48,002 bases of DNA from Prochlorococcus sp. MIT 0701 (GTDB taxonomy: Bacteria; Cyanobacteriota; Cyanobacteriia; PCC-6307; Cyanobiaceae), in NCBI RefSeq assembly GCF_000760295.1, contig NZ_JNBA01000028.1:1-48002 (forward strand), in the 5' to 3' direction. The position numbers and the translations under genes are program-made. The notes under the pieces are model-generated. The model saw only the letters and a list, made by a program, of their open reading frames with translations, was not told where the DNA came from and searched no databases. This document shows positions 1-48,002 of this stretch, piece by piece (within the stretch, counting starts at the first letter, position 1; every line of letters starts with the position of its first letter).

Positions 1-294
1 GCTTCTCATAGGGCCTAAACGCAACAAAAGCGTCAGTTCCTAAACTCTTAAGTTGTCCAGGTTCTGCTCCTCCACTCCCTTGTAAGGAGTGTCAGGCGCT
101 GCGATCTTGCGATCGCTTCTAAAACCTACAACACCAGCGGATCGCTCCTCTGATCTTGTAAGCACCCACTGACACCTCAAGCTTTCGCCATCAGCATCGC
201 GTGGCCTGCGCTACAGGACTCAGCCCTTTGCGCAGTCCAAAAACATAGCCCATTTCATACCCCTTACGCAATCGTTTCTCAATCCTGACCTGAC

Positions 295-1107
295 TCAGCC
301 ATGCAGCAAAGCCTCTCCCCAAGAGCGCAAACGCTGCATTTCTGCAGGGGAACCAGTTGCTAAAACAGGAAAGTCAGCCGCAGTCAAGTCTTGCCCTGGA
401 TGCAGCTGCGCAGGATCTGCAGCCAACCATTGAATGGGGCAATTGAGCTCATTGAGGACTAACCAAGCCGCAGCAAGGTCCCAGATCTTCGGCGTGGCTT
501 CCAAAGCAGCAACAGTTTGGCCCATGGCCACACTCACCAAATTAAGACTGGCCACACCGAGGAGTCTGATTTTACCGGGGAACGGTTGATCAGGTCTGCG
601 CTGCAGAACCCGAATGGAACGACTACAAAGTGAGACACAGGCACTACCAGTCGAACGCGTTTCAGTCGTCAGCCGTTTGCCATTACGCCAAACACCCTCA
701 CCTCGAATAGCCACAATTCTCTGCTTAAGGGAAGGAACATCCAGAAAAGCCTCCACTGGTCTGCCGCCCACAAAGCGAGCCATGGAAATAGCCCAATAAG
801 GGATACCGGCTGCAAAATTCGTAGTGCCGTCCAAAGGATCGACAACCCAATAAGCAGACGAATCAGGAACGAGTTTGGAACCTTCCTCACTCAACACACC
901 CTCCTGTTCAGCAATCTGAGCAAGACCAGCGACGATGGCTGCATCACTCCAACGATCACAAGCAGTAATCAATGAACCGTCAGGCTTGAAATCGGAAACG
1001 ATATTGCCAAAGTCTTGACGTTGACGATCTGCAACTCGATCAAGGAGTTGGTGTACTGCGCTCAGTTGCAAAGAGCCAAGAGATTCAGGCAAAGGCCCAC
1101 TACTCAT
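295..1107 (-). CDS. Inositol monophosphatase family protein
   Basis: Mg-dependent sugar/inositol phosphate phosphatase family (IMPase/CysQ/FBPase superfamily), about 270 residues, the usual size. Metal-site motifs are visible: SEEG near residue 75, WVVDPLDGTTNF near 88-99 and WDLAAAW near 210. The substrate cannot be told from sequence; inositol-1-phosphate, histidinol phosphate or PAP are all possible. A GTG lies three bases upstream, but the ATG at 1107 overlaps the stop of the TolC-like gene as TGATG, which suggests translational coupling, so I take the ATG. Same-strand order is radical SAM/PDZ, TolC-like, then this gene. Confidence 0.9.
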   Translation of the reverse strand: MSSGPLPESLGSLQLSAVHQLLDRVADRQRQDFGNIVSDFKPDGSLITACDRWSDAAIVAGLAQIAEQEGVLSEEGSKLVPDSSAYWVVDPLDGTTNFAAGIPYWAISMARFVGGRPVEAFLDVPSLKQRIVAIRGEGVWRNGKRLTTETRSTGSACVSLCSRSIRVLQRRPDQPFPGKIRLLGVASLNLVSVAMGQTVAALEATPKIWDLAAAWLVLNELNCPIQWLAADPAQLHPGQDLTAADFPVLATGSPAEMQRLRSWGEALLHG

Positions 1108-2846
1108 CACTCAGCTTGCAGGATGGAAGCCTTACAGGCTGGATTGAGCGGAGAAGGCTTGATAGGAACTTCGGCATCAACAAAACCACTATCACCAACT
1201 TTCGGCTTCTTATTGGAAAGCTCTAAGGAATCACAAGCCACAATCTGATCCAGACCTGTGCGGCGACGAAGTTGGATCATACTTTGATTGTATTTCAGCA
1301 TTGCATCTGCGTAGGTCGTCTGGGCCGTTTTTAGATCACGCTGATTGTTCACAACCTCTCTTTGTGTCGTCACTCCTGCCTGGAATCTCAAACGCGCCAA
1401 TCGCAGTGATTCTCGTGCAGATAAAACTCCGACGCTCGTTGTCTTGATATCTTTGTTAGATGCACGTAGATTAAAAAAACTTTCCTCAACTTCTAGGCGA
1501 AGCTGATCACGCTTTGCGGCGAATTCAAACTCACTTTGCTGAGCCTTCTGCTTATTCTGGCGATATCTAGCCCAAGCGCTCCCTCCATCAAAAATATTCC
1601 AGGCAAAACGCATCCCAACTGTATTACCAGAGGACCAATTATATAGCCCCCAATCGACAGAATTATTTTCTGGAACGCCAGATGATTGCCCCTGTGATCT
1701 ACTGGCGTCATAACTGTTAGTAAAAGTAATGACTGGCTGCACTGCGGCAAGAGCAGCATTGGCATTGCTATTATTAATAGAGATGTCAAGAATTAAGCTA
1801 TCAAGTTCCTCACGAAAGGCATAAGCTGCAACAATACTCTCCTCAAGTGATGGCTGCCAGATACCAATAATTTGAACTGGGTCAGCTGCTGTAGGAGTTA
1901 TATCTTGGGGCAAATCTAACAATCGAGCAAGCTGTCGCCGTCTCGTATTTTGCCGAGCTAAGGAATTAGTTAAAGACTGAGTATCTCGAGCAAGCTGAGT
2001 TTCCGCCTCGAGCACTTCAAGCTTGGTCGCGACCCCTGCCTGCAGGCGAGACTGAGCATCCTGCAAACTAACTAGAGAGGCACGAACAGCATTTTGACCA
2101 ATGCCCACACCTTCATCAGCTCGCTGCAATTGAAAATAAAGGTCTGCGGCATTTAAACGTAAGTCGCGAAGTGCAATCAGGTAAGTATCTCTCTGCTTTT
2201 CAAAACTATCTCTAGCAGATGCAATTTGAGGGACTCTTACAGGGTCAATGAGTTTCCAGCCAAGCGTGGCTCCAAAACCTGTACTCCATGCTTGCCCAAA
2301 ACTATAACCCTCCTTTGAGTAATGTTCAGCAGAGTTTTCATGACTCTCGGAGTCTTTATAATTGACAGTAGAAGAAAGATTTAAAGTTGGATACCAGGTT
2401 GACAGAGCAGCTAAAAGGTTTGACTTTGCTTGCTCGACCTGACTCGCTGCAGCTTTAAGGGTGGGACTATTGACTTCAGCTAATTGCTCTACTTCAGCCA
2501 AGCTGAGGGGCCGAAGCTCCCTAATCCTTACCTCTGAAGTTGTATTTGGCAGCGCAAGACTTGGCGTGGCCCCAAGCGATGAAAGGGGCTCAGACAAACT
2601 AGTTGCTGCAGGCTTCACTGCTGAAGGATCAACCCTCGGTCGAGATCCCTTGAGCTCTATGGCATTAGGAAGCGTCGACTGATCGATTAAGGCTGAACCA
2701 TCAGCCTCAGCTTCTAGCGAGGCTGATGGTTGATCAGTGCTGCTGCCATGCTGTTGAACCTCAAGCGACTGTTGAGCTCGAACACCAGTGCACCCTTGAG
2801 CCAATACGCCTGCAAGGAGAAACAGTCTTGCGGTAATCAGACGCAC
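1107..2846 (-). CDS. TolC family outer membrane efflux protein
   Basis: Outer-membrane channel for type I secretion and RND/ABC efflux, expected to form a periplasm-spanning trimer. The 579-residue protein has an N-terminal export signal with a possible lipobox (VLAQGC near residues 14-19) and a Pro/Ser-rich linker to about 110. Two OEP repeats rich in coiled-coil helices follow, for example LSLAEVEQLAEVNSP near 115 and SLRLARLRFQAGVTTQREVV in the second half. The linker before the first OEP domain is longer than in E. coli TolC, as in many cyanobacterial homologues. It begins with GTG. No inner-membrane partner is encoded next to it, so the exporter it serves is unknown. Confidence 0.9.
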   Translation of the reverse strand: MRLITARLFLLAGVLAQGCTGVRAQQSLEVQQHGSSTDQPSASLEAEADGSALIDQSTLPNAIELKGSRPRVDPSAVKPAATSLSEPLSSLGATPSLALPNTTSEVRIRELRPLSLAEVEQLAEVNSPTLKAAASQVEQAKSNLLAALSTWYPTLNLSSTVNYKDSESHENSAEHYSKEGYSFGQAWSTGFGATLGWKLIDPVRVPQIASARDSFEKQRDTYLIALRDLRLNAADLYFQLQRADEGVGIGQNAVRASLVSLQDAQSRLQAGVATKLEVLEAETQLARDTQSLTNSLARQNTRRRQLARLLDLPQDITPTAADPVQIIGIWQPSLEESIVAAYAFREELDSLILDISINNSNANAALAAVQPVITFTNSYDASRSQGQSSGVPENNSVDWGLYNWSSGNTVGMRFAWNIFDGGSAWARYRQNKQKAQQSEFEFAAKRDQLRLEVEESFFNLRASNKDIKTTSVGVLSARESLRLARLRFQAGVTTQREVVNNQRDLKTAQTTYADAMLKYNQSMIQLRRRTGLDQIVACDSLELSNKKPKVGDSGFVDAEVPIKPSPLNPACKASILQAE

Positions 2847-2870
2847 AGCAATTTGAAAACTGCGGGGAGC

Positions 2871-4268
2871 TTAATGAATTTCCTGGCCATCTCCCATCGC
2901 AGCGGCCACGATGTCAGCCGCCCCATGCACGACACGTATCGAAATCTGCAGCGCCTCACTTAGCTGTTCCAGAGTCATGTCATCTAGAAACACAAGCTCA
3001 CCCTGACGCAGCATCACTGAAGGCAGGAGTAACTGATCGCCAAGATCAAGAGCCTTCAATCCATCAAGCAAGTCATGACCAGTGAGCAAACCGGTTACAA
3101 CCTGATCCTGCCCCCAATAAGGACTCGGCAGCCCATGTAGGTCCACTGCCAAGCCTTCAACCGCATTGAGTCGTTCACAAGCAGGACCCATAGCCTGTTC
3201 GACCAACCGACCTACCACCCAACTGCAGCGCCTGGGCTGCCCTAACCGCTTGGGAAGAATGACCGTGGCCTGGTCCAGAGCTTCCAAAAAGGAGCGGATA
3301 CTGCCAACACCATTTTCTTGTTGTGGGAGATCCTCGTAGGTCCTGCGAGGTGGAAGAGACGCACCTGCAATCAGATACCACTCATCCGAAAGCCACGCGA
3401 AGCGGGTTCCCATAACAGCCTGAAACTGATCCTGAAGAAGCTCCACCTGGCTAATCACACGCCTTGCACAAGCAGAACCAACAGGCAACAATTCATCTCC
3501 TTCTGGACGGAAACGGGTCAATCCCACCGGCACCACCGCCACTGAAAGCACAGCAGGCCAATCACCCGTTCCAAAATCAGCAAGCTCACGCAGGGTGCGA
3601 TCTAAAGCCAAACCATCATTCAAGCCAGGGCAAACAACCACCTGGGCATGGACCTGAAGATCGCGCTCAGTGAACCACTCCAACTGCTCAAGCAGAAGTC
3701 CCGCCCGGGGATTTTTCAGTAACTGAGCCCTCAAGGATGGCTCAGTTGCATGGACAGAAACAAAAAGAGGTGAAAGGCGCTGTGCCTCGATCCTTTGCCA
3801 ATCTGCCTCTTTAAGATTGGTAAGAGTCAGATAAGACCCATAGAGAAAACTGAGGCGATAGTCATCGTCCTTGAGATAGAGGCTCTTGCGTCGGCCAATT
3901 GGCTGCTGATCAATGAAGCAGAAAGGACAGTGGTTGTTGCACTGGCGAAGCCCATCAAATAAGGCTTCTGTAAAAGCCAAACCCAAACCATCATCAGGGT
4001 CTTTCTCAAGATCCACTTCATGGAATGCACCGCTCGCATCCCTGACTTCGAGATGAAGCTCCTCCTCAACGATGAGGTAGCGATAATCAATCAGATCCCT
4101 TGGTCGCACCCCATTAACACTTAAAAGTTGATCGCCGGGCTCAAAGCCCAATTGCTCTCCGATCGATCCCTGTTCAACCGATGCAACCACTGCAGGTCGG
4201 GGTTGGCCCGCCGCAGATTCAGGATCCAATGCTGACACCGCAACACCAGCGGAGGGCTCATTCCACAC
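2871..4268 (-). CDS. Cyanobacterial radical SAM/PDZ protein (DUF512 family)
   Basis: Member of a family conserved in cyanobacteria that joins a PDZ-like N-terminus, a radical SAM-like Fe-S core and a C-terminal DUF512 domain. The PDZ-like part (about residues 25-75) contains GSIGEQLGFEPGDQLLSVNG. The cysteine cluster CNNHCPFCF near 110-118 matches a CxxxCxxC Fe-S motif. The C-terminal half carries the conserved RCSWVVGRL and DQLLLPSVMLR stretches. Length 465 is normal. The likely start is GTG. The reaction is unknown. It lies upstream of the TolC-like gene on the same strand with a 24-base gap. Confidence 0.85.
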   Translation of the reverse strand: MWNEPSAGVAVSALDPESAAGQPRPAVVASVEQGSIGEQLGFEPGDQLLSVNGVRPRDLIDYRYLIVEEELHLEVRDASGAFHEVDLEKDPDDGLGLAFTEALFDGLRQCNNHCPFCFIDQQPIGRRKSLYLKDDDYRLSFLYGSYLTLTNLKEADWQRIEAQRLSPLFVSVHATEPSLRAQLLKNPRAGLLLEQLEWFTERDLQVHAQVVVCPGLNDGLALDRTLRELADFGTGDWPAVLSVAVVPVGLTRFRPEGDELLPVGSACARRVISQVELLQDQFQAVMGTRFAWLSDEWYLIAGASLPPRRTYEDLPQQENGVGSIRSFLEALDQATVILPKRLGQPRRCSWVVGRLVEQAMGPACERLNAVEGLAVDLHGLPSPYWGQDQVVTGLLTGHDLLDGLKALDLGDQLLLPSVMLRQGELVFLDDMTLEQLSEALQISIRVVHGAADIVAAAMGDGQEIH

Positions 4269-4289
4269 AAATGAGGAGGGCGGTTTGTT

Positions 4290-5189
4290 TTAGTTTGATG
4301 TGCCGCTCAGCCACCAGACGAGCACTAACACCCCAAACAACAAGCGATACGCGACGAAGATCCAAGTGCTGTGCCTTTGAAGGTATTTGAGCAACCAATC
4401 AATCGCCAACCATGACACGAACGCCGCAGAAACAATTCCAACAAGCAGCGGCAAAACTCCTTCTAAGGAGAGCTCAGCAAAGGCATCTTTGAGTTCAACC
4501 AGACCGGCCAGAGTGATCGCCGGGATACCAAGTAGAAAAGAGAAGCGAGCAGCGTCTTGACGCTGCCAGCCATCAAATAGCGAGGCCGTCAGAGTGCTGC
4601 CCGAGCGCGACACACCCGGAATCAAGGCCAGCGCCTGAGCTAAGCCCACTACAAAGCCATCACGCCCCTTGACTAGATGCATTTGCTTCAGCCGCGGGCC
4701 GATGCGCTCAGCCCATGCCAGCAGCAAGGCCATCACAATCGAAACCACTGCGATTGAAGGGAGACTGCGAATTGAAGAGGCCTCGTAACCAGGCCAGAAA
4801 AGCTTGATCGCCATACCAGCCAACAGAATCGGCATCGTCCCTATAGCAATCGCAAGACCGAGGCGGGCCTTCGGTTCACGCCACTGACCATGCTTAAACG
4901 CTAAAGCGAAGCCCTTAAGGACCTCAGCAAGATCACTCTTGAAATAAGCGATCACCGCCAAGATGCTGCCTAGTTGGATCACGGCTGTCGCAGAGACGCC
5001 CGGGTCACCCCAGCCAACCAGCATGGGAACGACCTTCAAATGAGCTGTGCTGCTAATCGGCAAAAACTCCGTAAGGCCTTGCACCACTCCCAGCACCAAG
5101 TTCCTCCAACAAGCGGCCAGCAGTTCAGAGGTCGAAGCCAGCAGAATCATCGAGGGAAACAGGGAACCCATGGAGGCTATTTCCCCCAT
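4290..5189 (-). CDS. uppP: Undecaprenyl-diphosphatase UppP (BacA)
   Basis: Integral membrane phosphatase that converts undecaprenyl diphosphate to the monophosphate, recycling the lipid carrier for peptidoglycan and surface polysaccharide synthesis. The two family signatures are present: GLTEFLPISSTAHL near residue 38 and PGVSRSGST near 190. Several hydrophobic helices span the rest, and 299 residues is close to the usual 265-280 plus an N-terminal extension. An in-frame Met seven codons in is an alternative start. It reads in the same direction as the downstream radical SAM/PDZ gene, 21 bases away, and diverges from the DUF3120 gene. Confidence 0.95.
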   Translation of the reverse strand: MGEIASMGSLFPSMILLASTSELLAACWRNLVLGVVQGLTEFLPISSTAHLKVVPMLVGWGDPGVSATAVIQLGSILAVIAYFKSDLAEVLKGFALAFKHGQWREPKARLGLAIAIGTMPILLAGMAIKLFWPGYEASSIRSLPSIAVVSIVMALLLAWAERIGPRLKQMHLVKGRDGFVVGLAQALALIPGVSRSGSTLTASLFDGWQRQDAARFSFLLGIPAITLAGLVELKDAFAELSLEGVLPLLVGIVSAAFVSWLAIDWLLKYLQRHSTWIFVAYRLLFGVLVLVWWLSGTSN

Positions 5190-5267
5190 GGATCCAATGC
5201 CAAAAGCAGCGTAATTCCTGAGAGTCTTATAAGGTTCACTGTCTTGACTGCATAGTGGGGGGGTGCT

Positions 5268-6059
5268 TTGTCCAGCGGCTTAATCAACAAAAAACAGCCC
5301 GACAGCAGCACATTGGTACTGAACCAACCCCTGAGGAATCCTGTCGAATCGCAAACATCTGAAAAGGATTACGACGCCAATCTTTCAGACCTTCAGCAAT
5401 TGCAACTTTGGGCAGGTGCCCTGGTTGTGCTGCCTGTCTTTCTGCAGGCCCCCTGGGTACGCCTGAATCCATTATCAGCCTGCTTATTCACGTTGGTACT
5501 GCTAGCTCTTGGCATTCCCCTTGCCCTGATGGGCCAACGGGGATGGGCCAAGGCTGGCGAACTGTTGGTAGGAGTCAGCGGCAGCTGGCTAGCGGGATGC
5601 CTCTACTGGGGGTGGCTAAGAACACAGCCCGTTTGGCACCTACCCATTGAATCGTTGGTCCTTCCTATTGCCCTGGTGGGGCTTTCGAGCCGCTGGCGAC
5701 TGAGTTCCAGCTTCTATTTGGCCTCACTGCTTGGAACGGCTTGCACTGATCTGATGATGGTCATGACCGGCGTCATGCATCAATGGCCTGTTGTGGTGAT
5801 GGCTCCACTACAACAAGCACCAAGGTTGCTTCACGAAACTGCTCAGCAGCTTCTTCATCCCCTGCCCCTTATCTCTCTGGTCTGTGCAGCAACGCTAATC
5901 GTGCTACTGGCGCTAAGCATGCAACACAAGGCCCGTATGGCTTCAGAATTTCGCAGCACATGGGCTGTCGCCAGTGCAGTACTAGTGACAACGGTAATAA
6001 TCGATGGACTTTTCCTGATTGCAGCCCTAATTAACCCAGGGCTGAGCGGCTTGATCTGA
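5268..6059 (+). CDS. DUF3120 membrane protein
   Basis: Cyanobacteria-specific membrane protein of unknown function. After a polar N-terminus of about 45 residues it has roughly six hydrophobic helices. The family-like stretch VVLPVFLQAPWVRLNPLSA lies near 55, GSWLAGCLYWGWLRTQPVWHL near 105 and YLASLLGTACTDLMMVMTGV near 150. The start is TTG, preceded by a run of seven G at 5257-5263 that may serve as ribosome binding site. It diverges from uppP and lies upstream of psbU on the same strand. The conserved charged or polar residues in the TM region do not reveal a role. Confidence 0.8.
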   Translation: MSSGLINKKQPDSSTLVLNQPLRNPVESQTSEKDYDANLSDLQQLQLWAGALVVLPVFLQAPWVRLNPLSACLFTLVLLALGIPLALMGQRGWAKAGELLVGVSGSWLAGCLYWGWLRTQPVWHLPIESLVLPIALVGLSSRWRLSSSFYLASLLGTACTDLMMVMTGVMHQWPVVVMAPLQQAPRLLHETAQQLLHPLPLISLVCAATLIVLLALSMQHKARMASEFRSTWAVASAVLVTTVIIDGLFLIAALINPGLSGLI

Positions 6060-6170
6060 AACGAACTGCAAAAGCTGATCACAGTCCTAGGTTAAGTTCC
6101 TGTCCAAACTTGTAAAGTTGGCAGACCGGCATAGCCGGAAGACCTGTTCCGATCCACTGCGGAGTATTTG

Positions 6171-6533
6171 ATGAAGCGCCTGTTGTCCTTGCTTACTGGG
6201 GTTCTGGTGATGACAGGCCTGCTAATGGCCCTGATATTTCCCCAGTCCGCCTACGCCAATGTCTCTGACGAAAAACTCGGAGATAGAGGCGACAAGGTGG
6301 ACTTAAACAACTCATCAGTCAGAGCCTTTAGGCAGTTCCCCGGCATGTTCCCAACCATCGCCGGAAAAATTGTTGTCGGTGGTCCTTATTCCAGCGTGAG
6401 TGATGCCTCCTCAGGCCTGGATGGCTCACAAAAATCTGTTTTCGACAAGTACAAAGACAACTTCACTGTCACTGACCCAGAAATTGCCATGAATGAAGGT
6501 TTCGATCGGATCAACGACGGTCAGTACAGATAA
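6171..6533 (+). CDS. psbU: Photosystem II 12 kDa extrinsic protein PsbU
   Basis: Lumenal extrinsic subunit that stabilises the oxygen-evolving Mn cluster of photosystem II together with PsbO and PsbV. A signal peptide (MKRLLSLLTGVLVMTGLLMA, cleavage after the AYA near residue 28) is followed by the helix-hairpin-helix region VDLNNSSVRAFRQFPGMFPT and AGKIVVGGPY. Mature length is about 92 residues, normal for PsbU. An open frame starts three bases earlier with TTG, but the ATG at 6171 has GGAG six bases upstream. A small hairpin (CCGGC-ATA-GCCGG, 6126-6138) lies in the leader. PsbU is missing from most Prochlorococcus but known from LLIV strains. Confidence 0.95.
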   Translation: MKRLLSLLTGVLVMTGLLMALIFPQSAYANVSDEKLGDRGDKVDLNNSSVRAFRQFPGMFPTIAGKIVVGGPYSSVSDASSGLDGSQKSVFDKYKDNFTVTDPEIAMNEGFDRINDGQYR

Positions 6534-6565
6534 ACGATTCCTCACTAAACAATCAGCTCAACCGC

Positions 6566-6594
6566 AAGCCGTCGGTACACCCGGCGGCTTTTTT
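6566..6594 (+). terminator. Rho-independent terminator after psbU
   Basis: A 10-bp stem (6566-6575 with 6581-6590, one G-U pair) closes a 5-base loop and runs into six T. It lies 33 bases after the psbU stop and just before nadB, so psbU is probably transcribed alone. Confidence 0.85.
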
Positions 6595-6603
6595 GTAGGT
6601 TTC

Positions 6604-8274
6604 ATGAGGCTCTCTAACCCATCCACGCCCATACCTGACGGTCCTTGGGATGTCGTGGTGATCGGCGCAGGGGCTGCAGGGCTGATGACATGCCTTGAGT
6701 TACCTGCTCAGCTGAAGGTGCTATTGCTGAACCGCAACACCAGTCGCCACTCGTCTAGCCGCTGGGCGCAAGGTGGCATCGCCGCAGTAACAAGACCTAA
6801 AGACAGCGCCGAGAGTCATGCAGAAGACACTCTCAAAGCAGGCGCAGGACTCTGTGATGCTGATGCTGTCAGACAACTTGTAGAAGAAGCTCCTCACTGC
6901 GTTCAACGTCTCCAGAAGCTTGGGATGGCCTTTGACCGCGATGGTGATGCGCTAGCCACCACCCTGGAGGCAGCCCATAGCCATCGAAGGGTGCTGCATG
7001 TGCAGGACCAAACGGGCCGCGCCTTGGTTGAAGCGCTGCAAGAGCAAGTGGAACGGCGCCCCAACCTCTTGCACCGGCGAGGGGTACGCGCCACCCAGCT
7101 TTGGATTGAGCACAATCGCTGCTACGGGGTACAAGTTCTCGACGGAACCATGCTCCATTGGCTTTCAGCCAGAGCCGTAATCCTGGCAACCGGTGGCGGT
7201 GGCCATCTGTTCGCAAACACCACCAATCCGGCTCAGGCCTGCGGAGAAGGCTTAGCCCTTGCCTGGCAAGCAGGCGCCACGATCGAAGATCTTGAATTCG
7301 TGCAGTTTCATCCCACAGCTCTGAAACTGGAAGGAGCTCCATGCTTTCTGATTTCAGAAGCAGTCAGAGGCGAAGGTGCCGTGCTGGTTGATGCCCAGGG
7401 GCAAAGTCCTGTAAAGGAATTGAGCGCTGGTGATCTTGCTCCCCGCGACCAAGTAAGCCGGTCCCTCATCCAAACCATGCATCACCAAGGGGTCCAGCAT
7501 CTTGGCCTTGATCTCACACCCATCCCATCAGGGCAAGCCGAGGCCCGTTTCCCCACCATCCTGGAACGCTGTCGGGAATTAGGTTTAGATCCACTCAACC
7601 ATCCGATCCCAGTAGCCCCAGCAGCTCACTACTGGATGGGCGGAATCGCCACCAACCTTCAAGCCGCAACCAATCTTCCAGGGCTCTATGCGATTGGGGA
7701 AGTCGCCTGCACTGGAGTGCATGGAGCCAACCGACTCGCTGGCAATTCACTGATGGAATGCATGGTATTTGCCAGACAAATGGCGACAATCGAACTGGGC
7801 TCTTTGCCTCGTCTGAGTGTTCATCAAAGAGGTTCTTCGCCCGAGCCTTGCTGTCAGCAGCTCAATGGAACTGAAAGTGCCGAGTCTCTAACTCGCGCCA
7901 TCGCAGATCTTCGAGAGCTTTGCTGGCGAAAGGCGGGTGTAGATCGCTCAGCCAAGGGAATGCAACAAAGCCTCGCGAGCATCCGTAAGGATCTACAGCA
8001 CATTGGTGAACAGCCTTTGCTCAAGCTGATAAGCCATCAGCCCAAAGAGATTTGCCATCGCCTCGATGACACCGCAAGAAGGGACCTCAACTTGCTACTG
8101 GACCTTAACCATCGCCAGCTGACCAGCTCCTTACTGCTGGAAGCCTGTTTGTTCCGCCGCGAAAGTCGCGGCGGACATTTCAGAACTGATGCACCTGCAG
8201 CAATGCCTCAGTGGAAACGCCACTCACGCCAAAAACGGGGAGAAGACCTCTCCACACGGCCAGTGAGGACCTGA
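6604..8274 (+). CDS. nadB: L-aspartate oxidase NadB
   Basis: FAD enzyme that oxidises L-aspartate to iminoaspartate, the first step of de novo NAD synthesis. It shows the dinucleotide fold VVIGAGAAGL near residue 19, SRWAQGGIAAV near 50, the active-site segment EFVQFHPTAL near 225 and the HGANRLAGNSLMEC flavin-binding signature near 380. A C-terminal helical domain follows. From this ATG it has 556 residues, typical of NadB. The frame is open to 6493, but that would overlap psbU and include the terminator, so the ATG at 6604 is preferred. It converges on the VKOR gene with a 10-base gap. Confidence 0.95.
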   Translation: MRLSNPSTPIPDGPWDVVVIGAGAAGLMTCLELPAQLKVLLLNRNTSRHSSSRWAQGGIAAVTRPKDSAESHAEDTLKAGAGLCDADAVRQLVEEAPHCVQRLQKLGMAFDRDGDALATTLEAAHSHRRVLHVQDQTGRALVEALQEQVERRPNLLHRRGVRATQLWIEHNRCYGVQVLDGTMLHWLSARAVILATGGGGHLFANTTNPAQACGEGLALAWQAGATIEDLEFVQFHPTALKLEGAPCFLISEAVRGEGAVLVDAQGQSPVKELSAGDLAPRDQVSRSLIQTMHHQGVQHLGLDLTPIPSGQAEARFPTILERCRELGLDPLNHPIPVAPAAHYWMGGIATNLQAATNLPGLYAIGEVACTGVHGANRLAGNSLMECMVFARQMATIELGSLPRLSVHQRGSSPEPCCQQLNGTESAESLTRAIADLRELCWRKAGVDRSAKGMQQSLASIRKDLQHIGEQPLLKLISHQPKEICHRLDDTARRDLNLLLDLNHRQLTSSLLLEACLFRRESRGGHFRTDAPAAMPQWKRHSRQKRGEDLSTRPVRT

Positions 8275-8284
8275 CAGGGCAGCT

Positions 8285-9226
8285 TCAAAACTGCCTCGAG
8301 CCCTGATAGCCACTCAGATCAGCCAGCTTATTGAGCGGTTTCACTCCTGAGTCGAGCTCCCCATTGATTTCCCAGGTAGGGAAGGCATCGATACCTTTGC
8401 GTTCACACAGATCTCGTTGGCTGTTCTGACCATCTAACGCACACTCAACGACCTGCAGTTGAGCGGCGCCCTCTTGACCAAACATCTCCTTCTGCTCGTG
8501 GCAATGAGGACACCAGTAAGCGCTATAGAACACTGCATCAGTTTCTGTGAGATGTTCAGCCAAAGCCAGCGCAGATGGCGTACTCCTCGTCTTCACAACT
8601 GGAGGGACCCCTGGCCCCCCTACACCAACTTGAGGACGGCTCGGATCAACAACCGAAGACCAAATCAAACCTCCGAGCAACACTGCCAAGGCAAGCAAAA
8701 CACCCCGAAAAACCAACTTTCCAGGGTCATCCCAACCTCCTCCAATCAACGACAAGACCAACATGCCCATGGATAGGGCAGCAGAAAGAACGCAGAAGAA
8801 ACAAAACGCATCGATCTTGAACACCATCAACCCGATCAAAATCAGGCTGAACACGGCCATGCCGCAAGAGAAGGCAAACAACCCCCACCACGTGCGGCGG
8901 GACAGGTCTGCTCGGTTCTCTGAAAGCCCTGGCAACAAGGGCACCACAGCCATCACCAAAATGGCGAGGTAGGCCAAAAAGCCCAGCAATGAAAGTGGAA
9001 TCGATACGCCATCTCCCTGAAAAAGCGTTCCCCAGGCGCTATTGAGAACTTTGTCGCAACCTTCATTCCCCCCAGGACAAGTGAGAGATCCAATCCATCC
9101 CCAGCGATGCAGAGTGATTGAACCTGTATCGATCAACCCAACGGTGGCAAGCACCGCCATCGCAATCCGAGGCCACTTCAACCCCTGATCCTGACGGCGA
9201 CGGCTGGTGAGGCGAGACGAACCCAT
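8285..9226 (-). CDS. VKOR-thioredoxin fusion, disulfide-forming membrane protein
   Basis: Bacterial vitamin K epoxide reductase homologue fused to a thioredoxin-like domain. It generates disulfides for exported and lumenal proteins, passing electrons to quinone. The VKOR part (about residues 20-165) has four to five helices, the loop cysteine pair C50/C57 and the quinone-side pair CFFC (142-145). A fifth hydrophobic helix links to a thioredoxin domain with CPHC at 239-242 and a cis-Pro segment DAFPTW near 280-285. All redox cysteines are present. Length 313 matches cyanobacterial and plant (LTO1) fusions. It is divergent from rimO. Confidence 0.93.
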   Translation of the reverse strand: MGSSRLTSRRRQDQGLKWPRIAMAVLATVGLIDTGSITLHRWGWIGSLTCPGGNEGCDKVLNSAWGTLFQGDGVSIPLSLLGFLAYLAILVMAVVPLLPGLSENRADLSRRTWWGLFAFSCGMAVFSLILIGLMVFKIDAFCFFCVLSAALSMGMLVLSLIGGGWDDPGKLVFRGVLLALAVLLGGLIWSSVVDPSRPQVGVGGPGVPPVVKTRSTPSALALAEHLTETDAVFYSAYWCPHCHEQKEMFGQEGAAQLQVVECALDGQNSQRDLCERKGIDAFPTWEINGELDSGVKPLNKLADLSGYQGSRQF

Positions 9227-9334
9227 TTCGGCTACACAGATCTAAGAATTGTGGCAGCCCTGGAAGAAGCCAGCCTCTCTTTAGGGTGGCGCCTAGCGGG
9301 AACTGCCTAGGCAGCCCAGAAATCAACCTTTTCC

Positions 9335-10753
9335 ATGACCAAGCCTGAGTTGCGATTCGGCATGCCAATGAAGCCCACAGCCCACAAAAAAGAAAAACCA
9401 TCGGTGGCCTTTGCCCATTTGGGCTGTGAGAAAAATCGCGTTGACACCGAACACATGCTGGGACTGCTTACAGAAGCGGGCTATAGCGTCAGCAGCGATG
9501 AAAACGATGCTGCCGTGGTGGTGGTCAACACCTGCAGCTTCATCCAGGACGCGCGGGAGGAATCAGTTCGGACGTTGATTGGGCTAGCAGAACAGGGCAA
9601 GGAACTGATCATCGCCGGATGCCTTGCCCAACATTTTCAGGAGGAACTGCTCGAGTCAATCCCAGAGGCAAAAGCAATCGTCGGCACCGGTGACTATCAG
9701 CACATCGTGGATGTGCTGAAGCGAGTCGAAGCGGGTGAACGGGTGAACCGCGTCAGCGCAGTCCCCACATTTGTTGGCGATGAGACTCTCCCCCGGCAGC
9801 GCACCACTGATCAGGCTGTGGCTTATCTGAAAGTTGCGGAGGGCTGTGATTACCGCTGTGCCTTCTGCATCATCCCAAAGCTGCGTGGCGACCAGCGCAG
9901 CCGAACGGTGGAGTCGATTGTGGCAGAGGCGCACCAGCTAGCTGAGCAGGGGGTGCAGGAACTGATCCTGATCAGCCAAATCACAACCAACTACGGCCTT
10001 GACCTCTATGGCAAGCCCAAATTTGCAGAGCTACTTCAGGCACTGGGGGAGGTAGACATCCCCTGGGTGAGGGTGCATTACGCCTACCCCACTGGCCTCA
10101 CTCCGGAGGTGCTGGCAGCCTATCGGGAGGTGCCAAATGTGCTTCCCTATCTCGACCTTCCACTGCAACACAGCCATCCAGAGGTGCTACGGGCTATGAA
10201 CCGACCCTGGCAAACGGATGTGAACGAACGGCTATTAGATCGGATTCGTGAGCAGCTACCAGACGCAGTCCTGCGTACCACGCTCATCGTCGGCTTCCCC
10301 GGAGAAACTGAAGATCACTTCAATCACCTAGCCGCCTTCATAGAACGGCAGCGTTTTGATCACGTTGGCGTGTTCACCTTTTCTCCAGAAGATGGAACCG
10401 CCGCAGCCGATCTGCCAGGCCAGGTAGACCCCTCAATCGCCGCAGCCCGCAAGGATCGATTGATGGCGCTTCAGCAACCCATCTCAGCGGAAAGGAACCA
10501 ACGATGGGTTGGACGCACCATCGATGTGCTGATCGAGCAGCACAACCCCGAAACCGGAGCAATGATTGGCCGCTGCGATCGTTTCGCTCCGGAGGTGGAT
10601 GGCGAGGTGTTGGTAGTGCCGAGTGAGAAAGGTCTGCAGGCCAGTCCAGGAACGATGGTTCCTGTATTCATTACCGGTTCTGATGTCTATGACCTCACCG
10701 GACAGCTGGTAGACAGCAACTCCATGGCGGTCACAGCCCAGACGTCTAAGTGA
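9335..10753 (+). CDS. rimO: Ribosomal protein S12 methylthiotransferase RimO
   Basis: Radical SAM enzyme that adds a methylthio group to the conserved aspartate of ribosomal protein S12. The N-terminal UPF0004 domain holds the second Fe-S cluster ligands C31, C67 and C96. The radical SAM motif CDYRCAFC lies at 171-178, and a C-terminal TRAM domain starts near 395. QRSRTVESI and [10 protein letters not shown] are MTTase-family stretches. Length 472 includes an N-terminal extension of about 20 residues; Met10 or Met12 are possible alternative starts. Its stop overlaps the GTG of the downstream MFS gene. Confidence 0.95.
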
Positions 10754-11985
10754 GTCCATTCCCCTGTTTGCGAGCCCATCAACGCAACATCTTTCTGACA
10801 GCCTCTGGCATCAGTACAGCAGGCTCGTTCGCTGGAATGACTGCCAAAGGCTGGATCCTCATGGACGGCACCAACAATCCAATGTTGCTTGCCGCCCACT
10901 TCGCCGCCCTTTCCCTGCCAACCCTGCTGGTCAGTGGAGCAGCCGGTACCTGCACAGACCGCTTCGGCTGTGAACGGGTTCTTGTGCAAGCCCAGTGGGG
11001 CCTTCTAGCAGCTGCGTTACTGGGAGCACTGGCCATTCCTCTGATGTCAGGAACCGCGCTAGTAACAATGCTATTAACCAGCACGTTGCTTGTCGGGATA
11101 GCGAGTGCTTACGAACTCACTGCCCGCAATAAATACTGCGCCCTGTTGATAGACGAGCCCAATCAACTGGCCCCCTATCTCTCTAGTTTTGCGGTTGTGT
11201 TCAACGTAGGCAAACTCGTTGGGCCGCCCATAGGAGGCTGGTTACTTGTGATCACAGGGCCTGCGGCTGCCCTCAGCATCGATGCCGCTAGTTACTTACT
11301 ACCGATCGCCAGCCTCCTCTGGTTACTAGATCCCAACCGAAGCCAAGAACAACGCAGTGTTCCGGGTAAGCAATCAACAATGCTCTATGCATGGCACAAC
11401 AGCGGCTCTTCGCTTCGACATGTGCTGGGCTTCACCGCAACAGTCTGCTTGGTAGGTTTTTTCCACCCTGGTCTAGCCCCTCTAATCGCCGACCAGGTAT
11501 TGGGTTCAGATCCGAGAGATCTTGGAGTGTTCACCAGCGTGCTTGCAGCAGGGAGCATTGCTGGGGGGGTGGTACTACAACGCAATAGCCACCGATTCTG
11601 TAGACGCCCATTTTTGACTCTGAGTGGGTTCGCTCTCATCACTGCCATCGCCCAATTGGGAATGGCTCAAACTGAAAACACACCACTAGCATTCAGCCTC
11701 ACAATGACCCTGCTGATTGGAGCTGGTACTGCAGGCCTATTGAGCAGCTGCAACATGATCACCCAAGTTGGGTCTCCTCAGGTCTTGCGTGGGCGCATGG
11801 CAGGACTAAGTCAAATAGCCTTCCTTGGGGGAGGAGGGATCAGTGGCATTCTTGCCGCTCAGATGGTGATTTCAACGGGCTTATCCACGACCTTCGCCAC
11901 CGCAGGTGGAATCGGACTTGGCCTAGCCCTCTGGGGGTTCTGGCAAAAAGGCAGAACCGTACTAGAGGAGGTCAGATCAGTTTGA
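10750..11985 (+). CDS. MFS family transporter
   Basis: Twelve-helix major facilitator superfamily permease of 411 residues. The cytoplasmic loop after helix 2 carries [13 protein letters not shown], a variant of the MFS loop 2-3 motif. Hydrophobic helices continue to the end. It resembles the MFS_3 (enterobactin exporter-like) group of cyanobacterial drug or siderophore exporters, but the substrate cannot be assigned. The GTG start overlaps the rimO stop as GTGA, implying coupled translation. Its last 14 bases overlap the convergent petL gene on the other strand. Confidence 0.88.
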
Positions 11986-12064
11986 TGCCTTTAAGAACCT
12001 TGGTTAGTGCGAATGCCGCCACAAGTCCAGCTACGACGAACACCAAATAAAAAACGACGCCCAT
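11972..12064 (-). CDS. petL: Cytochrome b6f complex subunit PetL
   Basis: A 30-residue single-helix protein that starts MGVVFYLVFVVAG and ends KGIKLI. This closely follows cyanobacterial PetL as I recall it from Mastigocladus (VFYIVF near the start, KSIKLI at the end). PetL is a small peripheral subunit that stabilises the dimeric cytochrome b6f complex in the thylakoid membrane. It is too short for ordinary ORF cut-offs and converges on, and overlaps by 14 bases, the MFS gene. It is divergent from the B12-binding radical SAM gene, so its promoter lies in 12065-12215. Confidence 0.85.
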   Translation of the reverse strand: MGVVFYLVFVVAGLVAAFALTKVLKGIKLI

Positions 12065-12215
12065 GTGCAACAAATCAGGTGAACACCATTAGATCAGAAA
12101 TCGGGCCGTCACTTCCTCAAAGCGCCTAAGGTTTCAGCAATTCCCTATCCAACACTCGGAGAGGTTTCAGCCCCGAGTCGACCTTCTGCAACTCTTCTCT
12201 GTCGCATAGATCTGC

Positions 12216-13790
12216 ATGCGCACTCTCTTTATCTACCCAAAGTTCCCCAAGACATTCTGGAGCTACGAGAAGATCCTCGAGCTGGTGAACCGCAAGGTGC
12301 TGCTTCCACCTCTCGGACTGGTCACCGTGGCAGCCCTACTGCCTCAAGAATGGGAGATGAAGCTCGTTGATCGCAACGTCCGAGAACTCAGCGAAGCCGA
12401 ATGGCAATGGGCCGAGCTTGTTGTGATCTCTGGAATGATCGTTCAAAAAGACGACATGCAGCGGCAAATCGCTGAGGCCAAACGACGTGGTCTTGCGGTT
12501 GCGGTTGGAGGTCCATTCGCCAGCTCTACGCCAGAAGCTCCCGAAATCGGTCTAGCAGATTTCAAGGTGCTGGATGAAGGAGAGATCACCCTGCCAATGT
12601 TTGTGGAGGCCATTCAACGCGGTGACACCAGCGGCCGCTTCAGTGCGGAAGGAAACAAGCCTGATGTGACCTCAACTCCCATCCCTCGCTTTGACCTTCT
12701 AGAGCTGGATGCCTACGACTCCATGTCCGTTCAGTTTTCTAGGGGTTGTCCATTCAATTGCGAGTTCTGCGACATCATCGTGCTGTATGGGCGCAAACCA
12801 CGTACGAAAACACCCGAGCAATTAATTTCCGAGCTTCAGTCGATTTACGACTTGGGCTGGCGCCGCTCGATCTTTCTTGTGGATGACAACTTCATCGGCA
12901 ATAAACGCAATGCCAAGTTGTTACTACCAGCCATTCGACAATGGCAGGAAGAGAAAGGCTATCCCTTTAGTTTCGCTACTGAAGCTTCTGTAGATCTCGC
13001 CGATGACGATGAGATGATGCGAATGATGCACGAAGCACGCTTCGAGAGTGTTTTCTTGGGAATTGAAACACCTGATGAGGCCAGTCTAGAAACAGCTGGA
13101 AAAATTCAAAACACACGTCATCCTCTCGATGAAGCTGTCAACAAAATCACCACAAATGGGATCCGAGTAATGGCAGGCTTCATCATCGGATTTGATGGTG
13201 AAAAAGATGGAGCAGGAGCTCGGATTGTTGATTTCGTAACTCGCACTGGCATCCCCGCCGCAATGATGGGAATGCTCCAGGCCTTGCCAAACACAGCCCT
13301 ATGGCATCGCCTAGAGCAAGAGGGTCGCCTGATTGAGGACAAGGATGCTGCCAAAGGAGTCAATCAAACCAATCTTCTGAATTTCCAGCCCACCAGACCC
13401 ATCAGAGACATCGCCAACGAATACGTCGATGCATTCTGTGCTCTTTATGAGCCCAACGCCTATATGGATCGCGTCTACTCCTACTACCTAAAAATGGGAG
13501 CTCCTCGTTGGCAAGGGACAGCAACATTACCCAGCTGGATCGATATTCGCGCTCTAGCCATTGTCGTCTGGAGACAAGGCATCAAACGCAACACCCGCAG
13601 CCGTTTCTGGCGCTACATGCTGGGCATGGCACGAAAAAATCCAGCCATGCTTGAACAGTTCTTAGTTGTACTGGCCCACAACGAACATTTCATGGAATAC
13701 CGATCCATTGTGCAGCGAGAGATTCGAGAACAGCTTGAATCAATTCCACCAGAGGAGCCCAGCCCCCAAAAAACGTTGCAACCTGTCTGA
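12216..13790 (+). CDS. B12-binding domain radical SAM protein (DUF4070 type)
   Basis: Class B-like radical SAM protein: an N-terminal cobalamin-binding-like domain (residues 1-145, with LLPPLGLVTVAALLP and VAVGGPFASS), a radical SAM core with CPFNCEFC near 180-187, and a C-terminal DUF4070-like region (about 375-505). This group includes methyltransferases and cyclases such as HpnP (hopanoid 2-methylation) and BchE relatives. The substrate cannot be assigned. The sequence does not carry the classical B12 DxHxxG motif, so cobalamin binding may be through the non-canonical mode of this family. Length 524 is typical. It converges on the DUF4346 gene with a 15-base gap. Confidence 0.88.
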   Translation: MRTLFIYPKFPKTFWSYEKILELVNRKVLLPPLGLVTVAALLPQEWEMKLVDRNVRELSEAEWQWAELVVISGMIVQKDDMQRQIAEAKRRGLAVAVGGPFASSTPEAPEIGLADFKVLDEGEITLPMFVEAIQRGDTSGRFSAEGNKPDVTSTPIPRFDLLELDAYDSMSVQFSRGCPFNCEFCDIIVLYGRKPRTKTPEQLISELQSIYDLGWRRSIFLVDDNFIGNKRNAKLLLPAIRQWQEEKGYPFSFATEASVDLADDDEMMRMMHEARFESVFLGIETPDEASLETAGKIQNTRHPLDEAVNKITTNGIRVMAGFIIGFDGEKDGAGARIVDFVTRTGIPAAMMGMLQALPNTALWHRLEQEGRLIEDKDAAKGVNQTNLLNFQPTRPIRDIANEYVDAFCALYEPNAYMDRVYSYYLKMGAPRWQGTATLPSWIDIRALAIVVWRQGIKRNTRSRFWRYMLGMARKNPAMLEQFLVVLAHNEHFMEYRSIVQREIREQLESIPPEEPSPQKTLQPV

Positions 13791-13805
13791 ATTGAACCTC
13801 AAAGC

Positions 13806-14177
13806 TCAATCTTGAACATAAGGCGTACCGCTGAGAAGACAGCTCTCAGCGCGTTGCAGTTCCCTGCCCAGATAAAGAGCATGGTCAAGTCTGCTCAAGG
13901 GATGTGGACCCTTCCCTTCTGTGAGCTGAATCCCTAGTTGCTTGGCAGTTCTTCCCCTGTAGACAGTCGCTGGGGATAGTGTGCCTCCCCGACAAGCAAG
14001 GACCTCACCACTAACAGGATCGATGGCTCGGCCATGCTCATCAACATCGTTCAGGTAATGCTCCACGACCAGTTCTGAAGCTGAAGCATCCACCCGAATC
14101 AAGAAATAGCCACTTGGATCAAGCGCAATAAAGCGCTGCGAAAGCTGATCATCTATGGCACTGATGGCATCAGACAT
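13806..14177 (-). CDS. DUF4346 protein
   Basis: A 123-residue protein conserved in cyanobacteria and of unknown function. Recognisable family stretches are RFIALDPSGYFLIRVD near 15, VVEHYLNDVDEHGRAIDP near 37, YRGRTAKQLGI near 73 and SRLDHALYLGRELQRAE near 94. It has no signal peptide or membrane segment. The family also occurs as a domain in methyltransferase-like proteins, but that says little about the stand-alone form. It starts with ATG and has no same-strand neighbour close enough to suggest an operon. Confidence 0.8.
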   Translation of the reverse strand: MSDAISAIDDQLSQRFIALDPSGYFLIRVDASASELVVEHYLNDVDEHGRAIDPVSGEVLACRGGTLSPATVYRGRTAKQLGIQLTEGKGPHPLSRLDHALYLGRELQRAESCLLSGTPYVQD

Positions 14178-14549
14178 CGCTGGGGGGGGAATGGTTCTCT
14201 GGACGATTTCTTAAGCCTACAAATCAGAGCCTTGGGCTACAAGCTAGAAGCAAGGGATCAGCTACTGACAATCCTCATAAAGCCAAAGGTAACAATCAAT
14301 CTGCGCTCCTCTTCACCATTGCCCTTCTCATATGCAAATCTAAATGCAAGCCTTCCAAGATCAGTCAAAAGATCACCGCATAGGATCATGACTCAATGCC
14401 TCCTAAGCAGAGGCAAATTCATCAACGTCTTAACGTTGCCTGCAAACTCAAGATCATGATCTTGAACAATGCAGAAGTAAAAGCATCATCACTCCTCCCA
14501 AAAGGTAGTACTAGCTATATTTTACCCAAACATAAAGACCAGCCAATAA
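14178..14549. other. Intergenic stretch with a hairpin and an 18-bp perfect palindrome
   Basis: No convincing gene. A hairpin (CAACGT-CTTA-ACGTTG) lies at 14423-14438, followed ten bases later by an 18-bp perfect palindrome at 14448-14465 (TCAAGATCATGATCTTGA). The possible plus-strand frames at 14232-14459 and 14396-14608 have no family resemblance and poor start context. The palindromic pair could be a protein-binding site or part of a small RNA. Confidence 0.5.
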
Positions 14550-14894
14550 TCACAGACTTGGAAGCCCAAGTTTACATTGTGGATATTTCTTTGCAGTTCG
14601 CTCAATAACCCATGCATACATATCAGGCCCATGCTCTTTTTCGATTTCTTCTGTAATCACCGAAATACTTGTCTTGGTATTCTCAAGACTAAGATGACCC
14701 CATCCAAACCAGGAACAAGTTGCATCTATCCAACCAATATCTCTACCTAGATTAATCATCTCAGTGTCTCTTGTGATCTCAGTTGAGTTGTCTTTATTCT
14801 CTTCGACTCCAAGTTCAGGCTGAGCGTCCACAGGCAGAGAACTCAGAATCAGTTGCAACAACAACAACGAACGTATCATCGAACAAAAGACCAT
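14550..14894 (-). CDS. Small putative secreted protein, unknown
   Basis: Not recognised. The 114-residue product begins with a likely signal peptide (MIRSLLLLQLILSSLPVDAQ from Met6, cleavage near the DAQ). An acidic segment of about 20 residues follows, then a region with two cysteines (ATCSWFGWG and KKYPQCKLG) that could form a disulfide once exported. Either Met1 (14894) or Met6 (14879) may be the start; Met6 gives a cleaner signal sequence. It is AT-rich relative to its neighbours. Flanking genes give no functional clue. Confidence 0.6.
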   Translation of the reverse strand: MVFCSMIRSLLLLQLILSSLPVDAQPELGVEENKDNSTEITRDTEMINLGRDIGWIDATCSWFGWGHLSLENTKTSISVITEEIEKEHGPDMYAWVIERTAKKYPQCKLGLPSL

Positions 14895-15008
14895 CGTAGG
14901 CGATCAAAGTATTCTAGCTTAGAAACAGCTAACGATAATTGATTCACAAAATTGAGCTCAAGCAATCGCCATGAGGGCTCGGCTAGATGAATGAAGCATG
15001 AGTGAAAG

Positions 15009-16145
15009 TTATTCCACAATTAACTGAGGGGGATGCTCAACCCGAAACGGCAAATCAGAATTAACCGACTCAATCTCCTCAAGCATGAGAGGGTTCACCT
15101 TACGCAGCCAGCCACGGATCAAAGCATCCATACGAGGTTCATACCAACGATGCAAGCTGGCATGGGGCTTCGCCACAAAGCCCCTGCGGCGCTTGTGTTG
15201 ACCGCCTGCACCAGGATCAAAATTCTCTAAACCATGTTCCAACGCCCAGGCAATCGGCGCGTAATAACAAACCTCGAAATGAAGGCAATCGATCTCCTCC
15301 TTGCTACCCCAATAACGCCCCCACAACATTCGTCCATCCTGTATACAAAGAGACATCGCTACGGGCTCTCTAGGGCTCTCACGATGGGCACTAAACAACA
15401 CCACTTGATCTCTGATCGACGAATCTGCCAAGGCCTCAAAAAAAGTCTCCGAGAGATACTTGCTTCCCCAAGGCCCCCAACGGGCGCAATGCTGCTCATA
15501 AAAACCATGCATACGCTGTAAGAGGTGCACATCAAGTTCTGCGCCTGTCAATGCCGATACCGTGAGCCCCGCCTGCTTGACAGCCTTACGTTCACGCTTG
15601 ATATTGCGCCGCTGATTGGCATTGAAGCTGTTGAGATAGTCCGAGAAATCAGACTGCCCATCTGCTGACCAAAGGCTCTGCTGGTTCAACCAAGTGGCAC
15701 AGCCAGCAGCTTCCGCCAAAAGCCGCCAATGCGGATCAACATACAGAAAGTTACAGCTGAGAATTTGGTTGCGACGCGCAAAAACATCGATGGTCTCCAA
15801 CATCAAAACTGTCAACTCTGTCTCGTCCTCCCCTGGCGCCACATAGAAGCGATAGCCCTGCACAGGGCTCACAGGACTCATCCCCAGCAGTTTTGGGTAA
15901 TACCCCAAACCAAGCTCACCTGCCAGGCGAGCAAAGGCCTGATCAAAAACAAATTCGCCATAACTATGCCCCTTGAGATATAGAGGGGCTAGCGCGACTG
16001 GCGTATCGCCTCGCCACAGCGCTAAGTGGAGGGGCTGCCAACCATGTTTGGCGGAAATGCTGCTTGAGTCTTCAAGAGCGGCAAGCCACCGCCAGCGAAA
16101 GAAAGGAATCGCCTGCTCACCAACCAGGCTTTCCCAGTGATGCAA
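15009..16145 (-). CDS. FemAB/GNAT-like acyltransferase (COG3146, DUF482)
   Basis: Cytosolic member of the peptidogalycan biosynthesis/recognition family with a double GNAT-like fold. Typical stretches are YLKGHSYGEFVFDQAFARLA near residue 58, NFLYVDPHW near 142, FNANQRRNIKRERKAV near 175, HFEVCYYAPIAWALEHGLEN near 290 and FDPGAGGQHKRRRGF near 311. The role of the family is unproven. The frame begins at TTG (16145), but a coding-looking stretch (ARWHRSIHEIPL) continues upstream in frame to about 16200 without ATG, GTG or TTG. The true start may be a rare codon, or the native start may be lost. A broken copy of its N-terminal third lies at 16791-16999. Confidence 0.85.
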   Translation of the reverse strand: MHHWESLVGEQAIPFFRWRWLAALEDSSSISAKHGWQPLHLALWRGDTPVALAPLYLKGHSYGEFVFDQAFARLAGELGLGYYPKLLGMSPVSPVQGYRFYVAPGEDETELTVLMLETIDVFARRNQILSCNFLYVDPHWRLLAEAAGCATWLNQQSLWSADGQSDFSDYLNSFNANQRRNIKRERKAVKQAGLTVSALTGAELDVHLLQRMHGFYEQHCARWGPWGSKYLSETFFEALADSSIRDQVVLFSAHRESPREPVAMSLCIQDGRMLWGRYWGSKEEIDCLHFEVCYYAPIAWALEHGLENFDPGAGGQHKRRRGFVAKPHASLHRWYEPRMDALIRGWLRKVNPLMLEEIESVNSDLPFRVEHPPQLIVE

Positions 16146-16237
16146 TGGGATCTCGTGAATGGAGCGGTGCCAGCGGGCTGAGAGGTTGGCGATTTGAAGC
16201 GCGCTTTGAGCACAGACTCAAACGACCATAACCAGCA

Positions 16238-16268
16238 GCCGAAGCCAGATGAAGCATGTGGCTTCGGC
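16238..16268. terminator. Strong 10-bp hairpin, possible terminator
   Basis: GCCGAAGCCA (16238-16247) pairs perfectly with TGGCTTCGGC (16259-16268) around an 11-base loop. The downstream T content is weak on both strands. On the minus strand it could end transcripts coming from the RibD-like operon before the FemAB-like gene. Confidence 0.45.
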
Positions 16269-16790
16269 GTTCTTAACCATTAATGATCAACTCTGTGCAT
16301 CAAAAGTTTTTGTTCATAAGACTGAGCAACATGACTGCTGCTGTTGCACTGACATCCACGCTAAAGACATCCTATAGGGAGGATTACAGCCACTGGAGTA
16401 ACAAGAGGAGGAGCGAGAAGTTCGGGTGTGACATCACCCATTGAGGCAGAGAAACAACCTAGAGCCTGCCAAATAGCTAAAGAGATACGCCCTATGGCAG
16501 TACCAAAAGATACAGGCAAGGGTTGATATAAGAAGTGTCTAACCTATGTTTCATCACAAGCAATCCTAAACTGACCCTTGAATAAATCTGAACCGAGAAT
16601 GAACTGGCTCACGGCATCATTCATCTAATCCTTCCAGCTAAGCTTGCCACATTTAATTAAACAATGAGGTCAGTTTGAGAAATTCTCATACAATTACTAA
16701 TTCTACAAAGGGCAAAAGAATTTCTCGGCTGCGGCTCATTCAACTCTCTGTCAGTGACTTAAATAGCCTGCTCCCACCAGCAGGCGCCAA
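16269..16790. other. Intergenic stretch without a supported gene
   Basis: About 520 bases between the hairpin and the FemAB-like gene fragment. All frames are interrupted and no RNA gene was recognised. Its position next to the pseudogene suggests decayed sequence from the same duplication or insertion event, but I could not align it to another part of the window. Confidence 0.5.
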
Positions 16791-16999
16791 GGCGGATCAA
16801 CATCTAGAACATTGCCGCTGAGAATCTGATTGCGACACAGAAAAGCGATAGCCCTGTACAGGGCTCACAGGACTCATGCCAAGAAGTTTTGGTTAATAAG
16901 CCCAAGCCAAGATCACCTGCCAAACGAGCAAAGGCCTGATCGAAAACAAACTCCCCATAGCTATGCCCCTTGAGATAAAGAGAGACCACCGCGAGCCTG
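16791..16999 (-). pseudogene. Decayed partial copy of the FemAB-like gene
   Basis: This segment matches two blocks of the FemAB-like gene at 15009-16145. 16792-16840 aligns with 15731-15779, and 16843-16999 aligns with 15847-16003, so about 67 bases are missing between the blocks. The translated match includes YLKGHSYGEFVFDQAFARLA, identical to the intact gene over those 20 residues. After LGLG the frame shifts because of base gains near the sequence matching PKLLGMS. No start or C-terminal part remains. It ends against the RibD-like gene. It is a relic of a partial duplication or of a second, deleted paralogue. Confidence 0.85.
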
Positions 17000-17009
17000 G
17001 CCCACTGAA

Positions 17010-17726
17010 TTAAACAGACCTGTCTGCTCTCGAGTCTTCAGTGCGCTTGCGCTCGTAACGCAGCAGTAGTTCATTGCCACTCAAGGGCTCAACGGTTTGC
17101 AAATGCCAAGCCTCAGCGTCGCCAAGGTCCTCTGGCAAACCACCGCCCTGAAAGGGAACCCATGCATGCATGCCACCAAGCAATTTTGGTGTGAGGGTGA
17201 GTTGCAACTCATCGACAACATCAGCCTTCAATAGCGATGCGGCCAGCTGAGCTCCACCCAACAAAACCAGTCGAGACAATCCAAGCTCAACTAATCGATG
17301 CAGCGTTTGAGGCCAATCTTGCTCAAACAACACCTGACGCTCGTAACCAACAGCAAGCACAGGATCTTTCGATCCCTCTGCTGACTGCAAATGGGGGCTC
17401 AACAGCCAACGCTCAATCGGCTGCTGAAAGAACGGCGCATCTGCTGAATACCACTGCTGACGACTAACAACCACTGCCTTGGGTTGCGCACTATGCCCGG
17501 CAAACTTGCGCTGGTTCAGCAAGTCCTGATCATGAATCAGACAGGTGCTGCGATGGGCACGCAATGTTCCCGCCCCGAGCAAGGCCCCATCAGCCCAAGC
17601 CAAAGCCTCTTCTAAAGCCCGACGATCCCCAACTCCTCCCAATTGGGCCGGCCCGCCGATCGCAGGAGCCAGGCGGCCATCAAGACTGATAGCCAGAACA
17701 AGACGAAGCCAAGACTGCTTTTGCAA
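17010..17726 (-). CDS. RibD C-terminal (dihydrofolate reductase-like) pyrimidine/pterin reductase
   Basis: Stand-alone RibD_C domain protein (238 residues) with a dihydrofolate-reductase-like fold. Members reduce 5-amino-6-ribosylaminouracil phosphate in riboflavin synthesis or related pterin-like substrates with NADPH. Visible motifs are LVLAISLDGRLA near 10, DGALLGAGTLRAHRST near 46, LVLLGGAQLAASLLKADVVDELQLTL near 155 (NADPH-site region) and the LLGG segment near 185. No deaminase domain is present. It begins with TTG, 8 bases after the double PTPS gene ends, so the two are likely one operon. That context makes a pterin substrate as plausible as the riboflavin one. Confidence 0.85.
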   Translation of the reverse strand: MQKQSWLRLVLAISLDGRLAPAIGGPAQLGGVGDRRALEEALAWADGALLGAGTLRAHRSTCLIHDQDLLNQRKFAGHSAQPKAVVVSRQQWYSADAPFFQQPIERWLLSPHLQSAEGSKDPVLAVGYERQVLFEQDWPQTLHRLVELGLSRLVLLGGAQLAASLLKADVVDELQLTLTPKLLGGMHAWVPFQGGGLPEDLGDAEAWHLQTVEPLSGNELLLRYERKRTEDSRADRSV

Positions 17727-17734
17727 ATGGTTGG

Positions 17735-18655
17735 TTAGTTGGCTGCCATGGCTTGAAAAACCTCAGGCATGGCTTCCAATCGTGGTGTTTCCGCATAGAC
17801 CTCAGCTGCATTATTAGGGCTTTCCTGCAACCGCACCTTATGGAGATGGACTCCAATCGCTCGAATCGGAGCCGCCAAACAATCAGAAATGTGCAAGGCA
17901 ATATTCTCTGCCGTTGGTACACAGTTAGCGAAATGGGGGATGTCTTTGTTTAAGAAGGTGTGATCAAACGGTTCCACCACAAGGTCATTCACGAGGCTTT
18001 GCAAAGCCCCTAGATCACAGACCATGCCTGTACGGGAGTCAATTTCTCCGCGCACGGTGATATCAACAAAATAGTTATGGCCATGCCCATGAGGCCGCGC
18101 ACATTTGCCATAAATAAGTTCGTTCTCCTCTTGGCTTAGTTCAGCTCTAGCCAATCGATGGGCAGCCGCAAAATGGGTACGGATTGTGAGATAGGCATCC
18201 ATGGCATCTCCGTGATAATCAGCCCAGAGGTTTTCTTGTTCGTAAAGCCGAATGGCCACGATAGGCAGATGAGAAATTAAACGAGTCCAGATGATCCTTA
18301 GCAGAGCCTCAGTCGTCGGCAGGCAGCCTTCTGGCCGAGAAAGATCAAACTCTGGCCAAGCATCATTAAGGAAGCGGAAATCAAGTTGATCGGTCACCTC
18401 AGACCGGATGGCGTGCTTCACCTCAGAGAGGTTCAACACCATGCCATCGACATTAAGCCCGCCAGCCATGGCGACGATCAACTCATAGTTGTGACCATGC
18501 CCAGAAGGCAAGGCACAAAAACCAAAGCGAGCAGCATTCTCATCCCCAGACAATTCTGGCAACCAGTAACGATGACTAGAGCTGAAACATGCTCGACGAG
18601 TGATCACACATCTGCGACCCTGTCCATGGCGTACCGAAACAGGGACGTCAGTCAT
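17735..18655 (-). CDS. Tandem-domain 6-pyruvoyl/6-carboxy-tetrahydropterin synthase family protein
   Basis: Two PTPS/QueD domains in one 306-residue chain. Domain 1 (about 16-155) has zinc ligands H28, H53 and H55 and nucleophile-position C47 (CALPSGHGHNY), but the catalytic Asp-His is Asp-Phe (D92-F93 in QLDFRFLND). Domain 2 (about 155-300) keeps H166, C185, H191, H193 and D231-H232 (FDHTFLN). Domain 2 should therefore be active on a dihydroneopterin triphosphate-type substrate, while domain 1 is probably structural or altered. It is likely co-transcribed with the RibD-like reductase. Pterin (for example cyanopterin-type) or queuosine precursors are the candidate products; the context favours a pterin. 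Confidence 0.88.
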   Translation of the reverse strand: MTDVPVSVRHGQGRRCVITRRACFSSSHRYWLPELSGDENAARFGFCALPSGHGHNYELIVAMAGGLNVDGMVLNLSEVKHAIRSEVTDQLDFRFLNDAWPEFDLSRPEGCLPTTEALLRIIWTRLISHLPIVAIRLYEQENLWADYHGDAMDAYLTIRTHFAAAHRLARAELSQEENELIYGKCARPHGHGHNYFVDITVRGEIDSRTGMVCDLGALQSLVNDLVVEPFDHTFLNKDIPHFANCVPTAENIALHISDCLAAPIRAIGVHLHKVRLQESPNNAAEVYAETPRLEAMPEVFQAMAAN

Positions 18656-18707
18656 TGATCAATCTGACCAGAAGTCATCCTAAAGATCTAATGCCCCTGC
18701 TGACCCA

Positions 18708-19298
18708 ATGACCAATAAAAATAGCGATACCCCATCCCCTCATCCTCTCAAGCAAAGGCTTGGTGGTCGCAACCTCTATTTGGTGGGAATGATGGCTAGT
18801 GGCAAGAGCAGCACAGGCAGGCCTCTAGCCGAACAACTCAGCTATGGGTTTGTGGATACTGATGCCGTGATCGAACAACTTGCTGGCCAACCAATCGCCA
18901 AGATCTTTAGCGAAGAAGGAGAAGAAGGATTTCGAGCAATGGAGTCTCAAGTACTCAATGCCATTGGCCAACGCCATTCACTTGTTGTTGCCACTGGCGG
19001 AGGGATGGTGAGCAAGCCAGAAAACTGGGGGGTGTTGCATCAGGGCATCGTAATCTGGCTAAACCCTGGCCGACAAGAACTGCTCAAGCGTTTGCATGCC
19101 GATAGCGGCAATAGACCATTACTACAAACAGAAGATCCAGAAGCAGCCTTCGACTGTTTATTTGCCGAACGCTTACCGCTCTATGCCGAAGCAGACCTGC
19201 ATGTGGAAGTGGGCGTAGAGGAACCAAACGGGATTGCGCTAAAGATTATTGAATTCCTGCCCCAGCTGCTATCGAACCCTATACAAATGAATGGTTAA
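18708..19298 (+). CDS. aroK: Shikimate kinase
   Basis: Phosphorylates shikimate at the 3-OH with ATP in the chorismate pathway. The 196-residue protein has the P-loop [10 protein letters not shown] near 28, the shikimate-binding [13 protein letters not shown] near 46, FRAMESQVL near 73, the ATGGGMV glycine-rich loop near 93 and the lid arginine in SGNRPLL near 137. Length is slightly above the usual 170-190 because of a polar N-terminus. It is divergent from the PTPS gene and is the last core gene before the AT-rich island. Confidence 0.95.
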
Positions 19299-19345
19299 AG
19301 CAACTATTTTGTCAATACTGTATGAATAGACCATTGAAATCCAGA

Positions 19346-19367
19346 GGACTGGCTCGATAGCCAGTTC
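19346..19367. other. 9-bp hairpin downstream of aroK
   Basis: GGACTGGCT (19346-19354) and AGCCAGTTC (19359-19367) form a 9-bp stem with one G-U pair around CGAT. No T-tract follows, so it is not a classical terminator. It marks the edge of the island and may help end aroK transcripts. Confidence 0.45.
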
Positions 19368-21512
19368 AAATCAAATCAGACGATCCATCCTAGACTTGAC
19401 GATTAAACGAAAACCTAAAGGACTTGAAGATAGTATATTTAAAGCTTCTCATGGGAATTTATTCTCTAACCACATCTAAATCATTGGACCAGGCAGATAA
19501 TGCGGTCATATCTAGTTGTTAGAATAAAAAGATGACCGTGATAAATGCGCAAAGAACTATAACTAGGAGCACACCCCTATCGAGGCTCTAGTCAACACAA
19601 TCAGGCAAAATAATGCAATCACATTAAAGCAGAATAGGCCCGAATAAAAGATTCAGGTATTGCAGCTAGAAAGAATCATCAAGAAGATAGACGACTATTT
19701 TCGAAGGCAAAGAAGAGATATCAATCTTTAGCTTGCTTATCCAGCTCAACTTATCCTCAGGCGTACCAGGTTAAAAATCAGCTTGTTGCCTCAAGCTAAA
19801 TACACAAGGCCCAATAAATGAAACCAAACCAGAGGCCGGCAACAATACAACCAGCAGAAGGAATAAGGCGAATAATCTGACAGGTTAAATGAACTACTGC
19901 TAGTGGTTATTTAAAGGTCATAGCTCATCAAGATATGATAGATAGCATATAGGCTTTTATCAATGATAAGAGGCGGCTAGAAAAAGTGCGATCTCAAATA
20001 GAGGCGGTTCTGCGGCAAATTGAGCGGACTGGGTTGAAACCTAAACGGTATTGCAGCAAAGCTTATCCACAACAGGAACAAACCAAGAAGAGCACCGGAA
20101 GCTTTATCCGATTTTCAAGAAAGTACATTCAGGCAAGGAATTAGCAACCTGGAAGAAATTGAATCGATATCCATGGCCATGCTGGAAGGACGGGACCCAC
20201 CAGCCCGCCTCTCGCGAAGGTAACGTATAGGTATATTTACCTAGCATTCGTCTGAATGGGCTGGGCCTCCAAGGAAGCAACGTGCAGCCAATCAAAGCAA
20301 AGCTAAGCAACGAACCAGAGAACTACGACCATGCCTTATCTTAATGCGCAAGTTTCTGGCAATATGTTTAACATATAACCTGATTGTTCAAGTAGTATCA
20401 TACTAGTTCATGACTTACTAGCTTAGTAAAATGATAAATATTAATTGGATGGTGAGCTTATGAAAAGTTTGAATGCTAGAGTTGTCAGCATATGAAGTAT
20501 TGATATTCAAATTGCAATATCGTCTAGAATTTATTCAGGCTCGACTCAGTCACCAAGGAATAAAAAAGGATAAAACCTCTTCAGGAATCATGTAGATCAG
20601 TATTAGAACAATTGCCAACCAATATTAACATTACTAGCAAATTGTCAACAACATCAGAGGGAAGACTAATCTCAACAAGAGGATTACGTATTATACTCTT
20701 AACTCATGGCAAGCATTTCTCTTATAGTTTTATTATAGATGGCCTAATTAAAGGATCTCAGCAACCTAACTCATATAGATATAAAATTCAAGCCTAAGAA
20801 TTACTATAAAGGCCTTGGTTTCTGCCATAAATAAACATGCTACTGCCTATACTTTTTTTAGTAAGAAGGCAAATATTGAATTATGAATAGGATTGATTGC
20901 GGGACATATGCATAATCTATATTTGACTACATGCATTCGCCTGAAGTCATCCCAAAAAGCCTAGTTTCTTGGGATGATAATGATCGGACACAAAATATTT
21001 GTACACAGACAGGGCAGGCAGCATACGGAGGATGTGAAATAGTCTAATAATCAGTAGCCATATTTTATTAAGGAGAATAGTACTGAACTGAACATCCTAA
21101 GAAAAGCAAGGGCTGCAACTGAAAAGTCTAAGCAGGAATAGCACTCGTTTTCGACAACTAACTTCAGGGTTAAGGGCTTACTAGGTAATTTGTAGCCACA
21201 GCTAAGCCTTGAATAGGGCTTTAAATAAATATTACAAGAACTTCCTTGATGTCAAAACGAATATATGTGGCGGTCTAAAGCCAATAGAAAAAAGAGTCGA
21301 ACTTTCCTAAGTTCAGTTTATTCCAAGATGGCAAACTATAGTGGCTGGTCAGTGAAAAGCGACGTTACAAAGATGGACTGGCAACCCTAAAGGATGGCTT
21401 TAATAAGCCAGATCAAGGAAAGCAAATATAGGCAGTCGCAGACGTCGCCTCCGGCAAATTAAACATGGCGGCACATGCAGGACGCTTCGGCGCAGTAGTT
21501 CATAAATACTCT
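19368..21512. other. Gene-poor AT-rich island segment
   Basis: Over 2 kb with no standard gene. GC is visibly lower than in flanking genes and all frames are broken. The longest meaningful-looking frame is 19953-20144 (plus), listed separately. Very short ATG frames at 21331-21393 (starting MANYSGWSVK) and 21394-21470 are too short to support. No tRNA, transposase or CRISPR structure was seen. Confidence 0.5.
19953..20144 (+). pseudogene. Start-less open frame, possible decayed gene
   Basis: A 63-codon frame opens after a TAG and has no ATG, GTG or TTG at its beginning. The translation is basic and helix-forming (KRRLEKVRSQIEAVLRQIER near the start, then SFIRFSRKYIQARN at the end), unlike random AT-rich sequence. 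I read it as a remnant of a small gene whose 5' end is lost. Family unknown. Confidence 0.3.
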
Positions 21513-21533
21513 ATTTGAACGAGTCGTTCAAAT
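21513..21533. promoter_or_regulatory. Perfect 21-bp dyad upstream of the unknown operon
   Basis: ATTTGAACGA and TCGTTCAAAT form a perfect 10-bp inverted repeat around one G. It ends 30 bases before the start codon of the 21564 gene and follows an AT-rich segment (TAAATACT) that could be a -10 region. This is the usual size and place for an operator bound by a dimeric regulator. The spacing does not match the Bacillus-type LexA box, so the binder is unknown. Confidence 0.6.
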
Positions 21534-21563
21534 GCGCTAGGGTCCGCAGACTGGAGTGCATCA

Positions 21564-22181
21564 ATGACTGATTCAGCGATCGACTTCAAAGTCATCTCGC
21601 CAGACAGGCACAGTTCCGGATCCGAGTCAATCGTCCTTCCCGAGGCCCTTACGGAAGGATTGAATGATGTTCAGGTAGGCATCATGAGAGATACGGTTCA
21701 TGCTGTCAATATCAATTCAAGGATTGCCGCAGAGCTAGTTCGAAGCACTGCGGCTGAGCTCCATCGCCTTAAATGCGTCCTAAAAAAGCAACAGGAATGG
21801 ACAAGATTTAGAGAGTCTGGCGTCATCCCAATGACTGCAGGCCAGATCAGAGACCTAACCTCGGCATGGGAGTCATGGCTAAAGAATACCGACGTGACCG
21901 ACCAAGAACTGGTTGGCACAAGCATGAGAACGCTGGCAGCAATTGGGAAAGCTGATCCTGGAACTCGAAAAGATGCAGTGGGTAAAATGAAGAGAGGTGA
22001 AAAGGTTACAGAGAAAGAGATCAGTGATAAGGCCATTGATGAGTTAGTTAAAGGCAACAAGGAGTGGAAAATAACCACATCAATGAAAAGGACGGACCTA
22101 ATGAAAGTATGTACAGCGCTACGAGATGAGAATGAAAAGCTAAAAACAAAGATCAAAGAAATGCAAACCGTTACAATTTAA
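21564..22181 (+). CDS. Unknown helical protein, first gene of island operon
   Basis: Not recognised. The 205-residue product is soluble and largely helical. The N-terminal 45 residues are polar. A helical region follows (NSRIAAELVRSTAAELHRLK), then a segment that might be a helix-turn-helix-like unit (MTAGQIRDLTSAWESWLK to ELVGTSMRTLAAIGKADPG) and a Lys/Glu-rich linker. The C-terminal helix (CTALRDENEKLKTKIKEMQ) looks like a short coiled coil. A good GGAG site lies 7 bases before the ATG, and the perfect dyad lies just upstream. GC is higher than in surrounding island DNA, which suggests selection. It could be a DNA-binding, phage- or plasmid-type protein, but this is not established. Confidence 0.75.
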   Translation: MTDSAIDFKVISPDRHSSGSESIVLPEALTEGLNDVQVGIMRDTVHAVNINSRIAAELVRSTAAELHRLKCVLKKQQEWTRFRESGVIPMTAGQIRDLTSAWESWLKNTDVTDQELVGTSMRTLAAIGKADPGTRKDAVGKMKRGEKVTEKEISDKAIDELVKGNKEWKITTSMKRTDLMKVCTALRDENEKLKTKIKEMQTVTI

Positions 22182-22188
22182 GGGAAAC

Positions 22189-22398
22189 ATGATGCCAAAT
22201 ACTCCTACGATTCAAGCTGCTCTGCACGAACTGAACAAACAGATGAACGATCATTGCCTAAAGGATATTATAGTCAATGGAAATATTGGACTATTGAGAG
22301 ATGGCAATCCAATGGAATATACAGAGAAGGAATGGAATGCAATCATGGACTATCTAAAGGAAAATATCAATATTGAGATTATCGCTAGGGTCAATTAG
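22189..22398 (+). CDS. Unknown small protein, second gene of island operon
   Basis: Not recognised. 69 residues (68 if the second ATG at 22192 is used), starting 7 bases after the previous stop with a clear GGG site, so the two genes are very likely co-transcribed. The product is soluble: a helix (IQAALHELNKQMNDHCL), then IIVNGNIGLLRDGNPMEYT and a second helix (EKEWNAIMDYLKENINIEII). The pairing of a mid-size helical protein with a small partner behind a dyad resembles toxin-antitoxin or regulator/partner modules, but no family match supports that. Confidence 0.6.
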   Translation: MMPNTPTIQAALHELNKQMNDHCLKDIIVNGNIGLLRDGNPMEYTEKEWNAIMDYLKENINIEIIARVN

Positions 22399-23262
22399 TT
22401 GGAAGCATATGCGATGATTTTAGATTGATTGATTCCTGGTGAGAGATTGGATTGATAGTGATAAGAAAGTATCCGTACTAACGAAACTACGATGGGTTTT
22501 CCAAAAATAAAAGAAATCAAGAAGGATTCTGGATACAAAGATGATGTATTATCTCCAAATACAACCAGATTTTTACTGTATTAAATTATACTAGCAAGCC
22601 AATATTAGTCAGATAATCATTATTGGGCAAATATGTTATTTACTTCTATTTATAATCTTAGCAACACGTTTCTCAAGTCTCTAATAGGTATTGAGCTGGC
22701 CAACAAGTCAAGAACTTTATAGCAAAATCTATAGAAATCTATTGTAATTACTGCAAAACTTAAAATTAATAGTGATTCGGCAAAGTTTACGAAGACTAGA
22801 CTGTCCTTATTGTTTTGGGCTATTAATTCAGAGAATATATTTGAATAAGTGAGTATTTCATAGCCATCAATAGCTATGATAGTCGATAGACAAGAGAGTA
22901 AGGTTTGATTGCCTTAGCTGTTTTTCGCATAATCCTTTCTAACTTAAAGTGAGTTATTGATAGTCTGAACAATAAGATGCTCAGTCTATAGTAGATTAAG
23001 TATATTTATGATCTTTTTTATTTCTATAAAATCAGGATAAGCATATAATATTGCCAAAGAAAAGCTTCGTTATAGAACAAGCAATAGAATATAGTTATCA
23101 AGAGTGGAAAAAGATATCAGATCAATAAAATTCACTCCTATTAGATCTTCATGCAATCCAAAAACCACCTGTCTTCATTATCGTGGAGTTGCTTATCATG
23201 CTATGCCAAATATTTATGACCCCTGATAAATAAGGCTATGATTGTTGTAAAGGCTAGACATT
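22399..23262. other. AT-rich island segment without a supported gene
   Basis: Frames are short and stop-rich. The only ATG frame I noted is 22492-22584 (30 codons, starting MGFPKIKEIKK), which lacks a ribosome site and family resemblance. Confidence 0.5.
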
Positions 23263-23391
23263 ATGCTACCACTGCCCATCTTTTTTGATCTCCCTCCTGT
23301 ATATCTTCAATATCTGTTAGCAGCTTCAGTTATAGCTTTAGGTACACTGGTTTCCAGTATATTATATGTGAAGACTAAAGATAGACTATGA
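23263..23391 (+). CDS. Putative 42-residue single-helix membrane protein
   Basis: Not recognised. The ATG is preceded by AAAGG nine bases upstream. The product starts MLPLPIFFDLPPVYLQ, contains one clear transmembrane helix (YLLAASVIALGTLVSSILYV) and ends in a basic tail (KTKDRL). This follows the architecture of small thylakoid subunits, but I cannot match it to PsbX, PsbY, PetN or PsaM. It overlaps a longer minus-strand frame that looks spurious. Expression evidence would be needed to accept it. Confidence 0.45.
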   Translation: MLPLPIFFDLPPVYLQYLLAASVIALGTLVSSILYVKTKDRL

Positions 23392-23880
23392 GGGTTAATC
23401 TGCAAAGAGATCCTGCTGTCGTAATTATTTAGCATTGTGAATTTAAAAAGATAAACATGTACAAATACGCACTTTAAGTTGGTCGAAAAGGCAATTAGCC
23501 TACATCCCTGAAGATATTTGTGCAAGTATCAAACATTTAGACAATCCCTTCATGTCTCTTAGTGGCATGGGAAAAATGATAGCCATAAGTCTGATGATTA
23601 ATCAATATTTAATCACCTCTGATTTTCACAAGACTAGAGAAGTATATATTCAACTTGTATAGAATACTGAGTAAAGCTTGAATTGCTATTAGTATGCATA
23701 TTATTCATCTTTTAACATCATGAAATCCCGGAACGCTCTTTTCGATTAAAACCTTGCCATCCGCATTAGATACTACTCAATCGATATGCTACATTTAAAA
23801 GTGGTGATCTACGAGCAGATCTCTATAGGAATAAATCAATCCCTTAATACTGATCAAAGCACATCTAACTAAAACAACTA
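23392..23880. other. AT-rich stretch without a supported gene
   Basis: Nothing recognisable on either strand; a minus-strand frame at 23307-23525 has no family features and conflicts with the small membrane ORF. Confidence 0.5.
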
Positions 23881-24207
23881 ATGGTCTTAACAAAGGATGG
23901 TACTCTGTCAAGTTGTCTGATCCCTACCAACTGCGTGCTTGTCGAATGGAAGTTTGATAATGTAAAGAAGTCATATGATAAGCTTATATACATTGCTGAA
24001 TCCTTACCAAGGATAAAAGTAGTAGAAAGGACAGAGAGTTATTGGCATGGTGTTGTGAGGAGCCTAATCTTTAGGTTCCCAGATGATCTTGAAATCCTAA
24101 AATTACAAGGCAAAGGAATCATTCAGGTTAGGTCTGCTTCGAGACTAGGTCTTGGAGATCTCGGTGTTAATAGAAACAGAATCAAAAACCTATATTCGCA
24201 ATTATAA
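23881..24207 (+). CDS. DUF1499 family protein
   Basis: DUF1499 proteins are small soluble proteins of unknown function, common in cyanobacteria and plastids. The 108-residue product shows the family core: a Pro-x-Asn-Cys-Val segment (IPTNCVLVEW near 17), YIAESLPRIKVVER near 38, a His-containing strand (YWHGVVRSLIFRFPDDLEI near 55) and the signature VRSASRLGLGDLGVNRNRI near 83. The N-terminus is shorter than usual and the second Cys-Val-Ser-Ser part is VLVE, so the protein may be slightly truncated. No good ribosome site is visible. It is the only clear family hit within the island besides the Nif11 peptide. Confidence 0.82.
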   Translation: MVLTKDGTLSSCLIPTNCVLVEWKFDNVKKSYDKLIYIAESLPRIKVVERTESYWHGVVRSLIFRFPDDLEILKLQGKGIIQVRSASRLGLGDLGVNRNRIKNLYSQL

Positions 24208-24431
24208 ATTGATAACGCCTTAAATTACACGTCAAATTGCTGCATATATATAATATGTCAGATTATAATAGCTATATACAATCATTACACACATCTGTTA
24301 GTCTTTCTACAGCAATTAGTACGTGATAATAACAGAATTTAACATCTACTGTTGATCATTAAGAAGCCATGTGTCTGCCAAGTAGGTCTTGGCACTTAGA
24401 TTTAAATGTTCACTATAAACTAGGTCTGATT

Positions 24432-24644
24432 TTACCAAATTCCTTCACCATTTCTTTTCTCCCACTCCTTCATAGATAATCCTGAACCAGAGCGTTGTGC
24501 ATCTTTCAGTGATTTCCATCTTTCTTGGCATTCAGACAAAGTCCATTCTCTTGTAGCATCATTTCGATCTTCTTTTGACAACTCCTTTATCATTTCATCT
24601 GACGAGTGGTCAATGTCTGAGTTGGGTTCTTCTGGCTTAGGCAT
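24432..24644 (-). CDS. Small charged protein, unknown
   Basis: Not recognised. 70 residues, highly charged and soluble, with an acidic N-terminal half (EPNSDIDHSSDEMIKELSKED) and a second half starting TREWTLSECQERWKSLKDAQ. The Trp/Glu/Arg pattern looks like a real helical protein rather than AT-rich noise. Ribosome site weak. No neighbour suggests a job. Confidence 0.5.
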   Translation of the reverse strand: MPKPEEPNSDIDHSSDEMIKELSKEDRNDATREWTLSECQERWKSLKDAQRSGSGLSMKEWEKRNGEGIW

Positions 24645-25048
24645 AGGTCTACTTAATCTGTTTATAATCTAATAAGGCTATAAACACTCAGGTGAAGACA
24701 TATATTCTATCATCTGGCCTTCATAAATGGTAAAGATCACTAATTTACAATTACATCGCTTATGGACCATTTGTCTATTCTACCTTCGCAAACTACACTT
24801 CCATATTTCAGGCATAACTATTATCGGTAGCTAGAGTAGTATAAGTATAATCGTTAAAACAATTGCATAATGCATATATTGCCTAAATTACTCTTCAGTC
24901 TGCCTGTTAGGCAGCATAACTCTTAGGCTATTCAAAATTATAGCCTAAGATTATTTCAGATGCGTATAATTAGATAATAGGTGAATTGAAGATTGAGTCG
25001 AAAGTCAATGCATTTTGAATAATCCTAAGAGTATTGATCTTTTTTATT
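24645..25048. other. AT-rich stretch without a supported gene
   Basis: No frame above about 30 codons with a plausible start; no RNA gene or repeat recognised. It would hold the promoter of the 24432-24644 gene and the 3' region of the Nif11 gene. Confidence 0.5.
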
Positions 25049-25231
25049 TCAGTTTGACAGTGAATCCCTCACCCACTCAGTATATGCTATTCGCAGATCG
25101 TCAGTTGTAATCGTAAAGCCAGCATCCTTAGCAATACCTACAAGGTCAGCCTTTTCTTCTTTAACTTTATCTTGTAGAGTTTTTTCTTGCTTGACTTTGG
25201 CCACAAATGCTTTCAGTTGCTCATAGGACAT
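25049..25231 (-). CDS. Nif11-type leader peptide without a core
   Basis: 60-residue protein matching the Nif11 leader family: MSYEQLKAFVAKVKQEKTLQ at the start, then VGIAKDAGFTITTDDLR near 31-47. In LLIV Prochlorococcus this leader precedes the lanthipeptide cores of prochlorosins and is cut by LanM/LanT enzymes after a Gly-Gly. Here the Gly-Gly site and any Cys/Ser/Thr-rich core are absent; the protein ends EWVRDSLSN. It is therefore an orphan Nif11 protein, a truncated precursor, or a leader-like regulator. No LanM or transporter gene lies in the window. Confidence 0.85.
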   Translation of the reverse strand: MSYEQLKAFVAKVKQEKTLQDKVKEEKADLVGIAKDAGFTITTDDLRIAYTEWVRDSLSN

Positions 25232-25794
25232 TGAATCTGTGCAATTATCAGTAAACTAGCAACCCTGTAAGTATAAAGATACATTCTTAATTAATCAAGA
25301 TTATCAGTGAGTATGTGTTCAAAAAACGAGATTTGGCGAGTACATTCTTGCCCTATAGGGTTAGTATCTTTGTTCCAGTCGAAAGGCTGTTCATGCTATT
25401 GCCTTGTTCTTTTTTCTTAATCCTTCAACCTCACATCCGGGGCTACAGCTTGTTGTTTTGAAGAAAATGCTGGATGATCAGAACTTCAGTGTTAGATCGA
25501 TCCTGATCAGTTTTCTTAAAATAAACTCGTCAAAACTCCACCAGCAATACTCATTCAATCATTAAATACTATTTACTCGCTATCCTATTCTCTTGATTGC
25601 GAGATCTAAAGACCTGCTTATTGTGGAGTTAGCTTATGTATAGTTTATCTAATGATAATCTAGCAAGCCTACCAATAAAGTTCCAAGGAATAACAGAAAT
25701 CATTCAAATCCTTTTAGCCTACGTAGATTGTTCTATTGAATGGCATGCAACCCTTGACTGAGGCATAGAATAGATAAGAACAAGCATACCTACT
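25232..25794. other. AT-rich stretch without a supported gene
   Basis: All frames are short. A 22-codon ATG frame near 25394 was considered and dropped. No repeats or RNA genes recognised. Confidence 0.5.
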
Positions 25795-25905
25795 ATGTTC
25801 TCAGATTTTTTTAGTCAGACGAATCTGATCACGATGGCTTGCAATGCACTTCTAACCCTAATTATAGGATTTATGATCATCACAGGTCAACAAAAAGCGC
25901 ATTGA
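25795..25905 (+). CDS. Possible 36-residue membrane peptide
   Basis: Speculative. Starts MFSDFFSQTNLI, has one hydrophobic helix (ACNALLTLIIGFMIITG) and ends QQKAH. No clear ribosome site. Reported because single-helix peptides recur in this island. Confidence 0.25.
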   Translation: MFSDFFSQTNLITMACNALLTLIIGFMIITGQQKAH

Positions 25906-26258
25906 CTATTAAAAATAAAATTAAAATCAGGTTAATGAGCAAATTATTCAACCTGTCTAATCAAATATATGCTTAAATGGCTAGATTTTCTAATTGCTAA
26001 CTAGAAACAGGCATAATATCACTCACAAGTGTAATGAAGACAAGTTTCATTAAGACTTGCTGAAAAATAGAGTTGGATATTTGAACTGAGATGCAGTTTT
26101 ACAAACAGCACGTCTCCCTTCCGAATAGCAAGCCTGCTCAAGATTTCGAATAATCAAACTAAAAAGCTCAACTTTTGAGCATGCTTTTAGCATTAGTCAC
26201 AATTAGCGTTTCATATAACACCATGACTATCCAAATTAGCAAGATTCACATTCTGGTC
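25906..26258. other. Stretch without a supported gene, holding a terminator-like hairpin
   Basis: No gene seen. The minus-strand hairpin at 26161-26180 is listed separately and lies downstream of the small lipoprotein ORF. Confidence 0.5.
26161..26180 (-). terminator. Terminator-like hairpin on minus strand
   Basis: Read on the minus strand, GCTCAA and TTGAGC form a 6-bp stem with a 3-base loop followed by five T. It sits about 80 bases after the stop of the small lipoprotein ORF. Confidence 0.55.
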
Positions 26259-26402
26259 CTAAAAACCAAACCCTAAGTTAGTTGTAGCAGGAGAATTTGT
26301 AGACGCAAGCGGTGCCTGTACTGATTCCGGAAAACATAAAACTGTTTGCGAACCTGCCAAGCAACCAATCAAGAAGATGCCGAAAACCTGTAAAAGCTTC
26401 AT
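26259..26402 (-). CDS. Putative small lipoprotein or secreted peptide
   Basis: Not recognised. 47 residues starting MKLLQVFGIFLIGC: Lys, a hydrophobic segment and an acceptable lipobox (LIGC, Cys14). The remaining tail is short and Ser/Thr/Ala-rich (SVQAPLASTNSPATT). If the lipobox is not used, a signal peptide ending near SVQA is the alternative. No strong ribosome site, but a terminator-like hairpin follows on the same strand. A 62-codon frame overlapping on the same strand has no such features and is likely a shadow. Confidence 0.45.
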   Translation of the reverse strand: MKLLQVFGIFLIGCLAGSQTVLCFPESVQAPLASTNSPATTNLGFGF

Positions 26403-27459
26403 AGCTTAAGGATTGAGCTTCCCAATAATAAACACTATCCAGTCTATTGCCAATATCATCGTGCAAAAATGTCTAAATCCAATTATTTCCAAGATTAGAT
26501 AATCCAATCTATGCCTTGATATTGCACTGAAATACATATACATCTTTACATTGATCATGATTGAGCTTAACATCTCATATTTCTGATCATGTCAGCTTTT
26601 AGCGCTGCGACATCTCTTATAAGTGGTAACTTTGTAGCAATTAAGAATAATTAGGACTAATTAGTTGCCAATTCTAACGAAGCTCATGCTCTTTGAGTAA
26701 ACTATTAAATGCCTGTATGCCTTCAGTAGATGTCCTAGAACACTGATGAGTGATTGATTTGAAAAAAGCATAATCTAAGCAACCAATTCGCTAGCCCATA
26801 CAACAGCCCTAGCATAACTACTAGGTATAAATGCTTACCGATAGGGCCATCTTTCTGCCATGCCCTAAGTATCGGCACCCCTCTTCTAGGGTTTTGAATA
26901 AGTCCTTTCATGGCTGAGGCTACAGCGATAAAAGAAACTTACTGGGAGGCAGGATGTCATGAGTAGCCAATTAAGCATCGTCAAATTAAAGAATAAAGCC
27001 TGGCGCGGACGCATAGCACTTCGCCAACATTGAAAATGGTCATAACAATTAGTGAATGACTTAGTAGCTGAAAGACAAGTCTGCAACTGATTCCTGGTGC
27101 GGAAATCAATACGCCAGATGTGTTGAACAAATAATTCTCAATGGCAGTAAATTTTCTGGACTATAGTTTTTTCAAGAAGCAAATCTAAATACCCAATTAT
27201 GAAAAATGTATAGCGCAAAGTGAGAAGATAGCAGGTCTTAAAGAAGATCGCTATTGGCCTTTTCAAAGGTTGCCAACAGGAATGGCTCTAAGGCATCAAT
27301 GGCTTAACATCTATTTATGCTTGGCGATAAAAGCAAAACATTATAAGAGCGAATATTCTAGAATTTTAATGGGTTTTTCATTGCATCATGGCCAGATACA
27401 TTATCTATGCAAATATCACATAAGAGTCAAGCAAGTGATGATTTGATTGTTTCACCCTT
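26403..27459. other. Island end without a supported gene
   Basis: About 1 kb downstream of thiC on its strand. Frames are broken. A 24-codon plus frame starting at 26958 (MSSQLSIVKLKNK) has a strong GGAGG upstream but is too short to support alone. No convincing thiC terminator was found. Confidence 0.45.
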
Positions 27460-28890
<1,431 letters not shown>

Positions 28891-28895
28891 TCATT

Positions 28896-28982
28896 TCACT
28901 TCCCTGCGCCGGCACAACCCGTATCAGGTTCGGAGGGTGTGATCTCAGCCACTCAGAGTTTGCTGAGTGGCACCCCTAGTGT
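28896..28982 (-). promoter_or_regulatory. TPP riboswitch (THI element) controlling thiC
   Basis: Read on the minus strand it contains the conserved pieces in order: GGGGTGCC, a variable stem (CACTCAG ... CTGAGTG), CTGAGA, ACCCTCCGAACCTGAT, CGGGTTGTGCCGGCG and AGGGAAGTG. It sits about 57 bases upstream of the thiC start. The variable P3 stem (CCACTCAGCAAACTCTGAGTGG) is well paired. TPP binding is expected to lower thiC expression. Confidence 0.95.
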
Positions 28983-29118
28983 TTTTCAAAACCTAGCAGT
29001 GGTTTTGGATCAGAGCCGCAGTCCATTCCGCTAAACGTGCAAAACCGCATGGATCTTGTCCTGCAGCGCTTCAAGGTCCAAGTGTGATAACGACATAGAG
29101 GTGTTCAACATGACGACG

Positions 29119-29337
29119 TCAGTGCTCCTCGGTTTGGGTGCTGCGAAGTGCCACAAGCAGCTTTCTGCGGCGACGGCGGCGGCCCACCGCCCCGCTGACA
29201 ATTAGACCAGCACCCACCAAAACTGCTGGCAGTGACTGCAATCGATCGCTGCCCTGCCGATGCATCAAACCGAGCATGGCCAAGACGATCAGCAAGGGGG
29301 CTGCAAGAGATAGCAAGGGATAGCGAAGACGCTTCAT
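29119..29337 (-). CDS. Small membrane protein, possibly DUF3188
   Basis: 72-residue protein with two hydrophobic helices (LLSLAAPLLIVLAMLGLM near 8-25 and LPAVLVGAGLIVSGAVG near 36-52) and a strongly basic RRRRRRK segment after the second helix, so the C-terminus should be cytoplasmic. It resembles a short cyanobacterial membrane family that I recall as DUF3188, without certainty. Its ATG overlaps the stop of the M20 peptidase as ATGA, making it the last gene of the ruvB operon. Function unknown. Confidence 0.7.
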   Translation of the reverse strand: MKRLRYPLLSLAAPLLIVLAMLGLMHRQGSDRLQSLPAVLVGAGLIVSGAVGRRRRRRKLLVALRSTQTEEH

Positions 29338-30530
29338 GTCCTCTCCAAAGCCAGCCTTGAACGCTCATCCATCCAAGCCAATAGGGTGGCGGTCAGCACC
29401 CGAATCCCCACACCAAGACTGCTCTCCTCTAGGCAGAATTGACCATTGTGTAAAGGCGCGCACCCCTTTGGACCGCTAACCCCTAATCGGAACATCGTTC
29501 CACGTACCTTTTGTAGTAGTTCTGCAAAATCTTCAGCACCAAGAGAGGGTTGTTCAAGCCGCAACACACGCTCTTTCCCTAACTGAGAGATAGCACAACT
29601 TTCCAATAGGTCTGTGAGCTCAGGATCGTTGTAAACAGGCGGAGTAATGCTGCGATAGCGCACGATCGCCTCTGCCCCAAAACTTCCACAGATGGCCTGA
29701 ACAATCTGCTCGATCCAAGCTGGGAGCTTGTCAAAAACAGCCCCATCCAAACAGCGGACCGTACCCAGCAACCGAACTCGATCTGCAATCACATTGAAAG
29801 CCTGACCACCTTCGATCTTGCCGAAACTCACCACCACAGGATGCAGAGCATCCAAGCGACGACTGATCGCCTCCTGCAGTCCACAAACAACTCGAGCGGC
29901 AAGCCAAATGGCATCCATAGCCTGATGAGGCCTTGCACCGTGGCCTCCTTCACCGATCACTTCGATGTCCAACTCTCCCGCAGCAGCCGTCAAGCACCCA
30001 CTGCGTACACCGATACTTCCAGTCGGCAATTCCGGACAAACATGAACCCCAAAAAGGGCCTCGAGGCCATCGGTCGCCCCGTCCATACGCATCCAACGAG
30101 CCCCTTCGCACAATTCTTCTGCCGGTTGAAACAACAGCCTTACGCCTATTGGCAATGACTCCTCTTTGGCCAATAACCTGGCAACCCCAAGGCCAATGCA
30201 GGTATGCAGGTCATGGCCACAGGCATGCATCACCCCCTCTCGCCGTGAGGCATAAACAAGCCCTGTGAGCTCTTCTACTGGCAGGGCATCCATATCCACC
30301 CGCAGGCCCACAAACGGACCACCGCTTGGCCCCAACTCCGCCAACACGCCTGTGCGCCCTACCCCCTCAGACACCCGCCAACCATCCCTGCGCAACTGAC
30401 CGGCCACAAGGACTGCCGTCTGATGCTCCTCACCACTCAGTTCTGGATGAGCATGCAGATGGCGCCGCAACTCAATCAGCTCGGGCAAAGCTTGATCAAG
30501 ACGCTCGCTCCAATGAAGAAGGAGAGTCAT
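29334..30530 (-). CDS. M20 family amidohydrolase (IAA-amino acid hydrolase/hippurate hydrolase-like)
   Basis: Zinc or Mn/Co amidohydrolase of the M20D group that cleaves N-acyl or N-carbamoyl amino acids. Motifs: HPELSGEEHQTA near 29, RVDMDALPV near 78, the metal-binding HACGHDLHTC near 102, PAEELCEGARWM near 136, GGHGARPHQAMD in the lid domain near 200 and LGAEDFAE near 345. Length 398 is normal. The true substrate is not predictable. It begins within the stop of the TPR gene (ATGA) and its own stop overlaps the next gene, so it is the third of four coupled genes. Confidence 0.92.
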   Translation of the reverse strand: MTLLLHWSERLDQALPELIELRRHLHAHPELSGEEHQTAVLVAGQLRRDGWRVSEGVGRTGVLAELGPSGGPFVGLRVDMDALPVEELTGLVYASRREGVMHACGHDLHTCIGLGVARLLAKEESLPIGVRLLFQPAEELCEGARWMRMDGATDGLEALFGVHVCPELPTGSIGVRSGCLTAAAGELDIEVIGEGGHGARPHQAMDAIWLAARVVCGLQEAISRRLDALHPVVVSFGKIEGGQAFNVIADRVRLLGTVRCLDGAVFDKLPAWIEQIVQAICGSFGAEAIVRYRSITPPVYNDPELTDLLESCAISQLGKERVLRLEQPSLGAEDFAELLQKVRGTMFRLGVSGPKGCAPLHNGQFCLEESSLGVGIRVLTATLLAWMDERSRLALERT

Positions 30531-31339
30531 GGAGCCTCCAACAAAGCAAGGAAATCCATCAGATCAGCCGTGGGCTGTGGTGGCCATCGGCGGATCTGCA
30601 ACAACCAATCCCGTTGGCGATAGCGGCTATCAAGCCCGACTGCAGCAGTCCAGTGGCTTTCAGCTTCACCAAATGAACCGTAATGCCATAAAAGACCGCT
30701 AAGGGCCGCACGAGGATCGGCAAACATGGGATAACGGCGAATCAATGCACGCAGTTCCTTCTCCGCCAGATCAAATTCCCCCAGCTGATAAACCGCTAAC
30801 GCCTTGCTGGAGCTAGCCATCGCAAAGCCTGGGCTGGCGTCAGAGGCCTTGCTGTAAAGAGCTTCTGCCTGCAACCAATCGCCCTGAGAGCCCACAACAT
30901 TGCCCAGGTTGAAAAGAGCCGATGCATTGACAGCATCGCGCTCAAGAATCCAGTTGTAATCGCTGGCGGCTTGCTGCCAATGCTGCAATGCCTCCTCAGC
31001 AATACCACGGTTGAGATGAGGGTCAAGCTCTGCTGGGGCCAATTCCATGGCCCTAGCTTGATCAACGATCGCACCCTCCGGATCACCCAAAATCAACCGC
31101 ACATTGCCGCGATTGCTCCACGCCGCAGGCTGATCGGGCGCAAGCTCAAGAAACTCATCCCAAAGAGGTAGGGCTGCTTGAAAATCACCCTGTCGAGAAG
31201 CCTCGAGTGCCTGCTCAAAAAGAGGCTGAAGTGCTGGGGTAGCTGCTCCAGTGACGGGATCCATCACCAGCAACAGCGCAACTAAAAGCAACCCTGACCA
31301 TCTAGACGCCAAGTTTCTCAACCCCTGGAGCAAGCTCAT
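30527..31339 (-). CDS. Exported or membrane-anchored TPR protein
   Basis: 270 residues: an N-terminal hydrophobic segment ([20 protein letters not shown], signal peptide or anchor) followed by about five tetratricopeptide repeats, for example [40 protein letters not shown] and [20 protein letters not shown]. Likely a protein-interaction scaffold in the periplasm or lumen. The frame extends to a TTG at 31354, but the ATG at 31339 overlaps the ruvB stop as ATGA, which decides the start. Cyanobacterial homologues commonly sit beside ruvB. Confidence 0.85.
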
Positions 31340-32394
31340 GGCAACGCCGGCCAACCGAGATGGCGTCGCCCCGCGCCAGTCACCACGCGCCCACGCGGAG
31401 TTCGCTGCAAAAAACCCAGCTGCAACAGAAATGGTTCTACCACTGCTTCAAGAGTGGCTGGATCCTCCCCCAAAGCGGCAGCCAAAGTCTCCAAACCGAC
31501 CGGGCCACCGCCATGAGACTCCAGCAACAAGTCCAACAAGCGCCGATCACTGGCATCAAGACCCCGAGCATCGACCCGATGCAAAGTGAGAGCCTCATCC
31601 ACCAATGCAGCATCGATCAAGCTCTCCCCACCACAGACACTCGCTACATCACGAACCCGTCGCAGCAATCTGTTAGCGATCCTCGGCGTACCCCTACAGC
31701 GACGAGCAATCTCCTGGCAGGCTTGCGCAGTTAACTGCAACCTCAGCAGGCCCGCCGCCCGCTCAACAATCGCTTGCAGATCCTCCAGGCCATAAAACTC
31801 CAATCGTTGAATAAGACCGAAACGATCCCGCAGCGGCGAGCTAAGGGCACCAGCGCGGGTGGTAGCACCCACAAGGGTGAACGGAGGCAGCTCCAATGCC
31901 CTGGTGCGAGCGGTACTGCCCTTGCCCACGGTGAGGTCGAGACGCCTATCCTCCATTGCTGGATACAGCAATTCCTCAGCAACCCTTGTGAGCCGATGAA
32001 TCTCATCAATGAATAAAACCTCGCGAGGTTGCAGATTCACCAACAGACCAACGATGTCACGAGGGCGCTCGAGAGCAGGCGCACTGGTAACCCGACACTT
32101 AACCCCCAATTCTTCAGCCAAAACCATGGCCATGGTGGTTTTGCCCAAACCCGGAGGGCCGTAGAGCAAAACATGATCCAAAGCATCGCCTCTGCCGATG
32201 GCCGCCTTAACGGCAATCCCCAACACCTGCTTAAGCTCACGCTGACCGATGTAGTCCTCCAAACGCCTAGGCCTAAGCCCATCTTCTCGAGCTGGACTGG
32301 CCTCTTCAGGCAAAGGCGAAGCATCTACCACCCGAGACTTTGCTGCTGGCGGCTGGGAATCAGCTCGGCCAGCACTGGAAGACACAATCGCCAT
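31336..32394 (-). CDS. ruvB: Holliday junction DNA helicase RuvB
   Basis: AAA+ motor that drives branch migration of Holliday junctions with RuvA. Walker [11 protein letters not shown], Walker B LFIDEIHR, sensor 1 GATTRAG and a C-terminal winged helix ([29 protein letters not shown]) are present. The frame is open to 32433, but the Met at 32394 starting [10 protein letters not shown] matches the usual marine cyanobacterial N-terminus. It is divergent from smpB and heads a coupled operon (TPR protein, M20 peptidase, small membrane protein). Confidence 0.95.
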
Positions 32395-32445
32395 GTTGGA
32401 AGAGTACCGATCCCTGGATAGGGTCGAAAGCATCGGTATACGCAG

Positions 32446-32943
32446 ATGGCCAAGGGAGTAAACAAAAAAGCGACTGCTGCAGCTCGAGCCGCGGCCAACC
32501 GTCTACTCGCGGACAACCGTCTGGCAAGGCATCAATACGAGATCCTCGACACCCTCGAAACTGGCATTGAATTGGTGGGAACCGAAGTCAAGTCAATCCG
32601 GGCCGGCCAAGCCAATCTCCGCGATGGCTTCTGCCTGATTCGCAAGGGCGAGCTACAGCTCCTCAACGTTCATATCTCCCCTCATAGCCATGCCGGCAGC
32701 TACTTCAATCACGATCCACTACGAACACGCAAACTGCTCGCGCATCGACGTGAGATCGATAAACTTCGCGGCCAACTCGACAGAAAAGGGCTCACACTGA
32801 TTCCCCTCAACCTTCATCTCAAAGGTTCATGGATCAAACTCACCATTGGGTTGGGCAAAGGTCGCAAGCTGCACGACAAACGCCAAGAAGAGAAACGCAA
32901 ACAAGCCGATCGAGAAGTGAAGTCCGCTCTGGCGCGCTACTGA
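32446..32943 (+). CDS. smpB: SsrA-binding protein SmpB
   Basis: Partner of tmRNA in rescue of stalled ribosomes. The 165-residue protein shows [21 protein letters not shown] near 27, [13 protein letters not shown] near 50, [13 protein letters not shown] near 71, [13 protein letters not shown] near 98 and the basic C-terminal tail ([13 protein letters not shown]) needed for tmRNA accommodation. Length is normal. It is divergent from ruvB and converges on the kinase-like gene with a 13-base gap. The tmRNA gene itself is not in the window. Confidence 0.96.
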
Positions 32944-32956
32944 TCAGCCAAGGGGG

Positions 32957-34972
32957 TCAATGAGGCTGAAGAAAGTTTTCTTTCGCCGAAGCACGAGGCA
33001 ATGTCGATGTTCGAGAAGGGTGTTCTGACCGACCAAGGAAACCAGTAGCTGAATCCGCCAACGGATTCGGATCCAAAGCTGGTAAAGACATAGAAGCTTT
33101 CTGATCGGCACGACAAGAGAGGGTAAATAAAGCTGTTGCCAACCCCTCGTTGGTCACCAGCACTTGCACAGGCGAGCCTGCTTCTCGCTCAAGGGTCACC
33201 ACGCGCAACGATCCGCGCTCGGCAATGACATCACCCTGTGAGCCATAGACGGTCATCTGCATCAACGGCGTGCCATTGATTTCTAGTACTAGTCGATGCC
33301 CAGGAGGCACCTGAATAGAAATCAAGCGCGCAGCCCCAGGAGAAACCCTTGTAGAAAACACCGTGGGAATTGAAGGTCTGGCCTTGAGGGTCTCGATCTG
33401 CACATCAGCCAGGCTGCGCAGAGCTGCCGCATACCAGAACTGCAAATAGGGCTCTGAAGGCTTCTGATCATTGAACGAACCCAAAAGCAGTTTCTGTGCT
33501 CCTGCCGTAACCAACTGCTCAATCACACGGCCATGCACCCCCAATTCGCTCAGACCTTCACGCTGCTCCTGCCAGTCAGTGTTCTTCAACTCACCTAAAC
33601 GCCGGCGCAGCTGAGGCGATAGCTGTTCGATCCTGACCAACCATTCCTCAGCCAAGTCATTCCAAACCTGGCGCAAGGGAACATCATCCAGAGCATCGGA
33701 GGGGAAGCGACCACCTCTATGAGGGAAACGAGCCAGCACACTGGCATCCACCAACTGCAGAAACCAACTTTGTTTGACCTGCAAAGCACGCAGCCGACTC
33801 AATAACTGCTGCCGATCATCCACCTCTACTGCTGATGGGCTCTCCACTGGAAGATTGCCCACTAAATCTCGATCCCTGGCAGGCTCCATCCCTAGCTGGG
33901 AACTACGACTGAGCAAGAACCAGCCAATCGCCGTGCCTACCAACGCAGACGCCAACAAGGCACCTACAACAGACCAAAGGCTGCCTTCAGCGGCCTGCTC
34001 CCGTTCTTCAGCCCGCCGCCGCAGCGGCTGATTGACAGAACGATGCTCCGTCAAGAGCGATTGCGAGGTACACGAGGGGGGATCGGATAAAGACACTGCT
34101 TGAGGCGCGAGTGCCAGAGTGCGATCTGCTATGAGCTTAGGACCGATGCTTTCGGGCATGATCAAAGATTGAAGGGCACAGATCACATCCGATGCCTTTT
34201 CAAAACGCTGGTCAGGAGCCTCACTCAACATTCGCTCCAACACGTGGCGAAAAGACCCATCCACCTCAAAAGACTCTGGCCAGCCCCAAGACTGAACATC
34301 ACTGTTCCAAAGTTCCTCGGGGCAACGACCAGTCAGCAAAGTCAGTGCTGTAACGCCCAAGCCATGCAAATCCATCCAAGCTTCAGCTGTTTCGCTACTG
34401 CTCTGAGCAATTGAGGCATACGCTGAAGTAACACCACCCCAAGGGATAGTCCCTTGGGGCTGCAGTAAGCCAAAGTCCAACAGCACCGGCAAGCCGTCCT
34501 GATGACGCCTCAACAGGGTGCTGAGATTGATATCACCATGCACCAACCCCTTGGCATGCAACGCAATCAAAGGCGGTAGCAACTGCAAAAGCAACTGCAA
34601 CACTTCTCCAGCACCGAAGACCAACTGACGCTCGGCCCGTTTCTGCTGAAGCTTTCGATAAGTAACACCCTCCTGCCAGTAACGCACCGCCCAGAGGCTG
34701 ACATCCGCCTCGAACAATTCGCCACAACGCGGCAACTGGGGATGGGAAAGAGATTGAAGCTCAGGCCAAAACTTCTGAAAGCGCTGCCTTGTAGCGGCAT
34801 CGCTGATTTGGCGGAGCACAACCGATGTGTCACCTTCGCGGATGTCGACCCCACGCCAAAGCACACCCTGGATCGAGTTCGAATTCTGGATGGTCGCATC
34901 CAACCGATAGCGCTGTGCCAGCACAGTGCCGGCAACCACGGCGCTGGGTTCGCTCACGTGACGCCGAAGCAT
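32957..34972 (-). CDS. Membrane-anchored protein kinase-like protein, probable pseudokinase
   Basis: 671 residues from ATG 34972 (a TTG start at 34999 is possible). A protein-kinase-like domain covers about 10-270. DFG (166-168), the helix-C Glu (E71) and the Asp of HGD (D147) are present. The Gly-loop is absent, the beta-3 Lys is Arg (VVLRQI, R54), and the catalytic-loop Lys and Asn are Asn and Thr (HGDINLST). A transmembrane helix (WSVVGALLASALVGTAIGWFLL, about 333-354) leads to a C-terminal domain of over 300 residues with no recognised family. It converges on smpB. It probably senses or scaffolds rather than phosphorylates. Confidence 0.85.
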   Translation of the reverse strand: MLRRHVSEPSAVVAGTVLAQRYRLDATIQNSNSIQGVLWRGVDIREGDTSVVLRQISDAATRQRFQKFWPELQSLSHPQLPRCGELFEADVSLWAVRYWQEGVTYRKLQQKRAERQLVFGAGEVLQLLLQLLPPLIALHAKGLVHGDINLSTLLRRHQDGLPVLLDFGLLQPQGTIPWGGVTSAYASIAQSSSETAEAWMDLHGLGVTALTLLTGRCPEELWNSDVQSWGWPESFEVDGSFRHVLERMLSEAPDQRFEKASDVICALQSLIMPESIGPKLIADRTLALAPQAVSLSDPPSCTSQSLLTEHRSVNQPLRRRAEEREQAAEGSLWSVVGALLASALVGTAIGWFLLSRSSQLGMEPARDRDLVGNLPVESPSAVEVDDRQQLLSRLRALQVKQSWFLQLVDASVLARFPHRGGRFPSDALDDVPLRQVWNDLAEEWLVRIEQLSPQLRRRLGELKNTDWQEQREGLSELGVHGRVIEQLVTAGAQKLLLGSFNDQKPSEPYLQFWYAAALRSLADVQIETLKARPSIPTVFSTRVSPGAARLISIQVPPGHRLVLEINGTPLMQMTVYGSQGDVIAERGSLRVVTLEREAGSPVQVLVTNEGLATALFTLSCRADQKASMSLPALDPNPLADSATGFLGRSEHPSRTSTLPRASAKENFLQPH

Positions 34973-35078
34973 TGATGGGCTGATCGTACTAATGGTCAAC
35001 CCATTGCAACCGCTTCCGCAAAGTTAAACAGCAGAATCGACTCGTTTCAAGAAGAAAAGATTGCCTTAAAAATAATCT

Positions 35079-35423
35079 TTATCGCTGAAGATTACGTAGA
35101 CTTAAACCTGCAGAAAAAAGGACTACGACTGTCAACAATAATATGGACAAAACTGCATCTGAAGCCCCATGCATGAAAACAGCTGCGATTGACCCAAGAG
35201 CAGTAACCGGTCCCCAGCAAAAATTCATCAGCAACGTGGCTTCATTGCTCACCTGACAACGCATTAGAAAGCCATCATCAACGAGCACCAAGCCTGAGCC
35301 CGCCACCGCCAATATGAAAGCAGTTGCAATCGCGACCAGAATGAGGGAAGGCAACTTCAAGGAATCAATCACGATAAGAGTCAAAGAAATGCAGCCGTGA
35401 GAAGTGCAAAAAGCAATGGCCAA
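35079..35423 (-). CDS. Small membrane protein, unknown
   Basis: Not recognised. Up to 114 residues with three hydrophobic segments (SLILVAIATAFILAVAGSGL, MNFCWGPVTALGSIAAVFM and LSILLLTVVVLFSAGL) and a basic end (LRNLQR). The start is uncertain: TTG at 35423 or GTG at 35372; the GTG would avoid overlapping the glycosyltransferase relic. It lies in a patch of decayed genes and may itself be a remnant. Confidence 0.45.
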   Translation of the reverse strand: MAIAFCTSHGCISLTLIVIDSLKLPSLILVAIATAFILAVAGSGLVLVDDGFLMRCQVSNEATLLMNFCWGPVTALGSIAAVFMHGASDAVLSILLLTVVVLFSAGLSLRNLQR

Positions 35424-36086
35424 CGGCTGCCTTCCCTATCACTCATCCAAAGCTGTCACTCTTGCCGACGGAACGGTGCTCCAGCCAGGAGAAAAGTTGG
35501 CACATTTGTGAATCGGTCGCTGGAGCCATACCGCGGATGCCACTCCATGATTAGAGCCATTCCTGAACTGCAACGTCTTGAACCAGATGCCCATTTATTG
35601 ATAGCTGGCAAGACAGAAGGCATAAGTTACGGGGCCGCTTGCCCAGAAGGTGAATGGAAAGATGTATTCCTCAAAGAGATCAAAGGTCAGTACGACCCCA
35701 GGAAAGTTAGTTTCTGTGGCAAAGTCGCTTACGAAGAGTTTTTACCAATACTTCAGCTTTCCCAAGTACATGTTTATTTAACGTACCCATTCGTTCTGAG
35801 CCGGAGCCTGCTTGAAGCGATGAGCACAGGCTGCGCAATTGTCGGTTCCGCAACAGCACCTGTGCAAAGAGTGATCGAACACGAATACAATGGATTGCTG
35901 GTGGATTTCTTCAAATCCAAAGATATTGCAGCAGCTATTACGGAACTGTTGCGTGATCGAGGCAAGGCAAAGAGGTTGGGTGAAGCTGCTCGCAACACTG
36001 TGCTGAAAAGCTTTGAACTCAATCATGGTGTTATGGAGCAACTCAGTCTTATCCAACTAGTCGCTAGTGGCGCCCTAGGGAGTTAA
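35416..36086 (+). pseudogene. Truncated, frameshifted GT4 glycosyltransferase
   Basis: C-terminal half of a group 1 (GT4) glycosyltransferase. The nucleotide-sugar-binding part is intact: TFVNRSLEPYRGCHSMIRAI, HVYLTYPFVLSRSLLEAMST and NGLLVDFFKSKDIAAAI. The acceptor-binding N-terminal half (about 180 residues) is missing. The first piece (ADGTVLQPGEKL) is in another frame and the break is near 35498-35502, consistent with loss of one base. The family's usual order DGTVLQPG..L-TFVNRNLEPYRG supports this. A 230-codon frame begins at 35397, but its first 35 residues are out-of-frame translation. Likely non-functional. Confidence 0.82.
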
Positions 36087-36091
36087 TAGAA

Positions 36092-36476
36092 ATGAATGCA
36101 GAACTGTGCGTGGAGAATTTCCTTAAAGAAGCTGAGCGGCTAGGGGTAGAGGTGCGCTGGCAAAACGAGAGCATGCACAGCCTCGATGCGGCATATCACG
36201 CAACGCCAGGACAACCTGGGGAAATATTGCTGACTCGAAAAGCCAAAAAGCCCAGCCCAGTGGAACTCTGCACCCTGATCAGCCACGAAATGGTGCATGT
36301 GCTTCAACACTGGTCTGGCGATCTTCACGCCACACCGCTGCTCTGCTGGCCAACCAATGGCTCATCAGCAGGACGAAAACTTTCAAGGCAAGAGAGAGGC
36401 TTACACCGCCCAGAACTACCCCGGCCGCGTTCTCAAAGCTATTCGTGCTTTGAGGCCTCCATTTAATCAGCCGTAA
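36092..36476 (+). pseudogene. HExxH (metallopeptidase-like) protein gene with a 3' frameshift
   Basis: The 5' part encodes a conserved cyanobacterial protein with a zinc-peptidase-like HEMVHVLQHW motif (near 66-75) after AYHATPGQPGEILLTRKA. The read frame ends at 36466 (124 codons), but from about 36386 the natural C-terminus (EAYTAQNYPGRVLKAIRAL) is in another frame ending at 36476. The break lies in GAGAGAG, so loss of one GA unit from a short GA run is the likely cause. Function unknown. It could still give a protein with an altered 40-residue tail; the HExxH region is complete. Confidence 0.75.
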
Positions 36477-37246
36477 ACCTTTCGCTGGATCCATAGATCA
36501 GCGTAATTGTTAGTACCCTCCCGTTGTCCGAACAACACATCACCAGGCGCCATCCAGCCCTTCTTGAACAAGGCAATAATCTGACCATCCGGCAACACAA
36601 AGGAGAGATTACGGCGTGGGTGATTGGGGGTAAGGGCCATCAAATGACCAAAAACATGCTTTTCAGATGGAGAATCAGCAGCGATAGCAGCACCCAGCAC
36701 CGAAGGGCCCGTTGGCGAATAGATCGTTGGGCCGTAATACTCCTGCTGGCAGTGACGTACAGCCTTGTTAATCGCGAGCTCCATCACTGGATGTCGCGGG
36801 GTTGCGTAAATCAGCGAATTAGATACATCAAACAAACTCCTGACAGGCACCACACCATCACCCAAATCAAAGAAATAGACAAGCTCCACATCGCTCCCAA
36901 CTGGGCTCACCGGTTGACGCATCCGAATGCTGATGTCGGCGTACCAACCTCCAAATTGATACAGCAAGCAGTAACGCCCCAGATCAGCCTTATAGGCATA
37001 GGGTCGCAGTTTGTCGTAAGCCGCCACCACCTCGGCATCGAAAGCCTGTTCGATGAATGCGCGCAAAGTCTCACCGCTGTGACGAATGTAGTTGTAAGCA
37101 GCAAAACATTGCTGCACCGAGCCTATTGCCGATTGAAGCAACTCTGGAGGCTCAGTGTTCTGCTCGGAAATGAAGATCTGAAATATCGAATCAGGAGCAG
37201 AAGAGGTCACCATCAAGAAGTCCAGCGGATTGCAAAAGGCAATCAT
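36467..37246 (-). CDS. GT32-like glycosyltransferase (Gly_transf_sug/capsular synthesis type)
   Basis: 259-residue protein resembling Och1/TcdA-type sugar transferases. KADLGRYCLLYQFGGWYADI near 87-106 is the characteristic segment, and GPSVLGAA lies near 179. The metal-binding DxD that usually follows GG.Y.D reads DIS here, so catalysis may be altered. It probably acted in surface polysaccharide synthesis, together with the broken GT4 gene beside it. Met12 is an alternative start. Its 3' end overlaps the end of the HExxH relic by about 10 bases. Confidence 0.75.
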   Translation of the reverse strand: MIAFCNPLDFLMVTSSAPDSIFQIFISEQNTEPPELLQSAIGSVQQCFAAYNYIRHSGETLRAFIEQAFDAEVVAAYDKLRPYAYKADLGRYCLLYQFGGWYADISIRMRQPVSPVGSDVELVYFFDLGDGVVPVRSLFDVSNSLIYATPRHPVMELAINKAVRHCQQEYYGPTIYSPTGPSVLGAAIAADSPSEKHVFGHLMALTPNHPRRNLSFVLPDGQIIALFKKGWMAPGDVLFGQREGTNNYADLWIQRKVYG

Positions 37247-38038
37247 CTAAAGCTCAGTAAAGCCAAACATTGAAAAAGTCAAGGCCCATCCAAGCTCAAG
37301 AGATAGAACAGCAATGATCAGAAAAATGCTACACCCGTAGCCGCACGGCTATAGATAATTGCAATCGCAGAACCGTGCTTACCATAACCAGAAAAAATTC
37401 TGCTCTGACAAATACACCTGAACAAGCAATTGCACTACCAAAGCCAGCTAAAGCACTAGCGAGCATTGACGAATGAGAAATCATCACAAAAAGAGAAAAC
37501 AAAAAGTCATATTATTAAATAAGTTATGGCAATTAAAGACCTTTCATACGCAACCCTAGGAGCAAGCAACTTGCATCCAGGATCAACACCAAACCAGAAG
37601 CCAAGTGCACCCAATGGCGGATGATTCAGCACAAATTAATATTCAAGGACAGCAAATCATAACGCCATAGCCATATCAAAGATCGCCTCGGACAAAGCAC
37701 TAAGAGCACAAATAACAGCAGGAAGCCTAGGAACTGAATTACAATGAACGCAGAAAATAATGGATTCGACTGCCTCCAAACTTTACACTTTCATTTTCAA
37801 GCCGAACCAGAAACTTCAACCGCCCTGACTGATAACCAGTTCAACCCAAGCAGAAGACGCGAACCCAACATATTTTGCGACCAGATCGATCGATGCCACT
37901 CAGTAGATTGCCTGGATCGTTTGTCCAAGGGAAATTTCCCTATCAGTGCCCTTCCGTGGCCAAGAGCGTTTCTATGATCAGATCCATGCGGCCGTGGTGC
38001 TTGGGCGCACAAGTGGGGATCAGTAAAACCGTTTCCTC
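37247..38038. other. Intergenic stretch upstream of egtB, no supported gene
   Basis: Nearly 800 bases. A minus frame at 37329-37484 (51 residues, MISHSSMLASALAG..., hydrophobic) and a plus frame at 37526-37624 (32 residues, MAIKDLSYATLGAS...) are possible but have no family match. A small hairpin (TAGCCG-CA-CGGCTA) is near 37338-37351. Longer frames at 37744-37977 and 37797-38012 lie on opposite strands over the same DNA and look random. The egtB promoter should lie here. Confidence 0.45.
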
Positions 38039-39220
38039 ATGCTGAACCTGCTCTTGACAGTGCGACAGCGAAGTGAATCGCTGGTTGCACCCCTCGAACC
38101 GGAAGATCTCTGCCTTCAGGGCATGCCCGATGCAAGTCCGCCGAAATGGCACCTTGCTCACACCACCTGGTTCTTCGACACCTTTTTGCTTCAGCCCTAT
38201 CTCAAAGGCTACGAAGGCTGTGATCCACGCTGGAATTATCAATTCAACTCCTATTACGAAGCGGCCGGGGCACGCCATCCAAGACCCTCAAGGGGTGTCC
38301 TGACCCGACCGACAATCAGGGAGGTCTTGGCCTGGCGGCAACGGGTGGACGCTGCATTAACGCAACTCCTGACCTCCCCGGACGCTGACCAAGAAGACAT
38401 CCAGCAACTGGCAGAACTGGGTCTACATCACGAACAGCAGCATCAGGAATTGCTGTTGATGGATCTCTTGGATGGCTTCAGCCGACAACCGGTAGAGCCT
38501 GCTTATCAAACTGGCGCCGATCATCATCTGGGACCTTTAGAGCCAACCAAAGCCCGCTGGATCTCCTGCGATGGAGGCCTCTATGAAATCGGCCATGCTG
38601 GCGCGGGATTCCATTTCGACAACGAGGGGCCGTCGCATCGCATCTGGCTGGAGGCCTTTGCCCTGATGGATCACTTGGTGTGCAACGACGACTTCAGGTG
38701 CTTTATCGCAGATGGGGGATATCAACGCCCAGAACTTTGGATGAGTGAGGGCTGGGCCGTACAACAACAACTGGGATGGCAGGCTCCCCGGTACTGGCGC
38801 GGCGACGGACCTGCAGATCAATGGCAGGAAGAATTCACCCTGGGAGGAAGGCGGCGCCTGAATCCACAAGCACCGGTGCGCCATTTGAGCTGGTTCGAGG
38901 CCGATGCCTACGCACGGTGGTGTGGTGCTCGATTACCCAGCGAAGCGGAATGGGAAGTGGCCCTACAACAGCATCAACCTCTCATCCACGATGCTCACGG
39001 CAAGCTGTGGCAATGGACGGCAAGTCCTTATAGGCCCTATCCGGGATTCCTTCCCGCCCCAGGCGCTGTGGGTGAATACAACGGAAAATTCATGAGCTCC
39101 CAGTTTGTTCTTCGCGGTAGCAGCTGGCTCACGCCGGAAGGCCATGGGCGCGACACCTACCGGAACTTCTTTGCACCAGCAAACCGTTGGATGGCTGCAG
39201 GACTGCGCCTGGCACGATGA
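38039..39220 (+). CDS. egtB: Ergothioneine biosynthesis protein EgtB
   Basis: Non-heme iron sulfoxide synthase that joins hercynine to a thiol donor (gamma-glutamylcysteine or cysteine) with O2. The N-terminal DinB-like domain carries the iron histidines: H41 in WHLAHTTWFFDTF, and H131 and H135 in GLHHEQQHQELL. The C-terminal half is an FGE-sulfatase fold (YEIGHAGAGFHFDNEGPSH, HLSWFEADAYARWCGARLPSE, LRGSSWLT). Length 393 is slightly short for the family. It overlaps egtD by ATGA. No egtC or egtE is nearby, so the C-S lyase step must be elsewhere. Confidence 0.93.
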   Translation: MLNLLLTVRQRSESLVAPLEPEDLCLQGMPDASPPKWHLAHTTWFFDTFLLQPYLKGYEGCDPRWNYQFNSYYEAAGARHPRPSRGVLTRPTIREVLAWRQRVDAALTQLLTSPDADQEDIQQLAELGLHHEQQHQELLLMDLLDGFSRQPVEPAYQTGADHHLGPLEPTKARWISCDGGLYEIGHAGAGFHFDNEGPSHRIWLEAFALMDHLVCNDDFRCFIADGGYQRPELWMSEGWAVQQQLGWQAPRYWRGDGPADQWQEEFTLGGRRRLNPQAPVRHLSWFEADAYARWCGARLPSEAEWEVALQQHQPLIHDAHGKLWQWTASPYRPYPGFLPAPGAVGEYNGKFMSSQFVLRGSSWLTPEGHGRDTYRNFFAPANRWMAAGLRLAR

Positions 39221-40170
39221 GCATCGAGCTGATTGACCTACATCCCGCCCCTGCGGATCTGAAGCAGCTGGTGCAGTCAGGCTTCAAATGCCAGCCGCGG
39301 CAACTGCCGGCTTGGGTGTTGTACGACGCGAAAGGATCACGCCTATTTGCCCAGATCTGCGAACAACCTGAATACGGCCTAACCAGGACAGAGATCAAGC
39401 TGCTGGAAGAGAATGCACCAGCCATTGCCAAAGCCGTAGGAGATGGCGTCATCGTGGAATTCGGCATCGGCAATGCCCGCAAGGTTTCCCCCCTACTAAC
39501 AGCAATCCGGCCGTCAACCTTTGTGGCCCTGGACATCAGCCAAGCAGCTCTAAGGGATTCGCTAACCAGACTCGCCAACACCTATCCCATGTTGTCAATA
39601 CTAGGCATCTGCTGCGACCACAGCAGCATGCAGGCGCTACCGCCCCACCCCCGGCTCGAGGGTGTGCGCTGCATCGGCTTTTTTCCCGGCAGCTCCCTAG
39701 GCAACTTCACACCAAAAGAAGCAGTGACAGTGCTTCGTCGGTTCCGAAAGCTACTAGGAGGTGGTCCCCTGCTGCTCGGTCTCGACCAACCCCGTGATCC
39801 AACCCAGCTCGAGGCTGCCTACAATGATGCGGCAGGCATCTCAGCAGCTTTCGCGCGCAACCTGTTGCATCGTCTCAATCGTGAGCTTGAAGCAGATTTC
39901 AGACCGGACCACTTCTCTTATCGAGCCCGTTGGCAAGAGGAGTTTCATCGCATCGAAATGGCTCTAGTGAGCCGCTGCAGTCAAACAATAGTGATTGACA
40001 ACAGCACCTGGTCGTTCAGCGCCGGAGAACCATTAATCACCGAATACAGCGTCAAATACAACCCACAAGATGCAGCCAGACTGGCTGAAAAGGCGGGCTG
40101 GAGAATCAACCAAAGATGGCACGACTCTGCCGATTCACTCTCGCTGCATCTGCTGGAACCGTCAGACTGA
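39217..40170 (+). CDS. egtD: Histidine N-alpha-methyltransferase EgtD
   Basis: SAM-dependent enzyme that trimethylates histidine to hercynine, the first step of ergothioneine synthesis. Family marks: YDAKGSRLFAQICEQPEYGL near 34, IVEFGIGNARKVSPL near 79, CIGFFPGSSLGNF near 147 and the substrate-site stretch NDAAGISAAFARNLL near 202. Length 317 is normal. The frame extends 30 bases further upstream, but the ATG at 39217 overlaps the egtB stop (ATGA), so egtB and egtD are coupled. Confidence 0.95.
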   Translation: MSIELIDLHPAPADLKQLVQSGFKCQPRQLPAWVLYDAKGSRLFAQICEQPEYGLTRTEIKLLEENAPAIAKAVGDGVIVEFGIGNARKVSPLLTAIRPSTFVALDISQAALRDSLTRLANTYPMLSILGICCDHSSMQALPPHPRLEGVRCIGFFPGSSLGNFTPKEAVTVLRRFRKLLGGGPLLLGLDQPRDPTQLEAAYNDAAGISAAFARNLLHRLNRELEADFRPDHFSYRARWQEEFHRIEMALVSRCSQTIVIDNSTWSFSAGEPLITEYSVKYNPQDAARLAEKAGWRINQRWHDSADSLSLHLLEPSD

Positions 40171-40195
40171 GCTGAGCAGAAAGAAGAAGTGCTAA

Positions 40196-40426
40196 ATGAG
40201 CCGAGAACAGCAACGCCAGAACGTGCGACAAGAACGTGAAAGCCTGATTCAGGAGCTAGAAGCAATCTATCGAAGGGCTTTTGAACGACTGACAGAGCTT
40301 GACCTAGGGGAAGGAAGCTTGGCAAGACTCACCCAACTGTTACTGCACTCGCGTGAGGGCGCTATCAAACCCCTGCAAGAGGAGATCGAAGCCCCACTGA
40401 TCACCCGTGCCCCAGATCAGTCATGA
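40196..40426 (+). CDS. Hercynine metabolism-associated small protein
   Basis: 76-residue, charged, helical protein. Small proteins of this type follow egtD in marine Synechococcus and Prochlorococcus and are, as I recall, named hercynine metabolism small protein in current annotation. It contains RQERESLIQELEAIYRRAFE and LARLTQLLLHSREGA. It starts 25 bases after egtD and overlaps the next gene by ATGA, so it belongs to the same operon. The role is unknown; binding the partner encoded next is a reasonable guess. Confidence 0.75.
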   Translation: MSREQQRQNVRQERESLIQELEAIYRRAFERLTELDLGEGSLARLTQLLLHSREGAIKPLQEEIEAPLITRAPDQS

Positions 40427-40905
40427 GCGCAACCTGGCTCGACGAACTGGAACGAGTCTTGGAGGAGAGGTTGACCGACTTCCTCCGCGAGAATCCATAT
40501 CAGGAGTTACTACTCCACCAACAACACCAAAAAGACCATTACCAAAACCTGAAAAGGCAGCGACAGCAACTTCAAAAAGAAGCAGAGGAACTTCGCCGGC
40601 AACTCCTCACCCTTGCCGGCGAAGTTCGGGAGTGGAGCACTCGATCGAATCGTGCCAGAAAGGCAGGAGCCTCGGCCCTGGCCGATCGGGCCGAGCAACA
40701 CATAGCCGATTTAATGGAGCAGGGTCGGCAACTATGGTCCGATTTGGATCAACTGGGCAATCGCTTCAAAGACGTCGAGCGAAAATTTTGCGCACTTTCT
40801 GAACAGTCAGCAAAAAATAGCTCCACTCTTGAAGAGGACTGGAAACGATTTGCAGCCCAACAAGAACTGCAAGAGCTCATACGAAAACGCGACAAGACTA
40901 ATTAA
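40423..40905 (+). CDS. Hercynine metabolism-associated coiled-coil protein
   Basis: 160 residues, almost all coiled coil: LDELERVLEERLTDFLREN at the start, then DHYQNLKRQRQQLQKEAEEL and ARKAGASALADRAEQHIADL, resembling the PspA/IM30 style of long helical hairpin though without clear membership. Its constant position behind egtBD is the only functional clue and is why the family is named for hercynine metabolism. It is coupled to the small protein before it (ATGA) and converges with a single base between stops on the 40907 gene. Confidence 0.78.
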   Translation: MSATWLDELERVLEERLTDFLRENPYQELLLHQQHQKDHYQNLKRQRQQLQKEAEELRRQLLTLAGEVREWSTRSNRARKAGASALADRAEQHIADLMEQGRQLWSDLDQLGNRFKDVERKFCALSEQSAKNSSTLEEDWKRFAAQQELQELIRKRDKTN

Positions 40906-40906
40906 G

Positions 40907-41170
40907 TCAGGCTTTTGGGGCCGGCGGCTCAAGGCTCACGTTCTCCGGAGGAGGGGTTGGATCTGGATCAGCAATCAGCATGTGCTGAAGCACAATTTCT
41001 GGACGCTCGCTATCACGCCAGCGAATGCGATAGGCGGGCATCTTGGTGCCGCGACTGGTGGTCTGCTCAACGGGTTCCATCACCCACCCGCGCCTTGATC
41101 GACCCTGGGGATTGCGCTTGACCACCGCATCGGCGTGTTTGAAGCGGAAACCTACGCGCTCGCCACTCAT
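40907..41170 (-). CDS. Conserved cyanobacterial small protein, unknown
   Basis: 87-residue protein without membrane segments. The first two thirds look like a small beta-rich fold (VGFRFKHADAVVKRNPQGRS, MPAYRIRWRDSERPEIVLQH), reminiscent of SH3-like or nucleic-acid-binding barrels. The tail is Pro-rich (DPDPTPPPENVSLEPPAPKA) and likely unstructured. I cannot assign a family. It is next to lysS on the same strand with a 59-base gap. Confidence 0.65.
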   Translation of the reverse strand: MSGERVGFRFKHADAVVKRNPQGRSRRGWVMEPVEQTTSRGTKMPAYRIRWRDSERPEIVLQHMLIADPDPTPPPENVSLEPPAPKA

Positions 41171-41229
41171 AGAAATAGGACCATGCCATTGAGTTAATTA
41201 TCCACTGCGGCGGTTCCCGACGTTGAAAA

Positions 41230-42756
41230 TCAAGTTTTGAGCTCCGGTCGAAGCAGAGGGAAAGCAATCACATCACGTATTGAAGGGCTATCGGTGAGCA
41301 ACATCACTAAGCGATCGATGCCAATACCCAAGCCGCCGGTAGGTGGCATGCCCACCTCAAGAGCCTGAAGAAAATCCTCATCAACCCCATGAGCCTCCAG
41401 GTCCCCAGCCTGACGACGTGCTTGCTGAGCCTCAAGCCGCTGACGCTGATCAAGGGGATCGATTAACTCACTAAAAGCATTGGCTGTTTCCCGACCCACA
41501 ATGAACAATTCAAAGCGCTCGACCAATCCTGGTTTGCTGCGATGTTGTCGGGCAAGAGGCGAGATCTCAATCGGATAATCGAGCACAAATGTTGGCTGGA
41601 TCAGACTTACCTCCACTGCTTGTTCAAAGGCCTCATTAAGCAAGCGGCCCACACTGTCGGCCTTAGACGGCACCTCTAGACCTGCCCGCGCCATAGCCGA
41701 AGCCGCTACCTCACGATCGGCAAAATCCATGAAATCAAGCCCCGTCGCCTCTTGCACCAATTCGTGCATGCTGGCTCTCCGCCAAGGGGGCGTCAGGTCG
41801 ATTTCTATGCCCTGATAAGTGATCCTGGTAGACCCACAGATCTGAGTACAAACTGAGGAAATCAACTGCTCAGTAAGGTCCATCATGTCGATGTAATCCG
41901 CATAGGCCTGATAAACCTCTACAGAAGTGAATTCAGGGTTGTGGCGAGTACTCATCCCCTCGTTACGAAAGATGCGCCCAAGCTCATAGACCCGCTCAAA
42001 ACCACCAACCACAAGCCTCTTGAGATGCAGCTCTGTGGCAATACGCAGATAAAGAGGAAGATCGAGTGTGTTGTGGTGAGTAATGAATGGCCTAGCTTCG
42101 GCGCCACCGGCCTCAGCCTGAAGCACCGGTGTTTCAATTTCCAAGAAGGCACGATCATCGAGCCATCGACGGATTGCACTCACCATCAATGCCCGGCGGC
42201 GAAAAGTCTCACGCGATTGAGGCGACACAATCAGATCCAGATAGCGCTGCCGATAGCGCTTCTCCACATCAGCTAAACCGTGCCACTTATCCGGCAAGGG
42301 TTGCAATGATTTGCTCAAGATCTGCCACTGCTGAACCTTCACCGAGAGCTCACCACGGTCAGTGCGACGAAGAACGCCGGTGACCCCAATCCAGTCGCCC
42401 GCGTCAACAAGAGTGGTGAGCTGCCCAAAAGTCCCTGAAGCCAGCTCATTTGATGCCGCCGCATCAAGGGTGGCCTTCTCCAAATACAGCTGAATCGTGC
42501 CGGTCTCATCCGCCAAGGTAAAGAAAGCCAACTTGCCCATGACACGACGGGTCATCACCCGACCAGCCACAGACACAGTGAGAAGCCTCTCCTCCCCCTT
42601 GGCCAAATCAGCATGATCCGCCTGCAAGTTAGCGGTGCGATGGCTTAACTCAAATCGCAGGGCATAAGGCCCATTCCCCAGCTCTTTGAGGGCTTGTGCC
42701 TTTTCCAGGCGAGTCTCACGCAGCTCAGACAAGGCACTCAGGACTGACCTCGCCAT
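41230..42756 (-). CDS. lysS: Lysyl-tRNA synthetase, class II
   Basis: Charges tRNA-Lys. An N-terminal OB-fold anticodon domain (about 55-160, [19 protein letters not shown]) precedes the class II core: motif 1 near [16 protein letters not shown], motif 2 [20 protein letters not shown] and motif 3 [22 protein letters not shown]. From ATG 42756 it has 508 residues, normal. A GTG at 42789 in the same frame is an alternative. It follows rpaB on the same strand with about 46 bases between. Confidence 0.95.
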
Positions 42757-42802
42757 CTTGCCGGTCGATGGAGTCGCTGCTCTACTCACCCCATCGACTT
42801 AA

Positions 42803-43669
<867 letters not shown>

Positions 43670-43782
43670 ATGAGCATTTCCTCATGAAGAAACACAACCT
43701 TAACCTTCCGCCTTGAGCAAAAATCGCTAAGACCCTTGAGAAATAGCAGTTTTTCTATTTATTTAAGAATTAAAAGGTACTT

Positions 43783-43809
43783 ATACTTAAGTATCAATTA
43801 CTAATTGAT
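43783..43809. promoter_or_regulatory. Two adjoining palindromes between rpaB and the ABC binding protein
   Basis: ATACTTAAGTAT (43783-43794) is a perfect 12-bp palindrome. Overlapping its end, ATCAATTA-C-TAATTGAT (43793-43809) is a perfect 8-bp inverted repeat with one central base. They lie 6 bases after the end of the solute-binding gene and 114 bases upstream of rpaB's start. They could be a weak AT-rich terminator or regulator sites for rpaB. Confidence 0.5.
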
Positions 43810-43815
43810 CGCACT

Positions 43816-45126
43816 TTAGGGCCATCTAGCTTCTGCGTAACTGTTCCACTGACGAGCAGCCTCTTCCACAGCCTCATCGCTGCTGATCTGACCGAGCATC
43901 GCCCTCTGTAACTGGGTATAAATGATGCTCTGCAGACGTTTGATCCCAGGCAAAGCCGGAACCAATACTTTGGCCCGCTTCAAAGTATTGGCAGACAATG
44001 CTCTAGCAGAGCGGATCTGAGCAGCCTCACGCGAATCGGGGCGCTCAGCCTTAAGAGCAATCTGAACCTGTCGCAAGGCTTTTCTAGAGGATGGCAACAC
44101 CTTGGCTTGCTGCGCAAAAGTGGCCTGATTAACCCCATTGGTTAGAAACAAGGCAAAATCAACGGCTTCCTGCTGGCGCCTGCTCTGACGAGGCACAACC
44201 AACGTCATCACAGCGACATTCGCATTGCCATCACCACCGACCAGCGGTGGATAGGAGTTAGTCACCCTGGCCACAGCAGGAGCATTTGTCTGGATCGTGC
44301 GTAGGAATTCAGCCCCACTCGCCAACATGGCCAACTCACCGCTCTGATAAAGCTCTATCGCTCGCTTCTGACCCTGGCTTATCACCTCTCGAGGCAGGAG
44401 ACCTTGCCGATAAAGATCGGTCCAGAAGGCAAAAGCACGTTGACCCTTTGGAGTAGCAAAACCAGCCCGCCTTCGAGAATCCAGCAAAGTGACTCCCATC
44501 TGAACCATCGACTCAAGCAGTTCAGTCGAATCGTCAGGGACCACAGTGACGAATAGGCCATAGCGACCTGTGCGCTCACGAATGCGGCGCGCATAGGAAG
44601 GTACATCCTGCCAACGTCGCGGTGGAGCATCAAGTTCGGCTTGTCGCAACAACTGCTGGTTAACCAAACTCAGCCTTACCGTGAGATACCAAGGGATGGC
44701 GATCTGTCGCCCCTCAGCATCCAGGCCAGACTCCCAAACCGAGGGAAGATAGAGGTCGGCTGCATCGTCTGGAAGCAAAGGCGTCAGATCCCTAATCCCC
44801 CCTTTGCTGGCAAGATTTGCAGCAAAGGGGGGATTGAGATTGACCACGTCTGGTGCGGTGCGCGCGAACACCGCAGCCAATAACTTGCGCTCCACTGATC
44901 CCCAGGGGAGATCTGTCCAACGCACCAGCGCGCCGGGGTGATTCTGCTGCCAATTTTTGATTACCCCCTCCATATAAGGGTTGAACTTCGGCGCCAGTTG
45001 CAACGTCCAGAGCTGCAAATCAGTTGAAGATCCCTGCTTCGGTCGACAACCCCAACCAATCAAGGCTGCACCAAGCACCACGAGGCCTGCAACAAAAAAC
45101 TTTCTTCGTGACCGCAGCATTCTCAT
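43816..45126 (-). CDS. Sugar ABC transporter substrate-binding protein
   Basis: Family 1 extracellular solute-binding protein of 436 residues, for sugars or compatible solutes such as glucosylglycerol. The N-terminus (KFFVAGLVVLGAALIGWGC) is a lipoprotein-like signal although Trp before Gly-Cys makes the lipobox atypical. Typical stretches: LQLWTLQLAPKFNPYMEGVI near 38, APDVVNLNPPFAANLA near 90, QIAIPWYLTVRLSLVN near 137, LAMLASGAEFLRTIQ near 270. No permease or ATPase gene is adjacent, so its transporter must lie elsewhere. It is between mreD and rpaB, same strand. Confidence 0.85.
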   Translation of the reverse strand: MRMLRSRRKFFVAGLVVLGAALIGWGCRPKQGSSTDLQLWTLQLAPKFNPYMEGVIKNWQQNHPGALVRWTDLPWGSVERKLLAAVFARTAPDVVNLNPPFAANLASKGGIRDLTPLLPDDAADLYLPSVWESGLDAEGRQIAIPWYLTVRLSLVNQQLLRQAELDAPPRRWQDVPSYARRIRERTGRYGLFVTVVPDDSTELLESMVQMGVTLLDSRRRAGFATPKGQRAFAFWTDLYRQGLLPREVISQGQKRAIELYQSGELAMLASGAEFLRTIQTNAPAVARVTNSYPPLVGGDGNANVAVMTLVVPRQSRRQQEAVDFALFLTNGVNQATFAQQAKVLPSSRKALRQVQIALKAERPDSREAAQIRSARALSANTLKRAKVLVPALPGIKRLQSIIYTQLQRAMLGQISSDEAVEEAARQWNSYAEARWP

Positions 45127-45133
45127 AACCTGT

Positions 45134-45643
45134 TCAAGCTCGAGCCAGCCGCCGCCAAATCAACAGCATCCATGACACCAGCAGAGGAGCAACCAAACCT
45201 GTAATCAGCGACTGTGCCAAAAAGGTATTCAATCCCCAGGAGTGAAGCCAAGACACCGAGCTATCGAACTGAATCAAAAGCGTTTGCAGCCAAAGACTCA
45301 AGCCAACCAGAGCTGTACCTATCCATGCCAATAATCCGAGATTGAAACTGCCCTGAATCGGTGGAGCACGCCGGCCTAACCGCCCCCACCACCATCCAAG
45401 CGCCATCAACGCCGGCAGTTGACTCGCACCGCCAAGGCTGAGGCCATCCAATACCAAGCCAAGACAAAGTCCAGCTATGAATCCAGAGACAGGTCCATCA
45501 ACAAGGGCCCAAGGCAACAACCACAACACCGCCCAGCACGGACCCACCCCAGAAAGGCTCAACCAGGTCGGTGCAGCGAGGGTCAGCCAAGGGACGAAGA
45601 GGCTTGAAGCCAAGCAAATCGGTTGCTGATGAAGGCGCGCCAT
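45134..45643 (-). CDS. mreD: Rod shape-determining protein MreD
   Basis: Integral membrane subunit of the elongasome. 169 residues, five to six hydrophobic helices with FIAGLCLGLVLDGLSLGG near the middle, a typical MreD-like stretch. Sequence conservation in this family is low, so position after mreC carries much of the assignment. The frame is open upstream to 45667, but the ATG at 45643 overlaps the mreC stop as TGATG and starts MARLHQQ, which is preferred. Confidence 0.85.
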   Translation of the reverse strand: MARLHQQPICLASSLFVPWLTLAAPTWLSLSGVGPCWAVLWLLPWALVDGPVSGFIAGLCLGLVLDGLSLGGASQLPALMALGWWWGRLGRRAPPIQGSFNLGLLAWIGTALVGLSLWLQTLLIQFDSSVSWLHSWGLNTFLAQSLITGLVAPLLVSWMLLIWRRLARA

Positions 45644-46386
45644 CAGCGAATTTGCACCTGCACCCAATCGATGGCTTCTGGTGCAGCGATTAACTGCACA
45701 GCTGCAAGAGGGGCCGGAACTGCTCGGTCATCCACTGTCTGAATCACCCCTACAGGCAGGCTGGAGGGCAACAATGTGCTCGCAGGCGAGATGCTGACAA
45801 GATCACCTGGCACTGCATAGGGATTCTTATCGAGAAACTCCAACTGAGGTCTACTCGTACCCACACCAACCAAGAGGCCATGACGCTTGGTTCGCGGTAT
45901 CCAAACTCCAACCCGACTACCTGGCGCCGTGAGCAGTTGAACACGTGCAGTGGCAGGGGTGACACTTTGAATTCTCCCCAGCAATCCGCCTGGCCCCATC
46001 ACAGCATCACCCTGCGCAATGCCATGCAATCGCCCCTTGCCCAGTTCCAGTTGCTGCCACCACCCCTGCGGGGTACGGGAAATCACAGCCGCGGAAATGC
46101 GCCCAGATCCTGAGGCCTGACCAAGAGCAAGCAACCCGCGAAGTCTTTGATTGTCCTGCTCAAGCAACCGAAGTTTGCTCTGTTGCTCGAGCTGAATACC
46201 AGACTGGATCCATTCTCGCTGGGCTGATCCAGGCCAAAATGGCCGACTAAGAAGGGCATAAGCATCGGCAAAACCGGAGCCTTTACTCCAACGCACCAAA
46301 CCAAGCGCTCCCACTAACAACAGCCAAGGCAAAACTCCACGCCAACGCCACCAACGGAAAGATGCCTGCCAAGGGGAAACCCCCAT
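45643..46386 (-). CDS. mreC: Rod shape-determining protein MreC
   Basis: Periplasmic scaffold of the cell elongation machinery, linking MreB to PBP2/RodA. One N-terminal membrane helix (GVLPWLLLVGALGLVRW near 15-31), a coiled coil (LEQQSKLRLLEQDNQRLRGL near 67-86) and the beta-domain with AVISRTPQGWWQQLELGKG, GPGGLLGRIQSVTPATARV and LPVGVIQTV. Length 247 is typical. It lies four bases after mreB and overlaps mreD. Confidence 0.92.
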   Translation of the reverse strand: MGVSPWQASFRWWRWRGVLPWLLLVGALGLVRWSKGSGFADAYALLSRPFWPGSAQREWIQSGIQLEQQSKLRLLEQDNQRLRGLLALGQASGSGRISAAVISRTPQGWWQQLELGKGRLHGIAQGDAVMGPGGLLGRIQSVTPATARVQLLTAPGSRVGVWIPRTKRHGLLVGVGTSRPQLEFLDKNPYAVPGDLVSISPASTLLPSSLPVGVIQTVDDRAVPAPLAAVQLIAAPEAIDWVQVQIR

Positions 46387-46390
46387 CGAT

Positions 46391-47443
46391 TCATGCCGTC
46401 ATTGAAGAGCGAGTGAATTCCGGAGTATCGAGCACCCTGCGAAGTCGCTTGTAATCCTCGAGTACCTGACCACACCCATTGACCACACACAACAATGGAT
46501 CCTCTGCAACATGAGTAAAGATGCCTGTCTCATGGCTAATTAAATCGCTAATCCCGCGCACCAAGGCTCCTCCACCAGCAAGCATGATGCCACGATCAAC
46601 AATGTCAGCAGCCAATTCTGGTGGTGTGCGCTCAAGGGTGCGCTTCACGGCCTCCACAATCACATTGAGGGGTTCGGCTATCGCCTCACGCAAGTCTCCA
46701 GCCTGCAAATTGATCGAACGTGGCAGGCCGGAGAGCAGATGCAGACCCCGCACATCCATGGCCTGCTGATCAAACTCGTGATTGGGGAAAGCGGAGCCAA
46801 TGCGGATCTTGATCTCCTCGGCCGTGCGCTCACCGACGACAAGGTTGTGAACCTTCTTCAAATAAACCCCAATCGCATCACTAATTTCATCACCGGCCAC
46901 GCGAACCGACTCACTCAACACAGTTCCTCCCAAGCTGAGCACCGCCACCTCGGTTGTGCCTCCTCCTATATCAACGATCATCGTTCCAATCGGCTCAGTA
47001 ACAGGAAGACCAGCTCCAATTGCAGCTGCAACAGGCTCATCAATCAGATGAACTTCCCGAGCTCCTGCCATGCCTGCCTCCCGCACGGCACGCCGTTCGA
47101 CACCGGTCACTCCGCTCGGGATACCCACCACCAAGCGAGGAGCAACAATGCCTCGACCTTCATTGCCCTTCTGAATGAAGGTCTTCAGCATCTGCTCAGC
47201 TGCATCGAAATCGGCAATCACGCCATCGCGCAGAGGACGCACGGCACGAATATTGCCAGGGGTGCGGCCAAGCATCAACTTGGCATCGTCACCCACCGCC
47301 AGAGGCACACCGTTCTCCAAGTCCAGGGCTACGACAGAAGGCTCCTGAAGAACAATCCCTTTGCCCGACACGTAAATCAGGGTATTGGCCGTACCAAGAT
47401 CAATGCCGATGTCGCGTGACAGTTGAAAGCGACGAAAAAACAC
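46391..47443 (-). CDS. mreB: Rod shape-determining protein MreB
   Basis: Actin-like cytoskeletal ATPase that guides peptidoglycan synthesis along the cell side wall. Phosphate 1 DIGIDLGTANTLIY, phosphate 2 MIVDIGGGTTEVAVLSLGG, adenosine motif GIMLAGGGALVRGI and AREVHLIDEPVAAAIGAGLP are present. The start is taken as GTG 47443 (MFFRRFQLSRDIGIDLG), giving 350 residues; a TTG at 47458 is possible. It is first in mreBCD and divergent from ssb. Confidence 0.95.
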   Translation of the reverse strand: MFFRRFQLSRDIGIDLGTANTLIYVSGKGIVLQEPSVVALDLENGVPLAVGDDAKLMLGRTPGNIRAVRPLRDGVIADFDAAEQMLKTFIQKGNEGRGIVAPRLVVGIPSGVTGVERRAVREAGMAGAREVHLIDEPVAAAIGAGLPVTEPIGTMIVDIGGGTTEVAVLSLGGTVLSESVRVAGDEISDAIGVYLKKVHNLVVGERTAEEIKIRIGSAFPNHEFDQQAMDVRGLHLLSGLPRSINLQAGDLREAIAEPLNVIVEAVKRTLERTPPELAADIVDRGIMLAGGGALVRGISDLISHETGIFTHVAEDPLLCVVNGCGQVLEDYKRLRRVLDTPEFTRSSMTA

Positions 47444-47586
47444 AAGCGCTGGACTCAAGTCGGCGAATCATAGGAGTCGTAGCTAATGCAGCTTGTTACA
47501 CCCAGCGATGAGGGTGGAACTCCTTATAAGCAGCCACTTAAACCGTGGCGCATCATTGACCAAACTCAAACAAATAGGTTTCATTC

Positions 47587-47973
47587 ATGAGCGTAAATTC
47601 CGTCACACTCGTCGGCCGAGCAGGCCGTGATCCAGAAGTTCGCTACTTCGAATCGGGAACGGTTGTCGCCAACCTCACCATGGCCGTGAACCGTCGCAGT
47701 CGCGACGACGAACCAGACTGGTTCAACCTAGAGATCTGGGGCAAGCAGGCTCAAGTCGCGGCGGATTATGTCAAGAAAGGATCTCTGCTGGGTATCATCG
47801 GTAGCTTCAAACTGGACCGCTGGACCGATCGCAACACCGGAGAAGAGCGAACCAAACCTGTTGTGCGGGTGGACCGTCTAGAACTTCTAGGATCAAAAAG
47901 GGATGCAGAAGCGAGCAACTTTGGCGGAGGGGGATTTGGGGACGGCCCAAGCGAAGAGGAAGTGCCCTTCTAA
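47587..47973 (+). CDS. ssb: Single-stranded DNA-binding protein
   Basis: OB-fold protein coating single-stranded DNA. 128 residues: MSVNSVTLVGRAGRDPEVRY at the start, VANLTMAVNRRSRDDEPDWF near 29, WGKQAQVAADYVKKGSLLGI near 51, TNGEERT-like region RNTGEERTKPVVRVDRLELL and the acidic C-terminal tip SEEEVPF used for partner binding. The Gly-rich linker is very short, as in other marine cyanobacteria. Divergent from mreB. Confidence 0.94.
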   Translation: MSVNSVTLVGRAGRDPEVRYFESGTVVANLTMAVNRRSRDDEPDWFNLEIWGKQAQVAADYVKKGSLLGIIGSFKLDRWTDRNTGEERTKPVVRVDRLELLGSKRDAEASNFGGGGFGDGPSEEEVPF

Positions 47974-48002
47974 ATAACTCATTAATCAATGAGTGTGATG
48001 AC

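Follow-up and report, generated by a model that had tools for sequence, protein, structure and literature searches.

In the genome of Prochlorococcus sp. MIT 0701, a perfect 21-bp dyad precedes a unit of two genes, and sites of the same type recur in front of divergent relatives of the first of them (gene 1). The reading that we favor, at a probability of roughly 0.6, is that the product of gene 1 is an autoregulator that binds DNA and belongs to integrative elements, and that it occurs here in a fixed, integrase-free unit. The gene 1 protein would bind the dyad as a dimer and, once bound, would control its own promoter and gene 2 along with it. Its family would form part of marine picocyanobacterial integrative elements, which encode a tyrosine integrase and in some cases a single-subunit RNA polymerase. 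Many members also have a LexA-like box next to the dyad, through which the SOS response would lift the control. The unit described here would be a stable chromosomal survivor, with neither integrase nor tRNA, held by purifying selection. Conservation, family membership, integrase association, motif specificity, and enrichment of LexA-like boxes were all computed in this work.

The unit and its control region

The window, by which we mean the whole stretch of 48,002 nucleotides that was analyzed, belongs to a source genome of 2.59 Mb in 53 contigs. The original prediction had placed a perfect 21-bp dyad 30 bases before an ATG equipped with GGAG, followed by a 205-residue gene and, 7 bases later, a 69-residue gene, and each of these elements was confirmed (Table 1).

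Table 1. Coordinates of the features of the unit in the window, and dyad-type sites located upstream of other family genes
Feature	Position or locus	Strand	Basis or remark
Perfect dyad of 21 bp, putative gene 1 operator	21513-21533	.	Sequence read; motif kept upstream of divergent family members
Candidate promoter overlapping the dyad, TTGAAC - 17 bp - TAGGGT	21515-21543	+	Sequence read
GGAG ribosome-binding site	21553-21556	+	Sequence read; kept in G001 and AG-412-I05
LexA-box-like palindrome AGTTCATAAATACT	21497-21510	+	10 of 13 informative positions of AGTACWNWTGTACT; begins 18 bp before the dyad core
Gene 1, 205 aa, unnamed family	21564-22181	+	DUF3102-like helical core, residues ~31-160; predicted C-terminal coiled-coil-like helix, ~176-204
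Gene 2, 69 aa, no recognized family	22189-22398	+	Separated from gene 1 by 7 bp; high conservation in LLIV-type relatives
DUF1499 ORF	23881-24207		Order next to the unit kept in G001 and AG-412-I05
Stand-alone Nif11 domain ORF	25049-25231		Order next to the unit kept in G001 and AG-412-I05
Site upstream of family gene, TTGGACGACTCGTCCAA	L020
Site upstream of family gene, ATTGGACGATTCGTCCAAT	L061
Site upstream of family gene, TTGGACGATTCGTCCAT	L062
Site upstream of family gene, TTGGACGAATCGTCCAA	L065
Site upstream of family gene, TTGGACGAATTGTCCAA	L066
Site upstream of family gene, TTGGACGAACCGTCCAT	L050
Site upstream of family gene, TTGGTCGCCTCGTCCAA	L048
Site upstream of family gene, TTGGACGGTCCGTCCAG	L063
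Site upstream of family gene, TTGGACATCTCGTCCAT	L005/L053		Copy next to obg in the genome of the window
Six-base-centre forms of the site	L016-L018

The dyad reads ATTTGAACGA-G-TCGTTCAAAT, in full ATTTGAACGAGTCGTTCAAAT, and its core, TTGAAC-GAGTC-GTTCAA, occupies positions 21515-21531. Under a dinucleotide model, 0.15 perfect inverted repeats with arms of at least 10 nt and a spacer of 0-1 nt are expected per window, and the only one found is the dyad itself. When up to 3 mismatches were allowed, the 2.59-Mb genome contained a single copy, and reversed-pattern controls gave none. Matches with 3 mismatches to the exact 21-bp sequence in other genera were rejected as apparent chance, reversed-pattern controls being about equally frequent.

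Two genomes served for close comparison, namely G001, from the same genus, and AG-412-I05, a Prochlorococcus single-cell genome. Across these and the window, the arms of the dyad are identical and its centre base alternates between G and C, while the sequence around it, upstream of gene 1, is only about 50% identical; the block from AGTAGTTCA through GCTAGGGT is almost invariant. The candidate promoter that overlaps the dyad has a weak -10 match in the window (3 of 6 positions). Relatives carry TTGTTC-N17-TATATT and TTGGAC-N17-TATATT at equal spacing, and the enrichment of the -10 element across all sites is modest.

The gene order of the unit, the DUF1499 gene, and the Nif11 gene is retained in all three genomes, in which the sequence upstream and downstream of the unit drops to 30-55% identity. 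By contrast with these flanks, gene 1 is 91-93% identical, with a dN/dS of 0.09-0.12, and gene 2 is 96-97% identical, with a dN/dS of 0.04-0.08 (both NG86); the two genes are under strong purifying selection. The surrounding region is bounded by a shikimate kinase-like gene, which ends at 19298, and thiC, which starts near 27460 (both named from their translations). About four fifths of the 8 kb between them (19299-27459) are non-coding, with little conservation; a gap of this kind is unusual in a Prochlorococcus genome. Elsewhere in the window, a 378-aa ORF (15009-16145) is partially duplicated, as an upstream 61-aa ORF (16804-16989) repeats part of its N-terminal half, and two adjoining ORFs at 38039-40170 resemble EgtB and EgtD of ergothioneine synthesis, as read from their translations.

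A symmetric site in front of family genes

A search for the dyad near homologues, which the original prediction had proposed, found it conserved in the close relatives and, as a motif, upstream of paralogues with 24-41% identity, with the consensus TTGGAC-GANTC-GTCCAA. A score of at least 11 out of 12 was reached by 12 of 23 non-redundant members (<80% identity), compared with 0.5% of random segments, a conservative background because these segments include the family sites. Overall, about half to two thirds of the non-redundant members carry a clear site, and about a third (L006, L007, L057, L060, and others) have none. Among 18 genomes, all six sites with 0-1 mismatches lie just upstream of family genes or overlap their starts (G046, G146, G155, G168, G265, and G277); at 2 mismatches, chance matches appear in these genomes, as they do in the reversed control. 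In L005, L016, L017, L051, and L065, the mechanically assigned ORF start is overlapped by the site and probably lies too far upstream.

In the window, the two arms of the site carry corresponding changes relative to the consensus. In 13 odd-spaced sites, agreement between a site's own arms over positions 1-8 amounted to 90, against a mean of 79 in shuffled pairings, and none of 5000 shuffles reached the observed value. Read from sequence, arms that change together form the pattern expected of a symmetric site. Such a site lies at the promoter of its own gene and is conserved across the family, as in an autoregulated regulator; a family-specific symmetric site with co-changing arms at a promoter is the trace that an autoregulator would be expected to leave. 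The coiled-coil-like C-terminus of gene 1 would suit a dimer, and repression seems likelier than activation because, in several relatives, the -35 box and the spacer would share sequence with the site. The dyad could also be read by a factor other than the gene 1 protein.

Matching changes in both arms would likewise be expected if the dyad acted at the RNA level, as a hairpin in the gene 1 5' leader, and perfect inverted repeats with 18-33-bp arms occupy the dyad's place before the family gene in L016, L049 (near 6836), and L060. Nevertheless, the part that would form the loop, the GANTC centre, is palindromic and conserved, as for symmetric recognition of DNA by a protein, and in some relatives a good -35/-10 pair overlaps the site, which would place it outside the transcript. 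We regard the hairpin as highly improbable.

The two proteins and their relatives

Neither protein had been assigned to a family in the original prediction, and this assessment held. Gene 1 remained below the cut-off of every curated Pfam, NCBIfam, and PADLOC model, and gene 2 reached no curated Pfam or PADLOC model, a family-library scan giving weak matches only. Among 25 diverse family members, none reached a curated Pfam or NCBIfam model, and the best single match to DUF3102 had an E-value of 0.017 (in one of the 25); both the NCBIfam scan and the 25-member Pfam scan covered gene 1 and its relatives. PHROGs yielded only weak matches (best E-values 0.0015-0.0018), Pfam recognized no DNA-binding domain in gene 1, and a sequence search of the PDB returned coiled-coil matches only. 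No relative was found in scans of viral contigs with four family proteins, and phage and plasmid records gave either no relative or one chance match. The AlphaFold model of gene 1 is poor (mean pLDDT 50.8, from an input of two sequences, those of the window and AG-412-I05), and its comparison with the PDB by Foldseek and VIA-align gave no meaningful match.

A remote kinship was nonetheless detected for gene 1, which falls short of membership in DUF3102 (PF11300) by the Pfam gathering cut-off. Alignment of the gene-1 family with DUF3102 by hhalign, the latter represented by an alignment of twelve DUF3102 proteins from other cyanobacteria, gave a probability of 95-96% (E 1.6e-8 to 1.3e-9, ~133 columns), compared with at most 3.7% in 60 column-shuffled controls and 0.08% in the reversed control. 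With the window's close subgroup alone, the probability was 18.6%; thus, the link depends on the whole family. The profile comparison indicates that the gene-1 family is remotely homologous to DUF3102, with a common ancestry of the core domain. In addition, a conserved protein of ~350 aa in other cyanobacteria (L084:1201-2241; L082-L093) gives a weak match to the family profile over the DUF3102-like core (E ~1e-5 per genome).

One DUF3102 protein that was scanned also matched UPF0137, below the cut-off. UPF0137 includes a chlamydial plasmid protein, and this match would fit a partition or maintenance protein whose centromere-like site is the dyad, as would the position of the dyads next to the gene. 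Against such a role, each unit has a single site, before one gene, no ParA-like partner was seen among the neighboring ORFs that were read, and the unit in the window is chromosomal and fixed; we consider it very unlikely.

Gene 2 has a narrow distribution. It was found in 4 of 400 genomes, all of one genus, and G003, a genome that is 78% complete, carries a 56%-identical gene 2 at a different location, with gene 1 not found. Downstream neighbors vary among the other family members. Since gene 2 is confined to four genomes of one genus and once occurs without gene 1, its distribution identifies it as a lineage-specific follower of gene 1 rather than a family-wide partner. From the spacing, the two genes are probably co-expressed. 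Its AlphaFold model suggests a small alpha/beta fold and is itself poor (pLDDT 64.9).

These results bear on the original prediction of a self-regulated two-gene unit, of which the operator-like dyad in front of homologues was retained and the obligate pairing was not: the two genes occur together in the window, G001, and AG-412-I05, while G003 breaks the pattern. A toxin-antitoxin pair with an autoregulatory operator would suit the layout, in which an operator-like dyad precedes two small genes separated by 7 bp, and such a pair had been proposed, as had a regulator/partner pair. Neither a toxin-antitoxin pair nor an obligate regulator/partner pair was supported, as gene 2 was found in one genus only, the neighbors of other members differ, and the conserved gene pair of a type II toxin-antitoxin module was not found. 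The solitary gene 2 of G003 excludes it as a free-standing potent toxin that needs gene 1, and neither protein resembles PADLOC or Pfam models. Of the alternatives weighed here, the toxin-antitoxin pair receives the least credence.

Integrative elements, LexA-like boxes, and known systems

Profile searches detected the gene-1 family in 41 of 400 Cyanobiaceae genomes, representing 8 of 59 genera. Some genomes, including that of the window, contain several copies, and a resident copy lies near glyQ in most genomes of genus g56, presumably low-light Prochlorococcus. A tyrosine integrase of 470-530 aa adjoins the family gene in L043, L046, L055, L057, L063, L064, L069, and L070. In 25 genomes, 11 near-complete integrases of this characteristic type (~500 aa) were counted, and 8 of them have a family gene at most 6 kb away on their own contig; this tally includes one integrase broken into two parts and two partial family genes at contig edges. 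Four integrase-associated loci (L043, L046, L058, and L063) also encode a T7/N4-like single-subunit RNA polymerase, which matches PHROG 414 with E-values of 1e-137 (L043) and 1e-109 (L046) and is spread over two frames in L063. A conserved membrane-like protein of 108-118 aa (SSIPNWVVYALL...) follows the family gene at L043:8873-9211, L045:939-1265, and L063:6387-6743.

Other copies occur singly, such as those near tRNA-Ala in L050, L065, and L066. At L048:8079-10473, perfect 78-bp copies of tRNA-Arg(tct) flank a 2.3-kb interval that contains one family gene together with a membrane-like ORF of 80 aa, and this interval is possibly a minimal element without an integrase. The window has no tRNA, no tyrosine integrase, and no trace of an RNA polymerase, so any element function there would be past or domesticated. 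The original guess at an element-related role also fits, through the family members located beside tyrosine integrases rather than through the window itself.

Another alternative is that the dyad serves the elements' tyrosine integrase in recombination or attachment and is not an operator. In L046 and L063, a dyad-type site separates the integrase from the family gene, and in L043 two family genes, both preceded by a site, flank an integrase-bearing stretch. Attachment is nevertheless quite improbable in our estimation, given that the L048 mini-element is bracketed by the tRNA-Arg copies and not by the dyad, that exact and one-mismatch sites are single within a genome and not paired, that the 5-6-bp centre is palindromic, unlike usual overlap regions, and that adjoining LexA-like boxes point to promoters.

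The cyanobacterial LexA-box consensus is AGTACWNWTGTACT, and its Nostoc form is RGTACNNNDGTWCB (PMC3091678). Boxes matching at least 10 of 13 positions and located 14-22 bp before the dyad were found at 8 of 16 family sites, that of the window among them, compared with 0.6% of random stretches; the solo copies near tRNA-Ala have none. In the window, both arms of the box depart from the consensus, which makes SOS control there uncertain, and the versions in G001 and AG-412-I05 differ by one base.

The most likely class of system is already known. Control genes of mobile elements of the SXT/R391 SetR and phage CI type are autoregulated and released by the SOS response. The present family resembles them in that its small regulator gene can lie close to an integrase, that a symmetric site marks the gene's own promoter, and that LexA-like boxes point to a possible link with LexA/RecA. 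In contrast to them, it falls in no recognized repressor family, Pfam recognizes no CI-like HTH or peptidase domain in gene 1, and the putative SOS link would run through a LexA box rather than self-cleavage. We know of no function for DUF3102, with which gene 1 shares a homologous helical core (residues ~31-160) and from which its family differs in being shorter, in its coiled-coil end, and in having no member above the Pfam cut-off. The regulation of SetR/CI-type control genes is reviewed in PMC4542580. Tycheposons are described in PMC10872708 and PMC10803314 (original work by Hackl et al. 2023) as Prochlorococcus tyrosine-recombinase elements that integrate at tRNA genes. The integrase-bearing relatives are likewise tyrosine-recombinase elements of the same organisms, with tRNA-gene integration seen for L048, whereas the window lacks both recombinase and tRNA. 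Compared by integrase and tRNA site, these relatives may be tycheposons.

A bolder version of our preferred reading, that of an autoregulator of integrative elements, is also conceivable, and we consider it unlikely as a whole. It proposes that undescribed DUF3102-like repressors acting on TTGGAC-GANTC-GTCCAA silence integrase/RNA-polymerase elements until DNA damage lifts LexA, and that the solo copies are domesticated and provide immunity against incoming elements. The family, its operator, and the link to integrase elements are apparently undescribed in the open literature searched, which was covered in part.

The find is more informative than it first appeared because the dyad marks a whole family. 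If the proposed autoregulation is true, a role open to testing and a specific DNA target could be assigned to a gene family that has no name and occurs in abundant ocean cyanobacteria, and the combined signature of dyad, LexA-like box, and integrase would locate the control region of integrative elements. The mobility of such elements in Prochlorococcus would then be tied to DNA damage, and DUF3102 would gain its first functional lead.
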